Virus record (IMG/VR): IMGVR_UViG_3300042308_001511
Coordinates: 248,001 to 312,000 of that record
DNA: 64,000 nt
Source of the DNA: a virus
Direction: 5' to 3' (one strand)
Shown: piece after piece, positions 1 to 64,000 of the stretch
Layout of the letters: the number at the start of each line of letters is the position of its first letter
Position numbering within the stretch: the first letter of the stretch is position 1
Translations under genes and position numbers: made by a program
Notes under the pieces: generated by a model
What the model saw: only the letters and a program-made list of their open reading frames with translations
Told to the model about the DNA's origin: nothing
Database searches by the model: none

Positions 1-1
1 A

Positions 2-1273
2 AGTACACTTATAGGAAGTTATGATGGAAAGGGACTCATAGAATCTAGTGTTTTGGTTAATAAAATTGAAAAACCTACGGTAGCAGGAACTTATGTTCTA
101 AAATCTATAGGTAGTAAAAATCAGTGGGTACTTGAGAGTACTAGTGCACTTAGTGTCGGTGTGGCAAATAACACAACATTGAATCCGGGTTATCTTACAT
201 TTACTTCTGGATCTTCTGCGGGTTCTTCTTTATCCATAAACAATGTTAGTGGTAATAAAGCAATAGCATTAGATGCATCAACCTCTCAGCTTTTGGCTAG
301 TAGTGATACTACTAATTCTTCGAGTAAACCAGGTTATTCATTCTTAGGTGCTTCTAGTACAGGTCTTTATGCAAGTACTACAGAAGTTGGTATTTCATTG
401 GGTGGTTCTAAAACTATTTATTCAACATCTACTTCGACTAAAATTAGTGTTGCTGGTTTGGAAGTTGCTAAGTTTGAAGGTACTGCTATATTTCTAAACA
501 AGGGTACTACCATATCAGGTGGTACTACAACTATAACAGGTGGTCTTTTAGTTGCATCTACTTTTGGATATACTTTCGGAACTCCAGGTACTGGAAAAGT
601 ATTGACATCTGATTCCACGGGTAACGCACTATGGTCTTCGTTAGGTATGCCTTATGGAACAATAATAATGTGGGCATTTGATGCTGGTTCGATACCACCG
701 GATTTTAAGATTTGTAATGGTGTTGGATTTATTTTTGTAAATGGTGCGTATAAAGCTATACCTGATCTTAGGGATAGAAACATATCAGCTTCGAGTGATA
801 ATTCAACGGGTCCATATGGAAGTCTTACACCTACTACACAACAAACCGTTACTCTTTCGAATAGTCATTTACCACAACACTACCACAGTATTGACACTGC
901 TGTAAAAAATTATGCAGGTGAGAACGGTGGTGCTATAGTAGCTGCTTGGTCCACATTTACAGAGACAACGAATGGTGGTGCAGGACATACACACACTTTA
1001 AATTCAAGAGATGGATGTGCGGATAATTCTAGTTCCAGAAACTTTGGAAGTCATACGGGTGACTGTACTAGGTACACAGGTTATACTAAAATAACCGGAT
1101 CGGTTACAACATCACTCGATGGTTACACTGGTGGTCTGACTAGGTGGCAAGGTGCTGGTAATGTAAACCAACCATTCGCCGTACCATTTCTGAGAGGTTA
1201 TAAACTTATATTTTTGATAAAGTTTAACCCTGATGCAAATGCTAGCCAAAGTGGACATTATAAAGCAACTTAA
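2..1273 (+). CDS. Phage tail fibre / collar-domain protein, 5' end outside window
   Basis: The reading frame is open to the left edge, so the gene begins outside the window; a TTG at 53 is only an internal codon. The first part is Ser/Thr/Gly-rich and repetitive, as in fibre shafts, with a GTGKVLTSDSTGNALW segment common in phage fibres and host-like structural repeats. From about base 640 there is a collar-like domain (GTIIMWAFDAGSIPPDF, then ICNG and IPDLRDR), followed by a His-rich part and a terminal QPFAVPFLRGYKLIFLIKF. This order matches fibres with a phage tail collar domain. Likely a virion host-recognition protein. It converges with the metF-like gene at 1274, leaving no gap. Confidence 0.85.
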   Translation, partial: STLIGSYDGKGLIESSVLVNKIEKPTVAGTYVLKSIGSKNQWVLESTSALSVGVANNTTLNPGYLTFTSGSSAGSSLSINNVSGNKAIALDASTSQLLASSDTTNSSSKPGYSFLGASSTGLYASTTEVGISLGGSKTIYSTSTSTKISVAGLEVAKFEGTAIFLNKGTTISGGTTTITGGLLVASTFGYTFGTPGTGKVLTSDSTGNALWSSLGMPYGTIIMWAFDAGSIPPDFKICNGVGFIFVNGAYKAIPDLRDRNISASSDNSTGPYGSLTPTTQQTVTLSNSHLPQHYHSIDTAVKNYAGENGGAIVAAWSTFTETTNGGAGHTHTLNSRDGCADNSSSRNFGSHTGDCTRYTGYTKITGSVTTSLDGYTGGLTRWQGAGNVNQPFAVPFLRGYKLIFLIKFNPDANASQSGHYKAT

Positions 1274-2224
1274 TCAAAGAACCTCTCTAGCAATCCTGAC
1301 GAAACCATCAACACGACCCATTGTGTAGTAGTGTAAACAAGGTGCTCCTCTCTTTATTAGATCCTTCGATTGTTCTACACACCAACGTTCGCCAAGCGTT
1401 CGTATTGCGGTATCGTCTTTACACAATAAAGCTTCTTTGTGTAAAGCCTCAGGTATGTCAATCGAGAAAACACGTGGAATCATCGAAATCTGTGCCTTAC
1501 TTGCTAATGGTTTCAAACCCGGTATAATTGGAACCGTAATACCTGCTACACGACACTTAGCAACAAAGTCGAAGTATTTATCATTGTCATAGAATAGTTG
1601 TGTCACTACATAGTCAGCACCTGCATCCACCTTTGCTTTCAACCAATCAATGTCACTTGTTGGATTCACCGCCTCTGCGTGTTTTTCAGGATAACCAGCA
1701 ACACCCATACAGAAGTTAGTAGAAACCCCATTCAAATCTTCTTCAAGATAAACACCTTTGTTCAAATCAGATACTTGTCTAACTAAATCAATCGCATGAG
1801 AATGACCACCCGGCTCCGCTGAAAATACCTTTTCATTCTTAGTAGGGTCTCCTCTCAATACTAACATATTTTCAATACCTAAATAATGAAGATCCAAAAG
1901 TGCATCCTCGGTCTCCTCTTTGGTAAAACCACCACAGATAATGTGTGGTACCGTATCGACACCATATTTATGTGTGATTGAAGAACATATTCCGACCGTC
2001 CCAGGACGTTTTCGAATATGTACTTTCTCTAACAAACCATTGTCTCTCTTTTTATAGATGAACTCCGCTCTGTGATAGGTCACATTTATGAAAGGTGGCT
2101 TGAACTCCATAAGTGGATCAAGTATATCGTATAAATCTACGATGTTACTACCTTTCAATGGTGGTAGTATTTCGAAACTTGCAAATGGTTTTTTCGCTTT
2201 AGCTATGTGTTCTGTTACCTTCAT
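1274..2224 (-). CDS. metF: Methylenetetrahydrofolate reductase (MetF-like)
   Basis: 316 residues, close to bacterial MetF length (~300). Family motifs are in order: FEILPP with the putative catalytic Glu18, NVTYH, a CGGFTKEE segment, MLVLRGDP, GVAGYPEKH, VVTQLFYD, IIPGLKPL and a C-terminal HYYTMGR. MetF is an FAD TIM-barrel enzyme that reduces 5,10-methylene-THF to 5-methyl-THF for methionine synthesis. The active-site signatures look intact, so an active enzyme is plausible. It starts inside the end of the upstream gene (ATGA overlap at 2221-2224), so the two are translationally coupled. A folate/methionine gene in a phage would be an auxiliary metabolic gene diverting one-carbon units from thymidylate to methionine (inference). 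Confidence 0.9.
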   Translation of the reverse strand: MKVTEHIAKAKKPFASFEILPPLKGSNIVDLYDILDPLMEFKPPFINVTYHRAEFIYKKRDNGLLEKVHIRKRPGTVGICSSITHKYGVDTVPHIICGGFTKEETEDALLDLHYLGIENMLVLRGDPTKNEKVFSAEPGGHSHAIDLVRQVSDLNKGVYLEEDLNGVSTNFCMGVAGYPEKHAEAVNPTSDIDWLKAKVDAGADYVVTQLFYDNDKYFDFVAKCRVAGITVPIIPGLKPLASKAQISMIPRVFSIDIPEALHKEALLCKDDTAIRTLGERWCVEQSKDLIKRGAPCLHYYTMGRVDGFVRIAREVL

Positions 2225-2808
2225 TTCTTCTTTCTCTTTCTTTTTAGTATCTCATTGAACTGTTCGGCCATCTCAGGTGTTGCTTTTACACGGTCTCGGT
2301 AGCCGACGTATAGGACTTCTCCGGTCAATTTGACGTAGTTCGCATGTCTAAGCAACAACTCCCACCAAGCAACGTAGTCCTCGCCTTCAAGAGAAGTGGG
2401 ATAAAGTTGGAGAGCCAATCTGTGTGTTGTAAAGAATGTACTCATTTCCTTTTTAGATGATTTGTTAATCATTCCCCACTCCTCAATCAGCCTCTGATAA
2501 TCCTTTGAAAAAAGAGACTGCATCTTTATGGTGAGTTCTGAAAGACTCGGGTCGACATCTCCGAATACTGCATCAATCTGGTTGGCTCTTTTCTGTTCGG
2601 TAATGTAGGAATCCATTGAGAAGTCCTCAATAAGTTCCCAAACACGTATGCTGTACTCAACATCATCGGCTCTTTGATCCTTACTAAGGTACGCAGTAAT
2701 CTTAGCAATTTCTTTCCTTAGTGATTTCTCAGTCTCGAAAGTTTTAAAACTTATTTTATAACGTCCTCGCCAATCTTTAAACTTACGTATCAAATCCCAT
2801 CTTTTCAT
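2221..2808 (-). CDS. Hypothetical protein, coupled to metF
   Basis: 195 residues, basic at both ends (MKRWDLIRKFKDWRGRYK and a terminal LKRKRKKK), Trp-rich and predicted mostly helical. I do not recognise a family. The 4-base overlap with metF argues for cotranslation. Upstream lies the terminator-like hairpin of the SMR-like gene at 2826-2850, so this gene probably has its own promoter, not evident by eye. Confidence 0.7.
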   Translation of the reverse strand: MKRWDLIRKFKDWRGRYKISFKTFETEKSLRKEIAKITAYLSKDQRADDVEYSIRVWELIEDFSMDSYITEQKRANQIDAVFGDVDPSLSELTIKMQSLFSKDYQRLIEEWGMINKSSKKEMSTFFTTHRLALQLYPTSLEGEDYVAWWELLLRHANYVKLTGEVLYVGYRDRVKATPEMAEQFNEILKRKRKKK

Positions 2809-2825
2809 AAATATTGATATAAAAA

Positions 2826-2850
2826 AAGAGCCGATTGTTTAAACCGACTC
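2826..2850 (-). terminator. Hairpin terminator after the SMR-like gene
   Basis: On the minus strand AGAGTCGGTT-TAAAC-AATCGGCTCT forms a 10-bp stem with two G-U pairs, followed by an unbroken run of T. It lies just after the stop at 2864. Confidence 0.65.
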
Positions 2851-2863
2851 TCAAATATTAAGA

Positions 2864-3202
2864 TTACTTCCAGAAAATCTGTATCAGTACGACGAGCATC
2901 GAAAGTAACACACAGATTGCAGTTTTTGTGTTGAGACCCTCTCCGAAAACAATGTTCGACATAACTCCGAAAACCACAATACCAATACTGAATCCGATTA
3001 TTCTGGACGGCCATAGCTGACCATCGCCCCATATTACTAAATTTCGAACTGAATTCAAAAAGAACCAAGAGATTGGTAGTCCCATCAGTAAGACAAGCCA
3101 TGTGTTATTTTTGAGTAAATCGAACTTCATTGTTCCTTGTAATTGTAGGAAGACACCAATCTGTCCGAGTATTCCCCAAAGTATTCCGTATAATAGATTC
3201 AT
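2864..3202 (-). CDS. Small four-helix membrane protein, SMR/EamA-like
   Basis: 112 residues with about four hydrophobic segments (near 3-22, 33-50, 68-85, 93-110). Length, topology and the end pattern GEGLNTKTAICVLLSM resemble small multidrug-resistance or DMT-type proteins. The conserved membrane Glu of TM1 in EmrE is absent, so drug/proton antiport is not supported. Conserved motifs such as FLQLQG and QLWPSRIIGF suggest a distinct viral family. Function unknown; inner membrane location is likely. Confidence 0.7.
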   Translation of the reverse strand: MNLLYGILWGILGQIGVFLQLQGTMKFDLLKNNTWLVLLMGLPISWFFLNSVRNLVIWGDGQLWPSRIIGFSIGIVVFGVMSNIVFGEGLNTKTAICVLLSMLVVLIQIFWK

Positions 3203-3210
3203 ATTTTATA

Positions 3211-4587
3211 TTATTTACCGAAGTCTTTCCACCTAATTATTTTCGACTCGTTCTTTTTCACTTTCGCACTTATTTTAGCATGAAGTGGATTCGATGCAGA
3301 TGGTTTGGCTAAACTGTAAAGTTTGCTCAACTTCTTTAACAACTTATTTGTGGTATTACGAAAGAACTTCTCTTTGTCTTTGAAATAATTCACCGGATTT
3401 TGAACGTCTCTACGTGCAACTTTGATGAATGAATCTAAATACTCTTGTTTTTCTTCATCTGTCGCATCATCTTCTGGATCAATAAGAGACATTCCAAAAA
3501 GTGAAGGAGTTCTAAGTTTATCAATCAAATCACCGATACTCGATGTATTTATGTTATGTACTACCAATTGAATAAGTTTATCAATAATTTCGTCATCTGA
3601 GTATTCATCTGGTTCTTCCGTTTTTTCTTGTGATTCATCTGGATCTTCCAGTTCTTCTTGTGATTCATCTGGATCTTCCAGTTCTTCTTGTGATTCATCT
3701 GGATCTTCTGTAATTTTCGGTGATGGTTTAATAACTTTCTTTATTTCATCCATATCCGCCTTTAATTCTTCAACAAAACCATCGAATGTCCACTCATTTA
3801 TTTGTTTGAGCATTTTATATGTTTCGTTACTAGTCAGATACTCTTCAAACTTCTCTTGTTCTGCACCTTGTGCATCCATTGCACTGGCAACTTCTGCATT
3901 TCTAACCATAGATTCACATCTTGTTGTGTAGTAGAGATAGAATAAGAAATCATCAATTGGTTTTATACCGAACCTGATATTATTGTACGCAGCATACTTT
4001 GCAGAAGATTTGTGTTCTTCACCACCTTTCACGTGTCCAAGATCATATGCGTGCATAATTTCGTGTCCAATTGATGATACCATACGTGCTTTGTTGTACT
4101 CGAACGTCTCGATAACCATTCTTTCCCAATACTCGTTCTCATTCACACTCTCCTTAGGTTCAGAGAATATAAGTTTTATTTGTAAATCAATCAATCCATC
4201 GTCCTCATAGATTGTTTTAAAGTTCTTTCGGTCTATTTGTGCCTTTGGTCCGTATCCTGCACCAGCCATCCTATCACCAGGACTTTTCTCTTGTCGGTCT
4301 TCTGGGAAATCAACAACGTCAAATTTAATCAGAACGTTAAACTCTTTAATCTCATAATCATTTATAGACTTTACGTCACCAAGATCTTTTGCACGAATAT
4401 ATGTTGTAAGATAGATGTGTCTGGTTGGATATTTATATTCATCCGGATCCGCACGTTCTTCGTCGATACTATAATATCCATCATTCAACTTTTTGATAAG
4501 CAAATCATAAAGTTTACCCGAAATTTCAACTAAGCCCTTAGGTACACCAACCGCCTCGAAACTTTTGAAACCCTCAATATTCCTCAT
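3211..4587 (-). CDS. Leader-bearing zincin-like metalloprotease candidate
   Basis: 458 residues. The N-terminus MRNIEGFKSFEA carries the phage leader motif with a Phe-Glu-Ala site. Near residue 175 the sequence SIGHEIMHAYD gives a HExxH zinc motif typical of zincins. Residues about 290-325 hold three perfect-to-near-perfect copies of the 10-mer EDPDESQEEL, an acidic linker, before a basic C-terminal region. Upstream, TATATATACC at 4606-4615 (minus) is a late-type promoter. It is plausibly a virion or ejected protease; the third zinc ligand is not assigned, so activity is inferred from one motif only. Confidence 0.75.
   Translation of the reverse strand: MRNIEGFKSFEAVGVPKGLVEISGKLYDLLIKKLNDGYYSIDEERADPDEYKYPTRHIYLTTYIRAKDLGDVKSINDYEIKEFNVLIKFDVVDFPEDRQEKSPGDRMAGAGYGPKAQIDRKNFKTIYEDDGLIDLQIKLIFSEPKESVNENEYWERMVIETFEYNKARMVSSIGHEIMHAYDLGHVKGGEEHKSSAKYAAYNNIRFGIKPIDDFLFYLYYTTRCESMVRNAEVASAMDAQGAEQEKFEEYLTSNETYKMLKQINEWTFDGFVEELKADMDEIKKVIKPSPKITEDPDESQEELEDPDESQEELEDPDESQEKTEEPDEYSDDEIIDKLIQLVVHNINTSSIGDLIDKLRTPSLFGMSLIDPEDDATDEEKQEYLDSFIKVARRDVQNPVNYFKDKEKFFRNTTNKLLKKLSKLYSLAKPSASNPLHAKISAKVKKNESKIIRWKDFGK
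3612..3717 (-). repeat. In-frame 30-bp tandem repeat, three copies
   Basis: A 30-bp unit encoding EDPDESQEEL is repeated about three times inside the metalloprotease-like gene. The first two copies are almost identical at DNA level, so copy number may vary by slippage. Confidence 0.9.
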
Positions 4588-4605
4588 ATAAAAAAATAAG
4601 TTTAG

Positions 4606-4616
4606 GGTATATATAA
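4606..4616 (-). promoter_or_regulatory. Late-type promoter TATATATACC
   Basis: Minus-strand match to the AATATATAC element seen upstream of leader-bearing genes, about 20 nt before the start at 4587. Resembles the T4 late promoter TATAAATA. Confidence 0.55.
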
Positions 4617-4631
4617 AACTCCATAGATGGT

Positions 4632-5276
4632 TTACCTAATACTGACCTGAATCTCATTACCATCTATGAACTGGCACCAAGCAAACCTACCATCCTGAGA
4701 TACATTTACATCAAATCCCCACGTCTTCAAAGATTGAACGGATCTTTCGTGTTTCACATGTGTTACATCATCCAGTAATAACACTTTATTGCGTCTTATA
4801 TTCAATGGCCACGACATAAACTCAATAAATTCTAAATAACCAACACCACCTGCACTATCTAAAAATACTAATTGTTTAGTCTCATTTTTGGCGAACAGAC
4901 TAAGTGCATCCTCAACTAAAACCGGATATAAAACTTCTTGAATATAAGATACTTTAGGTCTCGTAGAATCATAGATACCACCATCTGGGAAAGTCATAGA
5001 CATAATACCCTTTATTAAGTTTTCCCTTTTTAGTGAAAGACCATGAACGAAGCAAACATTATCTAAACCTTCCAAGTTTTGTACAGCATGTGTTATATGA
5101 TTAGGATTACATTCAATTGTAAAAACATTTAGACCTTCACCTGCGAAAACCTTTGTAGAACCGGTGCCCAAAAACGTACCAGTCTCTACAACTTCATTTA
5201 TATTATATTCCTTAACTAAACGTTTTACTGTGTCTCTAAACTCGTTCGAGTTCAACTCTATACCATAGTTTGCCAT
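4632..5276 (-). CDS. Class I SAM-dependent methyltransferase-like protein
   Basis: 214 residues. EVVETGTFLGTGST followed by VFTIECNPNH fits motif I and the acidic end of strand 2 of a Rossmann methyltransferase, and LVFLDSAGG plus VLLLDDV look like later core strands. This pattern is seen in O-methyltransferase/cephalosporin-hydroxylase-like proteins. Substrate is unknown. It lies 1 base after the stop of the DUF7448-like gene, last in an operon starting at 6384. Confidence 0.65.
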   Translation of the reverse strand: MANYGIELNSNEFRDTVKRLVKEYNINEVVETGTFLGTGSTKVFAGEGLNVFTIECNPNHITHAVQNLEGLDNVCFVHGLSLKRENLIKGIMSMTFPDGGIYDSTRPKVSYIQEVLYPVLVEDALSLFAKNETKQLVFLDSAGGVGYLEFIEFMSWPLNIRRNKVLLLDDVTHVKHERSVQSLKTWGFDVNVSQDGRFAWCQFIDGNEIQVSIR

Positions 5277-5277
5277 A

Positions 5278-5673
5278 TTATTCTATTCCTAATTTTTCAA
5301 GTCTGACGTCACGCCAATCTTGTGTATTCTTTTGATCCACCACCATATCCACTGATTCACTATAATAACCATTCGATTCTCCAAACCATCTAATAGTAAC
5401 CCAACCTTTTATAGTTGCAAAACGATAAAAGGTCCAGGTTGCACTTTCATATTTACCAGTAACATCAACATTTGAACTTTCTTCACAGACAATAAGTGGT
5501 GAACCTTCGAGATCCGATAAGTCACCACAAATATCATCTATCGTAACAGACTCACAACAATCCTGACTATGCATAAATGTGTATATCCTACCATCTTCGC
5601 AATACATAACAATACTTTCGTCAATACACCTGACCGCGAACATCGTTAATCCAACTAAATCATTTACCATCAT
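5278..5673 (-). CDS. DUF7448-like phage protein with C-terminal RxxRLEKLGI tail
   Basis: 131 residues. The segment HSQDCCESVTIDDICGDL and later WTFYRFATIKGWVTIRW with GESNGYYSE match, from memory, a small domain widespread in phages (DUF7448). Function unknown. The C-terminus RDVRLEKLGIE is a member of the shared tail family of this phage. It sits between the AAA+ ATPase and the methyltransferase-like gene in one operon. Confidence 0.75.
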   Translation of the reverse strand: MMVNDLVGLTMFAVRCIDESIVMYCEDGRIYTFMHSQDCCESVTIDDICGDLSDLEGSPLIVCEESSNVDVTGKYESATWTFYRFATIKGWVTIRWFGESNGYYSESVDMVVDQKNTQDWRDVRLEKLGIE

Positions 5674-5681
5674 TTTTTTGT

Positions 5682-5707
5682 TTATGCTACGTTGTTATGC
5701 TACGTTG
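5682..5707. repeat. Perfect 13-bp tandem duplication at a gene end
   Basis: TTATGCTACGTTG occurs twice back to back. One copy contains the stop codon of the AAA+ gene (NVA*), the other repeats it in the short intergenic gap. Looks like a recent slippage duplication. Confidence 0.9.
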
Positions 5708-6384
5708 GTAACCATATAAGTTGCCATCGCTTCCCATCTATCTGGAAAATTTACAGCCATCTTAGTTACCATTATAAACATCCTCATATTTATAGATACT
5801 TTATCTTTTACAGAATCTAAGAAGTTTAAAGCTTCTATTTTTATTTCTCTGCAGTATTCTGGAAGAACGTTGTCTATTATTGCACTCATTCGTTCAACTT
5901 TATCTTCTGGTGACATAGATAAATCTACCACAAGACTTCTCGAAAGAACTGCTTGGTCAAGTGAAGACTTCTTTTTATTTGATATAAAAATTATACGACC
6001 GTTGAATTTGAACTTATTCGGATACTCGTCAGATTTGTTCATTTTAGACATCCATGTAATCTCTCTTTCATCATATGAATCAAGTGCAGACTTAAGTATG
6101 TTGATTGCAACTTTGTCCTCTAACACAGAATCACAATCGTCGAAAATAATAACCTTACCGTTGTTATCATAAAGAGAGTTGTAAAGACCTCTGGCAGTTG
6201 AATAACCTTTGAAGAAAACATACTCTTGTTCCTCCATACCACATTCAACTAACGCATTCTTTATAGAATACGATTTTCCCAAGCCCCCTTCCCCCGTCAC
6301 AATCAGCGATGGTGAAACACCCATTATAACCATCTTAGCCAAATCTCCTAAAAACCCAAATCTTTTGTTTATCTCAAATTCCAT
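5695..6384 (-). CDS. AAA+ ATPase
   Basis: 229 residues. Walker A GEGGLGKS at 31-38, Walker B KVIIFDDCD at 78-86 and a sensor-1-like RIIFISN near 131-137, followed by SLDQAVLSRS, which may supply an arginine finger. A single AAA+ core with a short helical lid. Role unknown; phage AAA+ proteins of this size often act in DNA replication, remodelling or packaging. It heads an operon from a strong host-type promoter at 6404-6414. Confidence 0.85.
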   Translation of the reverse strand: MEFEINKRFGFLGDLAKMVIMGVSPSLIVTGEGGLGKSYSIKNALVECGMEEQEYVFFKGYSTARGLYNSLYDNNGKVIIFDDCDSVLEDKVAINILKSALDSYDEREITWMSKMNKSDEYPNKFKFNGRIIFISNKKKSSLDQAVLSRSLVVDLSMSPEDKVERMSAIIDNVLPEYCREIKIEALNFLDSVKDKVSINMRMFIMVTKMAVNFPDRWEAMATYMVTNVA

Positions 6385-6403
6385 ACGTTCCTTATTTGTT
6401 ACA

Positions 6404-6414
6404 CTACAAATATA
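6404..6414 (-). promoter_or_regulatory. Host-type (Bacteroidota) promoter TATATTTGTAG
   Basis: Minus-strand match to the -7 element TAnnTTTG, 20 nt upstream of the AAA+ start. Confidence 0.65.
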
Positions 6415-6453
6415 ACAAAACTAAATAACAAAACAATAAAACAATAAAACAAT

Positions 6454-6912
6454 TTATAGCGACTCGTAAACAAAATCCGCTGCTGTACACGGTGCCGAAG
6501 TAGCGAGTTGATCACACCTTTCATTGAGTTCAGTACCTACGTGACCTTTTACCCAATTTATCTTTACTGACTTTAATCTCCTCGAAACCGAAAGGTATTC
6601 CTTCCATAAATCAGGGTTTTTCTTACCACTAAATCCTTTCTTTTCCCAACCGAATACCCAACCCTTCATCACAGAGTCACAAACGTATTTAGAGTCGGTA
6701 TAGACAACTACATCTAAATCTTGACGAGTTATCGCCCTTAGACCTTCGATAGTGGCAGTAAGTTCCATCCTATTATTTGTTGTCATCCTGAAACCACCAC
6801 TTAGTTCTTTACGTTTCCCTTTCCAACAAAGAACCACGCCCCATCCACCAGGACCGGGATTTCCTCTGGATGATCCGTCTGTCCAGACTTCTACTTTAGA
6901 TTCTTTTTCCAT
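6454..6912 (-). CDS. rnhA: Ribonuclease H type I
   Basis: 152 residues, the size of bacterial RNase HI. All four acidic catalytic residues are visible: D12 (VWTDGS), E50 (NRMELTA), D73 (VVYTDSKYV) and D134 (NERCDQLA), plus H124 (VKGHVG). It cleaves RNA in RNA-DNA hybrids, for primer or R-loop removal during phage replication. The basic segment WEKKGFSGKK matches the handle region. No obvious promoter by eye in the short AT-rich upstream gap. Confidence 0.95.
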   Translation of the reverse strand: MEKESKVEVWTDGSSRGNPGPGGWGVVLCWKGKRKELSGGFRMTTNNRMELTATIEGLRAITRQDLDVVVYTDSKYVCDSVMKGWVFGWEKKGFSGKKNPDLWKEYLSVSRRLKSVKINWVKGHVGTELNERCDQLATSAPCTAADFVYESL

Positions 6913-6947
6913 ATTATATTTTTGTATTTAAACTCATAAAATAATTA

Positions 6948-7673
6948 CTAAAAGGGAAGGTAATCGTCGTTGTTGTAGGTTATTGGTTCCTTACCATGCT
7001 CTGTCACGAACTCTATCTCTTCCAGTTCCAGTACTGCGTGTATCCTTAGGTCTCTTATACTATCGTATCCTTTCAGTGGCTTCCATCCACGAGAGTCTAG
7101 CTTCCACGTCCTGGCGTTTGTCCTATCTGTTCGCATCTTACCGGAGTAGTTCGTTTGGTAGTGCATCGTCTGACAGTGAAGCACTGCTTCAGGGTGGTTC
7201 TCATAAAGTTTTTCACCATCCCAACTAACACCACAACACGAGATGTCCACGTTCTGAACGACTGCTGCGATTGGGTTATCTGCTGTAAATCCTGTAGGTC
7301 TTATGAGTTGAACAATCGCCATATTCTTCGGATTGAGCCAGGTCCTGGGTTCGTCGATTATCTTAAGGTTTTTGTACATCGCACCTAGGTCCTTCCCAGT
7401 GAGATTCTCCATATAAACGAATCCTTTAGAATGTAGAACTGCCTCTGCAGTGTGTAACATCTTCGAACCGAGTACTATATCAACATCATGTATATCTTGC
7501 TCGGCAATTGAATCTCTTATAGCACCACCGAAGATGCGTATGAACGGTTCTCCGACGATCTGACGGAACTTCGCAACAGTCCTGGGTATTCCTTCCACTA
7601 TTATTTTTTTTGGTCTTAGAAGTTCGTTAGAATCGAATCCAAGGTAGTCATCTAATCTTTTCTTTATGTCCAT
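6948..7673 (-). CDS. Nucleotidyltransferase (poly(A) polymerase / CCA-enzyme head domain-like)
   Basis: 241 residues. RIFGGAIRD at 46-54 followed by HDVDIVLG (DxD at 63-65) matches the polymerase-beta-type nucleotidyltransferase head domain of tRNA CCA/poly(A) polymerases. The C-terminal RNA-binding domains of full CCA enzymes are missing, so the protein may be a minimal nucleotidyltransferase with another substrate. It directly follows the HAD gene (stop 7674, start 7673). Neighbourhood with HAD and RNase H suggests nucleic-acid metabolism or RNA repair (inference). Confidence 0.7.
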   Translation of the reverse strand: MDIKKRLDDYLGFDSNELLRPKKIIVEGIPRTVAKFRQIVGEPFIRIFGGAIRDSIAEQDIHDVDIVLGSKMLHTAEAVLHSKGFVYMENLTGKDLGAMYKNLKIIDEPRTWLNPKNMAIVQLIRPTGFTADNPIAAVVQNVDISCCGVSWDGEKLYENHPEAVLHCQTMHYQTNYSGKMRTDRTNARTWKLDSRGWKPLKGYDSIRDLRIHAVLELEEIEFVTEHGKEPITYNNDDYLPF

Positions 7674-8177
7674 CTACTTAAGCATTTTTATTATCTTTTC
7701 TTTTATTCCGCTCTGTTTTATACCTTCATTCATTTTCTTTGTGTGTACAAAGTTTTTCAAAGCAGAAAGATCCATATCATCAATTGCGACCCACTTAACA
7801 ACGTGTGGGTTTTTTTCTAACCATTCATTTATTTCACCGACACGTAGCTCTGGTGACTTAAATGATGAGTGATGGTTTGGTGTGCAATCAATTGGTTGTT
7901 TGTAAACACCATAGTCTGTGAACATCTGTTTTAATTCTTCTAAACTACAATAAAGTTTCCAATCAGAAGAAACTACTATATCTGCACCAGTTTCTTCAAT
8001 TATAGTGTTTAGAATTTTCACCGCTTTGATATCAAAGTTGTCCATTTTGACCGACGCTGGTGCAGGAACATCAGGATTTTCAAGATTCCAACGTTTTATT
8101 TTTTTGGCACGAGTACCCCATTGCATAGCAAGGCATACGACACCATCATTGTCTAGAAATATTATCTTGTCGTTCAT
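7674..8177 (-). CDS. HAD-family phosphatase-like protein
   Basis: 167 residues. Motif I FLDNDGVV (D9, D11), motif II VVSSDW at 68-73 and motif IV VAIDDMD at 130-136 define a small cap-less HAD domain like those in RNA-repair proteins (pfam18143-type). Probably a 3'- or 5'-phosphatase on nucleic acid or a small phosphoester. A TATATTCGTAAG host-type promoter lies at 8191-8204. Confidence 0.75.
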   Translation of the reverse strand: MNDKIIFLDNDGVVCLAMQWGTRAKKIKRWNLENPDVPAPASVKMDNFDIKAVKILNTIIEETGADIVVSSDWKLYCSLEELKQMFTDYGVYKQPIDCTPNHHSSFKSPELRVGEINEWLEKNPHVVKWVAIDDMDLSALKNFVHTKKMNEGIKQSGIKEKIIKMLK

Positions 8178-8190
8178 TAATAAAATTTAT

Positions 8191-8204
8191 CTTACGAATA
8201 TAAG
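8191..8204 (-). promoter_or_regulatory. Host-type promoter TATATTCGTAAG
   Basis: Minus-strand -7-like element just upstream of the HAD gene. Confidence 0.6.
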
Positions 8205-8217
8205 AATAATTTTTGAA

Positions 8218-8745
8218 TCAATCTTCGTATTTTATGAAATGCGCCATAATCGAGTACATCGAACGGTGTATGGTTAGAAGGTACGTGCAATCCATATCGA
8301 GTTCTGAACATACCTTACCACACGCGTCCTCTATCTTTTCGATAATCTCACGTTCGTTGTCAAATATCTCCTGATCGTTTACGTTCGCTTCCCTCCTGTG
8401 GCTGACGTTGGTTATGTAGAAAACCTTCGTAGGTGTCAGATCTCCGTTCTCTATGTTTCCTATAAAGGAAATCTGTTGGGTATTTTCACCCATCGTTAGA
8501 TTTCTTTCGCTGAAGTCGTGTGATACACGAAGTCTCTTGTTCATAGTTATCTCAATATTCTCGTACGGATCCTGATCATCATCACCGTTTCCGTATGGAA
8601 AGTACTCGTGGTTTATATTGAAATCTGACCATTCGTCTTCATCCGTTATGTCCGCGAAACAGTATTTGATTGCCTGAAGTCTTCCGTCTTCCTCAATCTC
8701 TTGTAAGTCCTCTTTTATAAACTCTTTCCAGTTTCTTATCTTCAT
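8218..8745 (-). CDS. Leader-bearing hypothetical protein
   Basis: 175 residues beginning MKIRNWKEFIKED, a good match to the leader motif and close to the T4 internal-protein leader MKTYQEFI. The rest is acidic (DEDEWSD, GNGDDDQDP) with no recognised fold. It follows the zinc-motif gene by 8 bases, so it shares that gene's late promoter. Confidence 0.7.
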   Translation of the reverse strand: MKIRNWKEFIKEDLQEIEEDGRLQAIKYCFADITDEDEWSDFNINHEYFPYGNGDDDQDPYENIEITMNKRLRVSHDFSERNLTMGENTQQISFIGNIENGDLTPTKVFYITNVSHRREANVNDQEIFDNEREIIEKIEDACGKVCSELDMDCTYLLTIHRSMYSIMAHFIKYED

Positions 8746-8753
8746 AACGTATC

Positions 8754-10031
8754 TTATTTTCCTGTTCCTTCGCAGTATTCACAACTTTCAGAGTCGTAGT
8801 TTGTGTTGCAGGTGGAACACTCGACTTGACCGTCACCGTTACAATATTCACATTCCATTGTTCCACGACCACCGCACTCCTCACAATCAACTTCCTCGGT
8901 CTCACCTTCGCTATCCTCTATCTCAATCGATCCGTCACCGTCACAGGTTCCACATTGCCAGCTTCCTGTTCCTTCACAGTCTCCGCACTCCTGCATACCT
9001 TTGTTACAATCCGGACAGAGCTTGTGACCTCCTTCACAGTGTACACAATCACAACTTCCGTCCATTTCTTCGAGTTCCATATCGTATTCGGTACCGAAGT
9101 ATCCGTCGTTGTTACTTATTATCATATCGTTCTTGAAGAAATACTTAAGAGTGTCCATATATGGCCATTGTGAGTAGTGGTCACTACCCATCTCAACAGT
9201 GAAATATTTTGCACTCTCATCTTCTTTACCTTTGTAAATTGCGGTGAAATGCTCGTCATTGTTTTGAGACTCTTTGTAATGGTAACCATTGTCGTTGGCC
9301 CAGTTTTTGAAAACATTAACAAGTGACTCCTCGTTTGTGTAGATCCTATCCATCAACTTACCTTGTTTCTCGTACTTCATCTGGTACCCTTTATTCGAGT
9401 ATATTGCGATGTCAGTCCAGAGTATGGCTCTACCGACGATTAGATTCTGGTCTTCTGGAGACTTAAGTATGAGCAGCTTGCAGACGTCCGGATTGTTGGC
9501 GTATAAGTCAAAGTAATCAGATTTGTGTGCGTGTCTCATACACGACTTACCTAAGTCACCCTCTTGATTATAATAATTATTTACATTGTAGAACTTCCTG
9601 ATGTCTTCACCATCGACGACCTCCAAATACTTCTCCATATCATTAGCAAGTTGCTGCTCTCCTTTGTATCTGGTGACAAATTTGTAGACGTCCTCCTCGT
9701 TAACCTCAACGAATGGATCATCGAGGTTATATTCTTTGACCCATTGTCTTACAGCATTTATAATTGAGTTAACTACTTTACCGATGTTAGCGAGTTGTTT
9801 TTTATCACTCTCTGGGTGGTTAGTGAAACTGGCTTTACCGACCTCTCTTGACAAACCGATGTAGGTCTGTCTGAGTTTCTCGAAATCTCCACCACCTAAC
9901 TTTATAAGTGCTGCTGCGACCTTATCTTGGTGTTTGTTACTTATTATTTGTAGGGTGTCGAAAAAGTCTTCCTCGAAAATAAGGTACATCTCGTTCAACA
10001 TGAATAGTTCGTACGTCTTTAGTTTTCTCAT
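8754..10031 (-). CDS. Leader-bearing protein with DnaJ-type CxxC repeats
   Basis: 425 residues. Leader MRKLKTYELFMLNE. The middle contains GKSCMRHAHK, LLILKSPED, GRAILW and MDRIYT, a pattern partly echoed in the 584-residue protein at 20519. The C-terminal ~100 residues hold at least six CxxC knuckles, several as CEGTG, CDGDG or CGGRG like the DnaJ cysteine-rich zinc domain. No J domain is seen. May bind unfolded protein or RNA. Late-type promoter at 10034-10045. Confidence 0.75.
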   Translation of the reverse strand: MRKLKTYELFMLNEMYLIFEEDFFDTLQIISNKHQDKVAAALIKLGGGDFEKLRQTYIGLSREVGKASFTNHPESDKKQLANIGKVVNSIINAVRQWVKEYNLDDPFVEVNEEDVYKFVTRYKGEQQLANDMEKYLEVVDGEDIRKFYNVNNYYNQEGDLGKSCMRHAHKSDYFDLYANNPDVCKLLILKSPEDQNLIVGRAILWTDIAIYSNKGYQMKYEKQGKLMDRIYTNEESLVNVFKNWANDNGYHYKESQNNDEHFTAIYKGKEDESAKYFTVEMGSDHYSQWPYMDTLKYFFKNDMIISNNDGYFGTEYDMELEEMDGSCDCVHCEGGHKLCPDCNKGMQECGDCEGTGSWQCGTCDGDGSIEIEDSEGETEEVDCEECGGRGTMECEYCNGDGQVECSTCNTNYDSESCEYCEGTGK

Positions 10032-10033
10032 AA

Positions 10034-10045
10034 GGTTATATATAA
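10034..10045 (-). promoter_or_regulatory. Late-type promoter TTATATATAACC
   Basis: AATATATAC-like element immediately upstream of a leader-bearing gene. Confidence 0.5.
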
Positions 10046-10078
10046 AAAACTAAATTCCGATTCATAATCCAAGCTCTT

Positions 10079-10273
10079 TCATCTTGATAATCTAAAGTGT
10101 TCTATTTCTATGTTATAAATTTCACATATACTCTCAGTTGACATCTTAGAAAAAAGTTCTGGTGTCAAACCATGCTTGAAATATCCATCTATGAACCAAT
10201 GACAGCGTTGTCTTGCCTCGTAAATCTGTGCATCAAGATCGAACGTACTTATTACTTTTTGTAGTGGTTTCAT
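10079..10273 (-). CDS. Small hypothetical protein, C-terminus probably frameshifted
   Basis: 64 residues, no recognised family. It ends HFRLSR*. One base out of frame, the DNA just beyond reads MKELGL* (10061-10081), which is the C-terminal tail of this phage's small proteins. A single extra base would give LSRMKELGL*. So the gene probably lost its tail by a 1-base deletion, or the sequence has an error here. The host-type promoter TATATTTGTAC directly abuts the ATG, predicting a leaderless mRNA. Confidence 0.55.
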   Translation of the reverse strand: MKPLQKVISTFDLDAQIYEARQRCHWFIDGYFKHGLTPELFSKMSTESICEIYNIEIEHFRLSR

Positions 10274-10274
10274 A

Positions 10275-10286
10275 GTACAAATATAA
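10275..10286 (-). promoter_or_regulatory. Host-type promoter abutting a start codon
   Basis: TTATATTTGTAC ends two bases before the ATG at 10273, so the transcript would start at or near the ATG. Confidence 0.55.
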
Positions 10287-10724
10287 TTAACTTCTATCTA
10301 ATAATCCATTTATTCTAATTTCTCTCAACAAATATTTCATCTCATCATCGTGTGAGTGTTCCCATTCATCCATAACCTGCCTTATTTTGGGATGAAGTCC
10401 GTTGTAAGAAAAATCGTGAGTATCATCCCATTCAGTACCTTTGAACTTCTCTATTATAAGTAATGGCGTCATTTTTTTCTGAATACTCTGAATAAGTTGT
10501 ATATGTCCAGCAACCAGGTCGAAGTTTGACCATCTATCACACCATTTAGTCTTAATATAAGAATCGATGAAATCGGTTGTTATTGCAGGTGGTTTAGAGT
10601 TTCCAAAATAAGAGTGCCACTTCTCCAATATGTAAGTAGCATCCATATCCTCAACCTTACTACCCATAAGGCGATTGAAGTGGAAAGCGAACCTTAACAT
10701 ATTGTATAATCTATTCTCTGTCAT
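10287..10724 (-). CDS. Hypothetical protein
   Basis: 145 residues, Trp/His-rich, probably helical (ILEKWHSYF, VMDEWEHSHDDEMKY). No recognised domain. Its start overlaps the end of the next upstream gene by 14 bases, implying one transcript with 10711-11091 and 11092-11445. Confidence 0.65.
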   Translation of the reverse strand: MTENRLYNMLRFAFHFNRLMGSKVEDMDATYILEKWHSYFGNSKPPAITTDFIDSYIKTKWCDRWSNFDLVAGHIQLIQSIQKKMTPLLIIEKFKGTEWDDTHDFSYNGLHPKIRQVMDEWEHSHDDEMKYLLREIRINGLLDRS

Positions 10725-11091
10725 TTCCTAATATTTTTTCAATTGCATTATCTCTATTAACCATTTTTAGCCAATTGTCGTCCGGTCTTAGTACTAACGG
10801 AGGAAAGGTTCCATCCTGTACCGACTTAATATTTGCGATGTTCCAGTTTCTTCGTGTCTCAACCGAGTAGTATGTCATGTGTTCAGAGTATCCTGTAATT
10901 GTGTATCCTTCCTGCCAGAAACCAGTGTGATCCTTTCTTAGACACATCATACCAATTGGGTACCACTTCTCTAATATTGCGAGTTGTATATCCATTGGTG
11001 AATTGTTAAACCTCTGTAACTGAGACCTCAATTCATTTTTTTCGAACTGGTAGTCCCACTTATTTAGAGCTCTTTTTCCGAATGTGCTCAT
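10711..11091 (-). CDS. Hypothetical protein
   Basis: 126 residues with aromatic-rich centre (GFWQEGYTITGYSEHMTYYSVE), suggestive of a small beta domain. Family not recognised. Starts directly after the stop of 11092-11445. Confidence 0.65.
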   Translation of the reverse strand: MSTFGKRALNKWDYQFEKNELRSQLQRFNNSPMDIQLAILEKWYPIGMMCLRKDHTGFWQEGYTITGYSEHMTYYSVETRRNWNIANIKSVQDGTFPPLVLRPDDNWLKMVNRDNAIEKILGNDRE

Positions 11092-11445
11092 TTATTCATC
11101 ATCTAATAGTTCGTCAATCTTTTTGTCTCTGATTTCCTGTGCAGTGTTGTTTGATCCGGTCTCCCACTTCACTTTGTACTCCTCGATGAATTTTCGGCCG
11201 TCCTCGACGGTGTCGAATTTCTTGCCGTACGATTCTATGCTGTCGTATGTGGCGTCTACATACCTTCCGCAAATGTCTTCTGTGAGGCATATAGTACCGT
11301 TGGCTTTGTTATAATATGATATGACGTGGTATGTCCAAAGCACCTTCGCGGTGTTGAATATCCCGTATACACCTAATTGTATGTCGTTCGAATTAGTTTT
11401 ATAGTCCTTCGGGTGGGTTGTGTATAACATCTTACCTTTGTACAT
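11092..11445 (-). CDS. Hypothetical protein with tail-like C-terminus
   Basis: 117 residues ending EIRDKKIDELLDDE, a divergent form of the shared C-terminal tail in which Leu-Gly-Ile is replaced by an acidic end. No known domain. First gene of a three-gene minus-strand operon. Confidence 0.65.
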   Translation of the reverse strand: MYKGKMLYTTHPKDYKTNSNDIQLGVYGIFNTAKVLWTYHVISYYNKANGTICLTEDICGRYVDATYDSIESYGKKFDTVEDGRKFIEEYKVKWETGSNNTAQEIRDKKIDELLDDE

Positions 11446-11479
11446 AGTATTCTTTTTTGCTAATATAATGTATTTTTTT

Positions 11480-11488
11480 TATATATAG
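11480..11488 (+). promoter_or_regulatory. Late-type promoter TATATATAG
   Basis: AT-rich late-like element immediately upstream of the leader-bearing gene at 11492. Confidence 0.45.
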
Positions 11489-11491
11489 TAT

Positions 11492-12136
11492 ATGATGTAT
11501 TTAAAAACTTTCGAAGGTTTCGCAGAAGGAAATAGGGGCTATGTGATGCAGGTTATTACGTCCATGTGTGAGAACGACGAGATTGACTTCTCACTCGAGA
11601 CGACCAGTGTGAAGGACGGGAAGGAGACCGATTCGGTGTTTATTTTTCGTCTCGATAAAGGACCGCAGATTGAATCCGTACACGAGGCGATTGCTAGGCT
11701 CGACGACATCGGTTACTTCGCACAGAAGGTGAATTGGATACACGCCTTTCACTGTGTCATTGTTTACAGGAAGGACTGCTTGCTGGTCGATTATATGGAC
11801 GAGTTCTACGAGCGGGCTTTGAGCAGAAGAAAACTTTCTGGTGGTTATTTGGATTGTCTGGTCGGATCCCATCCTGAGAAGTCCCAGGAGATATACGCGG
11901 ATATGATTAAGAATTACGAGCACGTCGTTCTTGGAAACGAGACGTATTTCATCAGTGAGAAGGCGGAACAGTTGACGCTGAACCACGGTTCTGTGGAATG
12001 GAAGGACGGCAAATTCGGGTGGCTGCCTAAGACGAAGACCAGACATTTCGCGACTATGTACAAAACGAACAGTGCTTGGTGGTCTTGGTATTCTACATTG
12101 GATGTAGATGACTGCATCTTTATTCCCTGGACTTAG
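11492..12136 (+). CDS. Leader-bearing protein, paralogue family A
   Basis: 214 residues; two ATGs in tandem, the second (11495) giving the better leader MYLKTFEGFAEG. After the leader, MQVITSMCENDEIDFS parallels MMSICDDMSFS in the 44704 and 51307 proteins, defining a paralogous family. GC content and codon choice look higher in GC than the flanking minus-strand genes. Likely a late virion-associated protein; function unknown. Confidence 0.75.
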   Translation: MMYLKTFEGFAEGNRGYVMQVITSMCENDEIDFSLETTSVKDGKETDSVFIFRLDKGPQIESVHEAIARLDDIGYFAQKVNWIHAFHCVIVYRKDCLLVDYMDEFYERALSRRKLSGGYLDCLVGSHPEKSQEIYADMIKNYEHVVLGNETYFISEKAEQLTLNHGSVEWKDGKFGWLPKTKTRHFATMYKTNSAWWSWYSTLDVDDCIFIPWT

Positions 12137-12151
12137 AATAGATTTTTTATT

Positions 12152-12739
12152 ATGAAATGGATTAAAACATATGAAGCTTTTGGTAACGAACTCGAGACAG
12201 CTATACAAGTTGTTATAACGATGCTCGGTGAGGTCGAACGGCTGTACAAGGTGCCACGGAGCGAGTGGGGCGACGAAAAGATTGACGTGCCTGAGGAACT
12301 TATAGTGCTAGAGCTTCTGGACTATGACCGGTACACGAAGGATTGGGACGACTTCGAGGCGATGATGGCGGAGCAGTGCCCGGGCGTTCTCTTCCGTGAG
12401 AACATGAGGAACCGAAGGATTGTGCTCGGACTGGGCTCATTCGACGAGTACTGCATAAAGAAGCTGAACGAGATGTTCCCTTATAGCTGGGCCGATGAAA
12501 TGAGTACGCCGAACATATACACTTACAGGACGCCTTCGATGCGCTTCGACCAGGGCCTCGCGTTCCGTGAGCCTGTGCTGAACAAGGTCAAGGTGGCGAG
12601 CTATGTCTGGACTTTCCTGGACGCGGTGATGTGTATGGGTAATAGGAGTCGTGACGCGCAGAGGCTGGTTGGTCGTTGGCTTAACGAGATGCTCGGCTGG
12701 GATCTGGACGTGAATAGGACGACCTACGATAGTTGGTAA
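12152..12739 (+). CDS. Leader-bearing protein, paralogue family A
   Basis: 195 residues, leader MKWIKTYEAFGNE with a Glu near the expected cleavage position. The following AIQVVITMLGEVER matches family A in hydrophobic spacing. Distinctly GC-rich codon use compared with the genes around it. Sits 15 bases behind the previous gene, so both are probably cotranscribed from the late promoter at 11480. Confidence 0.75.
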   Translation: MKWIKTYEAFGNELETAIQVVITMLGEVERLYKVPRSEWGDEKIDVPEELIVLELLDYDRYTKDWDDFEAMMAEQCPGVLFRENMRNRRIVLGLGSFDEYCIKKLNEMFPYSWADEMSTPNIYTYRTPSMRFDQGLAFREPVLNKVKVASYVWTFLDAVMCMGNRSRDAQRLVGRWLNEMLGWDLDVNRTTYDSW

Positions 12740-12755
12740 CGTTCAATACAACAGA

Positions 12756-13988
12756 TCAGTTTAAAATCTTGGTAGCATAACCGTTATTATATTCCTTTTT
12801 GGTAATAACGTCAACTATTGTAATATCAGTCTTTTGTGATTTAGACCATTTTACAAACTCAGGAAGGTGATCTCTTCGATCATCATAGAAAACAACCTCA
12901 GTTGGGTTGAATTCTTTTATCTTATCTTCTAATGTTTTGATTTTATATTCTAAGGTTACTGAGTCGATTGGTTTAAAGATATATTCATCAAACTCTAAGT
13001 TTTGACTTTCTAATACTTTTCGAACTTCATTTTCTAAAGTTACGACACGACCAGTCATCATTATAAGATAATCACCATTTTCCTTACTATGATTGTATTT
13101 GTCAATGGTCCAATCATTTGTTTTAATATCAAACAAAGATAAATCTAATGATAGTGGTGATTTCCACCAATCAACACCCCTTTTAAAAGGCTCACCAAAT
13201 TTCAACATCCATTCACTTTTAATTGGTGTATGAAATAAAGTATCGTCAAAATCAAAAAATACTAATCTTTGAGTGGTTAAACTTTCTTTTATAACATAAG
13301 TGTCATTTTTTCTAACTGCCAATTTTCCATCCATAAATTTGTAAAACTTATATTTCTTATCAATTGAGGTTACAATATAATAAGAATCTGGGTTTAATCC
13401 TTTATATCTCTTAATATTTCCGTCTATTTTAATACCATCAACTTCACCACCTTGTTGTTTAGCATAAGCCCACTTAATATAGTTAGGATCGACATGTCTA
13501 TCTCTTAGTTTATCTTGATCCAATGAAGTCTGAAGTGTTGATAAAAGATGTATAAAAACAATTTCATAGTTAAACTCTTTTGCTTTATCAAATATTTCTT
13601 TAACGTGTCTAAACCCTTTATCTGTAAATTCTTTACCTGCACCAGTTGTATCATAGATAAAGTTTTGACCAGTTTTAATAAAAGATTCTAATTTACTAAT
13701 ATTTAATTCAGATGCATTTTTAGTTCTACCACCTTCCGGAGTTTCTTTACCTTTGTAATAAACATTTGGATCTCCAGTATAAAGAAGTGATACGTCATCA
13801 GTTGAGAAATCTTTTATACTTTGATTCTTAGTATGTATATGATTCTTAATAAAATAAGATTTACCAATACCAGGTGCTCCAATAAGAAAAACTGCTAAAC
13901 CTTTTTCCTTATTAATTATTTCTTTGATAGGTTCATTTTTAGACCATTCTTCTAAAATAAATTGTTGATAGATATTTATATACTTCAT
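12756..13988 (-). CDS. Leader-bearing polynucleotide-kinase/phosphatase-like fusion
   Basis: 410 residues from the ATG at 13988. The frame extends further upstream, but that extension overlaps the gene at 14020 and this start gives the leader MKYINIYQQFILEE. P-loop GAPGIGKS at 37-44 begins a zeta-toxin/Pnkp-type kinase domain (IYDTTGAG at 111-118 and a lid with DRHVDP). A HAD phosphatase domain starts at about 245 (FDFDDTLF), with MMTGR and FYDDRRDH. Kinase followed by HAD phosphatase is the architecture of T4 Pnkp, which heals broken RNA ends. Here the leader suggests packaging into the head, so it might be delivered at infection (inference). Late promoter at 13991-14000. Confidence 0.8.
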   Translation of the reverse strand: MKYINIYQQFILEEWSKNEPIKEIINKEKGLAVFLIGAPGIGKSYFIKNHIHTKNQSIKDFSTDDVSLLYTGDPNVYYKGKETPEGGRTKNASELNISKLESFIKTGQNFIYDTTGAGKEFTDKGFRHVKEIFDKAKEFNYEIVFIHLLSTLQTSLDQDKLRDRHVDPNYIKWAYAKQQGGEVDGIKIDGNIKRYKGLNPDSYYIVTSIDKKYKFYKFMDGKLAVRKNDTYVIKESLTTQRLVFFDFDDTLFHTPIKSEWMLKFGEPFKRGVDWWKSPLSLDLSLFDIKTNDWTIDKYNHSKENGDYLIMMTGRVVTLENEVRKVLESQNLEFDEYIFKPIDSVTLEYKIKTLEDKIKEFNPTEVVFYDDRRDHLPEFVKWSKSQKTDITIVDVITKKEYNNGYATKILN

Positions 13989-13990
13989 AA

Positions 13991-14000
13991 AGTATATATT
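13991..14000 (-). promoter_or_regulatory. Late-type promoter AATATATACT
   Basis: Exact match to the late element, 3 nt upstream of the start codon of the kinase/HAD gene; it lies within 30 bases of the preceding gene's stop. Confidence 0.5.
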
Positions 14001-14019
14001 ATGAATGCAACTTATATTT

Positions 14020-14313
14020 TTATAATATTCCCAGGTCCCTAAGTTTTTTGTCTCTTTGCTCTTCCTTGCTGAGTTTGCACTGATACCAAGTCCCGTTTGT
14101 GTGTTTTTTTTCCTTCGTACCACACTTCGTACAGTATCTTGTTTTGAAGATTTGCTTTATGGGTTGTTTCGTGCCGATGTGAATACCGAGTTCTTCTACC
14201 TGTGAAGAGTACACCCAGTCGTGTCTGTGCGTCGCTGCTCGGTATATTTCCACCACGTTCACGATTGCGATGTAGATAGCACTGTTTCGTATGAGGTTCA
14301 TTATGTGTTTCAT
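14020..14313 (-). CDS. Small zinc-ribbon-like protein with tail
   Basis: 97 residues. A hydrophobic stretch near 10-25, then YCTKCGTKEKK and later YQCKL give three cysteines compatible with a small zinc knuckle. Ends QRDKKLRDLGIL, a tail with one extra residue. Function unknown. Confidence 0.65.
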   Translation of the reverse strand: MKHIMNLIRNSAIYIAIVNVVEIYRAATHRHDWVYSSQVEELGIHIGTKQPIKQIFKTRYCTKCGTKEKKHTNGTWYQCKLSKEEQRDKKLRDLGIL

Positions 14314-14344
14314 ATTCCTAGTACATCGATTGTTTGTTCTTTTC

Positions 14345-14632
14345 TCATATTCCGAGATTTTTTAACGTTTCATCTCTCTTCCATGCCAATATTGTAGATT
14401 CGTCGGTATTGGCATAGTCTTCCCACCATTCGATTCCTCTCTTCGTCTCATTCCAGTTAAACGAGCGCGAAATGAAATCTTGGAAGTCATGACGCCACCA
14501 AGTAAAAAATGTTTCTAAACTTGTTCCCTGTTTCACATGATATGACCTATTGAATTCCTGTAGCCATTCCTCTTGCATATCTTTTGTCATCAGACTATGA
14601 TAATACGAACCTTGTTCCCTCTTTTTAATCAT
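14345..14632 (-). CDS. Small tailed protein
   Basis: 95 residues, very aromatic (FFTWWRHDFQDF, GIEWWEDY), ending KRDETLKNLGI. No domain recognised. Starts in an ATGA overlap with the stop of 14629. Confidence 0.65.
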   Translation of the reverse strand: MIKKREQGSYYHSLMTKDMQEEWLQEFNRSYHVKQGTSLETFFTWWRHDFQDFISRSFNWNETKRGIEWWEDYANTDESTILAWKRDETLKNLGI

Positions 14633-14853
14633 ATTCCAATCTCCTTAAGCCTTTCTTCTCTGTGCTCGTAAATGTGCTTGAAGTCCGATTTTTGTCGTAT
14701 CCTGTCTTTTTCGTCCTCGCAGGTGACGATGACGAGTTTTGGTCCTATCTCAAGGTCGGGGCAGTCCGTTGTCTCGTATGTCCTTCCGGTCTTCAGCAGC
14801 CAGTTGCCGTCAACGTCTATCAGGTCGTGCTTCGATATCATCGTCTCGTTCAT
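14629..14853 (-). CDS. Small tailed protein, paralogue of 58063
   Basis: 74 residues from the ATG at 14853. This start is supported by ATGA overlap with the upstream stop and by alignment with the 58063 protein (both begin MN-x-x-MISKHD). Shared features are YETTDCP, GPKLVIVTCED and RRxSDF, a compact beta domain. Ends HREERLKEIGI. Duplicated gene within the same phage; function unknown. Confidence 0.75.
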   Translation of the reverse strand: MNETMISKHDLIDVDGNWLLKTGRTYETTDCPDLEIGPKLVIVTCEDEKDRIRQKSDFKHIYEHREERLKEIGI

Positions 14854-15131
14854 ATTCCCAGTTCTTTCATTCTTTCCTCGCGGTGCTCTACGATTACATC
14901 GTTCAGGTTCTTTAGGTATCTCCACCCGGTTATCGCGTAGTCATGTATTTCAGAATCATTTGTAAAAACATATACCCATATTATGTTTTTACTTCCGACG
15001 TTCAGGTTTTCAGAATTCTCGTGGATTTTTATACTCAACACTTTAGTGCCTTTACTTTCACCGTTCTCGTTGATTATCTGTTGAGCACTACGCATCAGTG
15101 CCTCCTTCTGAAAGTTATCCATGAGTTCCAT
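14850..15131 (-). CDS. Small tailed protein
   Basis: 93 residues (or 90 from the second Met). Ends EHREERMKELGI, and the last codons GGA ATA TGA include the start codon of the next gene. The ends of this and the next protein (HREERxKExGI) are near-identical, consistent with shuffling or duplication of tails. Confidence 0.7.
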   Translation of the reverse strand: MELMDNFQKEALMRSAQQIINENGESKGTKVLSIKIHENSENLNVGSKNIIWVYVFTNDSEIHDYAITGWRYLKNLNDVIVEHREERMKELGI

Positions 15132-15321
15132 CAGTTAGTGAAATACCGTGCTTGACACCTGAGATGACCGCGTCTTTGTCCCAACCCATCTCATCATCGA
15201 GGAACTTACCAATCAAAACGCCGAACTCGTTACCGATATCCGACGCATCACCAGTGTATTTCACGGTGAGAAGGCCCGCTGCAATCTCGTCCAGTGCCTT
15301 TCTGAACTTATTCTCGTCCAT
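15115..15321 (-). CDS. Small acidic hypothetical protein
   Basis: 68 residues (FRKALDEIAAGLL, LIGKFLDDEMGWD), probably helical, no tail and no leader. Overlaps both neighbours slightly. Confidence 0.6.
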   Translation of the reverse strand: MDENKFRKALDEIAAGLLTVKYTGDASDIGNEFGVLIGKFLDDEMGWDKDAVISGVKHGISLTDGTHG

Positions 15322-15784
15322 CTTCGATTTCTTTTATTCGTTTGTCAATCACCGCGATGTTCTCGTATAACTCTGCATCGAGTAATTGTTCTTTCAACTT
15401 TTCGAGTGCCTTTGTATTTCCACAATCGGCTATTTTTTTGTCATAAATCTCAGTAGCATCTGCTAGTAACAAAAACAATGTTTCCATAGAGAATCTATTT
15501 ATCTCCATACTTTCCTCGTTTTTTGCCTTTAAAAGTGTGATATACTTTGTGTGACAATCTGTAACATGTTTTGTATCAAGATTATCTGGATCTGCTATGT
15601 TAGCAATCGCCAATTTGATTGTTTCCTCGTCGGATTCATACTCGTCATGTCTAATCGCTAAATCGATTAAGAAACCGAGTGTAAGTTCTTGGTCAATTAG
15701 TTTAGATACTAAGATGTCCAACTGGATTGCATCTTGATATGATTTATCAAGAAGGCATTGGTAGATTTCTTCGATGTCGTTCAT
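15308..15784 (-). CDS. Hypothetical helical protein
   Basis: 158 residues, acidic and helical with possible coiled coil at the end (LEKLKEQLLDAELYEN). No known family. Transcribed from a host-type promoter at 15798-15809. Confidence 0.65.
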   Translation of the reverse strand: MNDIEEIYQCLLDKSYQDAIQLDILVSKLIDQELTLGFLIDLAIRHDEYESDEETIKLAIANIADPDNLDTKHVTDCHTKYITLLKAKNEESMEINRFSMETLFLLLADATEIYDKKIADCGNTKALEKLKEQLLDAELYENIAVIDKRIKEIEDGRE

Positions 15785-15797
15785 AAGAGTAGATTTT

Positions 15798-15809
15798 CTA
15801 CAAATATAA
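15798..15809 (-). promoter_or_regulatory. Host-type promoter TATATTTGTAG
   Basis: Perfect -7 element 14-25 nt upstream of the ATG at 15784. Confidence 0.65.
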
Positions 15810-15820
15810 ACAAACTCCTC

Positions 15821-16054
15821 CTATTCACCAAGTACCTTTTCAATCCTGTGATCACGTCGCTCGTCCTTATCCCACGGTTCAGCGTATATCTTTCCGTCCT
15901 CAATATAAATCTCCCACTCTTTTCCGGTCTTCCTGTCATGAAGCACAAGGTTTCCGAGCACACACTTACCATCTGCCCTTATCGTGTCAGGTTGGTATTG
16001 TCCTATTGTAGTAGGTCCTGGTGGTATGAAAATGTTTGCACTATTTATTGCCAT
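15821..16054 (-). CDS. Small tailed protein
   Basis: 77 residues with a beta pattern (GKEWEIYIEDGKIYAEPW) and a divergent tail DERRDHRIEKVLGE. Function unknown. Confidence 0.6.
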   Translation of the reverse strand: MAINSANIFIPPGPTTIGQYQPDTIRADGKCVLGNLVLHDRKTGKEWEIYIEDGKIYAEPWDKDERRDHRIEKVLGE

Positions 16055-16092
16055 ATTAGTTTTGTTCTTTATATACTTCTACCTGATTTTTG

Positions 16093-16104
16093 TTATATTC
16101 GTAG
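16093..16104 (+). promoter_or_regulatory. Host-type promoter TTATATTCGTAG
   Basis: Plus-strand -7 element 12 nt before the ATG at 16117. Confidence 0.6.
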
Positions 16105-16116
16105 AAAAAAAAGAAT

Positions 16117-16746
16117 ATGTCTGTTTTTACTAAAAAGGAGTGGCTAGGTTTCTCTATGTGGTGGTTTCTATGTCTTATAAAGAAAAACATCGCCAAATCG
16201 ATTTGCCTAGTGATACTAATCATCATTTACCCGTTTCTGAATTGTTATCCTGATAAGATAGATAGGGACTTTGTTGATCACCAATACAAAAGTGGTGACC
16301 TTAATGTCTACGTTACCGTTGAGAAAAAAAACAGCAATCTTGATTATGATGTACGAACTTCTGTAAAACCAATCAAACTTAAAGGAAGATATATTGTGGA
16401 AAAAGAATGGGATGACACGAACTTAATATTGTGGATACCGTTTGTGATTGGTGTTATTATGCAGTTGGTCGGTCTTTTCGCTAAGAGTGATGATGACCTA
16501 AACTGGGAACTCGACGTCGTCTTCGCCCGTGCAATATCTCGTTTCGTAAGATGTGAGATTGAGGAAGGTCATTACCATTACTTTGTCGGTAACAGGTACA
16601 TAGGTGAGTTCGAACAAAGTATGAACGACTATGACTACATCGGTAGAAAACTATACATTAACTCATTCACGAAGATACTTTGTATGCCAATCTGGAAGAC
16701 TAAGACATCGAAGAGAAGTGATAAGTTGGAAGAATTAGGTATTTAG
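16117..16746 (+). CDS. Membrane protein with C-terminal tail
   Basis: 209 residues. Hydrophobic segments near 26-42 and 107-122 suggest two membrane helices separated by an extramembrane beta region, then a cytoplasmic part ending KRSDKLEELGI. One of few plus-strand genes with the tail, showing the tail is not tied to ATGA coupling because the next gene converges. Confidence 0.7.
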   Translation: MSVFTKKEWLGFSMWWFLCLIKKNIAKSICLVILIIIYPFLNCYPDKIDRDFVDHQYKSGDLNVYVTVEKKNSNLDYDVRTSVKPIKLKGRYIVEKEWDDTNLILWIPFVIGVIMQLVGLFAKSDDDLNWELDVVFARAISRFVRCEIEEGHYHYFVGNRYIGEFEQSMNDYDYIGRKLYINSFTKILCMPIWKTKTSKRSDKLEELGI

Positions 16747-16747
16747 A

Positions 16748-17446
16748 TTATATCCTGAACGTGTCACCCGGTCTAAGTACTTTGTGTCCATCTGATGTTA
16801 TCAATGTAACATTACCAGATCCAATAATATCAATTGAGTTTTTACGTATAATCGCTGCGGCATCCTCAGAGAGTCCGAGTCCTATCCTGTTACCACCCAT
16901 ACTATCAACTGCTTTCTGTAACCTAGTCATTCTGTTCCTTTCTTCAAAGTGACTATCAATTATAATATCTGGAACCAATGAAATGCCTGCACCAATACTT
17001 GGAGTTTCCTTACCACCCGTTATCATATAACTTGACATAACTGAAGCTCCTGCAGATGTACCCGAAATAACAAGGCCATTCTTAACCATCCTCTTCATAC
17101 GTGTTAGAAATTTAGTTCCTAAAAGACAATTACTTATACGCGATTGATCACCACCACAAAAGAAAACAAAATCTGCATCATCTAATTTAGACAAATTCAT
17201 ATCGGTATCAAGCTCATCACGTGTAACTGCATGTATTGTGAAAACTTCACAATCCATACCACCGAAAATTTTTGTGTATTTTTCTTCTGCCTCATCTTTA
17301 TACGAAGTAGCCGATGTAATCAACAACAAATTTATTCTACTACCCACCAGATCAATAACCTGTTTTAGTGTATTTGTGCTTTCCGCACCACCTATTGGTA
17401 CAAATATTCCTCGATTCATAAAGTAAGAGTATTTTTGGAGTCTCAT
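16748..17446 (-). CDS. Cyanophycinase / peptidase S51-like protein
   Basis: 232 residues. FFCGGDQ at 95-101, the nucleophile motif SGTSAGAS with Ser131, and IDSHFEERNRMTRL with His166 match the cyanophycinase (CphB) branch of family S51. The enzyme degrades the Arg-Asp polymer cyanophycin to beta-Asp-Arg; related S51 enzymes cut Asp or beta-Asp dipeptides. All key residues seem present. The first residues MRLQKYSYF loosely resemble the phage leader. It starts 3 bases after the stop of the upstream leader gene, so it is part of the late operon from 22267. Substrate in a phage context is unknown. Confidence 0.85.
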   Translation of the reverse strand: MRLQKYSYFMNRGIFVPIGGAESTNTLKQVIDLVGSRINLLLITSATSYKDEAEEKYTKIFGGMDCEVFTIHAVTRDELDTDMNLSKLDDADFVFFCGGDQSRISNCLLGTKFLTRMKRMVKNGLVISGTSAGASVMSSYMITGGKETPSIGAGISLVPDIIIDSHFEERNRMTRLQKAVDSMGGNRIGLGLSEDAAAIIRKNSIDIIGSGNVTLITSDGHKVLRPGDTFRI

Positions 17447-17449
17447 TAT

Positions 17450-19174
17450 TTACATAAATTTCAAAGCACTCTCGAGACGTTTCATCTTCTCCATAGATTC
17501 CGACAAGTCTCCGTTCTTTTCCCACTCTTCCATTATCGCTACGGTGACGTTGTGATATGACATCGAAGACTTAAGGTTGAAATAGTCTGAAATCTTCCAT
17601 ATGTAGGTCGGTACTATCCTCTTATTGTCCTCAAGGTGATCCAACATCTTTATAGTTGCGGAGATTGTTGACAGCTGTTCGATTGTTTCGAACTTTTTGG
17701 AGAAGTAAGAGTTCTTGTAGTCACGGCTTATCCTTTCGAACTCCTTGTGAAGTTTCATAAACTCTACTACAAGTCTCTGATCTTTATCTTCCAATTGTTT
17801 CTTTATCTCTGTGATGTATTCGATGTACTCGGCGTTCTTCCTCTGATTGTTCGATATCATACTCTTAACTTTGTCTACGACCTGTCTCTCGTGATAGTCG
17901 GTGTCCTTTCCAGTCTCGACTGATTCGAGGTAATCATAGAGTTCGTTAATGAGTCTCTCAAATTCCCACCTGAATGTATCCTTCAACGAGAAGAGAAGGA
18001 AGTTGGTTCCGCCTAAAAGGTGTGGTGTTTTGTTGATCAGCTTACCGAGACCCTCTCTTAGGTTCAGGTCAGCTATCTTCTGTCTGTACCTCTCAAGGTT
18101 GGCTTTCCTTACACTGTCGTTGTCATTTAGTGCGACTGCTCCTGTCCTGGCTTCTTCCCTTTCCTTCTTGGTATCATCCGTGGATTTGAACTCACCTGCC
18201 TCAACGTCTGCAAAGTATTTGTCTGCGTCGAAAAGGATCACGTAGTCCGAATCCTTTATTTCGTCTTCATCGATTCCATGGGTTTGTTTTGAGATGCCGC
18301 CTCTGTATCCAGTACTGACTCTTAGGTTGTAGCCGTACGGCTCCTCGATTGGTTCGTTAGAGGTTATTTTGTAGAGCTCTATTTTGTAAGAACTCTCGTC
18401 GTTGTTAATTTTATTAAGTGATATGTGATGTATTCCCAGATCCTTCCATTTCGTTCCTGCTATACTCACACCCTGACCTCTGGTCTTCGTCGAACCGATA
18501 CCACTATTTATGAAGTGGTACTCACCGTTGTTATCTTTCCAGAATACACCAATCTTAACATCTGGGTGCCAAGACCTCCCATGCTTGAGTATAAGTCTGG
18601 TCTTACCAGGTACTATTTCGTTTTCTTCTATGAACTTCTCCTGTCCGGTTACAAAGTCAAACGCGTCGCCATTGGAAGGAAGTTTTATCCTCTCTGTCTC
18701 CCAGAATTTCGGACTTGATATCTCTCCGTAGTATTTACCGTCGGTGAAAGTGGTTCTCTTAAGTTCACCATCTTCACTCAACCAAAATTTGTAGAGTTTC
18801 TTATCACTTGCGTATTCAACGCCATCACCTTCACATTTCGTACATATTTTACTCGTAAATGATACCGCTTTCTTCGTGGTCGATGCGGTCTGGATATATC
18901 CATCACCGTTACACACAGGACATAATGTGTGCTCGTTACCACCGAGTCTGATTGTCCTCTGAGACTTTCTCTCGTATTTGAAGTATTTGTCACTCACCTC
19001 ACTCACAGGCATCTTACCAATTACCGTGGATGAAATATTCGTTGCCTCGACACAGATGGCTTTTATCGTGTCCAGTATTTCTCGTCTAGCATGTGATGTT
19101 ACGTTTCTGAGAGTCTTACCAAGTATTTTGGACTTGGTTGCCTCGAATATGTTGAATGCCTTTACGTGCTTCAT
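17450..19174 (-). CDS. Leader-bearing protein with two CxxC zinc motifs
   Basis: 574 residues. Leader MKHVKAFNIFEA with Phe-Glu-Ala. Around residues 85-125, CPVCNGDGY and CTKCEGDGV form a DnaJ-like zinc pair. The middle is beta-rich (LILKHGRSWHPDVKIGVFW). The C-terminal half is charged and helical, likely coiled coil (KKQLEDKDQRLVVEFMKLHK). Internal/late operon gene; ATGA overlap with the upstream gene. Function unknown. Confidence 0.7.
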   Translation of the reverse strand: MKHVKAFNIFEATKSKILGKTLRNVTSHARREILDTIKAICVEATNISSTVIGKMPVSEVSDKYFKYERKSQRTIRLGGNEHTLCPVCNGDGYIQTASTTKKAVSFTSKICTKCEGDGVEYASDKKLYKFWLSEDGELKRTTFTDGKYYGEISSPKFWETERIKLPSNGDAFDFVTGQEKFIEENEIVPGKTRLILKHGRSWHPDVKIGVFWKDNNGEYHFINSGIGSTKTRGQGVSIAGTKWKDLGIHHISLNKINNDESSYKIELYKITSNEPIEEPYGYNLRVSTGYRGGISKQTHGIDEDEIKDSDYVILFDADKYFADVEAGEFKSTDDTKKEREEARTGAVALNDNDSVRKANLERYRQKIADLNLREGLGKLINKTPHLLGGTNFLLFSLKDTFRWEFERLINELYDYLESVETGKDTDYHERQVVDKVKSMISNNQRKNAEYIEYITEIKKQLEDKDQRLVVEFMKLHKEFERISRDYKNSYFSKKFETIEQLSTISATIKMLDHLEDNKRIVPTYIWKISDYFNLKSSMSYHNVTVAIMEEWEKNGDLSESMEKMKRLESALKFM

Positions 19175-19869
19175 TTCGTCTTTTTGTTTTTTATTATGAG
19201 CTCACCTAATACCTCGAGTCTTCCGACCTCTCTCTGGAACTCTATCTGATCCATATCAGTAGATATACTCCTGTAGGTCTCATCAAACTCCTTCTTAGCC
19301 TCTTCCACGTCGAACTTTCCAGAAGCAGCCTTCTTGTAGTATGGTAGTTTCACTTTGAAGTGATGCCACGTAAGAAGTGCTAGGCCACCTTTGTCGTGTG
19401 CGTTATTGGCAATCTTCTCTGCACCTGCCTCTCTTGTGTCTGCGAACTTACTAAGCTCGTCCGTCTTATCAACCTTCTCTTCTTTGGCTTCGTTGAACTT
19501 CTTCCAATTATTCAATATATCTTGATACATTTTCGGGTAAAGAGTTATAATCAGATTACTGGTCGATATTTTGAACTTAACTTCGAATCTCTCGCTGAGT
19601 CTGTCGGCGACCTGGATCGCGTTGTCCCTTATGTCGGCGATGATAGAGGTGAATTTTTCGAACTGGTCTCTGGTGATTTCGGTGTCCAAAGTTGGATTTA
19701 CGTCCATCTCATGAATGTTTAGGTTCCAGTTGAAATACTCGAAGTCCACTCTGTAGCCATACGTCGGTTGGCCGAGCGTGTCGGTAATCTCCTGTATGCT
19801 GTCCATAACCTCGCGGTCATCTTTTACCAATGCCTCAAATACCCTATCGAACCTTCTTATGTGTTTCAT
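19171..19869 (-). CDS. Leader-bearing protein, paralogue of the next gene
   Basis: 232 residues. Leader MKHIRRFDRVFEA. The first ~110 residues align with the 215-residue neighbour at 19875: MDSIQEITDTLG vs RDSMQEFTDAFG and RDNAIQVADRLSERF vs KDNALTLADRLADRY. This points to tandem duplication followed by divergence. C-terminal half is helical and charged. Function unknown. Confidence 0.7.
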   Translation of the reverse strand: MKHIRRFDRVFEALVKDDREVMDSIQEITDTLGQPTYGYRVDFEYFNWNLNIHEMDVNPTLDTEITRDQFEKFTSIIADIRDNAIQVADRLSERFEVKFKISTSNLIITLYPKMYQDILNNWKKFNEAKEEKVDKTDELSKFADTREAGAEKIANNAHDKGGLALLTWHHFKVKLPYYKKAASGKFDVEEAKKEFDETYRSISTDMDQIEFQREVGRLEVLGELIIKNKKTK

Positions 19870-19874
19870 ATCTA

Positions 19875-20522
19875 TTAAACCAGTTTTATGTGTGTGTCTT
19901 CGTATTCGTCGTCGTTGACTCCTAAATAAACTTCATCGTTTCCTGCTTGTATGCTGAACATATCACCCAGTTCTTTACCCGGCTGGTCGAAACCTACCTT
20001 CTCAGCATCAAGCATGCTTTCGAAGTCCCATAGTTTCTCCTCTACGTCCTGCCCTGAGAACTTCAGTATTAAGTCTGTCGTGCTGTACTCCTCCTGTGGG
20101 TTTTCCTCAAAGCCTGCGAACTGAATACCATTGTCACTAGCCCATCTCTCGACCTCACTTCTCGATATGAGTATATTAAAGTCGTAGACGTCCTCCTCAA
20201 CACCTTTTATGAAATCGTAACCGTTGTTTTCTTTCAGCTCTATCATAAACTCCGCGGCAGTCATATTGAATAGTACTTTGTACCTGTCCGCCAGCCTGTC
20301 CGCTAACGTGAGTGCGTTGTCTTTTATGTTATTGTAGGTATCAATCATCTTCTCTAATCCGTCCTTGTCCAACCAACGTGAGCTAGCATCACCAATTGTC
20401 CATTTGTACCTGTTGTTGATTACTTCCGGATCACCAAACGCATCAGTGAACTCCTGCATACTGTCCCTAAGTTCGATATACTGTGAATTGTCGGACTCAT
20501 TGAATCTTCTTAAGTGTTTCAT
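19875..20522 (-). CDS. Leader-bearing protein, paralogue of the previous gene
   Basis: 215 residues, leader MKHLRRFNES. N-terminal domain shared with the 19171 protein; the acidic C-terminal half differs. Overlaps the stop of the 584-residue upstream gene (20519-20522), so translation is coupled within the late operon. Confidence 0.7.
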   Translation of the reverse strand: MKHLRRFNESDNSQYIELRDSMQEFTDAFGDPEVINNRYKWTIGDASSRWLDKDGLEKMIDTYNNIKDNALTLADRLADRYKVLFNMTAAEFMIELKENNGYDFIKGVEEDVYDFNILISRSEVERWASDNGIQFAGFEENPQEEYSTTDLILKFSGQDVEEKLWDFESMLDAEKVGFDQPGKELGDMFSIQAGNDEVYLGVNDDEYEDTHIKLV

Positions 20523-22267
20523 TTCTTCTTACTCTTTTTCTTTTTAGAAAGTAAGCCTTCCTTTCTCCACTGACCAATCTGCTTACTAGCAACTGCCGAC
20601 TTCAGGAACTCCACGTTCTCCGGGTCCATAAGAAAGTGGTCAGAAACAACCAGATTCTTTATTCTAGCATCCGCAATTACATCCGATAATTTCCTACCCT
20701 CTGTGTCACTTTTCAACACTAAGTCTTGTAATTGCATACCCTCAAAGGATATGCCTGCTATGTCACAATTGATTAATGATAACTTATCCAATTTAGTACC
20801 TTCAAGTCCTTTTCTAAGATCCACCATATTAGTGCGGCACTCTCTTAGTTCTATGTCTCCGGTTCCAAATTTAGACAGTTCTGGCATATCAGAAATGTCA
20901 ATATTCACTATTGATAACTTTTCTAAATTGTATTTGAGGTCGAACAAGTTTGAGGGAACCTTCGGTGTAGATATAATCATTGTCTCGATCCTGTTATTCT
21001 CTCTAACAACCACATCACTCCAGTCAGTGCTCGGATTTATGTTTAAGAACCTACAATTTATACCTATTGTCCTTTTGTGTTGTATATTATGTAAAGTGTC
21101 ATGATAAGGACTATCTATATTATCATCTGATGATATATCCGGTGCGAATACATATACAGCACTCCTCGCATCCTCGTCTGTGGAGTCGAGATACCTTTTT
21201 ATACCTGCCACCTGCTCGACCATATTATATATGCCGTCATTCTCACCGTCACTCATACGTTGTGGGTAGACACGGTCGAAGAAAAGTCCTTTGCTTTCTG
21301 ATGGCATCACTATCGATCTTATGAAGAACCTTGCCAATGGAAGTTTTTCTGCTATTAGTTCACCATCACTATTATAAACAGGTGAGTCCAAATAGATGAA
21401 CGCTGGAACACTATTAGGATCAAATACATTAGCTAGTAAACTTCTTACATGTGATCCACCATATAATTCTTGACACGATGCATAAAATTTACTCACTGAT
21501 ATGTTGAGTATATCCTGTGGATTGTGTAGAATACTTACATAAACATCCTTATGAAAAACTTTGAGGTCTGCCTTATGTCCTTTCACTTCTGTGGCAAGCA
21601 TATTCTTTATGGACCCAATCTCAGAAGACGAGAAGTTCCTGTTAACAATCTGGTCTTCTCTACCTAGTTTCTTCATACAATCGTCGTAGTCCTTCGCAAA
21701 ACTATTAAGGTTATATAAACCGTTGTAGTAAGCAAACTCACCAGCAACTTTTTCCTCGAACTGAAACTGGCCATCCTCACCTTTTATTGGAACACCGAGC
21801 TCGTCTCTAACCATCTGTTTATCGGAACAGGTTGTCTTCACGTCAATTCTAGGTAGCACGTTGTTTGTCAGTGCGGCGATTTCTTCCAGGCCGATGTTAG
21901 TGAAATCTATACCATCTTCCATAAGTTCTGCAATTTTATCAGTCTCACTGGAATAATCATCTAATTCTAATGCCCAATTAAGTGCATCCGAAACCACCCT
22001 TATGAATTCGGTAGGTAAGTTATCAAAAACTAACTCAGCTTTTCGGATATTAGTTTTAAAGAATAAGTCTAATACACGGTATTTCTGCTCAGGTTCTAAT
22101 TTCCAATTACCCTGAATCGCTTTTATCTCGTCATTTGGTTCTATCTCTTCGTATTCGAGGTATTTTTTACCCCACCTTTTGGTAACTATTTCCTTTTGTT
22201 TAGGATTTATGACATCACCAATCTTAGCTTCAGTTAGGAACTGCTTTCTTCCTTTTATCCATTTCAT
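20519..22267 (-). CDS. Large leader-bearing structural-type protein
   Basis: 582 residues from the ATG at 22267, chosen because it gives the leader MKWIKGRKQFLTEA with a Thr-Glu-Ala site; an in-frame ATG at 22273 is also possible. The middle contains FYASCQELYGG, VFDPNSVPAF, LPLARFFIRS and FFDRVYP, a pattern that parallels SCMRHAH / GRAILW / MDRIYT in the 8754 protein. The C-terminal part has LRR-like spacing (LEKLSIVNIDISDMPEL, LDKLSLINCDI). Basic C-terminus. First gene of the late operon 22267-16748; promoter at 22276-22287. Confidence 0.7.
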   Translation of the reverse strand: MKWIKGRKQFLTEAKIGDVINPKQKEIVTKRWGKKYLEYEEIEPNDEIKAIQGNWKLEPEQKYRVLDLFFKTNIRKAELVFDNLPTEFIRVVSDALNWALELDDYSSETDKIAELMEDGIDFTNIGLEEIAALTNNVLPRIDVKTTCSDKQMVRDELGVPIKGEDGQFQFEEKVAGEFAYYNGLYNLNSFAKDYDDCMKKLGREDQIVNRNFSSSEIGSIKNMLATEVKGHKADLKVFHKDVYVSILHNPQDILNISVSKFYASCQELYGGSHVRSLLANVFDPNSVPAFIYLDSPVYNSDGELIAEKLPLARFFIRSIVMPSESKGLFFDRVYPQRMSDGENDGIYNMVEQVAGIKRYLDSTDEDARSAVYVFAPDISSDDNIDSPYHDTLHNIQHKRTIGINCRFLNINPSTDWSDVVVRENNRIETMIISTPKVPSNLFDLKYNLEKLSIVNIDISDMPELSKFGTGDIELRECRTNMVDLRKGLEGTKLDKLSLINCDIAGISFEGMQLQDLVLKSDTEGRKLSDVIADARIKNLVVSDHFLMDPENVEFLKSAVASKQIGQWRKEGLLSKKKKSKKK

Positions 22268-22275
22268 ATTCATAT

Positions 22276-22287
22276 CTTATATATTAT
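22276..22287 (-). promoter_or_regulatory. Late-type promoter ATAATATATAAG
   Basis: Late-like element 9 nt upstream of the ATG at 22267. Confidence 0.5.
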
Positions 22288-22320
22288 TTACATAACCTCT
22301 GAAAACTTCCAAAGATTTTA

Positions 22321-22332
22321 TTATATTTGTAG
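22321..22332 (+). promoter_or_regulatory. Host-type promoter TTATATTTGTAG
   Basis: Plus-strand -7 element 20 nt before the ATG at 22353; divergent from the late operon. Confidence 0.65.
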
Positions 22333-22352
22333 TTAGTATAAACTTATTCATT

Positions 22353-22808
22353 ATGGACAAAATAGAATGCCAAGTGGTACTACTACCTACTGAAAAACAA
22401 TCAAATATAGTCTTCGTTAATCAAAAATTGGACTGGCTTGGTCAAAACCAACAAAAAAACGAAGAAAAGAAATTTGTATCATTCGTAGATGATAAAGGAA
22501 ATGTACTCGCGACTTCATTAAAAGAAGATGGATTCCCAAACATCGGTATTGACTTCCTATGGACATATGTAAAAGCAAACGGTAAAATAAATAGTGTATT
22601 CTTATTCGAAGATTTAAAAGACACCAATAATAAAGTAAGAACAAGAAACAATGGTGATGTTGTTGTAGCTAGATCTGACGAGAAAGAATTCACCGAGAAA
22701 GATGTAGTTGATATGTTATCTTATGCAATTGCACACTCTGGTATAAGCTCTAAAGAAATGAACCAAAAAATAGAAGAAACCATTAAATGGTTCAGATCCT
22801 ATAACTAA
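22353..22808 (+). CDS. Hypothetical protein
   Basis: 151 residues, beta-rich first half (ECQVVLLPTEKQSNIVFV) and helical C-terminus. No leader, no tail, no known family. Own promoter and a downstream hairpin make it monocistronic. Confidence 0.7.
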   Translation: MDKIECQVVLLPTEKQSNIVFVNQKLDWLGQNQQKNEEKKFVSFVDDKGNVLATSLKEDGFPNIGIDFLWTYVKANGKINSVFLFEDLKDTNNKVRTRNNGDVVVARSDEKEFTEKDVVDMLSYAIAHSGISSKEMNQKIEETIKWFRSYN

Positions 22809-22809
22809 A

Positions 22810-22842
22810 AACAAAAAAGGGACTATTTTTAGTACCTTTTTT
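22810..22842 (+). terminator. Terminator-like hairpin
   Basis: AAAAAGGGACTA-TTTT-TAGTACCTTTTTT: a stem with one mismatch ending in a long T run, right after the stop at 22808. Confidence 0.6.
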
Positions 22843-22931
22843 TTATCTCGTTTCAGCTACGTTACTATCATTCAAAGGATAACCTCCTCTTTCTCGAAGT
22901 CTACGTGAATGAAACACCAAAAAAAAATAAA

Positions 22932-23147
22932 ATGGAAGACATTACACTCTACAAACTCATAAAACAAACCTTTATCGAAGAAAACCCCACTGCCACCGTA
23001 CACGACGTCAGAGAAACCGCATACGACTCTATACTAATAATGTACACAACACCAGAATCATCACCCAAACTAAACATAAAAACAATAGAAACAACCCAAG
23101 CACTTGCCTGGGTCCGAGAAAAAAGACTAGGAGACATAGGACTCTAA
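22932..23147 (+). CDS. Small tailed protein
   Basis: 71 residues from the ATG at 22932; an upstream in-frame ATG at 22905 is possible. Ends WVREKRLGDIGL, a variant of the shared tail. No domain recognised. Plus-strand composition is A+C-rich here. Confidence 0.6.
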   Translation: MEDITLYKLIKQTFIEENPTATVHDVRETAYDSILIMYTTPESSPKLNIKTIETTQALAWVREKRLGDIGL

Positions 23148-23157
23148 AATATAAACC

Positions 23158-23170
23158 GTATATTTGTAAA
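23158..23170 (+). promoter_or_regulatory. Host-type promoter GTATATTTGTAAA
   Basis: -7 element immediately upstream of the restriction-enzyme-like gene. Confidence 0.6.
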
Positions 23171-23180
23171 AAAAAAAGAA

Positions 23181-24131
23181 ATGATGATGAACAGAACCAC
23201 AAAAGAAGAATTCACACAGGAACTATCCGACTGGGCTAAAAACTGGGAAAACGATATCCAAAAGTCTCTAAAAAGAAACATCACACTTTATTTAAACGGA
23301 ATCGGCAATATGGGTGAATACCTGGCATCACTAATTTCCGGAAAAAAAGGCACCGCATCCGGCGGCAGCGGATTCGACCTATTACACGGCACAACCGCAG
23401 ATGAATCCAAATTCGCATGTCTTGTACAAGCAAAAAAATGCACAAACAAAAATTGCGAAACAAAATTCCTTTTCTTTATGCCAACCGATAAATGTGAAAA
23501 ATGTGGCAGCAACTTAGATTATATGAGCGACTCACGTTGGGGAATCGATTCAGATGCTGGCATAAAATACCACGAAACATTAGAATACTACTGGATGCAA
23601 ATACTTGAACCAGTAAAATACCACTACTCTTGTAGAGAATTCGTATACAAATGCTTTAGAATAGACGCTAAAGATAAAAACTTCTACGAATACCTAAAAA
23701 ACCAAAACGATAACGGATCCAAAAATAACTGCAACTTCCAACCATACTCCGTAGACTTCTACAGATCATCACCTGTACTTGTTGCAGAATTCAAAATAGA
23801 AATCGGTATCGAAACTAAAGTAACACCAACATTCTTCGACCTAGATAACCAACAACCCGAAGAATTCGATACAAAAATATTAGAAATAACACACTGCAAA
23901 AGAACTCTCGATGTATTAGGACTTGATGAAACCAAAATATACCCATACACTCAGAATAAAAATAAATCTTGGAGCAAACAAGATGTACTAGAAACAGGTT
24001 TCACTAAAGAAAGAGATTACCTAATCAAAATTATACTCGAAAACCTAAACGGTAAAAAACTTTCACAAATAGTTCCAATCAAACCAAAATCATTAGGCAA
24101 AGAAAGAGGAACAACAAGGAGAAAACTCTAA
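23181..24131 (+). CDS. Candidate type II restriction endonuclease
   Basis: 316 residues. GGSGFDLLHG followed by ACLVQAKKC gives a D-x(n)-QxK arrangement compatible with a PD-(D/E)xK nuclease core, with Gln in place of the usual Glu. Two CxxC pairs (CTNKNCE, CEKCGS) suggest a zinc site. The cognate-looking methyltransferase is the very next gene, convergent. This convergent R-M layout is common for type II systems. The restriction call rests on the weak nuclease motif plus context; a different nuclease is possible. Tandem Met codons leave the exact start uncertain by 1-2 residues. Confidence 0.55.
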   Translation: MMMNRTTKEEFTQELSDWAKNWENDIQKSLKRNITLYLNGIGNMGEYLASLISGKKGTASGGSGFDLLHGTTADESKFACLVQAKKCTNKNCETKFLFFMPTDKCEKCGSNLDYMSDSRWGIDSDAGIKYHETLEYYWMQILEPVKYHYSCREFVYKCFRIDAKDKNFYEYLKNQNDNGSKNNCNFQPYSVDFYRSSPVLVAEFKIEIGIETKVTPTFFDLDNQQPEEFDTKILEITHCKRTLDVLGLDETKIYPYTQNKNKSWSKQDVLETGFTKERDYLIKIILENLNGKKLSQIVPIKPKSLGKERGTTRRKL

Positions 24132-24159
24132 AAACAAATAAAACAAATAAAACAAATAA

Positions 24160-24180
24160 GAGGCCAAACGGCCTCTTTTT
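24160..24180. terminator. Strong intrinsic terminator between convergent R and M genes
   Basis: GAGGCC-AAAC-GGCCTC followed by TTTTT; a perfect 6-bp GC-rich stem. Confidence 0.9.
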
Positions 24181-24182
24181 CT

Positions 24183-25196
24183 TTATTCTAAATCCAATTC
24201 CGAATCCAATTCCGATTCCAAACCAGAATCCATCTTAATCAACTCCTTCTTACGCTTCTTACCCTTCTCCCTAACACTACCATCAAAGTAACCCTCCGGC
24301 AATTCAAAATTACTATCCTTTAACCTCTGTTCAACCAACCAAAAATACCTCTGATCTATATCAACTCCTAAATAGTCACGCCCTAACCTCTTAGCACCCA
24401 TTAATGAACTACCAGAACCCATAAAAAAATCTATCACCAAATCACCCTCTACCGAACTAGTCTTTATTATACGATCAACCAACATATCCGGCTTCTGTGT
24501 AGGATGAAACTTAGTACCCTTCTTAAAATAAAAAACAATATCGTCCCAAACATCCGTAAGTCCAAACTGCATATTGAATTTGTAAACCATATCATCATAC
24601 GCCGGTAACCTACCGTCAAATAAAATATCCAACTTAGTCCAATCCTCCCTCGTTGGCTGCATCAATGTCTTCTGTCTCAAACCGGCTATAGAACTCCACG
24701 TTCCACCTCCCCATGATGCCTTACCCAAATACTCATTTATCTCCTTTGGCGTAAGACCCTTCCTATCCTTCTCAACATTCAAAAGCTTCCTAATAACATC
24801 CGTAGAATCATAGTAAAATAAAAATGCACTCTCCGTAGTAGTTGGATACATCTTCAACTTAGAACTAACACGACCCGCCGCACTCTTCATACCCTTCCAA
24901 ATAACAACCTGCTGCTTAAACTTAAAACCATACCTCTCAAAAATAGGTATCAACATAGATAACTGATAAGGAAAACCAAAAACCCATACAGATCCAGAAT
25001 ATTTCGATATCCTCGAAACCTCACTAATCCATTTCTCACACCAATCTAAATACTCATCTATACTACGCCACTGCTTATCCCAATCCTCATTCACCACATT
25101 CATATACGGCGGATCTAATAAAAACAAATCACAGCTCCTGTCTGGTAACGTCGGCAAAAATTTGATTATGTCCGCGTTGTGAATCTCATTCCTCAT
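24183..25196 (-). CDS. DNA adenine/cytosine-N4 methyltransferase (beta-type)
   Basis: 337 residues. Motif IV LLDPPY at 26-31 precedes the SAM-binding motif FMGSGS near residue 270, the beta-class permutation of N6A/N4C amino-methyltransferases; FHPTQKP before motif I is typical. Putative partner of the restriction endonuclease 23181-24131. The C-terminus has a repetitive acidic tail (ESELDSELDLE) encoded by imperfect short repeats. Its coding strand is G+T-rich, opposite to other minus-strand genes, so the base skew of this block follows the DNA strand, not the gene. Confidence 0.9.
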   Translation of the reverse strand: MRNEIHNADIIKFLPTLPDRSCDLFLLDPPYMNVVNEDWDKQWRSIDEYLDWCEKWISEVSRISKYSGSVWVFGFPYQLSMLIPIFERYGFKFKQQVVIWKGMKSAAGRVSSKLKMYPTTTESAFLFYYDSTDVIRKLLNVEKDRKGLTPKEINEYLGKASWGGGTWSSIAGLRQKTLMQPTREDWTKLDILFDGRLPAYDDMVYKFNMQFGLTDVWDDIVFYFKKGTKFHPTQKPDMLVDRIIKTSSVEGDLVIDFFMGSGSSLMGAKRLGRDYLGVDIDQRYFWLVEQRLKDSNFELPEGYFDGSVREKGKKRKKELIKMDSGLESELDSELDLE

Positions 25197-25276
25197 ATTA
25201 CAATAAATTTATATTTATATTCAAAATAAACCTAATAGTTTCCCTCCAAAATTTATATTATAATACTAAAAAATCC

Positions 25277-25287
25277 ATATATTCGTA
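25277..25287 (+). promoter_or_regulatory. Host-type promoter ATATATTCGTA
   Basis: -7-like element 17 nt upstream of the ATG at 25304. Confidence 0.6.
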
Positions 25288-25303
25288 AAAAAATAAAAAA
25301 AAC

Positions 25304-25801
25304 ATGAACGACTACACATACCAAAAATTCAAAGAAGACTTTGAAAACGCCCAAACACCCGAAGCTAAACAAGATGCCATCTTTACCTTGCTAGATTCCA
25401 ATATCGACATAAATGAATATAAAGAAGATATCCAAGAATATAAAGATCAACTCAAAGATCTGAAACATCAAATGGAAGTAGAAGAAGATACCTACATAAA
25501 CAAAGGCATCGATAACGGAACATTTACACTCTACACCTGTACACAAAACATCCATCAATACACCGCAGGAAACAACTACTACGTAAGTATCGATAACATC
25601 AAAACCAGATACACCGCAGCTCTTATCGGAGATGCCCCAGAATCTGAAATACCAAATGCAATAAAAGAATACTTCAACGGTCTAAAAGACCTAATCTGGA
25701 TCGTTACTGACAATGGATTAGGAACACTAAAAAAGAAAGAACTTGTAGTAGGTCTTAATTTTCACGACTTTGATTTTAATAAACACTTCACAAAACTATG
25801 A
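25304..25801 (+). CDS. Hypothetical protein
   Basis: 165 residues: helical N-terminal half with coiled-coil character (EYKDQLKDLKHQMEVEED) and a beta C-terminal half. No family recognised. Own promoter. Confidence 0.65.
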   Translation: MNDYTYQKFKEDFENAQTPEAKQDAIFTLLDSNIDINEYKEDIQEYKDQLKDLKHQMEVEEDTYINKGIDNGTFTLYTCTQNIHQYTAGNNYYVSIDNIKTRYTAALIGDAPESEIPNAIKEYFNGLKDLIWIVTDNGLGTLKKKELVVGLNFHDFDFNKHFTKL

Positions 25802-25815
25802 AATCAAAAAAATGT

Positions 25816-25828
25816 AGTATATTCGTAA
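25816..25828 (+). promoter_or_regulatory. Host-type promoter AGTATATTCGTAA
   Basis: -7-like element 34 nt upstream of the ATG at 25862. Confidence 0.6.
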
Positions 25829-25861
25829 AAACAAACTTTTCTTAAAACTAAAACGAAACCT

Positions 25862-26359
25862 ATGAAAACAATACTTACAATTATACTGACAACATTCACC
25901 TTATGTGTAAATGCTAATTATGTAATTAAAGATTCTACAACACTAAAAAATGAACTAAATGAACAAAAAATACAACTTAATTACTTATTTAGTTTACTTT
26001 CTAAAAATGAAGAACTAAATGGAATTTTACAAAAAATAAATGATCAAGAAAAATACAAATTTCTCAAAATAACATTCGGTCTAAACAAAAATGACGAACT
26101 CTTCAAAACTAATCAAAACATAAGTAGAATCAAATTCACTATCGCACAATATTTATACCGTTTACATTCTAAAATAGACACAACAAATATAGAAGAAGTG
26201 AAAAAAACTACACAAATACTCAAAAATATAAATATCATATCAACCAGTAATTATGATATGTTAGATAGTGATTTCACTGATAAACCCCTCAAAAAAACCA
26301 AATTGTATAAAGAACATAAAAATGATTACAGACAAAAAAGAATCAAAGAATTTTTCTAA
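25862..26359 (+). CDS. Exported hypothetical protein
   Basis: 165 residues with a clear signal peptide (MKTILTIILTTFTLCVNA), followed by a charged helical protein with basic C-terminus. Likely periplasmic or surface. No known domain. One of about eleven exported proteins in this window. Confidence 0.65.
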   Translation: MKTILTIILTTFTLCVNANYVIKDSTTLKNELNEQKIQLNYLFSLLSKNEELNGILQKINDQEKYKFLKITFGLNKNDELFKTNQNISRIKFTIAQYLYRLHSKIDTTNIEEVKKTTQILKNINIISTSNYDMLDSDFTDKPLKKTKLYKEHKNDYRQKRIKEFF

Positions 26360-26377
26360 ACTAGATAACAAAAAAAA

Positions 26378-26425
26378 ATGCGAAAACTACTAACAATCAT
26401 CCTAACAACACTTGCGTTATACTAA
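26378..26425 (+). pseudogene. Signal-peptide stub ending in a hairpin
   Basis: ATG to TAA encodes 15 residues, MRKLLTIILTTLALY, closely like the signal peptide of the preceding gene (MKTILTIILTTFTL). The stop codon lies inside the first ACGT-centred hairpin. It looks like the 5' end of a deleted exported-protein gene; a leader peptide is an alternative. Confidence 0.45.
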
Positions 26426-26446
26426 AAATACCACGTTTTTTAGTAT
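26419..26446. repeat. ACGT-centred hairpin, copy 1
   Basis: ATACTAAAAA...TTTTTTAGTAT, 28 nt, terminator-like in both directions. Member of a dispersed family in 26-38 kb. Confidence 0.8.
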
Positions 26447-26683
26447 GTTTTTTTCTGAACCGTGCAAGCACCTATAAATTGTTATTTCAAAAGCGGCTAT
26501 ACCGTAAATGCAGGTACATGCATCGGTCTCTAGGAGCCTTGCCCTTACTGGCTTTCAGAGGGTCTCATTTTTTTCACTGGTTTTCACTTTTTTTCCACAG
26601 GTTTTGAGCTTGTAGGCGTTGGTAAATAGTTACTAGGTCCCATACAAAAAAAACGTGGGATTTTTGGCACCTCAATTTTGGAT

Positions 26684-26710
26684 ATACTAAAAATCACGTG
26701 TTTTTTAGTG
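26684..26710. repeat. ACGT-centred hairpin, copy 3
   Basis: ATACTAAAAATCACGTGTTTTTTAGTG; CACGTG core. Upstream of the late promoter for the 26751 gene. Copy 2 is 26642-26670. Confidence 0.8.
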
Positions 26711-26722
26711 CTTTATTTTTTT

Positions 26723-26735
26723 GAATATATACTCT
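26723..26735 (+). promoter_or_regulatory. Late-type promoter GAATATATACTCT
   Basis: Contains AATATATAC, 16-28 nt upstream of a leader-bearing gene. Confidence 0.55.
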
Positions 26736-26750
26736 AAAATAAACTGAGTT

Positions 26751-27011
26751 ATGCAGATATTGAAGACATATGAGGGATTCCACGGGTATGGACCACAAAA
26801 GAAGAGGATATTGATTGAACAAAAGATGAAGTTTTTGCCTTTATTGGAGCAGCTACCAGATGAGGCAGATTTTTCTGTTGTTCATCAGAGTGATAAGTGG
26901 ACTGCGATTTCCTTTATCAAAATGGGTGGGAATCCGAGTGAGTTTTACTTAGATAAGGTTTTAGACATACTAAAGGAGAATGGCATTGACACCTCATCAA
27001 TCAGTGAGTGA
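26751..27011 (+). CDS. Small leader-bearing protein
   Basis: 86 residues, leader MQILKTYEGFHGYG, then a small alpha/beta region (FSVVHQSDKWTAISFIKMGG). No known family. Ends before a long inverted repeat terminator. Confidence 0.7.
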   Translation: MQILKTYEGFHGYGPQKKRILIEQKMKFLPLLEQLPDEADFSVVHQSDKWTAISFIKMGGNPSEFYLDKVLDILKENGIDTSSISE

Positions 27012-27026
27012 TCATTTTTTTATAAG

Positions 27027-27095
27027 ATACTAAAAATCACGTGTTTTTTTGTATATTTCAAATTTATATACAAAAAAACACGTGATTTTTAGCAT
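27027..27095. terminator. Giant inverted repeat built from two hairpin copies
   Basis: Copies at 27027-27054 and 27068-27095 are mutually inverted, so together they form a near-perfect stem of about 27 bp around a short AT-rich loop; each arm is itself a CACGTG palindrome. It separates convergent genes and the right arm touches the stop codon at 27096. Bidirectional terminator, or cruciform site. Confidence 0.75.
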
Positions 27096-27791
27096 TTATT
27101 TGTTTTTGAAATATGTTAGGCCGAATGTGAATGTGTGTATTGTTTTCACTTTTTGTATTCCGTAGTAGTTATAGACATCTGCCGCAGTTATTGCTAAATT
27201 GGTTGCTATTCTATAGCTTATTTTAGTTGTTCCGTAAATAATAACATTTTCGCCACCATTTATAACGGGTTGATAATAATATTCGCTAGTAAATGTAAGT
27301 TTTTGTAGTTCTCTTACTATTTTTAGACGGAAAGAGTGTCTTATATATGATATGTCTTTGTTATTTATTCTTTGCCACAATAGGGCGTATGAGTAATTGA
27401 TTTTGAAACCTATAATTGTATCTCTTCTACCATATCCGATACCGATTAGGTTATCTAAATTCAGATCACGTGTTAGTGAGTAAGTTGTTTGTATTGTAGT
27501 AAATGCGCTATTATTTTTATTAGAGTATGGTATAATTAGTTTATTAGAAAATTCATTACTAATTAGTTTACTGGAGTATGAGATATCGTGATTTAGGTTG
27601 TTATTTATTGATATTTTGCCTAATTCGATATTTGTTGTGGAGTTTATACTCCCGTTGTAAGTTTTCTTAGAGTTATCGATATAATTGAATCCGAGTGTAT
27701 TATTGAGGTTATATTTCTGTGAAAAGATTATTATTGGTAGTAGTAATACCAATATTGTTATTTTGATTTTGTGTAATATACTAAAATTCAC
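27096..27791 (-). CDS. Exported beta-barrel-like outer-membrane protein
   Basis: 231 residues from a GTG at 27791 that lies inside the hairpin 27778-27805. Signal peptide MNFSILHKIKITILVLLLP ending near FSQ, then alternating polar/hydrophobic strands (NIELGKISINNNLNHDIS, FTSEYYYQPV, IHTFTFGLTYF) like a DUF481-type outer-membrane barrel. Likely inserted in the host outer membrane. Function unknown; superinfection exclusion is one speculation. Confidence 0.65.
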   Translation of the reverse strand: MNFSILHKIKITILVLLLPIIIFSQKYNLNNTLGFNYIDNSKKTYNGSINSTTNIELGKISINNNLNHDISYSSKLISNEFSNKLIIPYSNKNNSAFTTIQTTYSLTRDLNLDNLIGIGYGRRDTIIGFKINYSYALLWQRINNKDISYIRHSFRLKIVRELQKLTFTSEYYYQPVINGGENVIIYGTTKISYRIATNLAITAADVYNYYGIQKVKTIHTFTFGLTYFKNK

Positions 27792-27805
27792 GTGATTTTT
27801 TGTAT
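27778..27805. repeat. ACGT-centred hairpin overlapping a start codon
   Basis: ATACTAAAATTCACGTGATTTTTTGTAT. It directly follows the stop of the lectin-like gene (27806) and contains the GTG start of the next gene. Confidence 0.8.
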
Positions 27806-28453
27806 TTAGAATGTTAGTTTTAGAGATTTGAGTATATGGTTATCATTAGATCCTCCTGTTGCAGCGCCTATACCTAAGTAGTAATTGTTATTATCGAAAG
27901 TAAAGTTTGTATATGAATGTTGCTCTGTAACGGGTTTTGTGTTACTGGTTGAGTAATATACCTTAGCGGTGCCGTTTGAGTGGTTGTAATCGAGCCAATA
28001 GTATGCATTTTGTCTAAATGAGATGGCTTGTGTTTCTGTGCCTTGGCTGGTATTATTTTTGTACCAGGTAACATTGTTATTGGTGAATGTAAGGAATGTT
28101 ATTGCGTTTATGGCGGATGTAATTCTGCCTACGCCACCGCCGGATACTCCGTTAGAGTTATTTGTTTGTGTCCATTGGATTGAGAATCCGTCGGCACCTG
28201 TTCCGTCGCTACATTCGAAGTTCCATTGTAGAGAGAAGTTTCGGTTGTATTTTATTTTGTTTGATCTGTATATGTTACCTACGTTTGCGTTGGTGTTATT
28301 TGTTATGTATATCCAGTTGTTGGATATTCCATAAGTAGATACGAGGTTTAGACCTTGCGTAGATATAAAGTTATCGTAGTTGAAACTGTCGTTTGTTTTA
28401 CTTTTCGGTAGTTTGGTTAGAGGTCCAGAGAAGGATGATACTTTATTGAGCAT
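27806..28453 (-). CDS. L-type (legume-like) lectin domain protein
   Basis: 215 residues. FSLQWNFECSDGTGADGFS, then YYWLDYNHSNGTAKVYYS and YYLGIGAATGGSND, are the strand patterns of L-type lectin/concanavalin-like jelly rolls with the Asp and Gly metal/sugar-site features. No signal peptide, so it may be a virion adhesin binding host glycans. Hairpins lie on both sides (28493-28520 and 27778-27805). Confidence 0.7.
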   Translation of the reverse strand: MLNKVSSFSGPLTKLPKSKTNDSFNYDNFISTQGLNLVSTYGISNNWIYITNNTNANVGNIYRSNKIKYNRNFSLQWNFECSDGTGADGFSIQWTQTNNSNGVSGGGVGRITSAINAITFLTFTNNNVTWYKNNTSQGTETQAISFRQNAYYWLDYNHSNGTAKVYYSTSNTKPVTEQHSYTNFTFDNNNYYLGIGAATGGSNDNHILKSLKLTF

Positions 28454-28492
28454 TTTTATTTATATGGTTTCTATTATATATTATAATAGATT

Positions 28493-28520
28493 ATACTAAA
28501 AAACACGTGAATTTTAGTAT
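28493..28520. repeat. ACGT-centred hairpin upstream of the lectin gene
   Basis: ATACTAAAAAACACGTGAATTTTAGTAT, about 40 nt upstream of the ATG at 28453. Confidence 0.8.
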
Positions 28521-28532
28521 ATTATTTTATAG

Positions 28533-28564
28533 AGGTGCCAAAGGGGATGTGATTTTTGGCACCT
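28533..28564 (-). terminator. GGTGCC hairpin terminator
   Basis: AGGTGCCAAA...TTTGGCACCT with following T-rich sequence, 3' of the 28575 gene. Confidence 0.65.
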
Positions 28565-28574
28565 TTTGTATTGT

Positions 28575-28883
28575 TTAGATGTTATTGAAATTGGCAACGA
28601 CGTTATTTATGATTTTGTTTTTGATGTATTCTTTGCCTTGTTCGTCTGTGAATTTTTCAATTTCTGGGTTTGACATAGCATCTATGGTTGTTTGTAAGGC
28701 AGCGGTTGTCACTTCCATTACGGTCAGGTGGAATACTTTGGCGAAGTTATTTTTCAGGATCTCGCGGTTGGCTTCCATAGTTTCGGTTCCTTCGTCGAAT
28801 AGTTCTAAAAGGAATTCTACTTGTTCGTTTACTGGTTTAGCTTTGATTGTGTCGGCTTGTTCTTGTGTTAGGATAGTTTTCAT
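28575..28883 (-). CDS. Hypothetical helical protein
   Basis: 102 residues, acidic, helical (QADTIKAKPVNEQVEFLLEL). No known domain, leader or tail. Host-type promoter at 28903-28914. Confidence 0.65.
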   Translation of the reverse strand: MKTILTQEQADTIKAKPVNEQVEFLLELFDEGTETMEANREILKNNFAKVFHLTVMEVTTAALQTTIDAMSNPEIEKFTDEQGKEYIKNKIINNVVANFNNI

Positions 28884-28902
28884 TGTTTAGGTTTTAGTTT
28901 TA

Positions 28903-28914
28903 GACAAATATACG
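28903..28914 (-). promoter_or_regulatory. Host-type promoter CGTATATTTGTC
   Basis: -7 element 20 nt upstream of the ATG at 28883. Confidence 0.6.
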
Positions 28915-29043
28915 TACGTAGTTCTTATAAAGAAAATAAGACTAATGTCACAATAACGATAACGATTACGATAATAATAGGCATGGCTTTATGTTTTTAG
29001 TGTTTCTCAAATATACTCATTCTTTGGGTACCAGGTACTAACA

Positions 29044-29072
29044 GGTGCTAAAAAAGACGTATTTTTTAGTAT
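29044..29072. repeat. ACGT-centred hairpin flanking the structured element
   Basis: GGTGCTAAAAAAGACGTATTTTTTAGTAT at one end of the 29.1 kb element. Confidence 0.75.
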
Positions 29073-29084
29073 ATTATTATTTTA

Positions 29085-29217
29085 TAAGATAGGTTGGAGT
29101 CTACCCTCTGCGTGCTGGTAGTGCACGAACCCTTTTCCCGGCTTTCCCAGTGAGTTAGTATGTGAAGTTATGGTCCCATCGTTTCTTTTGTTAAAGATAC
29201 GGAACTTTCCTGGATGA
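29085..29217 (-). ncRNA. Candidate structured element, copy A
   Basis: About 130 nt related to 33318-33455. Conserved blocks include GGTTGGAGTCTAC, CCCGGCTTTCCCAGTGAGT and TATGGTCCCATCGTTTC (plus strand). The copies also share an intact short reading frame, but identity continues across a 1-base indel that changes the frame, so protein coding is not what is conserved. A hairpin with different sequence in each copy (here CGTGC/GCACG) supports RNA or DNA structure. Flanked by ACGT hairpins, 3' of an outer-membrane protein gene. Confidence 0.5.
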
Positions 29218-29246
29218 ATGGCTAAAAAAGACGTATTTTTTGGCAT
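29218..29246. repeat. ACGT-centred hairpin after the 29248 gene
   Basis: ATGGCTAAAAAAGACGTATTTTTTGGCAT, one base after the stop codon of the PorT-like barrel gene. Confidence 0.75.
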
Positions 29247-29247
29247 A

Positions 29248-30042
29248 TTATTTTGATTTGGGTCTGATAGAGATACCGAATAGTAGTTGTGTACTTTGTG
29301 TGTATACGCCGTATGCGAGTTTCTGGTTATCGATTTGTCCTATAGCATGCCTTAGATCTGTTCTGAAACTGATACGTTCTGAGATTGGTATTTTGATACC
29401 TATGTCTGCGAGTAGTCCCGCATCGACTCCAATGGTCTGCATTGGCTCTATATCGGATCGTATACCGTTGGTTGTGTTTGTATGATACTCTGATATAGGA
29501 AGAGAGAGAAAACCTCCCAGGTCGAGCGAGAGTGCCGTTTTGGTGCCATCTGTCTGTATTCCTATCATAAGTGGGATTGTGATATAGTTTAGCCTGGAGT
29601 ATCCTTCTGATACGACCCATGTTTTTGATTGGTATCCATAGTTTTCGGTTTGTGTCCAGAATTCGGAGTAGTAGGATCTTCCCTTGCTTTCTATGAAGAG
29701 TCCAGACTTCACGTTTATCCCTGGATTGACTGTACTTATCATTGCACCTGCGGAGTATCCCCAGATGTTGCCGAATTGTATTTGAAAGTCTGGTATGTTT
29801 CCGTAGAATTCTTCGTATCCGTTCTGGTCGTATCTGAACCAGTTTATGCTTGGTCCAATCTGTGGTGTTATTTCGACTGGGTACTTAGTACTTACTATGG
29901 TACCGAGAGCGGTTACAACACCTGCGGTTATGTAGCTGTTTACTGGATCCCAGGTTACTTTCTGTACTGGTGTATATGATTGTGCGATAAGTTTGGTGGA
30001 TAGCAGCACGATAAGTGCTAAAAAGTACGTGTTTTTTGGCAT
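29248..30042 (-). CDS. Exported PorT-type outer-membrane beta-barrel protein
   Basis: 264 residues. Signal peptide MPKNTYFLALIVLLSTKLIAQ; then an OMP_b-brl_2-like barrel (INVKSGLFIESKGRSYY, YITIPLMIGIQ, LSLDLGGFLSLP, ISFRTDLRHAIGQ) ending LLFGISIRP. In Bacteroidota such proteins sit in the outer membrane. The start codon and first nine codons are part of a hairpin (30015-30042). Function in infection unknown; a receptor-masking or secretion role is possible. Confidence 0.75.
   Translation of the reverse strand: MPKNTYFLALIVLLSTKLIAQSYTPVQKVTWDPVNSYITAGVVTALGTIVSTKYPVEITPQIGPSINWFRYDQNGYEEFYGNIPDFQIQFGNIWGYSAGAMISTVNPGINVKSGLFIESKGRSYYSEFWTQTENYGYQSKTWVVSEGYSRLNYITIPLMIGIQTDGTKTALSLDLGGFLSLPISEYHTNTTNGIRSDIEPMQTIGVDAGLLADIGIKIPISERISFRTDLRHAIGQIDNQKLAYGVYTQSTQLLFGISIRPKSK
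30015..30042. repeat. ACGT-centred hairpin encoding a start codon
   Basis: GTGCTAAAAAGTACGTGTTTTTTGGCAT. Read on the minus strand it begins with the ATG of the barrel gene and sits 2 bases after the stop of the methyltransferase gene. Confidence 0.8.
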
Positions 30043-30044
30043 AT

Positions 30045-30812
30045 TTATTTTTCTAAGTTTTCTTTTACTCCAATTTGGTTCAGTCTATCAACACACATAT
30101 CATAATACATAGGATTGTTTTCAATTAGTATAAAATTCCTTTTTGTGTTTTTCGCGGCTAATCCTGTAGTCCCACAACCAGCACAATTATCTAAAATAAT
30201 ATTATCTTCATTACTATATGTTTTTATTAGATACTCACACAATTCTTGACTTTTTTGTGTTGGATGTATCGGTGGATGTGGTCTATCAAAACTTAAAATA
30301 CTTTTAGGATATTTTTTAGTATCACCCTTTCTATTTGCCGAAGGATTTTTATGACTATCAAATTTACCATAATTATTATTACCTAAATTACCATCTTTAT
30401 ATTTAGTACCCATACCATGTAAAGGTTCACCCTCAGTAAATTGTGGATTATATATTGGTAATTTTTTATAAAACACTATGATATCCTCATGGTTTCTTAA
30501 AGGCATTCTTTTAGCATTTAAAAATCCACTTCCCCTATTACCTTTATCCCAAATAAGATTATATCTATGTATTTTTTCATTAGATAACATCAACTTAGCA
30601 GTGAATTTATCCTGTCCAAATAAAATTATAGGTGAATTTTCTTTAGTTATCCTATTATATTGTTCCCAAAGTAATTCTAAATTTATGACTGAATCCCATT
30701 TGTTTTTGGTAACACCATAAGGTAAATCACATAATATCATATCAATATACTTATCAGGGATAGATTTCATTACTTCTAAACAATCCCCTAAATATGTTTT
30801 ATTTATTTCCAT
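30045..30812 (-). CDS. DNA N6A/N4C methyltransferase, orphan
   Basis: 255 residues. LCDLPYG at 28-33 is motif IV, and DNCAGCGTTGLAA near 205 is the SAM motif; HPPIHPTQKS precedes it, so beta-class order. No nuclease neighbour, hence an orphan enzyme that may protect phage DNA from host restriction. Coding composition is AT-richer and more host-like than neighbours. Confidence 0.9.
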   Translation of the reverse strand: MEINKTYLGDCLEVMKSIPDKYIDMILCDLPYGVTKNKWDSVINLELLWEQYNRITKENSPIILFGQDKFTAKLMLSNEKIHRYNLIWDKGNRGSGFLNAKRMPLRNHEDIIVFYKKLPIYNPQFTEGEPLHGMGTKYKDGNLGNNNYGKFDSHKNPSANRKGDTKKYPKSILSFDRPHPPIHPTQKSQELCEYLIKTYSNEDNIILDNCAGCGTTGLAAKNTKRNFILIENNPMYYDMCVDRLNQIGVKENLEK

Positions 30813-30830
30813 ATCCGTTTAATTTTGTTT

Positions 30831-31238
30831 TCATACGGTATTCCTTAGTACACCGTTTTTGTTTATTTTCCATTTATTCGAATGGTTTTTATGGTTCGTA
30901 TACATTATTGATTCTAAGCTTCTAAGGCCTTTGATACTCAGCATGTATTTTAGATCCGACTCTAAGCCATAACATTCGTCTTTATATGATATTCTTATCG
31001 TATCTGATAGGGTCCCGTTCATCTTATTGTAGAAATCATCATTGGATCTTATATCGATGTTTAAAACGTCTTCAGTGAAGTATATACTCCTTACAATGAA
31101 TGGTATCAGGGGCTCGTCGAATAGATAAAGGTTTGGAGGCCAATCGCGTTCGTTAGCAGGGATTCTGAGTTTCCCATTTATATCCAGATAGTTTAGAATC
31201 CTTTCAATCATTTCCAGCTTGATGTTCTTTGTCTTCAT
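30831..31238 (-). CDS. Hypothetical protein
   Basis: 135 residues, mixed alpha/beta, basic C-terminus. No family recognised. In a minus-strand group with 31243 and 31506. Confidence 0.6.
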   Translation of the reverse strand: MKTKNIKLEMIERILNYLDINGKLRIPANERDWPPNLYLFDEPLIPFIVRSIYFTEDVLNIDIRSNDDFYNKMNGTLSDTIRISYKDECYGLESDLKYMLSIKGLRSLESIMYTNHKNHSNKWKINKNGVLRNTV

Positions 31239-31242
31239 CTCA

Positions 31243-31509
31243 TTAATACTTAACCATTAAAAATGAGTGATCCCATTGATTGTAGTCTCCGCCTACAACA
31301 TCTTGAACTTGATATCCTTTCTTAATGTACTTATACATCTCGTCTGTGCCTCTTACATAAACTGTTGCTATGGGTTTAGCAGGAACTGAAAGTATAACTC
31401 CATTATCTACTCTAAATCGTTTGTCTTTTGACGCATCGGTTATTGTCATTGACATCATTACAAAAAATGCAAATCCTGCAATTAAGTATCCTAAGTTTTC
31501 TCTATTCAT
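31243..31509 (-). CDS. Small single-span membrane protein
   Basis: 88 residues from the ATG at 31509, supported by ATGA overlap with the upstream stop (31506). One membrane helix at about 7-22 (LGYLIAGFAFFVMMSM), remainder probably extracytoplasmic. Function unknown. Confidence 0.65.
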   Translation of the reverse strand: MNRENLGYLIAGFAFFVMMSMTITDASKDKRFRVDNGVILSVPAKPIATVYVRGTDEMYKYIKKGYQVQDVVGGDYNQWDHSFLMVKY

Positions 31510-31757
31510 ATACCGATCTGGTTTAGGTTTGATTCTCTCAGCTTCTGTTTCAGTCTTTTCTCGTACTCCTCGATGGAGATTCGGAACTTGTTGCTCCATA
31601 CGAGTTCTCTGTACGGTGCCATTATGATGTCATCGTAGACGTATACGTTTTCGAAGATGATGTTTTTTCTGTTGACGGTCGGATCTGCCAGGCAGATAGC
31701 GTCTTTGATTATTTCGTGGTCGGGTTTCAAATCATTATTAATTTTGTATTTTTTCAT
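31506..31757 (-). CDS. Small tailed protein
   Basis: 83 residues ending KLRESNLNQIGI. Promoter-like CGTATATTTACAG at 31761-31772 lies 4 nt upstream of the ATG, predicting a leaderless or near-leaderless transcript. Confidence 0.65.
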   Translation of the reverse strand: MKKYKINNDLKPDHEIIKDAICLADPTVNRKNIIFENVYVYDDIIMAPYRELVWSNKFRISIEEYEKRLKQKLRESNLNQIGI

Positions 31758-31760
31758 ATC

Positions 31761-31772
31761 TGTAAATATACG
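31761..31772 (-). promoter_or_regulatory. Host-type promoter abutting a start codon
   Basis: TATATTTACA form of the -7 element with only a few bases before the ATG at 31757. Confidence 0.5.
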
Positions 31773-31801
31773 GAAAATAGTGAGAAGGTGCTAAACACCT
31801 C

Positions 31802-31819
31802 ATCGTTTATTTAGACGAT
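31802..31819 (+). repeat. 18-bp direct repeat, left copy
   Basis: ATCGTTTATTTAGACGAT, identical to 33035-33052. The two copies bracket the three-gene cassette. Confidence 0.9.
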
Positions 31820-31841
31820 ACATAACATAGACACTCAGACG

Positions 31842-31903
31842 CGACATATGTCTATGTACAACAAAGATTGATTGTTCTTCGATGGAGACATAGACATATG
31901 TCG
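31842..31903. promoter_or_regulatory. Twin palindromic operator-like sites in a 16-bp inverted repeat
   Basis: CGACATATGTCTATGT (31842-31857) and its exact reverse complement (31888-31903). Each arm contains the 10-bp palindrome GACATATGTC, spaced 50 bp apart (31843 and 31893), about five helical turns. This suits two dimer-binding sites of a regulator acting on the promoter at 31998, or a cruciform/stem. Confidence 0.55.
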
Positions 31904-31997
31904 AAAAGATTGATGTAAATCGACGCGTTCCTGTGATGCGTCTACTGTGCCGACGCTTTTTATTTTCACGGTTTCTGCACCAGTACCGGTATTTTTA

Positions 31998-32009
31998 TTA
32001 TATTTGTAG
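31998..32009 (+). promoter_or_regulatory. Host-type promoter TTATATTTGTAG
   Basis: Perfect -7 element 23 nt upstream of the ATG at 32032. Confidence 0.7.
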
Positions 32010-32031
32010 AAACGAAGAAAAACGACGGACT

Positions 32032-32289
32032 ATGACAACTGATTTGAATAAGACCTTAGAGAAAGACGCAAACGGACGCTTGATCGACCTATACAACATC
32101 ATCCAGAACGAGGACATCACCAAAGCCGAAGGAGCCAACCTAAAGAGCTTATTCGAGACCGAGTTGAGAGTGATGCAGGAAGTGAGCGTACACCTACGCA
32201 GTGTACGTTTCGACCCATCGAGTGAAGAAGGAATGGAGCTGCAGCTTGGCCTTTGCCAAAAAGTGTTGAACGGCGAGTCATTGTCATAA
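32032..32289 (+). CDS. Small hypothetical protein of the repeat-bracketed cassette
   Basis: 85 residues from the ATG at 32032, the first start downstream of the promoter. Acidic and helical, GC-richer than surrounding genes. No family recognised. First gene of a plus-strand operon of three. Confidence 0.65.
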   Translation: MTTDLNKTLEKDANGRLIDLYNIIQNEDITKAEGANLKSLFETELRVMQEVSVHLRSVRFDPSSEEGMELQLGLCQKVLNGESLS

Positions 32290-32299
32290 ATCTACTAAA

Positions 32300-32818
32300 A
32301 TGAAATACTTCTCAGATTTCCAGACCGGAAAGACATACAACTACAAAACGCTCTCATTGGACGGCACCAAGACCGTTCGCGAGACTAACACCAAATACCT
32401 TTTCTCCTTCTACACAAGCAACGGAAACGAGATCGACCTTCACTTCTTCCCGAACGATAACTTCTCGGCACCTGAGGGATCCACGTTCGACGAGAAGAAA
32501 AAGAGGAAGTTGAACGACTCCAGGTGCAGGTACATACTGTGTGAGGTCGAGACAATAGTATACGACGTCGAAGGAAACGAGCACGGACGTGATACGAAGT
32601 TCGAGGTGTACGATAAGTCTACGGACAAGCAAACCTTCGCACGTGGAAAGAAAGCTCGTTACAACAAGGATTTCGCACCTTTCACGAGGTTCTTCAACAT
32701 CGAGCTGAAGGGCGGGAAGATGGTCTTGGCACCGGGCGGTGTCCACTACGGCGTGGTGCCAGGCACGTTGAAGCACGGAGTGGAGGTGAAGGCGGTTGAC
32801 TCATTAACAATAGTATAG
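32300..32818 (+). CDS. Hypothetical protein of the repeat-bracketed cassette
   Basis: 172 residues, beta-rich (TKYLFSFYTSNGNEIDLHFF) with a basic middle (DEKKKRKL). GC-rich codon use. Function unknown. Confidence 0.65.
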   Translation: MKYFSDFQTGKTYNYKTLSLDGTKTVRETNTKYLFSFYTSNGNEIDLHFFPNDNFSAPEGSTFDEKKKRKLNDSRCRYILCEVETIVYDVEGNEHGRDTKFEVYDKSTDKQTFARGKKARYNKDFAPFTRFFNIELKGGKMVLAPGGVHYGVVPGTLKHGVEVKAVDSLTIV

Positions 32819-32820
32819 AA

Positions 32821-33015
32821 ATGGACGGGTTGAGAATCATCGACAACAACACCGGGAACAAGTGGGTCATCAGATCAACGGGCAGAGGGCAGTTCCATCT
32901 GTCCAGGATCTATTCCAGCAAGAAGAACAAGAGAAGGCAGCAGTCGGAGCTGGTCTTCTCGGAATCTGAATGTCAAAAGTACATTAGTAATGGCAATTGG
33001 TCAAGCATCGTCTAA
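32821..33015 (+). CDS. Small basic protein of the repeat-bracketed cassette
   Basis: 64 residues, Lys/Arg-rich (SSKKNKRRQQSEL), possibly nucleic-acid binding. Follows the previous stop by 2 bases. Its last codons lie in the hairpin 33007-33052. Confidence 0.65.
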   Translation: MDGLRIIDNNTGNKWVIRSTGRGQFHLSRIYSSKKNKRRQQSELVFSESECQKYISNGNWSSIV

Positions 33016-33052
33016 ATAGACGATAATACGTTTTATCGTTTATTTAGACGAT
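33007..33052. terminator. 18-bp stem hairpin containing the right direct repeat
   Basis: ATCGTCTAAATAGACGAT and ATCGTTTATTTAGACGAT pair with a single mismatch. The second arm is the right copy of the 18-bp direct repeat (left at 31802). Confidence 0.75.
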
Positions 33053-33058
33053 TATCTT

Positions 33059-33256
33059 TCACGATATAGATATGTTTACGCACCATTTGACTCTGTGCTG
33101 CACGACACCGTTTTCGTTCAGGAAAGTCTCTCTGCGCAGGAAGCCATACAGATCCTTCTGGTCCACGATGACTCTTTCTCTGCCGTGCAGGCGCTGTAGC
33201 CTGAGAATCTCCTCATAGACCTCATCGATTGAGTTCGCTTCTATTTTTCGTGTCAT
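33059..33256 (-). CDS. Small hypothetical protein
   Basis: 65 residues from the ATG at 33256, downstream of a host-type promoter; the longer frame would read through the promoter. Helix (DEVYEEILRLQRLHGRER) then strands. Resembles a small alpha/beta nucleic-acid-binding fold but not identified. Confidence 0.65.
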   Translation of the reverse strand: MTRKIEANSIDEVYEEILRLQRLHGRERVIVDQKDLYGFLRRETFLNENGVVQHRVKWCVNISIS

Positions 33257-33269
33257 AGATATGTTTTTT

Positions 33270-33282
33270 GACAAATATAAGG
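33270..33282 (-). promoter_or_regulatory. Host-type promoter CCTTATATTTGTC
   Basis: -7 element 14 nt upstream of the ATG at 33256. Confidence 0.6.
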
Positions 33283-33317
33283 AATATATTCTAATGAACA
33301 AAGGACGACTTTATTTT

Positions 33318-33455
33318 TTTATAAAGCAGGTTGGAGTCTACTCTTCCTGCACTGATGTTGTGCAACGCCCCTTTCCCGGCTTTCCCAGTGAGTCGATATG
33401 TCTTAGCTATGGTCCCATCGTTTCTTTTCATAAATATAAGGATCTTTCCTGGATT
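33318..33455 (-). ncRNA. Candidate structured element, copy B
   Basis: Partner of 29085-29217, roughly 70% identical by eye. The variable hairpin is TGCAC/GTGCA here versus CGTGC/GCACG there, i.e. paired changes. On the minus strand it follows a hairpin terminator after the T9SS-substrate gene, the same arrangement as copy A. A 67-residue frame crosses it but is not the conserved level. Confidence 0.5.
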
Positions 33456-33461
33456 AAACAA

Positions 33462-33500
33462 AGAAAGGTGCCAAAAATACACGTTTTTTGGCACCTTTCT
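33462..33500 (-). terminator. Long GGTGCC hairpin terminator
   Basis: AGAAAGGTGCCAAAAA pairs with TTTTTTGGCACCTTTCT, a ~16-bp stem, 15 nt after the stop at 33516. Confidence 0.8.
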
Positions 33501-33515
33501 ATAATCTGTATCAGA

Positions 33516-34805
33516 TTAGTTTTTTATGGCTTTCAGTGATATTGTTTGTCTGTCCTTTGTTATGTTCAGAAAATAAGTCCCTGGTTGCAGCATCTGTGTA
33601 TCGATTGAGATTGTGCCTCCGTCGAATACCTGGATTGTTTTCCCTTCGATGGTTGTAAATGTACCGTATGATCCAGGTGTCAAGCTAATCTCTATCCTAT
33701 CGTTGAAAGGGTTCGGCCAGAACAACTCTTTAAGTTGTTGTTCACGTAAAGATAAGCTAGATGAGTCTTTTAGTCCTGTATTGTCCCACAAACACTTCAC
33801 CGAGTCGAACTGGTAGACGTAGATAGTGTCTGTAGGCTGTACCGGTTTTGTGCCTTTGTTCTCCCATACGAGTGTTTTGATGTTGAACTGGTGGTTGTCC
33901 CAACAGGTTGTATCTGCAGGCCTGGTCGGTATTGCTCTTACAGAGTCCAGCCAGAAATATCCTGCGTACGGGTGGTACATCTGACATACGGGAGTATTAT
34001 CGTTACAATCAGATAGGAACTTACCAGATACTATAATACTATCGAGGTGAACGATTCCTGCGACCTGTGCTGCTGCGTAGTTACAGATCTTATACTGAGT
34101 GTTGTCGTAGCTGATATAGTAGCCTGAGCAGTCTGTAAAGCCGAGTGCTACGTAGTTGGTGATTGGTCCTGGTTCTGTACCTGGTACAATCATTATAGGA
34201 ACACCGGTTGGTTTGTATTCTTTGTTATTGGTTCCAACAACGGAACAACCGTTAGCGTCGGTGAATACGACGTATAGTTTAGGATTGTATAGGTTCATAA
34301 AGCAACCACCTTGGTTTGGACCGTAGTATTGGGTGAATGTGTTGTCCCAGTTCTTTGTGTATACTTTATCAATCATAGCATAGTTAGCTTTATCGACTGA
34401 AAAGTAAATACAGGTTTGTTGGTTTTGAGGGTTCTGTGGATCTGGCATCTGTATAACATTGAAGGAAGTGACCTTCAGTGAGTCACAGTCTTTAGTGACA
34501 GCGATAGAGATGTTTATTAGTGTGTCCAACGAGAATTTGGCTAAGCCGTCATCTTTCTTCTTACCGAGTACCCAGTAGGTGCCTGGTACGAGTTCGCCTT
34601 TTGTTTTAAAGTTTGTGGCCAGTTCGGATCCCTGTATTGCAGCGTCTACGACTCTATAGATTGACCACTTTTTAATGTTTGTTCCTGTGGTGTCGACTGA
34701 TACGGCACCATCATTGAAGTTTGGTCCAGTAGCGTTTGTGACCTTTACTTGTGAGTTTGCTAGGAATGCTAGCATAAATGAGATTGTAGCTATTAGTTTT
34801 TTCAT
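33516..34805 (-). CDS. Secreted protein with type IX secretion (T9SS) sorting domain
   Basis: 429 residues. Sec signal MKKLIATISFMLAFLANSQ. The body is beta-rich with many Cys and Gly/aromatic residues, as in gliding/adhesin proteins. The last ~75 residues (FWPNPFNDRIEISL, then a strand pair, LQPGTYFLNITKD and ISLKAIKN) match the type A C-terminal domain (Por_Secre_tail) that directs Bacteroidota proteins through T9SS to the surface. T9SS exists only in Bacteroidota, so this fixes the host phylum and implies the phage exports a protein to the host surface. Function unknown. Confidence 0.85.
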   Translation of the reverse strand: MKKLIATISFMLAFLANSQVKVTNATGPNFNDGAVSVDTTGTNIKKWSIYRVVDAAIQGSELATNFKTKGELVPGTYWVLGKKKDDGLAKFSLDTLINISIAVTKDCDSLKVTSFNVIQMPDPQNPQNQQTCIYFSVDKANYAMIDKVYTKNWDNTFTQYYGPNQGGCFMNLYNPKLYVVFTDANGCSVVGTNNKEYKPTGVPIMIVPGTEPGPITNYVALGFTDCSGYYISYDNTQYKICNYAAAQVAGIVHLDSIIVSGKFLSDCNDNTPVCQMYHPYAGYFWLDSVRAIPTRPADTTCWDNHQFNIKTLVWENKGTKPVQPTDTIYVYQFDSVKCLWDNTGLKDSSSLSLREQQLKELFWPNPFNDRIEISLTPGSYGTFTTIEGKTIQVFDGGTISIDTQMLQPGTYFLNITKDRQTISLKAIKN

Positions 34806-34895
34806 ATTATTTTTTATACGAAAATAAATAAAAGATTTGATATGGTGTAAAAAAAAACCGTTCTGTTTTGAACGGGTTTTTTATAATGTGAAAAA

Positions 34896-35201
34896 CTATG
34901 GTCTGTTTTGGTTCTGTTGTTGCTGAGGTTGTGGACAGATGACGTTCATAGTGGCGCCGTAGACCTTTAGGCCCAACGGAGTGTCCGCACCGTGAAGTTG
35001 GTGCCACTGACCCTCTGTTTTCATACCAGGGTTCACCGCCTCACCCTGTTGTTGTGCTCTGTACTGGTCACAAAGACCGTTAGGGCCATATACCAAACCC
35101 TTAATACCCTGTTGTTGCTGTTGTTGAGTCATATTCTGTGAGAATACAAATCCTGTAAACAAAAACGACACTATAAAGGCAATCACTTTACTTTTCTCCA
35201 T
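34896..35201 (-). CDS. Secreted Gln-rich small protein
   Basis: 101 residues from the ATG at 35201. Signal peptide MEKSKVIAFIVSFLFTGFVFSQ, then a Gln run (TQQQQQQG) and a Gln/Pro-rich C-terminus with two Cys. No known domain. Start overlaps the stop of the upstream gene by 19 bases. Confidence 0.65.
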   Translation of the reverse strand: MEKSKVIAFIVSFLFTGFVFSQNMTQQQQQQGIKGLVYGPNGLCDQYRAQQQGEAVNPGMKTEGQWHQLHGADTPLGLKVYGATMNVICPQPQQQQNQNRP

Positions 35202-35851
35202 CTTTTTATTATTTTTTTTATACGGCACCGAAACCAGCACCAGTTATATATTCCATTCCTAAAATCTCCCAAAAGGTACCAAAATCTCCACCAAACCCTC
35301 GGCCAGAACCTCCAATCATTCTTCCTATCCTCAACCAAACGCTCTGACCTCATAACGTTGGCCCACTCATCGTAGTCTAAATAAGCCAACTCTGCGTCAC
35401 CTATATCCCAAGACCCAGGTACCGACCAATCCTTTCCCATGTGACCTGAAAGTGCAAGAACACATACCTCCTCTAACAATGGTGAAACACCTATGTCTAA
35501 TCGCTTACTAGCCCTACGAAAACGTCCAACATGCCAAGCATTGACATCTATCAGTGCCACGTAGAACTCGTAATGTACAAACGAAGAGTCGGGTATGCCA
35601 TATCTACCCAGATCCAAAAGACGATCTTGTAACTGAAAGTAAGTAAGTTCGAACACAACACTACCATCACCAGAAAGACGATAACCCAAGTCCCTATCGA
35701 AACCTGTTTCCCAGTCATGCGTGAACCAGTCGTACATCGCCTGCACCGGATCTGAATACTCCTCTACCCAATAACCCTGTGTAGGACTAAGAACACCATT
35801 TACCTTCCTAAGTGGTAATAGAACCAATAACCAGCACATCAATCGTAACAA
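35183..35851 (-). CDS. Exported Trp-rich hypothetical protein
   Basis: 222 residues. Short signal-like N-terminus MLRLMCWLLVLLPLRKVNG, then a Trp/Tyr/Asp-rich domain and a basic C-terminus (RCRIKKIIKRWRKVK). The coding strand is G+T-rich, the reverse of its neighbours, suggesting recent acquisition or inversion of the 35.2-36.2 kb pair. No family recognised. Confidence 0.6.
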   Translation of the reverse strand: MLRLMCWLLVLLPLRKVNGVLSPTQGYWVEEYSDPVQAMYDWFTHDWETGFDRDLGYRLSGDGSVVFELTYFQLQDRLLDLGRYGIPDSSFVHYEFYVALIDVNAWHVGRFRRASKRLDIGVSPLLEEVCVLALSGHMGKDWSVPGSWDIGDAELAYLDYDEWANVMRSERLVEDRKNDWRFWPRVWWRFWYLLGDFRNGIYNWCWFRCRIKKIIKRWRKVK

Positions 35852-36195
35852 ATATGACCCTCCAAAGTACCAACACCGTAGACGTGTCCTTGTACGTAAA
35901 CCGTGTAGGTACCTGGTGGAATCTTAAATACACCATGTTCGAAAACTTGACTATAGTAATCACCAAACATAGTTATACCTGAAATCTTAACTCCAGTCGC
36001 CTGACCATCACCATACTTCATAAACCTGACAGATATCCGTCCAGTCTTAGTCGTGAACGTACCGTTAGTCTGAGTTATGTTGGGTGTCGATTGCCAAGAA
36101 GACCTACGTCCCTGTGTGAAAATTGAACTGCACATCTCACATGAGAAACACCAAACAGAAAATAACAAAAAAACCAATGAAACTAATATCCTCAT
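35839..36195 (-). CDS. Exported small beta-domain protein
   Basis: 118 residues with signal MRILVSLVFLLFSVWCFS and a small beta domain (KIPPGTYTVYVQGHV) like a carboxypeptidase-regulatory or Ig-like fold. Overlaps the next gene by 13 bases. Function unknown. Confidence 0.65.
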   Translation of the reverse strand: MRILVSLVFLLFSVWCFSCEMCSSIFTQGRRSSWQSTPNITQTNGTFTTKTGRISVRFMKYGDGQATGVKISGITMFGDYYSQVFEHGVFKIPPGTYTVYVQGHVYGVGTLEGHICYD

Positions 36196-36205
36196 AATAT
36201 GATAT

Positions 36206-36574
36206 TTACTTACCCAGTATTTCTTTGTCAGTTGCTGACATAGATGTAACTACCATCGATAAGCCGGTGGCCATTACTGAGGCCCATTCAGGAAGTTTGA
36301 ATATGACACAGATTATGCCTAATATGATGTAAATTAATATACCTATCAGTATTCCTTTACCTAAACTTTTCCAGGTCGGTGGAACCTCATCTTCGTCTGC
36401 TACTGTAAGTGCCATTATGCCGGAACACACCGTTGCTATTGTTAGTAATAGATAGTATCCACCTGACCAGGTTCCACCGACCCACCAGTTTAGTAACAGG
36501 TAGTAAAGTGTACCTGTAGCGAGTGTGGTTCCGAGTGCTTTGATGATTCTTGAGATAATTAATGGTAAGTTCAT
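36206..36574 (-). CDS. Small polytopic membrane protein
   Basis: 122 residues with three or four hydrophobic segments (near 12-28, 38-58, 72-92, 97-110) and a short acidic loop (VADEDEVPPTW). Size and topology would suit a holin, but nothing else supports that. Confidence 0.6.
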   Translation of the reverse strand: MNLPLIISRIIKALGTTLATGTLYYLLLNWWVGGTWSGGYYLLLTIATVCSGIMALTVADEDEVPPTWKSLGKGILIGILIYIILGIICVIFKLPEWASVMATGLSMVVTSMSATDKEILGK

Positions 36575-36637
36575 AATAAAAAATATTTTTGTTTTTATAC
36601 AAAAATAAATAAAAGATTTGATATGGTGCTAAAAAAT

Positions 36638-36646
36638 AATATATAC
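36638..36646 (+). promoter_or_regulatory. Late-type promoter AATATATAC
   Basis: Exact consensus, 16 nt upstream of a leader-bearing kinase gene. Confidence 0.6.
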
Positions 36647-36662
36647 AAAAAAGAAGATATTT

Positions 36663-37544
36663 ATGAAGTACATAAAGACTTACGAAGTGCTGAAGGAGGC
36701 CAAGCTTCCCAGAAGGAGGTTCATACTACTGTCAGGCCCCAGCGCCTCTGGTAAGTCAACACTGGCAAAGAACCTAGGTGCCACTCACTGGTACGATAAG
36801 ATGTCCCAGGCGGTACTGATTGGCACCGACGACTTTATGAATAGAAAGGCCTTCGGGGTTATGAAAAGTCTTTGTAAGGCTGCGGGAATGCCTTTACTGG
36901 CCGCTATGATGAAGGACTGGCCGCACGTATTCGACCAATACAAAAAAGACTTCACAAAGTGGCGCAAGACGGCATCAACCGAGGAGCAGTCAATCTTCGA
37001 CGACCTACATAAGAGGTTCCCTATCGATAAGGCGAAGGACAACGCTCCACACTTCCACCAAGACGGAAGGATCACAGGGATGGCCTGGTGTGCTGCACTT
37101 CTACCTAAGGAGTGTAAGACCATATTGTTCGACGACATATCTGTTGGTATAAAGAAGTACTTCGATGTTGATGAGTGGATCCTGTTCACACCATTTGACT
37201 GGTTGCTTAAGAACATAACCGACAGGAACTCAGATAAGGATAAGAGTGTTCATATAGACGTGAACTCGGAGGGTACCGCTATATACCAGTACTGCCAATG
37301 GTGGCAGGCGTCTGCTGAGGCGGATCTCGACAACAAGATGTACACGGCGGATTCTGTTAGGACGATGCTGTCTGCGGCAGGTCATAATGATCCAGATGAG
37401 GTTCTTTCGCTACTGGGTGTTAAGGGTCTTGATAACGGGTTCTATCTTACGACCAGGGACTGGATCGACGCGGGTTCGAGGATTGTGAACACCAGGGATG
37501 TTTCTACCGGTAGGGCCGGGGATTTGCCGGGTGGCTTAAAATAA
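36663..37544 (+). CDS. Leader-bearing P-loop (zeta-toxin-like) kinase
   Basis: 293 residues. Leader MKYIKTYEVLKEA with Lys-Glu-Ala. P-loop SGPSASGKST near 28-37, then VLIGTDDFMNRKAF in the substrate-Asp position of zeta toxins/nucleotide kinases, and ILFDD as a Walker-B-like strand. Probably a nucleotide, polynucleotide or UDP-sugar kinase. With the leader and late promoter it is a candidate ejected effector. C-terminal Gly-rich end. Confidence 0.75.
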   Translation: MKYIKTYEVLKEAKLPRRRFILLSGPSASGKSTLAKNLGATHWYDKMSQAVLIGTDDFMNRKAFGVMKSLCKAAGMPLLAAMMKDWPHVFDQYKKDFTKWRKTASTEEQSIFDDLHKRFPIDKAKDNAPHFHQDGRITGMAWCAALLPKECKTILFDDISVGIKKYFDVDEWILFTPFDWLLKNITDRNSDKDKSVHIDVNSEGTAIYQYCQWWQASAEADLDNKMYTADSVRTMLSAAGHNDPDEVLSLLGVKGLDNGFYLTTRDWIDAGSRIVNTRDVSTGRAGDLPGGLK

Positions 37545-37561
37545 CATGGACTTTATGAAAC

Positions 37562-37744
37562 TTACATTCCCAATTCCTTAAGTTTATCTTCTCTGAGCTC
37601 TTCTACGGTTCTGAAGTTTTTCCGATCCAGATAAGACCATCTATCACTATCATTTTTGACTAAAATCAAATCCGGAGACATTCCATAGTCGTTTGCATCG
37701 TACCACTTGCCGACGTGACTGACAGGCGTTCTAATATTGATTGA
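37562..37744 (-). pseudogene. 5'-truncated small tailed gene
   Basis: In-frame sequence ends LREDKLKELGM*, a clear tail. It contains VGKWYDANDYG, matching IGEWYDAVDR of the 58299 protein, but runs into a stop at 37745-37747 with no start codon in the homologous position. A start at 37681 would give only a 39-residue fragment. Best read as a remnant. Confidence 0.55.
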
Positions 37745-37866
37745 TTACTTACACAAATGACCTTCATACTATTGTTATTCTCATAGGAACAAATATAGCG
37801 ATTAAAAAGAAAGGTGCCAAAAAATACGAGTTTTTTGGCAACTCATCATACTGGGTTCCGGTAAAT
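37745..37866. other. Short intergenic region with a hairpin
   Basis: No gene seen. Contains a GGTGCCAAAAAA/TTTTTTGGCA hairpin at 37810-37843 and a late promoter at its right edge. Confidence 0.6.
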
Positions 37867-37875
37867 AATATATAC
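37867..37875 (+). promoter_or_regulatory. Late-type promoter AATATATAC
   Basis: Exact consensus only 4 nt upstream of the ATG at 37880. Confidence 0.6.
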
Positions 37876-37879
37876 CCTT

Positions 37880-38524
37880 ATGAGACTACTGAAGACATTC
37901 GAGGGATTCCACCTGGACGAGACAACACAGTTGATAACACACCTCTGCGAGGAACTGGGAGTTGACATAACATCCAGTGAAGAGATTGAGAGTGCGACAA
38001 TATACACAACCGACTATTCTGAGTTGTCCGAACTAGAGATTGCTACGATACTAGAAGACCACATACCTATGCTGGGTGAGGGTAAAAGGATCGCGATGGC
38101 AATCGACCGGCTTAAGCCGATGAGGATATTCGTCTACGAGGGTAACCTGATTGATGTGATATTCTCCTACCTAGACTCAAGGCTCGGTGACATGGAGGTT
38201 GAGACCAACAAGAACAGGTGGGGTGAAGACACAATCGTGTACACAAAGGGTGGTTCGTGGTACTTCTGGCACTTCAAAGACGACAGTGAGCTGAAGATAT
38301 CCTACCAGAACGAGAACATACTCAACGAGATTGGATTGAAGAGCAAGCTAATAATGCCCAAAGTGGATCTCGAAGGGTTCATCGATTACATATCTGGGAA
38401 CCACTACGAGCGGGGTGAGAAGATTACCGCGAACATATCGGCGGGATCCGTGAAACGTATGAACGTGGTGCATGAGTGGTTCTCCTCCAGGTTCGAGAAG
38501 TTCGACTACGTGGACTTCGTATAA
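37880..38524 (+). CDS. Leader-bearing protein, paralogue family A
   Basis: 214 residues. Leader MRLLKTFEGFHLDE, then TQLITHLCEELGVDI in the family A position. GC-rich codon use. Function unknown. Confidence 0.75.
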   Translation: MRLLKTFEGFHLDETTQLITHLCEELGVDITSSEEIESATIYTTDYSELSELEIATILEDHIPMLGEGKRIAMAIDRLKPMRIFVYEGNLIDVIFSYLDSRLGDMEVETNKNRWGEDTIVYTKGGSWYFWHFKDDSELKISYQNENILNEIGLKSKLIMPKVDLEGFIDYISGNHYERGEKITANISAGSVKRMNVVHEWFSSRFEKFDYVDFV

Positions 38525-38527
38525 GTT

Positions 38528-38782
38528 TTATAGACCAAGTTCCTTTAGCTTCATCTCGCGCCACTCTTCCTTTGAGACGAATCTCGACCTTAGATACTCG
38601 GTGTTGTGACCGAAGTTGTTGATGATCTCGACGAACTCGTCGAACAGGTTTTCTGCATAGTTTACTACCTCGTACTCCTTTCCGTAGGTCAAGCCCCCAG
38701 GGATATGGCCTCTGGATTTGTATCCTCTTTTTGTTGATTCGTTGTTGTCGTAAGGTTCTATACAGACGATTTTTTCACACAT
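38528..38782 (-). CDS. Small tailed SH3-like protein
   Basis: 84 residues. LTYGKEYEVV, EYLRSRFVSKEEWRE and the tail REMKLKELGL align with the 56564 and 53804 proteins, suggesting a small SH3-like barrel plus tail. Promoter CGTATATTTACGG abuts the ATG. Confidence 0.7.
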   Translation of the reverse strand: MCEKIVCIEPYDNNESTKRGYKSRGHIPGGLTYGKEYEVVNYAENLFDEFVEIINNFGHNTEYLRSRFVSKEEWREMKLKELGL

Positions 38783-38783
38783 G

Positions 38784-38796
38784 CCGTAAATATACG
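38784..38796 (-). promoter_or_regulatory. Host-type promoter abutting a start codon
   Basis: TATATTTACGG with one base before the ATG at 38782; leaderless transcript predicted. Confidence 0.5.
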
Positions 38797-38810
38797 ATAA
38801 AGTATTAAAG

Positions 38811-38834
38811 AAAAAAGCACCTAAGGTGCCTTTT
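38811..38834 (-). terminator. Hairpin terminator
   Basis: GGCACC-TTA-GGTGC followed by TTTTTT on the minus strand, 3' of the 38836 gene. Confidence 0.75.
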
Positions 38835-38835
38835 T

Positions 38836-39378
38836 TTATCTCATTGATAGGACGAATACTATGTACTCTAATATCAAATCTTTCCTCCTGTGCTTGTACT
38901 CCCAGACGTCCTCCCCGGACTCTAACTCGTCATCTTCGTTAGTGAACTCGTCGAAGAAGGTGTCCGCGAAGTCCTCCTCCTCTGCGTCAGGATTAGAGGT
39001 GCCAAGTTCGTCTTTCAGAATATCCAAGCAGTCCCATAGTTCATCCTGATCGAGCATCTCGAGAAGTTCATCCTCGTCGTAGAAAATCACATATATCCTG
39101 TCGCTGGTACCGCCACCCTGTCCTACGGCGTAGTTCCAACCCTCGTCTTCGAGCATAGGTTTGAACCTGGTCTTAGTGTCTTTGTCAATGAACGGATTTT
39201 GACCATAAGGACCATAAGATGGTTTGTCTGCGTAGGACCATATACGAAACACGTTGTCTTTGGCGAGATTTATCCTCTCGGCATCTTTGTCTTCCAGCAT
39301 CGCAGTGGCTATCTGGTTGACCTGGTCCATTTTGTTATCCTGTCCGAACTCCTCGAACATCATCAGTCTTCTTCTCAT
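38836..39378 (-). CDS. Leader-bearing acidic protein
   Basis: 180 residues. Leader-like MRRRLMMFEEFGQD, then QVNQIATAMLEDKD in the family A position. C-terminal half strongly acidic. Late promoter at 39381-39390. Confidence 0.7.
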   Translation of the reverse strand: MRRRLMMFEEFGQDNKMDQVNQIATAMLEDKDAERINLAKDNVFRIWSYADKPSYGPYGQNPFIDKDTKTRFKPMLEDEGWNYAVGQGGGTSDRIYVIFYDEDELLEMLDQDELWDCLDILKDELGTSNPDAEEEDFADTFFDEFTNEDDELESGEDVWEYKHRRKDLILEYIVFVLSMR

Positions 39379-39380
39379 GC

Positions 39381-39390
39381 TTTATATATT
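39381..39390 (-). promoter_or_regulatory. Late-type promoter AATATATAAA
   Basis: Late-like element 3 nt upstream of the ATG at 39378. Confidence 0.5.
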
Positions 39391-39448
39391 AAAAGCATTA
39401 TCCGTTTTCTTATTGTCTGTTGTGCCAGAATCCGGGAATGTTTGCGTT

Positions 39449-39457
39449 AATATATAC
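39449..39457 (+). promoter_or_regulatory. Late-type promoter AATATATAC
   Basis: Exact consensus 3 nt upstream of the ATG at 39461. Confidence 0.6.
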
Positions 39458-39460
39458 TCT

Positions 39461-40255
39461 ATGAAGTACATTAGAACATACGGGATCTTCGAGTCGAAGA
39501 AGAAGGACGTGAAGGATTACATGGGCAAAGACAGGATCATACTGATAGGTCCACCTACGGTCGGAAAGTCGACCATATCCAATGCACTCGCCAAGAGCCT
39601 GGGCCTCGAGGTCGTCTCTCTGGACAGGCTACAGGCTGAGTTCGGGTACGGAGAGGATTCCGAGCGCGAGTGCGTGGCCCACGTCCTGTCGGAGGACTAC
39701 GAGGGCTTCGACAAGCCTTCGATACTCGACTTCGGTGGAGGGCACGTCTACAAGAAGGACGCTCACAAGCTGCTGAAGGGTTACAGGAACATCTTCGTCC
39801 TTGTCCCTTCGGAGGACATTGAGTTCAGCAGGGAACTTCTGGAGAAGGGCCACGAGAGGAGGTTGCAGGTAGGTACTGACCGCGAGCTCAAGAAGGTCAT
39901 GTCCGCCTACGAGAAGGGTTGGAAGGGAATGGACGAGGGCAAGGCCGAGAAGATGATTGAGTTGATAAAGAAGGTGCTGGAAGGCGGCGCTGGTAAGATA
40001 AAGGTCGAGGATCTACCGCCTAACATGAAGTCGGAGTTCACTGGCTCGTCCTTCTACAAGTCGCAGAAGCCAAAGTACTTCTGGGACGTCGAGTCAGGCT
40101 GGAGGAAGTACCAGGACCTTTTCACGAAGAGGCACGACAGGATAAACAGGTCCATAACGGACAACGTGGTTGAGGTCTACACTAAGAAGGGCGTCCGCAG
40201 GTCGAAGTCGGCCATAGTGAAGGAGATACTGGGTGGTCTGGTGAAATTCACTTAA
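39461..40255 (+). CDS. Leader-bearing shikimate-kinase-like P-loop kinase
   Basis: 264 residues from the ATG at 39461; the longer frame crosses the late promoter and lacks the leader. Leader MKYIRTYGIFES. IILIGPPTVGKSTISNALA is a shikimate/gluconate-kinase-type P-loop, with VVSLDRLQ as the DxD-type Asp, DFGGGHV as the GG substrate motif and a lid RRLQVGTDRE. The C-terminal ~90 residues are an added basic domain. Substrate unknown. GC-rich. Its last 16 bases are duplicated just downstream. Confidence 0.75.
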   Translation: MKYIRTYGIFESKKKDVKDYMGKDRIILIGPPTVGKSTISNALAKSLGLEVVSLDRLQAEFGYGEDSERECVAHVLSEDYEGFDKPSILDFGGGHVYKKDAHKLLKGYRNIFVLVPSEDIEFSRELLEKGHERRLQVGTDRELKKVMSAYEKGWKGMDEGKAEKMIELIKKVLEGGAGKIKVEDLPPNMKSEFTGSSFYKSQKPKYFWDVESGWRKYQDLFTKRHDRINRSITDNVVEVYTKKGVRRSKSAIVKEILGGLVKFT

Positions 40256-40275
40256 TAAGGGTGAAATTCACTTAA
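40240..40275. repeat. Duplicated gene end (16 bp)
   Basis: GGTGAAATTCACTTAA occurs at 40240-40255 (end of the kinase gene including stop) and again at 40260-40275. Confidence 0.9.
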
Positions 40276-40298
40276 AATAAAATTTGAGTGAAAAACAC

Positions 40299-40535
40299 TT
40301 AATATTTTAGAACCATATGAGGTTGTATGAATGGTGATTCTTCTTTGCAATTGAATTCGAATTCTACGTTGATTTCCGGTATTACGCCTTTCACGATACC
40401 CTCAACGCCAATGAACTTCTCCATTTGAGAGTTCCAGTGTACGCCAAAATACCGGGAGAAGGTGGTACTTGATGAGGTCTCAAACCTGAAACCCTTCGCC
40501 TGTCTCCTACTTTTATCATCTATGAAGTGATTCAA
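40299..40535 (-). CDS. KGFRF-family protein lacking its tail
   Basis: 78 residues. AKGFRFE, GVHWNSQMEKF and GVEGIV match the family of 41427, 41200, 43332, 50028 and 53466. All of those continue into W-x-YPI-x-EYL and the LGI tail; this one stops at VLKY. Probably a 3'-truncated paralogue. Confidence 0.65.
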   Translation of the reverse strand: MNHFIDDKSRRQAKGFRFETSSSTTFSRYFGVHWNSQMEKFIGVEGIVKGVIPEINVEFEFNCKEESPFIQPHMVLKY

Positions 40536-40725
40536 CCGTTATACTTCCATCTTCATGCTTGGTGAACTTATCTCCTTTCGACGGTAGGTGCATTTTACCG
40601 TTGGCTAATCGTATGAATGATCCTACGGTATCACAACCATCTCTTTCTTCTCTTATGCAGTTCCCTTCGAAGAACTTCTGAGCTTCTCGCCCCATCCATC
40701 CTTCATATACTAATTCTTCTTTCAT
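40516..40725 (-). CDS. Small hypothetical protein
   Basis: 69 residues from the ATG at 40725 (ATGA overlap with the previous stop). FFEGNCIREERDGCDT has two Cys. No tail. Confidence 0.65.
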   Translation of the reverse strand: MKEELVYEGWMGREAQKFFEGNCIREERDGCDTVGSFIRLANGKMHLPSKGDKFTKHEDGSITVESLHR

Positions 40726-40979
40726 CTTATTCCCAGTTCTTTTAGTTTGTCTTCTCTTAGTATTACAAGGTACTCGTCGATTGGGTACCACCAAGCAGAA
40801 GTGCCATTGTCTACGTTTTTATTTCCGAATTCTATTTTGAAGGTGCCATTATCGTGGTCTATTTCTACAATGGTTCCATCGACGCCTATGAGGTTGTACA
40901 TAGGTGTTGTCATCGCAACAAATAAGGCTCGCCTCTGTTCTGCGAATTCGAACCCTTTCACTCTGTCTCCTATCTTCAT
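40722..40979 (-). CDS. KGF-family tailed protein
   Basis: 85 residues: MKIGDRVKGFEF, NLIGVDGTIVEI, WWYPIDEYL, tail REDKLKELGIR. Small beta-barrel-like domain (KOW/SH3 style) shared by at least seven proteins here. Binding partner unknown. Confidence 0.75.
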   Translation of the reverse strand: MKIGDRVKGFEFAEQRRALFVAMTTPMYNLIGVDGTIVEIDHDNGTFKIEFGNKNVDNGTSAWWYPIDEYLVILREDKLKELGIR

Positions 40980-41203
40980 ATTCCAAGTTGTTTCAGTTTC
41001 TCTTCTCTGTACTCGTCGGGCTCCAGGAATTGTAGGTGTCTGTTGTGAACGACCAGCTCGTACTCGGTCCCGTCGACGGTGAAGAAGACTAAGGTATAGT
41101 ATTTGTTCGAGAATTCCGACTTGTAGAGACCACCACAGATGAGCGGCTCGTAACTGTAGTCCTTCAGCGTCGCGTCGTCCGATATGACCTTTACGTATTT
41201 CAT
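40976..41203 (-). CDS. Small tailed protein
   Basis: 75 residues, beta pattern (YYTLVFFTVDGTEYELV), tail REEKLKQLGI. ATGA overlaps on both sides. Confidence 0.75.
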   Translation of the reverse strand: MKYVKVISDDATLKDYSYEPLICGGLYKSEFSNKYYTLVFFTVDGTEYELVVHNRHLQFLEPDEYREEKLKQLGI

Positions 41204-41430
41204 ATCCCTAGTTCTTTTAGTCTCCGTTCCCTTTGTATCGCCAGGTACTCCTTGATTGGGTAGGACCAGTAGCCGACTCCGTCGTAGAATATGCTGAATG
41301 TGTCGGTCCCCACGTCGCTTACGACGCCTTCTACACCCACGAAACGGTTCATACCTCTATTGTAGTTAAGGATTGCCGAGTTATTGAATGCGGGGAATTT
41401 GAATCCTTTCGCTATGTCTCCTATCTTCAT
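41200..41430 (-). CDS. KGF-family tailed protein
   Basis: 76 residues: KIGDIAKGFKF, FVGVEGVVSDV, YWSYPIKEYLAI, tail RERRLKELGI. Paralogue of 40722 and 41427; ATGA-coupled. Confidence 0.75.
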   Translation of the reverse strand: MKIGDIAKGFKFPAFNNSAILNYNRGMNRFVGVEGVVSDVGTDTFSIFYDGVGYWSYPIKEYLAIQRERRLKELGI

Positions 41431-41702
41431 ATCCCAAGTTCTTTAAGTTTTTCTTCTCTCTGCAATACCAGGTATTCGTCCAGAGGATAGATCCAGTGCT
41501 GCATGTTTGGTTCTGCTGGCATTACGCGAAATGTATCTACGTGTATGGGTGTACCGATAAAGCCTATGACCAGCTCGTTCATTTTCGGCCTGACCTGCCT
41601 CGCGATACCTTCCACGCCCACGAACTGTTCCATTAGGTCGTTCCAGTGAACCCCACTCGAGTTTTCGAACCGGAATCCTTTTGCCTTGTCTCCACGCTTA
41701 AT
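41427..41702 (-). CDS. KGF-family tailed protein
   Basis: 91 residues from the ATG at 41702, chosen by alignment (MIKRGDKAKGFRF) with paralogues. FVGVEGI, HWIYPLDEYLVL and tail REEKLKELGI. Confidence 0.75.
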   Translation of the reverse strand: MKRGDKAKGFRFENSSGVHWNDLMEQFVGVEGIARQVRPKMNELVIGFIGTPIHVDTFRVMPAEPNMQHWIYPLDEYLVLQREEKLKELGI

Positions 41703-41712
41703 CATCTTTCTA

Positions 41713-41958
41713 TCAAAAATGGTCTGGATCATAAAAGTCTCTATCTATGAATATAAGATCAGAGACCGGTATTGTTTTATAACCATCATCGAATGTTTTA
41801 TTGTTTAGAATAAATGCTGTGCCGAAGTCAAACGAATAATCTGAATTTTGAACGCAGCATATCTTATAGGTATTATCATTGTAATTGTATGATACTTTGA
41901 CAATATCACCTTCTAATACTTCTATGGCAGTGTCTTTGTATTTGAGCTTTATTTTCAT
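41713..41958 (-). CDS. Small hypothetical beta protein
   Basis: 81 residues, beta-rich, no tail (ends DRDFYDPDHF). Function unknown. Confidence 0.65.
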   Translation of the reverse strand: MKIKLKYKDTAIEVLEGDIVKVSYNYNDNTYKICCVQNSDYSFDFGTAFILNNKTFDDGYKTIPVSDLIFIDRDFYDPDHF

Positions 41959-42020
41959 GGCAGTTTATGTATTAAAATTTTATTTGATCTCGACTTATCT
42001 CGCTCAGAGCAATGCCACAA

Positions 42021-42362
42021 TCATATTCCTATTTCTTTTAGTTTTTCTTCTCTATCTCTTCTTAATATCTCATTATCAAAAGGTATCCAATTTTCATCAA
42101 AGCTATACTTATAGATTTTCTTATTATCTTGCCAAATAAGATAAGAAGAAAACTTAACTACATTACCAAGATAGTCTACTCCTGTAAAAGCTTCTTTGTG
42201 TATGCTTTTTCCAAAACCCACTTTTTGAGTTTCTATATCCCTGATTATTTTTAATAAATCTTCAAAATCAATATCTCGCTCTATAATTTCTTCGCCAGTA
42301 GTTGATATATACTCACCGGGCTTTAAAAACTTTATTTTAAGTATTTTCTCTATTTCCATCAT
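42021..42362 (-). CDS. Small tailed protein
   Basis: 113 residues; tail DREEKLKEIGI. ATGA overlap with upstream gene 42359. Confidence 0.7.
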   Translation of the reverse strand: MMEIEKILKIKFLKPGEYISTTGEEIIERDIDFEDLLKIIRDIETQKVGFGKSIHKEAFTGVDYLGNVVKFSSYLIWQDNKKIYKYSFDENWIPFDNEILRRDREEKLKEIGI

Positions 42363-42637
42363 ATCCCTAATTCTTTTATTCTTTCTTCTCTATACCATGA
42401 CACCGGCATGAAGTAGGGATCGAACCAGGGTTCGATCCCAGGCGTGACCACAAGGTTCTCGTCGACCCACTGCTCTATCCAGTTACAGGTTAGACCATCG
42501 TCGGATTTGAGCTTGTAGATCCATTGTCCAAATGAGTCGAGCGCTCGGTCAGTTATCTCGTATGTCTTTCCCAGGACGAGGGTGTTATAGTTTTCCTCAC
42601 CTTTCGTGCATATTACTCGTTCTCCTATTTCTAACAT
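42359..42637 (-). CDS. Small tailed SH3-like protein
   Basis: 92 residues: VLGKTYEITDR pattern as in the SH3-like group, WYREERIKELGI tail. Confidence 0.7.
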   Translation of the reverse strand: MLEIGERVICTKGEENYNTLVLGKTYEITDRALDSFGQWIYKLKSDDGLTCNWIEQWVDENLVVTPGIEPWFDPYFMPVSWYREERIKELGI

Positions 42638-42638
42638 A

Positions 42639-42932
42639 TTACCATTTCTTTCTAAGACCTTCTTTTATCTCTGGATGGTATTTGTCCACTAGGCGTTCGA
42701 ACTGACCGTGGTGAAGCCCGTAGATAGGTATTCCACCCTCTCCGCAATAGATTTTTATTACGTGCCCGAACGCTATTACTAACTTCGCATGCCTTACGAT
42801 GTCTTCTGGGTCCGGTAGGCGAGCTCCTATGAAGAACCCGTCGTGGTCGTCTATCTGATCAGCAAGGTCTTTGGCCATAATTTCCAAAGTACCATACTTT
42901 ACTTGTTTGAGTATGTCTGTTACTTCCATCAT
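42639..42932 (-). CDS. Small hypothetical protein
   Basis: 97 residues with helical N-terminus and GHVIKIYCGEGGIPIYGL. No tail. Family not recognised. Confidence 0.65.
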   Translation of the reverse strand: MMEVTDILKQVKYGTLEIMAKDLADQIDDHDGFFIGARLPDPEDIVRHAKLVIAFGHVIKIYCGEGGIPIYGLHHGQFERLVDKYHPEIKEGLRKKW

Positions 42933-42933
42933 C

Positions 42934-43260
42934 CTATAAGTGTTTCTGTGTATATGGAATAATTTCTATTCCTATTGTAACTAAGGCAAACTGAATCATC
43001 TCGTCATCCATATTTAGTTCTCGTATATGATCCGGGTTTCTGACTACACGGTTGGCAGTCTGCAGAGCAGTAAGTTCAGGTGTGAATTTTTTTAGATCCG
43101 TTTTTATAGCGTTTATCTGATCGTTATTTAGTACCTGGACTATTTTGTATAGTTCGATAATACGCTCTCTGGTCGATTTTTCTTTGATGAGGTCTAATTT
43201 CCTTTTCAGGTTCTTGGTAGCCAGTCGTGTTATAAAGTCTTTTTTTCTCGTATCCGTCAT
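42934..43260 (-). CDS. Hypothetical helical basic protein
   Basis: 108 residues, strongly helical and basic at the N-terminus (KKDFITRLATKNLKRKL). First gene of the 43260-40299 train, transcribed from the promoter at 43303. Confidence 0.65.
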   Translation of the reverse strand: MTDTRKKDFITRLATKNLKRKLDLIKEKSTRERIIELYKIVQVLNNDQINAIKTDLKKFTPELTALQTANRVVRNPDHIRELNMDDEMIQFALVTIGIEIIPYTQKHL

Positions 43261-43302
43261 CGTCGTTCGTTTCTAGCATCGCGTGATACGCTCTGCGTTA
43301 TA

Positions 43303-43314
43303 CTACAAATATAG
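43303..43314 (-). promoter_or_regulatory. Host-type promoter CTATATTTGTAG
   Basis: -7 element about 43 nt upstream of the ATG at 43260; drives the train of ~12 small genes. Confidence 0.65.
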
Positions 43315-43331
43315 TAAAAACTTACGGGAAT

Positions 43332-43634
43332 TTATATGCCGAGTTCGTTTATTCTTTCATGTCTTGTAATCTCTATGTAGTCAGCGATTGGGTAGGTCCA
43401 ATAATCATAATTTTGAAAATGAAGCAGATCAGACAAATTCCTGAGGTTCATGAACTTTACTACAAATGTCTCCTCCTTTACCTCAGCAACTTCACCCTCT
43501 TCACCAACGTAGAGATCCATGCTGGGGTGGTAGTTCAGCCCGGTCGTTTTGTCTATTGAAAAGGTGGTCTCAGATCCGTCACCTATTTTCTCTCCGAACT
43601 TGAACCCCTTTACTTTGTCTCCTACTTTTATCAT
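43332..43634 (-). CDS. KGF-family tailed protein
   Basis: 100 residues from the ATG at 43634 (aligns as MIKVGDKVKGFKF). LYVGEEGEVAEV, YWTYPIADYIEI, tail RHERINELGI. Confidence 0.75.
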   Translation of the reverse strand: MIKVGDKVKGFKFGEKIGDGSETTFSIDKTTGLNYHPSMDLYVGEEGEVAEVKEETFVVKFMNLRNLSDLLHFQNYDYWTYPIADYIEITRHERINELGI

Positions 43635-43635
43635 A

Positions 43636-44397
43636 TCAATGTGGTACAATGATTGTCTTGCCCTCACCCTTCTTTACATGTTCTCTCTCGTTCAGTATCC
43701 TCTTTATAGCAGCGTTCCCAATACCTCTGTTCCTTTTCATTCCTGCCTTATACATCTTCAATAACCTCTCAGTCGATAACTTCTCTAGTCTTTTGTCCTC
43801 GGGTCTCTTATCCTTCTGTGCCAATGGCTTGGCTTTCTCTACCTTTCTTTTGGAGAGCTTGGTCCCGCAAACGTATCTGTGCTCGTCGTCGCCTACCCTG
43901 ACCGACCATAGCTGGTAGCCTTTATCCTCGTTTTGGTGCTTGAAGGTGATTGTGGCGTGGTGTCCATTATAGTAGACTGGCTCACCTACGGTGAATGAGT
44001 TGGCCCACTCCATTTTTACCTGACGGATCTCTTCTTTGAAGTTAATCCCAGGTGGAACCATAATGTTTCGCCAGGTCGTTGTCTTACCTGAACGTAGCTC
44101 TTCCAGGCGTTTTTGCTGCTCGTCCGAGTATATGATACTCTCGATGTCGAAGGTCTCTTCCAGGTCTTCCCCTTTGTTGTCCAGCAGGTCTTCTATGAGT
44201 GAGTTCCTAATCTCGGCTTTGATGTCGAGGTGGTCGATGTGTATGTAGTCAACCAGGAATGAAGGTTCGTGGTTATACATTGATATCTTTATGTAGTGTG
44301 CGATGTGTGTGCCCTCGTGCCTCTCTAAACTGAGAAGCTTGTGGAATCCGGATACCCTGCTTCGGACTAAGTCCTCTATTCTCTTACTGTGTTCCAT
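43636..44397 (-). CDS. Hypothetical protein
   Basis: 253 residues. Helical acidic N-terminal half; KOW/SH3-like centre (FTVGEPVYYNGHHATITF); very basic C-terminus. Possibly nucleic-acid binding. No named family. Confidence 0.65.
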   Translation of the reverse strand: MEHSKRIEDLVRSRVSGFHKLLSLERHEGTHIAHYIKISMYNHEPSFLVDYIHIDHLDIKAEIRNSLIEDLLDNKGEDLEETFDIESIIYSDEQQKRLEELRSGKTTTWRNIMVPPGINFKEEIRQVKMEWANSFTVGEPVYYNGHHATITFKHQNEDKGYQLWSVRVGDDEHRYVCGTKLSKRKVEKAKPLAQKDKRPEDKRLEKLSTERLLKMYKAGMKRNRGIGNAAIKRILNEREHVKKGEGKTIIVPH

Positions 44398-44418
44398 TTA
44401 TTCTAGTATTTCGTCAGT

Positions 44419-44679
44419 TTATGTGTTTAGAATTTTTTCAAGGACCTTACCATCTTCGTAATAGAAGTGTGATAAAGTCCAGCCTTTTTCTATACAGATT
44501 TTATCGATGTATTCATCTAATATAGATTCTCTTTGACCACAAAGTAAAGAATCATAATCTTTTACCTCATCCTTTATCAATCGTTTGGCCTCTCTTACGA
44601 TGTTCTTACGATGTTTCAATGTCATTGGTCCTTTCATATCAGATGTGTTTAGAAAATAAAGATAAGAATTATATTCCAA
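44419..44679 (-). CDS. Small hypothetical protein
   Basis: 86 residues, helical, basic middle (KHRKNIVREAKRLIKDE). Divergent from the leader gene at 44704. Confidence 0.6.
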   Translation of the reverse strand: MEYNSYLYFLNTSDMKGPMTLKHRKNIVREAKRLIKDEVKDYDSLLCGQRESILDEYIDKICIEKGWTLSHFYYEDGKVLEKILNT

Positions 44680-44688
44680 TTTTTGATT

Positions 44689-44701
44689 AATATATATAAA
44701 C
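44689..44701 (+). promoter_or_regulatory. Late-type promoter AATATATATAAAC
   Basis: Late-like element immediately before the ATG at 44704. Confidence 0.5.
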
Positions 44702-44703
44702 GT

Positions 44704-45138
44704 ATGAGATACATAAAGCTTTACGAGGATTTCTCCGCATCGGATTTGGACCAGGTGATGATGTCCATCTGCGACGACATGTCGTTTAGTCTCTACTACG
44801 AGGGTAATCTGTCCAGGGTCTACACGGTCGATGGGCGGGTTGACGACACCGACCTGTCCAGGTGGAAGGACTACCTCGGTAGCGAGTGGACCATACTTGT
44901 GAACACACTTGTCAATAATAGCTGCGTGACGTTTGTTAGGGGAGACGAGGGTGTTTTCCCTGCGGTAAAAGAGATGTTGATGAAGTTATGGCCAACGAAG
45001 AGGTCGATAGATTACAATGGATTTGGTGGTGTTGATACGAACTGGTTCAGGATCAGGAGAGATCTGATATGGTACTTCGATCTCAGCTCGTCACAGGCAA
45101 GAACTTTGTTGAAGGATCACTACGAAGAGGCAGAGTGA
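44704..45138 (+). CDS. Leader-bearing protein, paralogue family A
   Basis: 144 residues from the ATG at 44704; an upstream ATG would translate promoter sequence. MRYIKLYEDFSASDLDQVMM and SICDDMSF are nearly the same as in the 51307 protein (paralogues). GC-rich. Function unknown. Confidence 0.75.
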   Translation: MRYIKLYEDFSASDLDQVMMSICDDMSFSLYYEGNLSRVYTVDGRVDDTDLSRWKDYLGSEWTILVNTLVNNSCVTFVRGDEGVFPAVKEMLMKLWPTKRSIDYNGFGGVDTNWFRIRRDLIWYFDLSSSQARTLLKDHYEEAE

Positions 45139-45453
45139 TCAAATCCCAATCTCCGATAGTCTACAATCTCTTAGAAGCTCTTTGAATACCAATATATCGA
45201 CTTCCAATGTATTGTCAAAGCAAATATCATCGGGCATGCTTTGGAGCTTATTGTCTTTATATACGAAATAGCATTTGTTAGGATCTAAAAGAATCGATTC
45301 TGTAATCTCTCTTATGGCTCTTTCTTCAGATACTCGCCATTTATTGAATGATCCTTTTTCATAGTCCCACTGATAGTCGACCCAGCGAATGAATCTTTTT
45401 CCAAGGCGTTCTCTCTTTTCGCTTTTGATGGCGTTTAAAAGGCTCTCACTCAT
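45139..45453 (-). CDS. Small tailed protein
   Basis: 104 residues, basic N-terminal half, tail LRDCRLSEIGI. ATGA overlap with 45450. Converges with the family A gene without gap. Confidence 0.7.
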   Translation of the reverse strand: MSESLLNAIKSEKRERLGKRFIRWVDYQWDYEKGSFNKWRVSEERAIREITESILLDPNKCYFVYKDNKLQSMPDDICFDNTLEVDILVFKELLRDCRLSEIGI

Positions 45454-46004
45454 ATCCCAAGACTTGATATTTTATCGTCTCTCTTTCCCTCTACGTCCAG
45501 GTACCCTTCTTTTTTCATTAGCCTTTCTACGAATTCTCGTTTTCTCTTACGTTCTTCTTTTTCTGCTATCTCGTCTTTGTATCTGGTATCAAGGTATTTC
45601 TTTATGGTCTCCATTAAGCTGTATTTGTCTAGGTCGAATTTGCCTATTTCTTTACAGGAGAAGATACCTTGTTTCACCAATAGTCCTTCTAACTCGTCTT
45701 CGTCGATGATTAGTTCAAACTCTCCCATAGTAGAGTGGTACAGTCTCTTTCTCTTTTGAAATGAAATCATAAAGAAAGCGGTGAAGATTATTCTTCCACT
45801 ATCCTCAAAGAGTTTGTTTGTGACTCCACCTAAAAAGAGCATCATAACGGTTATTAGGATTCCTATAATAGACATTCCTATAACTGCACCAATAGTGACT
45901 TCGAATTTGGTTTCTTGTGCCATAGCGTATATAAGGCCTATGGCAGGAGCTGTTACGAATGCTATTCCAATTAGTGTGAATATTAATCTTTTTAAGTGTC
46001 TCAT
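45450..46004 (-). CDS. Two-helix membrane protein with tail
   Basis: 184 residues. Membrane segments near 8-28 and 40-62, then a long charged cytoplasmic part with coiled-coil character, ending KRDDKISSLGI. Confidence 0.7.
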   Translation of the reverse strand: MRHLKRLIFTLIGIAFVTAPAIGLIYAMAQETKFEVTIGAVIGMSIIGILITVMMLFLGGVTNKLFEDSGRIIFTAFFMISFQKRKRLYHSTMGEFELIIDEDELEGLLVKQGIFSCKEIGKFDLDKYSLMETIKKYLDTRYKDEIAEKEERKRKREFVERLMKKEGYLDVEGKRDDKISSLGI

Positions 46005-46032
46005 TCTGTCTTATAATTAAAAAATAACAAAA

Positions 46033-46118
46033 ATACATATGGATAAAGTTCCTGATCCATGTACCACTGAGGGAACTTTTAGTTTGTTCGGTTTCATTTC
46101 ATGGTCATCCATATGTAT
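46033..46118 (-). ncRNA. Candidate structured small RNA
   Basis: A perfect 12-bp outer stem (ATACATATGGAT with ATCCATATGTAT) encloses a perfect 8-bp inner repeat (AAAGTTCC/GGAACTTT). A host-type promoter (46144-46155) lies just upstream on the minus strand and a T-rich run follows the outer stem. A 31-residue frame (ATG in the outer stem) also exists. Either a small RNA with terminator or a 5' regulatory leader of the 46004 operon. Confidence 0.45.
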
Positions 46119-46143
46119 TGTGTATTCAGTACAATGTTTTACA

Positions 46144-46155
46144 ATACAAATATAG
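46144..46155 (-). promoter_or_regulatory. Host-type promoter CTATATTTGTAT
   Basis: -7 element upstream of the hairpin region and the 46004 gene. Confidence 0.6.
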
Positions 46156-46167
46156 TGTTTTTATTTA

Positions 46168-46659
46168 TTAAATACCAATCTCCAACAATTTTTTATCTCT
46201 TCTTATTTGGACATAGTCGAAGTATTCATCGATTACCCTTACGGTGTGTTCGAACGCCGGCTTACCTCTGAGGTGGTTGTTTCTCGCTTCGCTTATCGCA
46301 GCACCCATCTTATAGAACTCTTCATATGAAGTTAAACAAAATGCTACGGTATGTACATCATCACCTTTTATAATTGCGTGTGGTACCATCACTTCTTTCA
46401 CATAAAGTCGTTTTACTTCTTCTATCGTCAGATATCCAGGTATGACCTCGTGAAGGTTCTCTTTGGTATATCCTTTTCTGATCCATTCTCTAGCTCCGGC
46501 TATGAGCTTGGTCTTTTCCCAGTACCTGTCGTAGTCTGTTATGAATTCGACTTTTCTTTGTATTATACCAATAACATCATATTCTTTCCCTTCTTCGAAG
46601 ATTGTTCCACCCGTAAAAGAATGATTGATCATTTTTTCGTTAGTACATCTCAGTCTCAT
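46168..46659 (-). CDS. Hypothetical tailed protein
   Basis: 163 residues from the ATG at 46659 (ATGA overlap). FEEGKEYDVIG resembles the SH3-like N-terminal domain; helical middle; tail RRDKKLLEIGI. Confidence 0.7.
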   Translation of the reverse strand: MRLRCTNEKMINHSFTGGTIFEEGKEYDVIGIIQRKVEFITDYDRYWEKTKLIAGAREWIRKGYTKENLHEVIPGYLTIEEVKRLYVKEVMVPHAIIKGDDVHTVAFCLTSYEEFYKMGAAISEARNNHLRGKPAFEHTVRVIDEYFDYVQIRRDKKLLEIGI

Positions 46660-46871
46660 ATCCCAATCTCTTTTAGTTGCAGCTCTCGCCATTCTTCTGG
46701 CGTCCAGAACCAGGTTCCTATGAAATCAACGCCTTTGGCTATTTTGAGTCCATAGAACCATTTCTTTTGGTCTTTCTCTCGTATAATCATAATGGCGTTT
46801 TGTACATAAACACCTTCATATACTTCACCTTTTCTGAAACCATTGTGAGTATGTTTACATATTAGTTTCAT
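46656..46871 (-). CDS. Small tailed SH3-like protein
   Basis: 71 residues from the ATG at 46871 (ATGA overlap with 46868). FRKGEVYEGVYV, TWFWTPEEWRE, tail RELQLKEIGI. Confidence 0.7.
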   Translation of the reverse strand: MKLICKHTHNGFRKGEVYEGVYVQNAIMIIREKDQKKWFYGLKIAKGVDFIGTWFWTPEEWRELQLKEIGI

Positions 46872-47185
46872 AGAGGCATTGTTATTTGTTGACCTTCTTC
46901 GAAATCGATATCGGTTATGAACTCTACTTTGATCCAATCTTCTGTATAGTGTCTTTGATATTCTTCTTTGACTTCTCCTATGAAATCGTGTTCGACCCAT
47001 CTATAGTCTTTTATCTGTAGCCCCTTAGTGATAATATTTACTTTGAGTGGCTTCCAATCTGGATTGACCAGGTTTATATCGGTGATGATGGCTTTGATAG
47101 GTGTATCAACGTCAGGGAACTTTATAGTCACCTGACGCTTGCCGTTGGCTATCTCCTGGAGGAGCTGGTTGAATGAGTATTCCAT
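46868..47185 (-). CDS. Small hypothetical protein
   Basis: 105 residues, beta-rich (RQVTIKFPDVDTPIKAIITDI), no tail. First of a short coupled group. Confidence 0.65.
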   Translation of the reverse strand: MEYSFNQLLQEIANGKRQVTIKFPDVDTPIKAIITDINLVNPDWKPLKVNIITKGLQIKDYRWVEHDFIGEVKEEYQRHYTEDWIKVEFITDIDFEEGQQITMPL

Positions 47186-47208
47186 ATCACAAATATTGTT
47201 AATGCATT

Positions 47209-47490
47209 TTATTTTAATTTTCGTAGACCATAGAATATAAATGCTTTTTCAATCTGTTCTAAACTATATCCTTTAGATTCTTCACCGTTATTAAATTTTT
47301 TCTCTAAATCATTCATCTTTCTAGTTATACCAAATAACATAAATCTTGACGAAACTAATTTAGTATACACCACTTGATTATAATCAGTAAAATCTATGGT
47401 TTTAGACTTCTCTCTGACTATATCAACACATAAATCCCACGTAATTCTTTCTTGTGGTGATAAACTATTAAGTAAATTGGTATAACTCAT
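47209..47490 (-). CDS. Small helical hypothetical protein
   Basis: 93 residues, helical, no leader or tail. Family not recognised. Confidence 0.6.
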   Translation of the reverse strand: MSYTNLLNSLSPQERITWDLCVDIVREKSKTIDFTDYNQVVYTKLVSSRFMLFGITRKMNDLEKKFNNGEESKGYSLEQIEKAFIFYGLRKLK

Positions 47491-47523
47491 ATTGTACAGA
47501 TTTTAGTAGTGAACTTCGCGAAC

Positions 47524-47811
47524 TCAGTATTCCGCTCCGGAATTTTCCAATACATAATCGAACCAGTCTTCTGGCATGTCGTCGCAGTTTCCAGCGATTG
47601 CATCTGCTAGTACTTTGTTTCTATCTGAATACCCTTCGGCATCAATCACTTCTTTTATGATTGCTGCGGCGTCTTCTTTGGATAGTGTCTTTACGAAGTC
47701 GGTGATGGGTGTGATGTTCATTACTTCGTAGGGTCCTTTGTCGTCAAAGGAATATGTACCGAATCGGGTTAAGGCTTCGGTTAGTTTTTGTAAGATGTTT
47801 TCTGCGGTCAT
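47524..47811 (-). CDS. Small hypothetical protein after the tRNA-like element
   Basis: 95 residues from the ATG at 47811; the longer frame runs through the tRNA-like element and is rejected. Acidic, helical. Confidence 0.65.
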   Translation of the reverse strand: MTAENILQKLTEALTRFGTYSFDDKGPYEVMNITPITDFVKTLSKEDAAAIIKEVIDAEGYSDRNKVLADAIAGNCDDMPEDWFDYVLENSGAEY

Positions 47812-47840
47812 GTTTAGAGTTTTTATTTTAAAATTTTTAG

Positions 47841-47955
47841 AGTCAGGACAAGATTCGAACTTGTTATAAGAGAGGTCACTTACCGCTGATGGGACTTTCA
47901 CCATCACCCTCTGTATTGCCATACCACGTTGCGTCTACCAATTCCGCCACCTGAC
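47841..47955 (-). tRNA. tRNA-Leu-like element with an oversized central region
   Basis: The ends pair as an acceptor (GTCAGG with CCTGAC). The 5' part has a leucine-type D arm (GGCGGAATTGGTAGACGC) and the 3' part a T arm (ACAAGTTCGAATCTTGT). Between them are about 66 nt, some 35 more than a normal leucine tRNA, and no convincing 5-bp/7-nt anticodon arm was found; an AGAGG...CCTCT stem encloses much of the extra sequence. Could be an intron-bearing, degenerate or tRNA-like regulatory RNA. Isotype uncertain. Confidence 0.5.
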
Positions 47956-47957
47956 TA

Positions 47958-47969
47958 TTCAAAGATAAG
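47958..47969 (-). promoter_or_regulatory. Host-type promoter CTTATCTTTGAA
   Basis: TAnnTTTG match just upstream of the tRNA-like element. Confidence 0.5.
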
Positions 47970-47977
47970 AATTATCC

Positions 47978-48661
47978 CTAATAAAATCTAAGTAAGATTG
48001 TTTTTTCTCCAGAGCGTGCAAATATAAAATCTTTGTATAATATCTCACTATTCGAGAATATACCGTAAATGTAATCCTCCTCAAAGTCTGCCTCGTAAAT
48101 CTCTTCAGTGGTCATAACCCTTCTACCCCTCTTACCAAATATGAAATTAGAGTCCTCTATAAGAACCATTTGATTCTCGTTTACGTGATCCATCACATAG
48201 TCACCATCATCATCACGTGTTGTCTGTTTATTTGACTGTCCCAAAAAGTCACTAAGATCAAACTCTATTGCTAATGAGTTCCTACATTCATAGATATTGT
48301 ACAACTCTTTGTATCCATACTCCTTAACGGTATCTGCAGGGTCATATACAATAAACTTTCCACCTACCGTTTTTAGTACCACCCAATGTTTTATGTTACC
48401 GTAGTAAACTGCAAGCATCCAAACTTTGTCGGGGTTTTGTAAGAAATAATTGAGAGGAGTTTCCGCCATAACCCGGTGCTTTATACCGAGTTTATTTATT
48501 ATGTCATGCATTCTTGGCCAAGGTGTGCCACCGATTCTGGTAGGAGACATATCGAATATATCTTGTATACCCAGTTCTTCTCGGTAACCAACAGCACTCA
48601 TAATCATTCTGAGAGACGTTGGTCCACAAGATGATCCACAATTTTGGTTAAGGTGTTTCAT
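47978..48661 (-). CDS. Papain-like C39-family cysteine protease candidate
   Basis: 227 residues. Gln6, Cys12 (QNCGSSCGPTSLRMI), His92 (IKHWVVL) and Asp107 (IVYDPAD) form the order of a C39 peptidase triad with oxyanion Gln. C39 domains cleave double-glycine leaders or other peptides. The start MKHLNQN partly echoes the phage leader. It follows the GNAT gene by 1 base, sharing its late promoter, so it is probably a late or virion-linked protease. Confidence 0.7.
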   Translation of the reverse strand: MKHLNQNCGSSCGPTSLRMIMSAVGYREELGIQDIFDMSPTRIGGTPWPRMHDIINKLGIKHRVMAETPLNYFLQNPDKVWMLAVYYGNIKHWVVLKTVGGKFIVYDPADTVKEYGYKELYNIYECRNSLAIEFDLSDFLGQSNKQTTRDDDGDYVMDHVNENQMVLIEDSNFIFGKRGRRVMTTEEIYEADFEEDYIYGIFSNSEILYKDFIFARSGEKTILLRFY

Positions 48662-49372
48662 TTAGAATAAGTTTAAGTATTGAGTTATTTCTTTTATCTC
48701 TTCAGGGTCAAAGGCACTTAGTAGTTCATCACCTTGTATTTCTTCCAAACTTTTCCCTTCTTTAGCGAGTTCTTCTATGTAGTCCGCTGCTGACTTTTTA
48801 TTGGTCTCGTAGAATGCGAGGTGTTCAGTTGTTGGATACTTATCGATTGTACCGTCGTATACTTCTATGGTGAAGTAAACACCATCTAAGTCGTTAAAGA
48901 GTTTCCTACTTTTCAACCAGTGATCTATGTTCTTTAGTCCGTGGAATGCTTGGCCCCATATGAACTTTACATCCGGTCTTGGGTTTTCTTTGTAGTAGTA
49001 TTTAAGCATGTGTCCAATACCTTTTTCTTTATGGTCTGGATGCACAAATAAAGAAACACCTTCTATACCTGTAGAGTCGTCACCTTCAAAGTCGTAGAAG
49101 TTACCGATTATGACTGGGAGCTTTGTTTTTTTGAGTATATACCCACCTACAATTTCACCGTTTATTTCTGCTACAATTGAAACTGAATAATCAAGTTTAT
49201 TGATAGAGTATTGGTCGTGTTTTTCTTTGGTCTTTGGATCTGCTAAGTCGCCCCAGAATTTACCAAAGTATTGGAACTTAATATCCATACAGGTTCTCAC
49301 ATCGGCTTCAGTCATTGGTCTTATCGTTATGCCTTTGTTTAGAAATCCTTCGTATGTTTTCAGTATTTTCAT
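48662..49372 (-). CDS. Leader-bearing GNAT acetyltransferase
   Basis: 236 residues. Leader MKILKTYEGFLNK, then a GNAT domain: ITIRPMTEADV, SIVAEINGEIVGGY, GVSLFVHPDHKEKGIGHML (acetyl-CoA pyrophosphate-binding loop in the form HKEKGIG). C-terminal helical extension. Could acetylate a host protein or amino group; with the leader, a candidate ejected effector (inference). Confidence 0.8.
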   Translation of the reverse strand: MKILKTYEGFLNKGITIRPMTEADVRTCMDIKFQYFGKFWGDLADPKTKEKHDQYSINKLDYSVSIVAEINGEIVGGYILKKTKLPVIIGNFYDFEGDDSTGIEGVSLFVHPDHKEKGIGHMLKYYYKENPRPDVKFIWGQAFHGLKNIDHWLKSRKLFNDLDGVYFTIEVYDGTIDKYPTTEHLAFYETNKKSAADYIEELAKEGKSLEEIQGDELLSAFDPEEIKEITQYLNLF

Positions 49373-49390
49373 AGGTGTGTTTTTATTTAT

Positions 49391-49403
49391 AGAGTATATA
49401 TTT
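49391..49403 (-). promoter_or_regulatory. Late-type promoter AAATATATACTCT
   Basis: Contains AATATATAC on the minus strand, about 19 nt before the ATG at 49372. Confidence 0.55.
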
Positions 49404-49433
49404 CACGTAGAAAATACGTTCTCTTTAGTAGCG

Positions 49434-49655
49434 TCAAATTTCATCTTGTTCTTTGATATGTTCTTTGATATCTCCAATACAATTGATTCCTTGGTTGCTA
49501 TTATCTATAGCTACTACTTCTAAATCATTAGGTAATAATTCGCCTAATTTTTTAACCCAGGTCAATCTTACTTTACCGTTACCAATTCCTACTCTTCTAG
49601 CAATTGGTATTATTTCTCCGGTGCTAGGTATTTTTACTCCAAATGTCGTGCTCAT
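49434..49655 (-). CDS. Small hypothetical protein
   Basis: 73 residues, beta N-terminus, acidic end. No leader, no tail. Confidence 0.6.
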   Translation of the reverse strand: MSTTFGVKIPSTGEIIPIARRVGIGNGKVRLTWVKKLGELLPNDLEVVAIDNSNQGINCIGDIKEHIKEQDEI

Positions 49656-49677
49656 ACTTTTTATGTTTTAAGATTTT

Positions 49678-50031
49678 TTATTCGAGAACCAGGTCAATCT
49701 TCAACTCTCTAATCTCTTCGTCTGTTAGAGCTCCTATTTGTGCCACTCGGTCTAATATAATCTTTTCTAAATCAGTGGCCAAGCGTACTTCACGGTCGTA
49801 CACAGAGACTCTTTTTCCACTCAAATAAGGATAGGTGTTTTGACCGTCTTTTCTGAGGAACTCATTACTGGACTTCCGCCACATATGGTTCATATTACTG
49901 AAGGTCAATCCAAATACTAACGCGTTGGCAAAATCATCGTTCTGTGTGGTGTAAGGTCGTATAAGGCACCAGCTACCATCGTGTTCGTCGGTGATGAGGT
50001 ATGTCTCGTCTTTTATGAATGTTCTTTTCAT
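49678..50031 (-). CDS. Small protein, intact paralogue of the frameshifted 56217 gene
   Basis: 117 residues. FIKDETYLITDEHDGSWCL, NMNHMW and LTDEEIRELKIDLVLE align with the 56217 gene. The C-terminus is a divergent tail (RELKIDLVLE). Confidence 0.7.
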   Translation of the reverse strand: MKRTFIKDETYLITDEHDGSWCLIRPYTTQNDDFANALVFGLTFSNMNHMWRKSSNEFLRKDGQNTYPYLSGKRVSVYDREVRLATDLEKIILDRVAQIGALTDEEIRELKIDLVLE

Positions 50032-50324
50032 ACACCCAGTTCTTTAAGTCTTTCTTCTCTTATATGTTGTAAGTATTCCGCGAGAGGATAAATTACGCCC
50101 CAACTGTTAGACCACGATGTATTGGCTTCGTTGCTGTAGTCTCTATCCCATTCTCTAGGAAATCGAACTTCGAATCTCGGTCCGACGCCGTGTGGTCCTT
50201 CAGATATCTTTTTAACAATTCCTTCGACACCGATGAATCGTTCCTTAGATTCGGTCCAATCTAGGTTTGCCGAGTTTAGTTCGTGGAATCTGAATCCTTT
50301 TACTTTACTGCCTTTCTCTATCAC
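50028..50324 (-). CDS. KGF-family tailed protein with GTG start
   Basis: 98 residues from a GTG at 50324, chosen by alignment (M/V-IEKGSKVKGFRF) and because two tandem -7 elements (50331-50350) lie right upstream. The longer frame would translate the promoters. FIGVEGIVKKI, GVIYPLAEYL, tail REERLKELGV. Confidence 0.75.
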   Translation of the reverse strand: MIEKGSKVKGFRFHELNSANLDWTESKERFIGVEGIVKKISEGPHGVGPRFEVRFPREWDRDYSNEANTSWSNSWGVIYPLAEYLQHIREERLKELGV

Positions 50325-50330
50325 TTTTTT

Positions 50331-50350
50331 TACAAATATAACAAATATAA
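50331..50350 (-). promoter_or_regulatory. Tandem host-type promoters
   Basis: Two copies of TATATTTGT in tandem on the minus strand, ending about 7 nt from the GTG start. Confidence 0.6.
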
Positions 50351-50353
50351 GAA

Positions 50354-50536
50354 TCATTCTGTAACCTTTATTATGTCGTTCGAAAAATAATCGCTAACTT
50401 TTTCTTCCTCTCCATATGGTCTGAAGTAAAGAAGACCGTCTCTTTTGTAGATCCTGTGTTGACCCGCTTGTTGTACATCTACCAGGTCTCCATCCGCGAG
50501 TTCGTTGTCGAACTTGTCTATACATTTTATTTTCAT
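50354..50536 (-). CDS. Small hypothetical protein
   Basis: 60 residues from the ATG at 50536 (64 from an upstream ATG). MKIKCIDKFDNELADGDLVD is a beta/SH3-like start. No tail. Confidence 0.6.
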   Translation of the reverse strand: MKIKCIDKFDNELADGDLVDVQQAGQHRIYKRDGLLYFRPYGEEEKVSDYFSNDIIKVTE

Positions 50537-50631
50537 GTTGTCTCTCATGTCGTTTTTTTAGTAAAGATAAGGTGGTGGTTTGGTGTCCACAACGGACAAT
50601 TGTCCTCATTTGTTTTAGGGTAAATAATAAT

Positions 50632-50640
50632 AATATATAC
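50632..50640 (+). promoter_or_regulatory. Late-type promoter AATATATAC
   Basis: Exact consensus 4 nt upstream of the ATG at 50645. Confidence 0.6.
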
Positions 50641-50644
50641 TCGT

Positions 50645-51310
50645 ATGAAAATTAGAATGTTTGAGAATTGGTCACAAGACTTCGTGACAGATTTCACCGA
50701 CAACGGTTTCGATGTTGATGTGAATGAATATACTATCAACGGACAGTATAAGGGTAAGTTCGTGGTTACACAGGTTTCCAGGTGGTTCGACGATATGTTG
50801 GGTAAGATAGATACCGAGTACAATATAATGAGGACTAAGACATTCTTTAATTCGATTACAGGGAATGCCAACTTCGAGGTTGTTGTTGCACCTCCTACGA
50901 GTGGAAACTCGATTGAGTTTATGTTGGATGGTGTCAAGCATGAGTTCTATATAAAATATGTCAGGTGTTTCGGTAGCGGATCTGAAATAGGCCTTGCGTT
51001 TGTGGGTAACCGTGGTGATGGAGATTCTGGAACGATTTATATCAGTGTAGTTGAGAGTCCTGTGAGGAAGACGAAGAAGATCCGTTTTGGTTACAACAAC
51101 AGGACCAAAAACGTTCTTGTGTCGATGGATGTAGTGGGTAAGCTACTGGAACTAATCATCTCAGATAAATTAGAGGTAGGTGATTATGGTGAGAGAAAGA
51201 AGTATAGTGAGTTAACTAATGAAGAGCTAATTATTCGTAAATTTGATGGTGGGATGACCAAGCAGAAGTTCGATTTACATATAGATGCAATAAAGAGTGT
51301 AGTGAGATGA
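50645..51310 (+). CDS. Leader-bearing hypothetical protein
   Basis: 221 residues. Leader-like MKIRMFENWSQD, mixed alpha/beta body with basic patches (RKTKKIRFGYNNRTKN). Overlaps the next leader gene by 4 bases. Confidence 0.7.
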   Translation: MKIRMFENWSQDFVTDFTDNGFDVDVNEYTINGQYKGKFVVTQVSRWFDDMLGKIDTEYNIMRTKTFFNSITGNANFEVVVAPPTSGNSIEFMLDGVKHEFYIKYVRCFGSGSEIGLAFVGNRGDGDSGTIYISVVESPVRKTKKIRFGYNNRTKNVLVSMDVVGKLLELIISDKLEVGDYGERKKYSELTNEELIIRKFDGGMTKQKFDLHIDAIKSVVR

Positions 51311-51939
51311 GGTACATAAAACTATATGAAGAGTTCTCCAAGAACGAGTTCGACCAGGTGATGATGTCAATCTGTGAGGATATGTCCTTCGAGGTCTACG
51401 AAGATTTCCCTTCTACTGAGGATGTAAGGGTCTACTTGGTGGACGGTTTACCTAACATAGATCGTTCTAGGTATGAAGAGTATTTGGGTGATGATTGGCA
51501 TATTATTTCGAAAGAGTACAGGTATCTCGATAAGTGTATGGTTAGTTTCGTGAAGGGTGAGCCTAGTGATGCAGCTCTTAAGTGGTTGGAGGATGTGTAT
51601 GGTGACCTGAGACGAGAAGAGGAGCATCTTCCTTCGACTGAATGGGGAGCTTATGGTGAGAAGGCGGGTATTTCCTACAACTACATTGATGGTACTGGTA
51701 GGAAGATACTATCATTCGTTGTGCGTGATGTTTTAAATCAATCGATGGATCCGTTCGATATGGAATCTTCGGGTGGTACGAAAGTATATTTCAACACTGA
51801 TGTGCGTGACTTCCTACGAGCTTGTTTCGGTCTGTCGGATTTATTTGCACATATTCTAAGAGATATAGTAAATATTTGGATTAAGGATGTGTATGGTATA
51901 AACGGTCATGTCTATCTTCTTCCTCCTAATAACAGGTAG
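51307..51939 (+). CDS. Leader-bearing protein, paralogue family A
   Basis: 210 residues. MRYIKLYEEFSKNEFDQVMM and SICEDMSFEVY match 44704; the C-terminal part is longer. ATGA-coupled to the previous gene. Confidence 0.75.
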   Translation: MRYIKLYEEFSKNEFDQVMMSICEDMSFEVYEDFPSTEDVRVYLVDGLPNIDRSRYEEYLGDDWHIISKEYRYLDKCMVSFVKGEPSDAALKWLEDVYGDLRREEEHLPSTEWGAYGEKAGISYNYIDGTGRKILSFVVRDVLNQSMDPFDMESSGGTKVYFNTDVRDFLRACFGLSDLFAHILRDIVNIWIKDVYGINGHVYLLPPNNR

Positions 51940-51941
51940 TT

Positions 51942-52199
51942 TTAGATTCCTAGTTGATTGAGTTTGTTTTCTCTCATCTCTACCGCGAAGTAATTTTTGA
52001 GTATTTCTCTGTCGTGAAATTGAATGTTCTTGTGAGTTATCTCGACCGTTTCTAATGGATCTGGATTGTAGTCGCTGTATGTTAGTTCGTAGTCAATGAA
52101 TCTAATATATATTCGCCATCGATCGTAATTGAATCTACCAGAGTTCTTTACGACCTCTTTAAACCCTATGCTTTTTATTTCTCTTATTAGGTCTTCCAT
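51942..52199 (-). CDS. Small tailed protein
   Basis: 85 residues, beta centre, tail EMRENKLNQLGI. Confidence 0.7.
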   Translation of the reverse strand: MEDLIREIKSIGFKEVVKNSGRFNYDRWRIYIRFIDYELTYSDYNPDPLETVEITHKNIQFHDREILKNYFAVEMRENKLNQLGI

Positions 52200-52200
52200 A

Positions 52201-52659
52201 TTATGGATTTTTATCGGTGCACATCTCTTTTTTAATCGCTTCTTCCACCTTGGAATACCAGGTGGCAGTGGAGGTGGTTGGTGGACTCACCTCTCGTTTG
52301 AGTGCGTCTTCTACCTTATAATAGTATTGGAATTTCGTTGGATCAGGTGTACCCACCTCTCGTTTGAGTGCGTCTTCTACCAGCACCTTCGTTATTGCTT
52401 GTATTTCCTCGTATTTCAAATGGAAATTGGATTCGAAAAACTCCCAGTATTTATAATAGTGTGTCCAGAATTTTTCATTTTTACAATCCTGGTAGAATAT
52501 CCATTGACCATCTTTATGATATATGAATTCTAATCCATCTTCATTATATACATTACAATTGATAATCTCAATTCCTGACGTAATTTCGCAGAACAGGTCT
52601 ATGACAGTGTTTTGGTTCCCCATCAGTAAATCAATCTTTATGTCTCTTACTTCTTTCAT
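52201..52659 (-). CDS. Hypothetical protein with duplicated KVEDALKREV units
   Basis: 152 residues from the ATG at 52659 (TAATG overlap). The C-terminus holds two near-identical KVEDALKREV segments plus a diverged one (KVEEAIKKEM), about 21 residues apart. The DNA of the first two is near-identical at 52290-52317 and 52352-52381. Confidence 0.65.
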   Translation of the reverse strand: MKEVRDIKIDLLMGNQNTVIDLFCEITSGIEIINCNVYNEDGLEFIYHKDGQWIFYQDCKNEKFWTHYYKYWEFFESNFHLKYEEIQAITKVLVEDALKREVGTPDPTKFQYYYKVEDALKREVSPPTTSTATWYSKVEEAIKKEMCTDKNP

Positions 52660-52922
52660 TAGTCTAAAAGTTCTTCTTCTCTTGCATAAAACTGTTCGCC
52701 ATTTTCGTCGGTGAAATAGTAGATATAATTTCCACCTTTCATACCACATTTGTCTATGGTTATAATCTTCCCATCCATCTTTACCTTATCTCCTTTGTAG
52801 AATAATGGCATACTTATCCAATGGGGAAAAAGGTCTAGCACCTGTTGTACTTTACCATTGTCTCCGATTATCTCTTTTATCTTTCTTTCGAATCCTGATA
52901 GGTTGTCCATTTCTTCTTTCAT
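52659..52922 (-). CDS. Small hypothetical protein
   Basis: 87 residues from the ATG at 52922. PLFYKGDKVKMDGKIITIDK is KOW/SH3-like; ends ARREEELLD without a full tail. A TATATTGTAC promoter-like element (52924-52937) abuts the ATG. Confidence 0.6.
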   Translation of the reverse strand: MKEEMDNLSGFERKIKEIIGDNGKVQQVLDLFPHWISMPLFYKGDKVKMDGKIITIDKCGMKGGNYIYYFTDENGEQFYAREEELLD

Positions 52923-52945
52923 AGGTACAATATACGGAAAATAAT

Positions 52946-53221
52946 TTACCTCATCTCTATTTCCTCTAATGATACAACGTTCACCTCTGCCAGTGTGTGG
53001 TATTTTGCCCACTGCTCTATGTAGATGCCACGCATCGGATCATCATCATCGTTTAGTTTCTCGTCAATCTCGCGGTAGTATTCTTTCACTTTCACTAAGA
53101 GTTTGTTTGCCTTTTCTACGTAGGCAAGTGCGAGTTCTTTGTCATTGGTTACGAACAGGTTACCTCTGTGGAAGTCGTCCCAACTTCCGCTTGTGTATGT
53201 TATTATGTACATATTTTTCAT
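52946..53221 (-). CDS. Small hypothetical protein
   Basis: 91 residues from the ATG at 53221 (ATGA overlap). IITYTSGSWDDFHRG then helices; no tail. Confidence 0.65.
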   Translation of the reverse strand: MKNMYIITYTSGSWDDFHRGNLFVTNDKELALAYVEKANKLLVKVKEYYREIDEKLNDDDDPMRGIYIEQWAKYHTLAEVNVVSLEEIEMR

Positions 53222-53469
53222 TGTATTTCTAATTTGTTCAATTGTCTTTCTCTCCACTCTTTTTGTGTGTAAAATCTTTCTTCAATATCACCGCCGACCC
53301 AATGTGGAATACCATCTCCGTTTGTATTTTTTATGATGCTACCTGGCCCGTCTACGAAAGTAATTTCATACATATCACCTGGTATGAAATGGTATTCATA
53401 AGACCCTCCGGTTTTACCATATAGTGCGGTATAGGGTTTATTAACATAGATTATATCTCCTACTTTCAT
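53218..53469 (-). CDS. Small SH3-like protein with altered tail
   Basis: 83 residues: KVGDIIYVNK, GDMYEITFVDG, KEWRERQLNKLEIQ. The tail Gly is replaced by Glu. Confidence 0.7.
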   Translation of the reverse strand: MKVGDIIYVNKPYTALYGKTGGSYEYHFIPGDMYEITFVDGPGSIIKNTNGDGIPHWVGGDIEERFYTQKEWRERQLNKLEIQ

Positions 53470-53807
53470 ATTCCTAGTTCTATTAGTCTCTGTTCTCGTA
53501 TCTCACGGAGATACTCTTTTATAGGATAGCACCATTTCCTTGGCGGCACTTCCTCTAAACGATAATCTCCTTCATTCGAACTTGATAATACTAATCTTTC
53601 AATTTCCTCATCAGGAAGGATTTCGAATTGTATGGTTATGTAGTTTTCATTCGGTGTTCTGGATTCGTATACTATTTCTACTATTGATCCCTCGCGACCG
53701 ATGTATTTCTCCATACGTTGATCCCAGTACATATTCGAAGAGTTTTTCTTATTTGTGAACCTGAACCCTTTTGCTTTTTGTCCTAACTCTAGTGTACCTA
53801 CTTTCAT
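53466..53807 (-). CDS. KGF-family tailed protein
   Basis: 113 residues from the ATG at 53807 (ATGA overlap). GQKAKGFRF, YIGREGSIVEI, KWCYPIKEYL, tail REQRLIELGI. Longest family member. Confidence 0.75.
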   Translation of the reverse strand: MKVGTLELGQKAKGFRFTNKKNSSNMYWDQRMEKYIGREGSIVEIVYESRTPNENYITIQFEILPDEEIERLVLSSSNEGDYRLEEVPPRKWCYPIKEYLREIREQRLIELGI

Positions 53808-54004
53808 ATCCCCAGTTCTTCCAGCTGTTTCTCTCTCCACTTATTCATTGGTATTACCGTTCTTATATTATGCCAGGTAAAATAACCTTTATCATCAACT
53901 ATTTTATAGTCAAAATAAGTTTGGTCGATAACGTCATATGCCTTACCATAGGTGAGGTTCGTAGTTGTGCCGTAGCTGATCTCGCTTATACAAACAACTT
54001 TCAT
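53804..54004 (-). CDS. Small tailed SH3-like protein
   Basis: 66 residues from the ATG at 54004. MKVVCISEISYG, LTYGKAYDVID, NKWREKQLEELGI; paralogue of 38528 and 56564. Confidence 0.7.
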   Translation of the reverse strand: MKVVCISEISYGTTTNLTYGKAYDVIDQTYFDYKIVDDKGYFTWHNIRTVIPMNKWREKQLEELGI

Positions 54005-54005
54005 T

Positions 54006-54401
54006 TCATTTCGTTTTTGTAATCTCTTTGTCGAAGCAGTATAGAGCATCCAGAACCTCTTTCTTTGTGTCGAAGTTGTTCCATTCGTTGAAGTAATCGA
54101 AAACACACCCGTCTACGCCGTCTGCGTAAATAGATACTTCCCACCACTTTGTCTCACACTCTTCGTTGAATATATCCACCGTGAAGTTCTTGCCGTGGTA
54201 TGTGTACCACCCAATCCCATTTTTGGTCACTTTGATACCGTCTTCTTTCAGGATCTCACCGAAAGACTTTGGCTTACACAGCTTGGCCCACTTCTTCGCT
54301 AGTTTGTCGTACTGAGATTTATAGTCAGTGTAGTTCATCTTACCTGCTTTATAGTCTTCACCAAGTGTCAGAATGTTTTGTTTTATTTCTTCGTGTGTCA
54401 T
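54006..54401 (-). CDS. Hypothetical protein
   Basis: 131 residues from the ATG at 54401. Helical N-terminus (DYKSQYDKLAKKWAKLC) then a beta region (GIGWYTYHGKNFTVDIF). No known family. Confidence 0.6.
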   Translation of the reverse strand: MTHEEIKQNILTLGEDYKAGKMNYTDYKSQYDKLAKKWAKLCKPKSFGEILKEDGIKVTKNGIGWYTYHGKNFTVDIFNEECETKWWEVSIYADGVDGCVFDYFNEWNNFDTKKEVLDALYCFDKEITKTK

Positions 54402-54473
54402 CGCAGTGGGTTTGTTTAACAAATATAGTTAAATGGTTTAACACCTCATCATATCCCCCATTGTATTTTTATT

Positions 54474-55724
54474 TTATTGTTTCTTCTTTGTCTTCTTTTT
54501 AGTTGGTATTGGCGGTAAAGATTTGAACTCTGTCAGTGTAGGCTCGAGTCCTTTCATTATCGGCCTCAGGTACGACACGTGTTCCTTTTCGTACTGTTCT
54601 ATTATCCAACTTTCTTTAAACTCTTTCTCTATCTTTGTGACCAGGTCGCCGAACTCTCGGTCCAACTCTGTGAAGACTTTGACAATCTCCGGGTTCCCCA
54701 TCGTTTCTTTGTATATTTCTGGGTAATTCTGTTTGGCGTAGAGTAGGTACCATCCCGTGAATGTCCTGAACTCGTACCAAGCGAAGTAGGTCGATAGGCA
54801 GCCTTCCTCGAATATTTTCAACGACACCTTGTCACCTTTCACCTTTGCTGTCTGGTATCCTATCCAGTTAGACCGGGTTCCGTTATAGTATGCAGAGAAC
54901 TCGTCCATCATTCCGTATATGCCCCACGAGTTGGCACTTACTTTCGAGTTGGCACTTACGTAGGTGCCGTACCTGAATATCTTTGATGGTGCGTCCTTTG
55001 GAACTATGGCTATGAACTCGCATGAATTGTAAGGTTTAGTGTGTCTCGCCCATAGGTCGTGGCCGGGTGTTATCATATAGCGGTGTCGAAGATCTTTGTC
55101 CCATCCCCAGTCTATCTTGTTGTAGTGATGTGTCGTCTCGTGTAGTAGCGTGTTGAGTTTATGTGGAAAACTTACACTGGTGTCACCACCGTATGGTATA
55201 GTCTTTCCATTTACCACAGAGTTGTAACATCCGGGACCGCAGTACGCACTATCTACTACTATCATATACTCTGGACACCACTTTTTGATACTGGCGATGG
55301 CTTTGTTCTTTATATACTCTTGACTTTGCTTGATGTAGAGCTCGTTGTTCTTTCTTATCCATTCTAGTCTTTCCCATTCCTTTATGGTTGGAAACAAATT
55401 GGCTTCGTATTTCTTTATTCGTTTTGGATTGAATATTCCTTCGTAGAGATCGTTTTTCTTGTCGTCGTATCGCATGAACTTGGGAACCTTACCTTTCATA
55501 ACTATTCCGAAACGTTTTATTATGTATGTGCCGGAGTCGATCTTCTCGATCGGTATTCTGACATCCTTTGGTTTGTATGGTTTTTGATAAGAGTGTGTAA
55601 CAAAGGTTCCGTCGCTGTAGAACCTTATGGCTTTTATTGGTTTGTTTCCGGTTAGGTATACTTTGGAAGTGTCTGGTTGTGCCAGTGATATAAGTGGTAA
55701 CAGAAGTAGTATAATGAGTTTCAT
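54474..55724 (-). CDS. Secreted zinc metalloprotease candidate
   Basis: 416 residues from the ATG at 55724, which gives the best signal peptide (MKLIILLLLPLISLAQ). HETTH at 195-199 is a zincin HExxH motif, and GMMDEFSAYY further on could supply the third, Glu, ligand (gluzincin pattern). Basic C-terminus (TKKKTKKKQ). Expected to act in the periplasm or outside the host. Substrate unknown. Confidence 0.7.
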   Translation of the reverse strand: MKLIILLLLPLISLAQPDTSKVYLTGNKPIKAIRFYSDGTFVTHSYQKPYKPKDVRIPIEKIDSGTYIIKRFGIVMKGKVPKFMRYDDKKNDLYEGIFNPKRIKKYEANLFPTIKEWERLEWIRKNNELYIKQSQEYIKNKAIASIKKWCPEYMIVVDSAYCGPGCYNSVVNGKTIPYGGDTSVSFPHKLNTLLHETTHHYNKIDWGWDKDLRHRYMITPGHDLWARHTKPYNSCEFIAIVPKDAPSKIFRYGTYVSANSKVSANSWGIYGMMDEFSAYYNGTRSNWIGYQTAKVKGDKVSLKIFEEGCLSTYFAWYEFRTFTGWYLLYAKQNYPEIYKETMGNPEIVKVFTELDREFGDLVTKIEKEFKESWIIEQYEKEHVSYLRPIMKGLEPTLTEFKSLPPIPTKKKTKKKQ

Positions 55725-55746
55725 ATCCTTCAAATGTAAGGATATA

Positions 55747-56220
55747 TTAGTATTTACAGTGTATGTTTAGATAGATACCTTTCATTTGTGCATTGATATA
55801 TACAAATCGAATAAAGTAGGTTGTATTCTTTTTTATGTAGGTATATTCTTCAAATGAAGTAACCTCGCTTAAGAAGTTGGATTCATTTATATCTACTTTG
55901 ACTTTTGTTCTATCTTTTGGTAAATCTTTGGCAAATTTATTTAAAACATTAGTAATAGAATCTGATGAGACATTACTTTTTAGATCAACACCATCATAAT
56001 CATTAAGATAATAAAGCCCGGTGAATCCTTTTGTTTTGACCATATCGACTATTATGTCGATTTTTTTTGAATAAAGAATGTCCAAAAGGCGGTTTTTATA
56101 TTTGTTATGATTGGCAAATACTTTTGTAGGTTGCCATGTATCTGAAGCGTCTATATCTGTACTATCTGATTGTGAGTACAAATTCAATGCTATCAATAAG
56201 AATAAAGTTAAAATTTTCAT
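55747..56220 (-). CDS. Exported hypothetical protein
   Basis: 157 residues, signal MKILTLFLLIALNLYSQ, alpha/beta body. ATG overlaps the stop of the frameshifted gene 56217. Adjacent to the secreted protease, possibly an inhibitor or partner (speculative). Confidence 0.65.
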   Translation of the reverse strand: MKILTLFLLIALNLYSQSDSTDIDASDTWQPTKVFANHNKYKNRLLDILYSKKIDIIVDMVKTKGFTGLYYLNDYDGVDLKSNVSSDSITNVLNKFAKDLPKDRTKVKVDINESNFLSEVTSFEEYTYIKKNTTYFIRFVYINAQMKGIYLNIHCKY

Positions 56221-56553
56221 AGTAGGCTGCCTATTTTTATGTCTCTTATTTCCTGTTCGGTCAGAGCGAATTTTATTTCTGTTGCTTGTTGGTGCATTAG
56301 TATTTCGATTTCGGTCGCTGATCTGGTTTCCCTACTCTTTATGCTTATAGCGTTGGTAAACCACCAAGGCCACGTATTCTCACCGTCGTTTAAACAACAA
56401 TGAGGTTTCGCTCCAGTGATTGTTCATATCGGTTAGTACATATGCACCAAGAGACCATTGATCGTCCTCTATTTGTGTCCTTAAAGGACGGAATATGGCG
56501 ATTCCACCTTTGGTCTCACACACGTATGTTTCTCCTTCTATGAACACTCTCAT
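56217..56553 (-). pseudogene. Frameshifted paralogue of 49678
   Basis: Reading from the ATG at 56553: MRVFIEGETYVCETKGG...NMNNHWSE, ending early at a TGA in FKRR*. Removing one A from TTTAAAC restores the frame to LFNDGENTWPW...LTEQEIRDIKIGSLL*, matching EFLRKDGQNTYPY...LTDEEIRELKIDL of 49678. A one-base insertion in a short A run, real or a sequencing error. Confidence 0.75.
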
Positions 56554-56563
56554 TGTTTATCCT

Positions 56564-56800
56564 TTATTCAATTCCAATTTCTTTTAGTTTAAGTTCCCTG
56601 AACTCTTCCTGTGTCACGAACCTAGTTCTTAGGTAGTCATTGCTTATACCCATATCGTTGATGAGCGTGTAGAATCTTATGTGATATGTTTCGATTACGT
56701 AGTATGTCTTCCCATAGGTAAGCTCTTGACCTCCATTTTGTCCGAATTTGAGTATGTCGGTCTCGCAGTCTATGCAGACGAGTGGTTTTCCTTTCATCAT
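56564..56800 (-). CDS. Small tailed SH3-like protein
   Basis: 78 residues: LTYGKTYYVIE, DYLRTRFVTQEEFRE, tail RELKLKEIGIE. Close paralogue of 38528. Confidence 0.75.
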   Translation of the reverse strand: MMKGKPLVCIDCETDILKFGQNGGQELTYGKTYYVIETYHIRFYTLINDMGISNDYLRTRFVTQEEFRELKLKEIGIE

Positions 56801-56801
56801 C

Positions 56802-57128
56802 TTACTTTTTTGATTCGTGCCACTCCCGTTTGTTGGTGTATGTCTTCCTGTGTTCGTCTATCATACCAAGTGCCTCTTCGTATTCGTAGATCCTTTCCTT
56901 CTCGAAGATTTCGAGTGTCTCACCACCCAATCCTCTCTTAACGTAGAGTTTGTGTGGGTTCGCCACACAGGTCTCAATCTCGTTTCCTTCTCCTGTGTAG
57001 TCTCTAACATATCCGTAAGGCTTGTCGATCAACTGTGCGAAGTTTTTCTTGCTGTTCGTTGCGCAGATGATTAGTACCTCTACACCTCTTATCAGAGTCG
57101 TTAGGTTGTATTGTTTTAGTTTTGCCAT
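56802..57128 (-). CDS. Small hypothetical protein
   Basis: 108 residues, mixed fold, basic C-terminus, no tail. A TATATTCACAG -7-like element (57131-57143) abuts the ATG. Confidence 0.65.
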   Translation of the reverse strand: MAKLKQYNLTTLIRGVEVLIICATNSKKNFAQLIDKPYGYVRDYTGEGNEIETCVANPHKLYVKRGLGGETLEIFEKERIYEYEEALGMIDEHRKTYTNKREWHESKK

Positions 57129-57130
57129 AC

Positions 57131-57143
57131 TGTGAATATAAGG
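57131..57143 (-). promoter_or_regulatory. Host-type promoter abutting a start codon
   Basis: CCTTATATTCACA, then two bases, then ATG (57128). Confidence 0.5.
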
Positions 57144-57148
57144 ATTTT

Positions 57149-57700
57149 TTAGAAGTTCTTGTATGTCTCGAAAGATTTTCCGGTTGTGTCACCACCGTAG
57201 TTGTCAACTTCTTCACCATCGTAGAACACCTCGCCTACTATATCTCCGTAGAAGTATTGGTCTATACCTATCTCGTCATAGATCTTGATTTTCATTTTGG
57301 TGATGTCGAACTCGTCCTCTGTTGTTATGTCTCCTTGGAAGAAACTACCTTTCTCGAAAGAGATACACATAAGAAGATCCTTCGTCTCGTCGACTGGGAC
57401 GTACTCATACTCTACAAGTTCGAAGTCTTCTGTGTCGTGGTCGTGTAGGCTCTCGGAGTCTATTGTAAAAACAGTTTCGCCTTCTTCGTCGGTGATTTCT
57501 ATGGTGTATCCACCGGACGCGCCCCATTTGTGGAACTGGTTATCTATCTCGTGCCAGCCACCAATCTCGTCTAAGTCTTCATCTACTGCCTCAACGAGTT
57601 CTTTGTAGGGGTTGTTCAGTATTTTCTTTATGTCTTCGTTAACGGATCCGATGGTGACTTCACTACCATATCCGCTGATTGATATTTTGTAAGTTCTCAT
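57149..57700 (-). CDS. Acidic hypothetical protein
   Basis: 183 residues, strongly acidic and beta-rich (SGGYTIEITDEEGETVFTI). No known family. Could mimic nucleic acid by charge, but this is speculation. Confidence 0.65.
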   Translation of the reverse strand: MRTYKISISGYGSEVTIGSVNEDIKKILNNPYKELVEAVDEDLDEIGGWHEIDNQFHKWGASGGYTIEITDEEGETVFTIDSESLHDHDTEDFELVEYEYVPVDETKDLLMCISFEKGSFFQGDITTEDEFDITKMKIKIYDEIGIDQYFYGDIVGEVFYDGEEVDNYGGDTTGKSFETYKNF

Positions 57701-57701
57701 A

Positions 57702-57715
57702 TTGTAAATATAAGG
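57702..57715 (-). promoter_or_regulatory. Host-type promoter abutting a start codon
   Basis: CCTTATATTTACAA immediately before the ATG at 57700. Confidence 0.5.
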
Positions 57716-57722
57716 AAGTTTT

Positions 57723-58049
57723 TCATAGTATAAGTTCGATCCTGGCGTCTCGTTTTTCTTGTTCGGTCACTTTATGCTTAACGAACCTTTCTTCGAATTT
57801 CCTTGCGTTTTCTTCGTCATCGTTGTGATACTCGATCCAGTGTGAGTTATTTGTGCTATATCTGAATCGTTCTTCGAGTTCATTCGAACTTGCATACTTC
57901 ATCACTGCCCAGTTCGTTATAACTCCCTGTATGGTGGTTATCTGTCCGTTTTCTGCGATGTGAATGACACATAGCCAGTAGCTAAGCATCTCACTGAACA
58001 TAGAACCTCTCTTTGGGTTAAGCAGTGCGTTTTTGGTTTTGTTTTCCAT
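57723..58049 (-). CDS. Small protein with divergent tail
   Basis: 108 residues, VTEQEKRDARIELIL C-terminus, related to 49678 and 56217 ends. Confidence 0.65.
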   Translation of the reverse strand: MENKTKNALLNPKRGSMFSEMLSYWLCVIHIAENGQITTIQGVITNWAVMKYASSNELEERFRYSTNNSHWIEYHNDDEENARKFEERFVKHKVTEQEKRDARIELIL

Positions 58050-58062
58050 TTCTTCTTATGTT

Positions 58063-58302
58063 TTAGATTCCGAGTGAATCGATCCTCTGTTCTCTGTATT
58101 CTGCCATATCCATAAAGTCTGACCTGCGGCGGACCCTGTATTGACCGTCTTCACAGGTGACGATGACAAGTTTTGGTCCTAGCTCACCAGTTGGTGTGTA
58201 CGTTGAAGGGCAGTCTGATGTCTCGTAAGCCTTTCTAGCTTTCATTAACCATACTCCGTTACCATCCTTCCAATCGTGTTTGGATATCATTATATCGTTC
58301 AT
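58063..58302 (-). CDS. Small tailed protein, paralogue of 14629
   Basis: 79 residues: MISKHDWKD, YETSDCP, GPKLVIVTCED, RRRSDF, tail YREQRIDSLGI. Confidence 0.75.
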   Translation of the reverse strand: MNDIMISKHDWKDGNGVWLMKARKAYETSDCPSTYTPTGELGPKLVIVTCEDGQYRVRRRSDFMDMAEYREQRIDSLGI

Positions 58303-58514
58303 ATTCCTAGTTTTTCCAGTACGAGTTGTCTTTTTTCCACAGTTGATATGAATAGTTCTCTATCGTATATTGCATAGTCGGTTTCGCCGTTTCCCCAGTA
58401 TATTGCGTAGTAGTTTACTCTATCCACCGCATCGTACCATTCGCCAATCTTTATGTCGGTGTGATAGCCGGATCTGTTTGATACACACTGAACTTTTATC
58501 CTCTGTCGTTTCAT
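58299..58514 (-). CDS. Small tailed protein
   Basis: 71 residues; IKIGEWYDAVDR matches the remnant at 37562. Tail KRQLVLEKLGI. ATGA overlaps both sides. Confidence 0.75.
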   Translation of the reverse strand: MKRQRIKVQCVSNRSGYHTDIKIGEWYDAVDRVNYYAIYWGNGETDYAIYDRELFISTVEKRQLVLEKLGI

Positions 58515-58777
58515 ATTCCGAGTTCTTTTATCTTTTGGTCTCTTAGTCGTATTTTGTATTCGTCGAGATTTATGGTGATGTCTTTTTTATAGGTGAAATG
58601 TTTCTTCATACCTTGTACGTTCTTTATGATAGTAAAGTAATAGTTCACCATTAGTAAGTCTTCGGTAAAGTCTAATTGTATTTCGTAGATTTTATCGATG
58701 ACTATTTTATCTCTTTCTATCGTAGGCTCTTTTTCGGTTATAAAGTCCTTTATCAGTTCGTTGTCGTATTCGATCAT
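58511..58777 (-). CDS. Small tailed protein
   Basis: 88 residues, beta-rich middle, tail LRDQKIKELGI. Confidence 0.7.
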   Translation of the reverse strand: MIEYDNELIKDFITEKEPTIERDKIVIDKIYEIQLDFTEDLLMVNYYFTIIKNVQGMKKHFTYKKDITINLDEYKIRLRDQKIKELGI

Positions 58778-59028
58778 TCTATTCCTAGTTCATCGAGTTT
58801 TCTGTCTCTTTGTCTCTGTGCCTCGCTGAGGTTGATTAGTCGGCCTCTTGTGTGTGAATTTGGGCTGTGGAAGTTTTTGTTGTGACTCGACGTCCACGGT
58901 ATGTCGAGCTCGCTGGACCAAATCCATATTCTATCGTACGTGAAGTTCTTGTCGTCGAGTTCCTCTATCGTGAACGTCTTTTCTGGCTGTGTTTCCCAGT
59001 ACACGAGGTCTCCTACCTGGTAGTTCAT
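58774..59028 (-). CDS. Small tailed protein
   Basis: 84 residues: YQVGDLVYWE, FTIEELDDKNFTYDRI, tail QRDRKLDELGIE. SH3/KOW-like. Confidence 0.7.
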   Translation of the reverse strand: MNYQVGDLVYWETQPEKTFTIEELDDKNFTYDRIWIWSSELDIPWTSSHNKNFHSPNSHTRGRLINLSEAQRQRDRKLDELGIE

Positions 59029-59063
59029 ATCCCTATTACTTTTACGTGCGACTTTATATCCAT
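59025..59063 (-). CDS. 12-residue minigene ending in Gly-Ile-stop
   Basis: MDIKSHVKVIGI*, whose GGG ATA TGA overlaps the next ATG exactly as the tail genes do. It is the first frame after the promoter at 59087. Either a coupling leader peptide or a tail remnant. Confidence 0.4.
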   Translation of the reverse strand: MDIKSHVKVIGI

Positions 59064-59086
59064 TGGTGTTCCTGCTGTTTTATTTT

Positions 59087-59097
59087 CCGAATATAAG
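59087..59097 (-). promoter_or_regulatory. Host-type promoter CTTATATTCGG
   Basis: -7 element heading the 59063-57723 train. Confidence 0.6.
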
Positions 59098-59138
59098 TAA
59101 ATAATATGTAACTGACAAATTATAGTTATTTTATTTTT

Positions 59139-59148
59139 AATATATAAG
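59139..59148 (+). promoter_or_regulatory. Late-type promoter AATATATAAG
   Basis: Late-like element 20 nt before the LRR gene. Confidence 0.5.
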
Positions 59149-59168
59149 ATATAAAAAAAATATTTATA

Positions 59169-60341
59169 ATGGCAACATTTACCACATCAAAAACTTCTGG
59201 AAGTATATATGTATCTGTTAATACAACAACGGGTTATTGGATGAGTTTCCATAATGGAAGTTATAATGGAAATTCAAACACCCCACAGATATATAGTGAT
59301 TCTGGTACCTTCAATTATTGGGGTAAAAGATTGGATGTAATTGCAACAAATGGTGAATTTACAATTGTCGCGTGTGATGTTAATGGAAACATTGGTGGTG
59401 ATATAACTTTGTTGAATTTATATTCTAGTTCTGATATAATTGCGTTTGACGGAACTGGTTTGACCGCTTTGACTAAATTGAGTATAGAGGGTGCATCGAA
59501 TATTAGAGGTCAGCTAACATCTTTTGATGCGACTGGTATGACTTCATTGAATTGGTTATACTTAAGGAGTAATTTACTAACAAATATAAACGTAACTGGT
59601 TTAGTAAATCTAACTAAGTTAGTGTTGGATGGTAATCAATTAACTTGGGGAGGTATAAGTGGTTTAAATACTTTGAGTAGTTTAACTTGGTTAAACTTAA
59701 ATGGTAACTTATTAACTACATTTGATGGTTCAGGTTTGAGCTCGTTATTACAACTTGATTTGTTCTACAATCAGGTAACAACATCTGGAATAACTAATTT
59801 ACCAAATACATTGGTTAAATTGAATTTACGTTATAATAGACTTACATCATTTGATGCTACTAGTTTAGTAAACTTAACTGAACTTAGTTTACAGATGAAT
59901 CAAATAACATCTGTAAATTTATCTGGCCTAACAAAATTGATTTTACTTAATTTATCTGATAATTTATTGACAGATATAAATGTTTCTGGATTGACTAGTT
60001 TGAAATATATAAATCTTACTGGTAATCGTTTATCTACAATGGATGTAAGTGGTCTAACTAATTTAGTTGATTTGAGATTATGGCGTAATTCGTCTATAAC
60101 ACCTAGTGTTAACAATCAGATATTACAACAATTGGATCAAAATGGTGCTATTGGTGATACTTCTACTAGTAAGGGTTACTTTCCAGCAAATGGTGTTTTT
60201 TGGTCTAATAATGGTAGAACTTCTGTTAGTAATGTAAGTTTCAATAATTTGACGAATAAAAATTGGGAATTTGATGGTTTGGATTTGATTGCGAGTCCAA
60301 CTCGTCAGTTATCGGGCACTAAGGACAGAAAAAACTTATAA
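59169..60341 (+). CDS. Leucine-rich-repeat virion-type adhesin
   Basis: 390 residues, no signal peptide. Residues ~90-320 hold about ten ~21-23-residue LRRs (L-x-x-L-x-L-x-x-N-x-L, e.g. LTKLVLDGNQLT, LTWLNLNGNLLT, LKYINLTGNRLS). N-terminal Ser/Thr/Gly-rich beta domain. With a late promoter and Ser/Thr/Asn-rich composition like the tail fibre at the left edge, it is probably a structural receptor-binding or decoration protein. Confidence 0.8.
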   Translation: MATFTTSKTSGSIYVSVNTTTGYWMSFHNGSYNGNSNTPQIYSDSGTFNYWGKRLDVIATNGEFTIVACDVNGNIGGDITLLNLYSSSDIIAFDGTGLTALTKLSIEGASNIRGQLTSFDATGMTSLNWLYLRSNLLTNINVTGLVNLTKLVLDGNQLTWGGISGLNTLSSLTWLNLNGNLLTTFDGSGLSSLLQLDLFYNQVTTSGITNLPNTLVKLNLRYNRLTSFDATSLVNLTELSLQMNQITSVNLSGLTKLILLNLSDNLLTDINVSGLTSLKYINLTGNRLSTMDVSGLTNLVDLRLWRNSSITPSVNNQILQQLDQNGAIGDTSTSKGYFPANGVFWSNNGRTSVSNVSFNNLTNKNWEFDGLDLIASPTRQLSGTKDRKNL

Positions 60342-60449
60342 ATTTGTTATATCACCTACGGGATTTCCATTTAGATTTACCTCATTTTCTTGTGATAAGG
60401 AAAAAACAGAGATAGATAAAAAGATGAAAGTGATGATAAACGTTTTCAT
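60336..60449 (-). CDS. Secreted 37-residue peptide
   Basis: MKTFIITFIFLSISVFSLSQ signal peptide followed by only 17 mature residues (ENEVNLNGNPVGDITNL). A perfect host-type promoter CATTATATTTGTTG lies at 60481-60495. Its stop overlaps the 3' end of the LRR gene. A very short exported peptide or lysis/signalling peptide; could also be a truncated gene. Confidence 0.6.
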   Translation of the reverse strand: MKTFIITFIFLSISVFSLSQENEVNLNGNPVGDITNL

Positions 60450-60480
60450 ATTTGAATTTTTTAGGTGAGTAATTATCTAC

Positions 60481-60495
60481 ACAACAAATATAATG
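60481..60495 (-). promoter_or_regulatory. Host-type promoter TTATATTTGTTG
   Basis: Strong -7 element about 32 nt upstream of the small secreted peptide gene. Confidence 0.65.
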
Positions 60496-60530
60496 AAAAT
60501 ATTTTATAAAGTGGTATTCGGTAGAAAATA

Positions 60531-61253
60531 TCAATTACATATTGCCTTTATTAGTGCTGCCTCTTGCTTCGGGGATATCCTTCCGTTACGGTCGTAGTAT
60601 TCCAATACACTAGATACGAATTGTGATGATTTGTGGTTTATCTCACGGCTCTTCACCAGGAACTTGGCTTGTCTTATACAATCTATACCTTCTGATTTGT
60701 CGTCGAGTAGCGAGTTTATCTTCGCGTCTCTCATATCGGATTTGTCTGACTCTATGTAGTCGAGGAATGCAATCCATTCGCATTCCTCCATCGTGTAGTA
60801 GCTTTTGTTGAACGTAGATATGATTATCTTTATCTCGTTCTTATCCTGTATGCAGTAGAAACTATTTATCGGACAGTTCTTGTAATTAATGAGTATTCGG
60901 TCTCCTTCCTTCTTACAAAAGCTTAGGTCATAGGGGTTCAAGCTATCAAAATTCAACTTCTGTGGATAGGAGTAGTCGACTTCGCAGTTTCCGAATACTT
61001 CCATTGTTTTTATGAACTCCTCGTCAGATATGTCTTCTATTCTCTTACCTATGTTCAGTATCTTCTCTACGGGCTTCCACCACGCGGTCCAACTTATGCA
61101 TTCCGGTTCTAAAATCGCCTCAGCTCCTCGCATCTCGGCAATACCCCTAACCTTACGTGTCTGCCAGACTTGTACGGTCTGATACCAGCCAGCTGTGTTC
61201 ACCTTTCCAAAGTCTTCTTCTGCAGAGAATGATATGTAGAAGTTTGTTACCAT
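60531..61253 (-). CDS. Hypothetical protein with internal tail-like motif
   Basis: 240 residues. Near residue 175 it contains MRDAKINSLLDDK, like the tail ends of 11092 (RDKKIDELLDDE), but then continues ~60 residues into a helical domain (FVSSVLEYYDRNGRISPKQ). Suggests fusion of a tailed protein to a second domain. Confidence 0.65.
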   Translation of the reverse strand: MVTNFYISFSAEEDFGKVNTAGWYQTVQVWQTRKVRGIAEMRGAEAILEPECISWTAWWKPVEKILNIGKRIEDISDEEFIKTMEVFGNCEVDYSYPQKLNFDSLNPYDLSFCKKEGDRILINYKNCPINSFYCIQDKNEIKIIISTFNKSYYTMEECEWIAFLDYIESDKSDMRDAKINSLLDDKSEGIDCIRQAKFLVKSREINHKSSQFVSSVLEYYDRNGRISPKQEAALIKAICN

Positions 61254-61600
61254 CTACTTTCTATATCTGTGGTCTCGTTGATTATGAATTGTGATCCGTC
61301 TTCTATTGATTCACCTGATTGTAGGAATAAATCTTCACTTTTCCACGCGCTGTTGTAGAACTCTTCATATTCGGGTTCTATTAATGGTGCTATACTATCT
61401 TGAGTCTCTGGATCTAATTCGTTCCAAAGATCTTCGTCGTCATTTAGTTCATAAAGTAAAGTATCTATGTATTGTACGAAATCTTTTTCGGTTGTGCCTT
61501 CGTAAGGAATTGATATTTCCCTGAACTTCTCTGGATCCAGAGTAATATGTTCTGATTGTCTTAGAACGGTGTATCGTTCTACTTTTCGAATTGTTATCAT
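61247..61600 (-). CDS. Acidic hypothetical protein
   Basis: 117 residues, acidic, overlapping the next gene by 7 bases. No known domain. Confidence 0.6.
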   Translation of the reverse strand: MITIRKVERYTVLRQSEHITLDPEKFREISIPYEGTTEKDFVQYIDTLLYELNDDEDLWNELDPETQDSIAPLIEPEYEEFYNSAWKSEDLFLQSGESIEDGSQFIINETTDIESRW

Positions 61601-61655
61601 ATTTTTTTATTTAGTATTCAAATATAACTATTTATTTTGAATTGTAAAAAGAAAT

Positions 61656-62285
61656 ATGGAAAGACTGTCGGGTTTGTGTGTTTATATATATCCTAAACTA
61701 ATAAAACATATGTTATCCAGAGAAAAGATGATTAGTATGATTAGGAGGTCACAAACCTACATATCTGTATTACTATTCACTTTTGTTTTCATATTCTGTT
61801 GGAAGACTACGAATCTCGATATAACAAAGATAGAGTTATCGAAATGGGGTCAATCTGGATTTGTTTCTATTATATGGAATAGTGCGGTATTAATTTTCTC
61901 ATTATCAATTGCGGTAAATTCATGGTTGTATATGAGGGGACATAAACGACTTAAGCATCGTAGGAAGTTTTATATTCTTTTCGCGTTTCTTCCGATGGCA
62001 TTGGCTGTGGTTGGTTTATTTGATGCGTTTTCACATCCTTATATTCACTCGGTTGCAGCAGGTCTTTATTTCTTCGTATATCCACTTACCATTTTTCTTT
62101 TTGCACATTTCAATAGAAAGAATATGCAATATTTACAATGGACTACACATATAACTTTAGCGGTATTGATGGCAATTGCACCAATATCATTTATGCTTTT
62201 GTTTAAAGGAAAGGCAATAGCAGAAACGGTACACACATTGCTCGTAATCATATACAATGTAATGATTGCTAGACACGAGCATTAA
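61656..62285 (+). CDS. Six-helix membrane protein (DUF998-like)
   Basis: 209 residues (a later Met could be the start). About six hydrophobic segments, with FSHPYIHSVAAGLYFFVYP between helices, recalling DUF998 membrane proteins. Function unknown. Followed 18 bases later by the LOG-family gene, likely cotranscribed. Confidence 0.65.
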   Translation: MERLSGLCVYIYPKLIKHMLSREKMISMIRRSQTYISVLLFTFVFIFCWKTTNLDITKIELSKWGQSGFVSIIWNSAVLIFSLSIAVNSWLYMRGHKRLKHRRKFYILFAFLPMALAVVGLFDAFSHPYIHSVAAGLYFFVYPLTIFLFAHFNRKNMQYLQWTTHITLAVLMAIAPISFMLLFKGKAIAETVHTLLVIIYNVMIARHEH

Positions 62286-62303
62286 TAAAAATAAAATAAT
62301 AAA

Positions 62304-62969
62304 ATGAAAAATCAAAAATGGAAATACAATCAGAAGGCAGAAGACGCGTGGCAAGTTTTGAGAATACAAAGTGAGTTTATAAAGGGATTCGATGAATTAT
62401 CTGAGTTAACTCCATGTATATCGGTCTTCGGATCTGCTAGGACTGATAAAGACGACAAATATTATAAAGAAGCAACTAGATTGTCTGAGATGATTGTAAA
62501 AAGTGGATATGGTGTAATAACTGGTGGTGGACCAGGAATAATGGAGGCTGCAAATATGGGTGCGTATGGTAATGATGGTAAATCTGTGGGTTTGGAAATT
62601 GAATTACCATTTGAGACAAGTGCTAATAAGTATATTGATAAATTGGTTTCGTGTAGGTATTTCTTTACACGAAAAGTATTCTTTTTGAAGTATTCACAAG
62701 CATTTGTTGGTTTTCCGGGTGGTTTTGGAACATTAGATGAATTGTTCGAAACATTGACACTTATGCAGACTGGACATCTAAGGATGTTGCCAATTGTTTT
62801 AGTTGGTAAAGACTATTGGAAAGGGATGATTAAATGGATTAAGAAAACTATGTTAGAGGATGGTAAAGTTTCTAAAGAAGATTTAAACCTTTTCAAAGTT
62901 GTTGATACTGCAGAAGAAGCGATGGAGTATATTTTATCGAAATTGGAAGAGAACAAACCTAACTTTTAG
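62304..62969 (+). CDS. LOG-family nucleotide phosphoribohydrolase
   Basis: 221 residues. SVFGSAR, ITGGGPGIMEAAN (73-84) and FPGGFGTLDE (137-146, catalytic Glu) are the LOG/TIGR00730 signature. Such enzymes remove the base from nucleoside 5'-monophosphates (cytokinin activation in plants, PpnN in bacteria). In a phage it may tune purine pools or degrade a nucleotide signal. Confidence 0.9.
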   Translation: MKNQKWKYNQKAEDAWQVLRIQSEFIKGFDELSELTPCISVFGSARTDKDDKYYKEATRLSEMIVKSGYGVITGGGPGIMEAANMGAYGNDGKSVGLEIELPFETSANKYIDKLVSCRYFFTRKVFFLKYSQAFVGFPGGFGTLDELFETLTLMQTGHLRMLPIVLVGKDYWKGMIKWIKKTMLEDGKVSKEDLNLFKVVDTAEEAMEYILSKLEENKPNF

Positions 62970-62994
62970 TAACTGGTTTTGGTGTATAGTTTAT

Positions 62995-63003
62995 AATATA
63001 TAG
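62995..63003 (+). promoter_or_regulatory. Late-type promoter AATATATAG
   Basis: Late-like element 24 nt before the ATG at 63028. Confidence 0.45.
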
Positions 63004-63027
63004 TTTATAAAAAAAAATAAATCTACG

Positions 63028-63237
63028 ATGATAAAATTGAAGAAGTTTGAGGAGTTGGATTACGAACAGCTTAGAGACCAAACGAATAGAGACTTCCACG
63101 GAAGTAAATCAGATACTGTTGAATATCCGGATGTTAGGAATATGAATAGGGATGAGTTGAAGGACTATCTTGAAACTATTGGTGTTCCATCAAACATACT
63201 CGATGAAACTGTGGATAATATACTTAGTGCACTATAA
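63028..63237 (+). CDS. Small leader-like protein
   Basis: 69 residues starting MIKLKKFEELD, a weak leader match, then a helical acidic region. Followed by a strong terminator. Confidence 0.65.
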   Translation: MIKLKKFEELDYEQLRDQTNRDFHGSKSDTVEYPDVRNMNRDELKDYLETIGVPSNILDETVDNILSAL

Positions 63238-63241
63238 TAAA

Positions 63242-63270
63242 AATACCTTCCAATTGGAAGGTATTTTTTT
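63242..63270. terminator. Intrinsic terminator
   Basis: ATACCTTCC-AATT-GGAAGGTAT followed by TTTTTTT; between convergent genes. Confidence 0.9.
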
Positions 63271-63700
63271 ATTCAAATGTTACTATTTTTCCTATAAATA
63301 CACAATGTTTATTATATTTTGATTTCTCACCAGTTTCCACATTCACCACAAAAAATGCTTCTTTAGATTCTTTGGCATCGTACATCTCGTACTCTGTCAT
63401 ACCTTCAAAGTTTATTACTTCAAGATAACAATTCTTTGGAATTGCCATTCCTGATATGATTTTACCATCTGTTGATTTCACATATATTTTGTTTGTACTT
63501 TTTCTATACACAACGAAGAAGTCTGCACCATAACCTAATATTTGCTTATCATCATCTATTGTCTCCACAAAAAGTGTCTTACCTGTCTCAGAACTAACTA
63601 TTGCGGTCTGGTAGTCGTCTAGCTCGTCTAAATATATTTCACTTTGTGCACTTACCAGTGTAGATAAGAATAGTAATGTGATTGTGATAATGTTTCTCAT
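63269..63700 (-). CDS. Exported small protein
   Basis: 143 residues, signal MRNIITITLLFLSTLVSAQ, beta-rich body. Host-type promoter TAGTATATTCGTAG at 63715-63728. Family not recognised. Confidence 0.65.
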   Translation of the reverse strand: MRNIITITLLFLSTLVSAQSEIYLDELDDYQTAIVSSETGKTLFVETIDDDKQILGYGADFFVVYRKSTNKIYVKSTDGKIISGMAIPKNCYLEVINFEGMTEYEMYDAKESKEAFFVVNVETGEKSKYNKHCVFIGKIVTFE

Positions 63701-63714
63701 AGTAGTTTTCGTTT

Positions 63715-63728
63715 CTACGAATATACTA
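63715..63728 (-). promoter_or_regulatory. Host-type promoter TAGTATATTCGTAG
   Basis: -7 element 15 nt upstream of the exported protein gene. Confidence 0.65.
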
Positions 63729-63749
63729 AATTTTTATCAATTACGGTCT

Positions 63750-63998
63750 TTATATTCCTAATTCTTCTAATTTCAAGTCTCTTAGCATTTTGTACTTCCA
63801 TTCTATGTATTCACTATCCATATAATGGAAAACAAGTGTTTCCAGGAATACGAAGAATCCTTCAGGTGTCAGTTCACATATTTTCTCACATGCGTATAGG
63901 TTTGAACCCATAGAGAAATTGATGTAATAGTCGGTAGGCTCAAATGGTGCCACCGGCCATTGACTTAAGTTTATATCTCCCAGTGAACTTATAAACGG
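63750..63998 (-). CDS. Small tailed protein, 5' end outside window
   Basis: The frame is open to the right edge (reading PFISSLGDINLSQWP before the internal GTG at 63953), so the start lies outside. Ends MLRDLKLEELGI, a canonical tail. Confidence 0.7.
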   Translation of the reverse strand, partial: PFISSLGDINLSQWPVAPFEPTDYYINFSMGSNLYACEKICELTPEGFFVFLETLVFHYMDSEYIEWKYKMLRDLKLEELGI

Positions 63999-64000
63999 TT

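Follow-up and report, generated by a model that had tools for sequence, protein, structure and literature searches.

The window analysed here is a stretch of 64,000 nucleotides, corresponding to positions 248001-312000 of a virus record of 344,083 bases (IMGVR_UViG_3300042308_001511), and its minus strand encodes at 12756..13988 a protein of 410 aa in which a short leader, a P-loop kinase and a HAD phosphatase are joined in one chain. The frame is intact, with the ATG at 13988 and the end at 12756, and a search of the whole record with the protein found a single copy. The open frame listing also holds a longer, GTG-started frame that reaches 14123, and this start is not needed because the relatives begin at the same leader methionine. 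The order from the N- to the C-terminus, as given by the translation, the models and the fold matches, is a 13-residue leader, MKYINIYQQFILE (residues 1-13, minus strand 13950..13988, leader score 14.6), then a domain of the 5'-polynucleotide-kinase type with the Walker A motif GAPGIGKS (residues ~28-235, minus strand 13284..13907), recognised by profile matches to PDB sequences and by fold, and finally a HAD_SAK_1 phosphatase domain with DFDDT, TGR, K and DDR motifs (residues 241-410, minus strand 12759..13268), recognised by Pfam, motifs and fold. Residues 1-14 lie outside the fold, with pLDDT <50. The preliminary description of this DNA had placed a leader-bearing kinase-HAD fusion at 12756-13988; these coordinates proved exact, and the domains were confirmed by Pfam, translation and models.

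The kinase half gave only weak matches in Pfam, to AAA_33 and Zeta_toxin, both at 0.0059. A profile built from 16 kinase relatives and run against PDB sequences placed Pnkp1 first (3e-12), the L-seryl-tRNA(Sec) kinases second (9e-10) and the Pnkp kinase of Clostridium thermocellum third (4e-9), the latter entry being listed as "metallophosphoesterase" in the sequence table, whereas the structure titles call it polynucleotide kinase; near 1e-6 came zeta toxin and T4 Pnk (T4 Pnk 1.5e-6). The kinase and the HAD domain were modelled separately, as aligning the kinase-only relatives together with the HAD-only ones placed the DFD motif wrongly on the kinase. The kinase model (mean pLDDT 84) is closest in fold to Clostridium Pnkp (Z 16.6, rmsd 2.4 Å, 162 aligned residues), and zeta toxin (Z 13.4), mammalian PNKP (Z 13.3), tRNA(Sec) kinase, T4 Pnk and Pnkp1 come at Z 12-13.4. 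The other half matches Pfam HAD_SAK_1 (PF10307) at 7e-10 over residues 261-395, with 39.5 bits against a curated cutoff of 25.6, and at E<=1 Pfam gave the fusion protein no phosphatase model of the T4 Pnkp type. Its catalytic motifs DFDDT, TGR, K and DDR are invariant across 30 aligned relatives. The HAD model (mean pLDDT 92.9) resembles Pnkp1 most closely (Z 15.7, 134 aligned residues), followed by the 3'-phosphatase of T4 Pnkp, then by another HAD at Z 13.1 and the remaining HADs at Z ~10-12. Both halves, modelled independently, match Pnkp and therefore both indicate end healing, so that a predicted RNA-end-healing enzyme with 5'-kinase and 3'-phosphatase activities is well supported by the models and sequence comparisons, RNA ends being the putative substrate.

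The likeness to T4 Pnkp (pseT) that had been proposed for the domain order was borne out, and each domain folds closest to Pnkp domains. Like T4 Pnkp, the fusion protein has the kinase before the HAD phosphatase in one chain, both domains align with their T4 counterparts (kinase Z 12.4, phosphatase Z 15.4), and a ligase of the Rnl1 type is encoded in the same genome. It differs from T4 Pnkp in that its phosphatase is HAD_SAK_1 by sequence, its kinase is nearer to Clostridium Pnkp and Pnkp1, and it has an N-terminal leader. We rejected an orthologue of T4 Pnkp because the phosphatase is HAD_SAK_1, a domain that usually occurs alone. The Swiss-army-knife family HAD_SAK_1 has been described as the RNA-repair phosphatases of jumbo phages, which tend to stand alone (PMC7824862); the HAD domain studied here scores above the cutoff of that family and, unlike those proteins, is joined to a leader-bearing kinase. 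As the HAD belongs by sequence to HAD_SAK_1 and not to the T4 Pnkp phosphatase family, the leader-bearing kinase with HAD_SAK_1 is, on these family assignments, a new domain pairing. Pnkp1, the top match of the kinase profile and the top fold of the HAD model, has the same kinase-phosphatase order (PMC4411300); it differs in coming from bacteria, where its partners are Rnl and Hen1, and the passages on it mention no leader.

The comparison with relatives suggests that the kinase-HAD fusion is of recent origin. In the closest relative of the kinase (L034, 77% identical) VIKES is followed by an unrelated domain, the kinase of L036 continues into the same type of unrelated domain, and those of L035, L239 and L240 consist of the kinase alone. 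Among 45 distinct HAD relatives the domain begins at most 13 residues from the N-terminus, and the leader is absent from all of these standalone proteins (45/45). The leader is kept in 9/10 kinase relatives; its letters differ and [IL]xE stands near its end in each of the nine (ILE, ILE, IKE, INE, ILE, LEE, INE, LNE and LKE). The exception is the kinase of LR756502 (L017), which has no in-frame ATG upstream of the kinase and no clear ATG-started leader. The kinase homologue at L035:4558-6579 holds an intein-like insert inside its Walker A motif (GIGK|C), with an in-frame stop in the middle of the insert.

The leader is not special to the kinase-HAD gene because ~12% of the genes of this genome have one. 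Nor is it a chance pattern: with a position model of the leader, 56/465 gene starts reached a score >=8, compared with 3/1612 internal methionines (a contrast of ~60-fold) and 0.11% of random sequences, a threshold that is not independent because the seeds of the model came from the same genome. Two aromatic residues at spacing 3 are seen in 75% of leaders, against 16% of the remaining N-termini; among the other spacings only 4 is enriched (34% of leaders against 12%). At positions 8-18, 43% of leaders against 8% have a glutamate with A, G or S directly after it; a hydrophobic-x-E lies near the leader in only ~46% of the 56, and the full YxxFIxE core is present in only 5/56. Leader genes are often adjacent, with 18 pairs observed and 6.4 expected. 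Two plus-strand leader genes lie beside the fusion gene, MKWIKTYEAFGNE at 12152..12739 (leader score 20.3) and (M)MYLKTFEGFAEG at 11492..12136 (leader score 17.8).

In phage T4, ten N-terminal residues are enough for packaging into the capsid, targeting depends on leader positions 4 and 7 and processing on 8 and 10, and the cut made by gp21 falls behind L/I-X-E (PMC9026906). Y7, F10, I11 and E13 of MKYINIYQQFILE correspond to T4 positions 4, 7, 8 and 10 (Y, F, I and E) with equal spacing. The preliminary description had called the leader head-targeting, and this agrees with the match to the T4 capsid-targeting core and with the repetition of the motif by the gp21-type protease-scaffold of relatives. 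The leader is probably a head-targeting peptide, and the ILE in MKYINIYQQFILE is its candidate cleavage site. The relatives with larger genomes are T4-type, as judged from phmmer searches of LR756502 with T4 proteins, which found terminase (5e-49), portal (2e-28), sheath (1.5e-13), capsid protein (5e-6) and a gp21-like protease (4e-4). The domain of this protease matches 722 phage records, many of them annotated as gp21 or head maturation protease. In the LR756502 protein of 699 aa (L047:25372-27471) the protease runs on into a scaffold-like region made up in part of ~11 tandem repeats of YSEYIAENLDKN (YSEYIAEN); the repeats are 14 residues long (YSEYIAENLDKNIA), and their core YxxYIxE is that of the leader and of the T4 peptide YQEFIAE. 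The same arrangement of protease and repeats is also present in L130 and L132-L134. Repeats were found in LR745206, LR756501, LR756504 and G003, the 476-kb record that encodes the leader-bearing kinase L036, and the closest relative, G001 (with L034), has a 55-aa frame with three of them.

No repeats, terminase, portal, capsid or protease could be recognised in the 344-kb record itself. Searches of the record with Pfam Peptidase_S77 and Gp23 gave nothing usable, and a PHROGs scan of 20 of its large proteins returned replication genes and TROVE and no head proteins. The record is probably a fragment, and we read it as incomplete because the T4 head proteins gave no convincing match among its ORFs. 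As this contig is without head genes, the link between leader and protease-scaffold rests on the relatives. At genome 152068-152175 (L022), inside a 71-aa frame, lies a weak match of 36 residues to the T4 capsid family (E 0.005), possibly a remnant or chance. In another relative, LR756508, the kinase (L018) stands within a run of nine consecutive genes that share a third leader type, MKLxDLLxE (M-x-L-x-D-L-L-x-E), and the gp21-type protease (L149:8481-10205) is flanked by ~eleven genes that all begin with M-x(4-6)-LRxxIRxEL and apparently form a second leader family. No repeats of either LR756508 leader were seen in this protease and its neighbours. These N-termini suggest that leader families vary with the phage. 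The LR756508 protease also holds an intein-like insert.

The preliminary description had stated that no ligase was visible in the window, which is correct, and had called for an RNA ligase to be sought elsewhere; the genome holds, beyond the window, an Rnl1-type ligase (PF09511, 6.5e-22) along with two further ligase-fold proteins. An Rnl1 ligase is present in 4/4 kinase-encoding genomes searched. The genome also has, outside the window, a CCA-adding enzyme (PolyA_pol 3e-28, N-terminus MKKKIMSYDVFLENK) and a cREC cyclic-phosphate enzyme with the start MIKKFENFDFLPTK, for which PF20274 scored 2.9e-16 in a family scan of the leader set that names no member, the match being assigned to this gene by homologues and start. 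The N-termini of these two enzymes score 6.5-7.0 in the leader model, under the strict cutoff of 8. RtcB was not found in the genome. A repair theme had been extended to the genes beside the fusion: the wider set of RNA-repair genes stands, and the neighbouring HAD and nucleotidyltransferase are without leaders. The former is a second HAD phosphatase, HAD_SAK_2 (minus strand 7674..8177, Pfam PF18143 1.4e-25), and the latter a putative Pol-beta-type nucleotidyltransferase (minus strand 6948..7673) with a Pfam PolyA_pol match of 0.0024, below the cutoff, and a relative in L035. A TROVE/Ro60-like RNA-binding protein is encoded at genome 48608-50122 (L004:10608-12122; PHROG 1.1e-43, Pfam TROVE 1.5e-17). 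No tRNA genes were found in the whole 344-kb record, which is unusual for a phage this large, and we rejected the repair of phage tRNAs as the purpose for this reason.

The leader is also found on RNA-repair enzymes of the relatives. It is present on the Rnl1 ligases of LR745206 (MKLFKYIEFINEN), LR756502 (MKKLHRYNSFIKES) and G003 (MKLFRYKEFLRES) and on the CCA-adding enzymes of LR745206 and LR756502, with the cores YIEFINEN, YNSFIKES, YKEFLRES, YKMFLES and YAKFLES. The Rnl1 of the phage studied here has no leader and starts straight at the shared IPTYEEA segment. Since the relatives' Rnl1 and CCA enzymes have the leader and this Rnl1 is without it, the leader behaves, by sequence, like a detachable module on the RNA-repair enzymes of the clade. 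RNA-repair genes are not significantly enriched among the leader genes of this genome (Fisher p 0.13, loose cutoff), and for this reason the argument draws on the identity of the motif and its conservation rather than on enrichment.

From sequence and structural models we lean towards the reading that the kinase-HAD protein is an RNA-end-healing enzyme which is packaged into heads and injected. By its YxxFIxE core the leader would attach to the prohead core, where in relatives the protease-scaffold repeats the same peptide ~11 times; a gp21-type protease would then trim off the leader behind its glutamate (FILE|EWSK), leaving the mature enzyme with the DNA, to be packaged with it and injected alongside the genome. 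In the host cell it would convert the 5'-OH and 3'-phosphate ends left by tRNA- or RNA-cutting defences to 5'-phosphate and 3'-OH, a putative counter-defence role, and the healed ends could then be sealed by an ATP-dependent RNA ligase. The Rnl1 of this phage is seemingly made after infection; close relatives have the leader on their Rnl1 and also on their CCA-adding enzyme. The weak link in this phage is that the ligase without a leader would have to be made first, unless the healing step is enough by itself or a host or early ligase can do the sealing. A packaged enzyme would avoid delay, because tRNA-cutting defences stop translation and an enzyme that needs translation could come late.

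T4 Pnkp is made after infection, and the fusion protein might likewise heal RNA ends only after its own synthesis, its leader tagging a destination other than the head, such as a phage compartment, or acting as a general N-terminal assembly motif. We regard this as unlikely. A leader on ~12% of genes, many of them without an L/I-x-E site, and a contig without head genes would agree with it, but the motif matches the T4 capsid-targeting core at equal spacing, the prohead protease-scaffold of relatives repeats this motif, and the genes beside the prohead protease of LR756508 also have common N-terminal leaders.

Two other functions of a packaged enzyme have to be weighed against the healing of RNA ends. 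The position of Pnkp-type kinases as first by both profile and fold, ~3 Z units over zeta toxin, the ranking of the HAD with Pnkp phosphatases and the co-occurrence of the Rnl1 ligase make it improbable that the protein is a small-molecule effector, i.e., a zeta-toxin-like or nucleotide kinase with a HAD that would alter host metabolism at entry, even though the Pfam matches of the kinase are weak and limited to Zeta_toxin and AAA_33, and zeta toxin ranks second among the fold groups (Z 13.4). It is also very doubtful that the enzyme mends nicks or breaks of the incoming genome by restoring their 5'-phosphate and 3'-OH, as mammalian PNKP does. That enzyme is among the fold matches of the kinase (Z 13.3) and the genome has a DNA-ligase-type ATP-grasp protein, but the HAD family is named for RNA-repair proteins, RNA kinases rank over PNKP by profile and fold, and the same leader is found on the relatives' RNA ligase 1 and CCA-adding enzyme.

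The packaged RNA-end-healing reading can be extended, tentatively, to the clade: these huge T4-type phages might package a ready-made RNA-repair kit in the virion via leaders that copy the repeat peptide of the prohead protease's scaffold domain. Such a kit would contain the 5'-kinase and the 3'-phosphatase, joined in some members by RNA ligase 1 and the CCA-adding enzyme. If true, tRNA damage by host defences could be repairable from the first minute, ahead of phage translation. Searches of the open-access literature turned up neither packaged RNA-repair enzymes nor this leader family in huge phages, nor the combination of the known parts, namely Pnkp-type healing, jumbo-phage RNA repair and T4 capsid targeting. 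The T4 proteins IPI-IPIII and Alt share with the fusion protein a short N-terminal peptide, YxxFIxE and the L/I-x-E cleavage rule (PMC9026906). They differ in being a handful, compared with ~56 leader genes here whose targeting and cleavage are predicted, in that the putative cargo here is an enzyme, and in that the scaffold of the relatives itself repeats the leader peptide. For huge phages that have not been cultured, the leader family provides a sequence criterion by which their likely internal proteins can be listed, and the repeats of the protease-scaffold hint at how dozens of different cargoes could be recruited by a single core.

A second leader-bearing P-loop kinase-like gene, MKYIKTYEVLKEA, lies on the plus strand at 36663..37544 (leader score 15.2, AAA_33 6e-4). 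The minus-strand gene MRKLKTYELFMLNE at 8754..10031 (leader score 19.7) has homologues in L034-L036 and a paralogue at genome 333266-334936, and homologues of this paralogous pair are found in all close relatives; its protein has a cysteine-rich C-terminus resembling a DnaJ-type zinc finger. Four scattered paralogous leader genes, at 44704-45138 and 51307-51939 of the window and 158435-159025 and 166882-167424 of the genome, have near-identical MRYIKLYEEF starts and common DxVMMSICD segments.

Follow-up and report, generated by a model that had tools for sequence, protein, structure and literature searches.

The window analyzed here is a stretch of 64,000 bases (248001-312000) from a 344,083-base (344-kb) virus record, G000, and it harbors two convergent genes that almost certainly constitute a restriction-modification (R-M) pair carried in a phage genome. 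Both open reading frames lie where an earlier note on this DNA had placed them, with their stop codons 51 bp apart. Over its first 25 kb, the window has no DNA-level relatives among deposited phages. The features of the locus, in window coordinates, are as follows:

23159..23172, plus strand: TATATTTGTAAAAA, candidate promoter element just upstream of the nuclease gene, resembling the Bacteroidota -7 element TAnnTTTG
23181..24131, plus strand: MamI-like restriction endonuclease, PD-(D/E)xK with zinc ribbon, 316 aa (sub-threshold RE_MamI match, relatives above the cut-off; adjacent to the methyltransferase gene)
23376..23411, plus strand: catalytic motif D66-x8-E75-S-K77 (invariant in 19 homologs, including the L010 nuclease)
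23439..23504, plus strand: C4 zinc ribbon C87-x4-C92-x12-C105-x2-C108 (four cysteines invariant in 19 homologs)
24158..24177: perfect 8-bp hairpin AAGAGGCC-AAAC-GGCCTCTT, terminator between the convergent genes (read in the sequence)
24183..25196, minus strand: beta-class DNA methyltransferase, probably N6-adenine, 337 aa (PF01555, E 2.6e-33; 72% identity to the L006 methyltransferase)
24411..24428, minus strand: methyltransferase motif I FFMGSG, residues 257-262 (from the translation; invariant in the methyltransferase alignment)
25104..25115, minus strand: methyltransferase motif IV DPPY, residues 28-31 (from the translation; invariant in the same alignment)

The nuclease, the methyltransferase and the signals around them

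The 316-aa protein had been proposed to be a PD-(D/E)xK nuclease with zinc knuckles. The invariance of D66, E75 and K77 bears out the first part of this assignment; as for the second, the invariant cysteines C87, C92, C105 and C108 make up a C4 zinc ribbon rather than knuckles. The QAK tripeptide at residues 83-85 was considered as the catalytic motif and rejected, the ExK at 75-77 being the motif that is conserved also in L010 (see below). Against the Pfam RE_MamI profile (PF09567), the window nuclease scores 17.7 bits (E 0.003), below the curated cut-off of 25 bits, whereas its closest relative, from IMG/VR contig 3300032223_002580 (L006; 44% identity), and the L010 nuclease score above it, at 25.3 and 75.8 bits, respectively. 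Hence, we term the protein MamI-like rather than a certified RE_MamI member, a designation in which we have high confidence. It also weakly matches the PADLOC type II REase model and has no match in PHROGs or NCBIfam. Its predicted structure is of moderate quality (pLDDT 64.6, pTM 0.65), and in structural comparison it comes closest to restriction endonucleases, namely the N-terminal domain of Eco15I (Z 6.3) and PvuII (Z 5.0-5.9), although such Z values from a moderate model are not conclusive by themselves; a Foldseek search with the model gave no significant match. The window nuclease resembles the MamI family in being a PD-(D/E)xK enzyme with a linked beta-class methyltransferase, the two genes being convergent in the bacterial loci that we examined. 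It departs from that family in its sub-threshold score, and the phage members depart from it in being phage-encoded and, in one lineage, in having no methyltransferase.

The identification of the second gene as a beta-class methyltransferase is unmistakable, as the PF01555 match is accompanied by the order DPPY, target domain and FxGxG (FMGSG, 258-262). The closest solved relative is MboIIA (1g60), with CcrM and RsrI among the others. Given the DPPY motif and these adenine-specific solved relatives, the enzyme probably methylates N6-adenine.

Besides this enzyme, the virus record encodes at least three methyltransferases of that superfamily. A second R-M pair might be present in the same phage (L002:915-2241; about 177,895-179,221 in G000), where an ORF of 201 aa containing the motif GSDAFD...EYKSQ overlaps a PF01555 methyltransferase gene; the 201-aa protein has no Pfam or PADLOC match. 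Within the window, a 255-aa PF01555 methyltransferase is encoded at 30045-30812 on the minus strand, with no recognizable nuclease beside it.

The earlier note had also described a perfect terminator between the genes, and the 51-bp gap indeed contains the 8-bp hairpin, accompanied by a T-run on the plus strand and by a less marked one on the minus strand. Since the region displays seven terminator-like sites as against 4.0 +/- 1.9 in shuffled sequences, it is the placement of this hairpin between convergent stop codons, more than its bare existence, that carries weight. Upstream of the pair, the candidate element is one of 21 copies in the window (3.6 expected) of a motif, TATATTYGTAAAAA, allowing up to two mismatches (e.g., 23159, 25278 and 25818), which often stands just upstream of genes; this motif is probably a promoter of the window phage akin to the Bacteroidota -7 element.

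Linkage of the two genes in viruses and bacteria

The strength of the association between the two genes was gauged by scanning viral contigs and bacterial genomes. The window nuclease alone retrieved no matches from viral contigs, whereas the nuclease alignment recovered 22 IMG/VR loci, L006 among them. A homolog of the window methyltransferase directly adjoins the nuclease in 17 of the 22, some of which are near-duplicates; usually the genes of a pair overlap by 16 nt, the methyltransferase gene starting before the nuclease gene has ended. In L006, both the nuclease and the methyltransferase homolog beside it are related to their window counterparts. As for the remaining five loci, one contig (L018) ends just after the nuclease, and four (L022, L026, L031 and L034) feature unrelated genes at that position.

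The phage nuclease alignment, which with L010 included is too diverse to serve as a scan query, found no matches in bacterial genomes. The L010 nuclease, a closer RE_MamI match, recovered nine bacterial loci from Clostridia and Planctomycetota, and in all seven of those with an intact flank the same kind of methyltransferase is present, convergent with the nuclease gene as in the window. L010 itself (MT836270.1) likewise has a convergent pair. Although this record is labeled as a phage clone, a Firmicutes CAG:176 scaffold encodes a nuclease with 98% identity to that of L010; the record is probably bacterial rather than phage and is counted here with the bacterial evidence. Co-occurrence is therefore strong in both viruses and bacteria, and the pairing persists through three gene arrangements: convergent, methyltransferase first and nuclease first. 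The linkage of an endonuclease gene to a DNA methyltransferase gene that defines type II R-M systems is thus found here as adjacent, convergent genes and is conserved in viruses and bacteria. Taken with the identity of the genes, the conserved active site and the zinc ribbon, it supports the claim of the earlier note that a complete R-M system resides in this phage.

Solitary nucleases and GA-N6-TC sites in cyanophages

The nuclease occurs without a methyltransferase beside it in the Synechococcus phages ACG-2014h and S-H9-1, as well as in L022, L026, L031 and L034, and no homolog of the window methyltransferase was found anywhere in the two complete genomes. These two genomes, 382 kb in all, are devoid of GANNNNNNTC (GA-N6-TC, or GAN6TC), as against about 1,665 expected (784 in ACG-2014h and 858 in S-H9-1 when each is taken on its own), and synonymous-codon shuffling within their long ORFs yields an expectation of about 503 and 528, respectively, where none is observed. 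The absence is specific to this pattern: GA and TC at every other spacing from 0 to 14 are present in the hundreds, ten-mers one substitution away number 21,413, and, among the 256 XX-N6-YY combinations, GAN6TC alone falls below an observed/expected ratio (O/E) of 0.76, the other 255 standing at 0.76 or above. The 6-bp motifs absent from these genomes (AGAN6TCT, GATN4ATC, GAAN4TTC and others) give the impression of many sites, but the gapped ones in this set reduce to GAN6TC. The four solitary IMG/VR loci pooled likewise have no site against 156 expected, such that all six solitary-nuclease loci have zero. By comparison, the O/E is 0.97-1.19 in six nuclease-free cyanophage genome stretches used as controls, which include S-CAM1, recorded on WH7803, the host strain also of ACG-2014h.

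Between these extremes lie the paired cyanophage-like contigs, whose O/E ranges from 0 to 1.08, and AG-345-D19, a marine virus in which the nuclease gene is truncated by the contig end and which retains 26 sites against 224 expected. Sites thus persist in most of the paired phages and are absent in the nuclease-only phages. From the range among the paired contigs, the purging of sites in some lineages apparently started before the methyltransferase was lost; the depletion in some of them (O/E 0-0.5) suggests that methylation may protect incompletely or that the purge is older than the loss. The solitary nucleases form one group in the tree (support 80/89), nested among the paired ones, and a single methyltransferase loss therefore suffices to account for them. 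The dN/dS between diverged members of this group is 0.07-0.10, indicative of purifying selection. An enzyme kept intact while all its sites were removed would be one that is made and cuts, and in the ACG-2014h/S-H9-1 lineage the nuclease is, judging from the genomes, very probably active in vivo.

We consider it very likely, from these site counts, that the cyanophage homologs recognize GA-N6-TC. MamI and BsaBI cut GATNNNNATC. The deduced cyanophage site contains this sequence in register, GATNNNNATC fixing one more base on each side, so that the cyanophage members would read four bases where MamI reads six. With both genes present, the window phage retains 1,216 GAN6TC sites (O/E 0.85) and L006 has an O/E of 0.76, while GATNNNNATC occurs 121 times in the window phage against 140 expected, which is no avoidance, as expected with a methyltransferase. 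These counts give no clue to what its enzyme recognizes, as would be expected if the sites are methylated. The window nuclease shares just 26-31% identity with those of the cyanophages and is longer by about 60 C-terminal residues, and its site may therefore differ; on balance, we lean slightly toward its sharing GA-N6-TC or a narrower version of it.

Other short motifs are missing from cyanophages too: GTAC is absent from 50 kb of Prochlorococcus phage Syn1 (L072, 40-90 kb; about 198 expected) and CTNAG from S-CAM1 (L074; 195 expected), GANTC is depleted in S-WAM2 (L073; 34 against 231), and CCGG is missing, or almost so, from most of the cyanophages scanned. An RsaI-like phage nuclease was considered for the GTAC absence and set aside, the Syn1 record having no homolog; the CTNAG, GANTC and CCGG depletions may be due to phage nucleases or to host systems. 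Further R-M sets were noted in related cyanophages, namely a restriction endonuclease II with a methyltransferase (L071:9503-12477) and an R.RsaI with a methyltransferase (L088:9901-11179), both in a variable region near endonuclease V and 2OG-Fe oxygenase genes that appears to be an R-M hot spot.

A probable phage-borne restriction system and its possible uses

We posit, with a probability of about 0.8, that the window locus is a complete type II R-M system of the MamI kind in a jumbo phage. The methyltransferase would mark the adenine of the nuclease's site and so shield the phage genome, the nuclease would cut unmethylated copies of the gapped palindrome GA-N6-TC, or of a narrower site such as GATNNNNATC, and during infection the unmarked DNA of the host chromosome and/or of co-infecting phages would come under attack. 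That the genes are instead accidental neighbors, an orphan methyltransferase having come to lie beside a decayed or unrelated nuclease, might be suggested by the presence of at least three other methyltransferases in this phage and by the frequency of orphan methyltransferases in phages at large; the recurrence of the pair in both viruses and bacteria, under three gene arrangements, and the intact catalytic and zinc residues make this exceedingly improbable. A different objection concerns the cyanophages, where the lack of GAN6TC in ACG-2014h and S-H9-1 could stem from the avoidance of a host R-M system unrelated to the phage nuclease. Such avoidance is common in phages, the large survey of it having dealt with host-encoded systems (PMC6286503), and most of the cyanophages tested also lack other motifs, such as CCGG. 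We nevertheless find it quite improbable, as GAN6TC counts are normal in the six nuclease-free relatives, one of which shares its recorded host strain with ACG-2014h, all six solitary-nuclease loci have none and the missing pattern encompasses that of MamI in the same register.

With regard to function, the earlier note had offered two roles, the exclusion of competing phages and the stabilization of the genome. The latter would make the pair a selfish addiction module, in which loss of the locus kills the cell and the phage genome is thereby retained. Such behavior is known for plasmid-borne type II systems (PMC11324026), and a complete pair with its own terminator would make a portable cassette; yet addiction requires a surviving cell, whereas a 344-kb phage is probably lytic, and it cannot explain why one cyanophage lineage retains the nuclease under purifying selection without such a methyltransferase. 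Stabilization is accordingly disfavored, and addiction is unlikely for the nuclease family. An offensive role against host and/or rival DNA is, by analogy, likely, with the exclusion of competing phages being a plausible part of it that is not separated from the destruction of host DNA. In a narrower form of this reading, the nuclease would be used solely against rival phages, the host being spared or irrelevant. The R-M system of Melbournevirus, which attacks other marseilleviruses but leaves the DNA of the host uncut (PMC7253447), offers a precedent, and GAN6TC occurs 4-5 times per kb in cyanophages that lack the system. Chloroviruses, however, package their nucleases and break down the DNA of the host in a matter of minutes (PMC7019647), and a solitary nuclease has no methyltransferase alongside to spare the host; we therefore see the restriction to rivals as possible but rather doubtful.

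Virus-encoded R-M systems have precedents elsewhere. Chlorella viruses have adjacent restriction and methyltransferase genes with short sites (e.g., CviAI, CviAII), which are used during infection (PMC7019647); they differ in that they infect eukaryotes and protect by methylation, and no sequence relation to the window pair is shown here. Melbournevirus, as in the window, has a complete system, proposed to exclude co-infecting viruses (PMC7253447), but it is an amoebal giant virus, its site is GATC and host DNA is unaffected. The nearest parallel to the solitary state is PacI of Pseudomonas alcaligenes, a solitary restriction enzyme tolerated without a methyltransferase as the genome lacks its sites (cited in PMC3488263). 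PacI is bacterial; by contrast, among relatives of the window enzyme, though not in the window phage, a gapped 4-base site that is far more frequent has been eliminated from a phage genome of 190 kb. This methyltransferase-free, site-purged state is what sets the family apart from known R-M systems. Our literature search found no report of a solitary nuclease with its sites erased in a phage, which is not proof of novelty.

In phages, DNA methyltransferases are commonly regarded as a defense against restriction by the host. The window locus and its relatives show that phages carry the nuclease too. The loss of the methyltransferase, the erasure of sites and the continued selection on the nuclease amount to a natural experiment, which yields, from genome sequence alone, a predicted site and evidence that the nuclease acts in vivo. 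We moderately favor a picture in which a phage restriction enzyme serves as a weapon with two ways of sparing its bearer, namely methylation, as in the window phage, or the full erasure of sites from a 190-kb genome, as in the cyanophages, the latter reached through methyltransferase loss in partly purged ancestors, with the window enzyme belonging to a phage-wide GA-N6-TC family. The role of virus-encoded restriction enzymes, an old question, can thereby be put to the test in cyanophages amenable to culture, and the purging of a site throughout a genome provides a route to finding solitary phage nucleases and assigning their sites.
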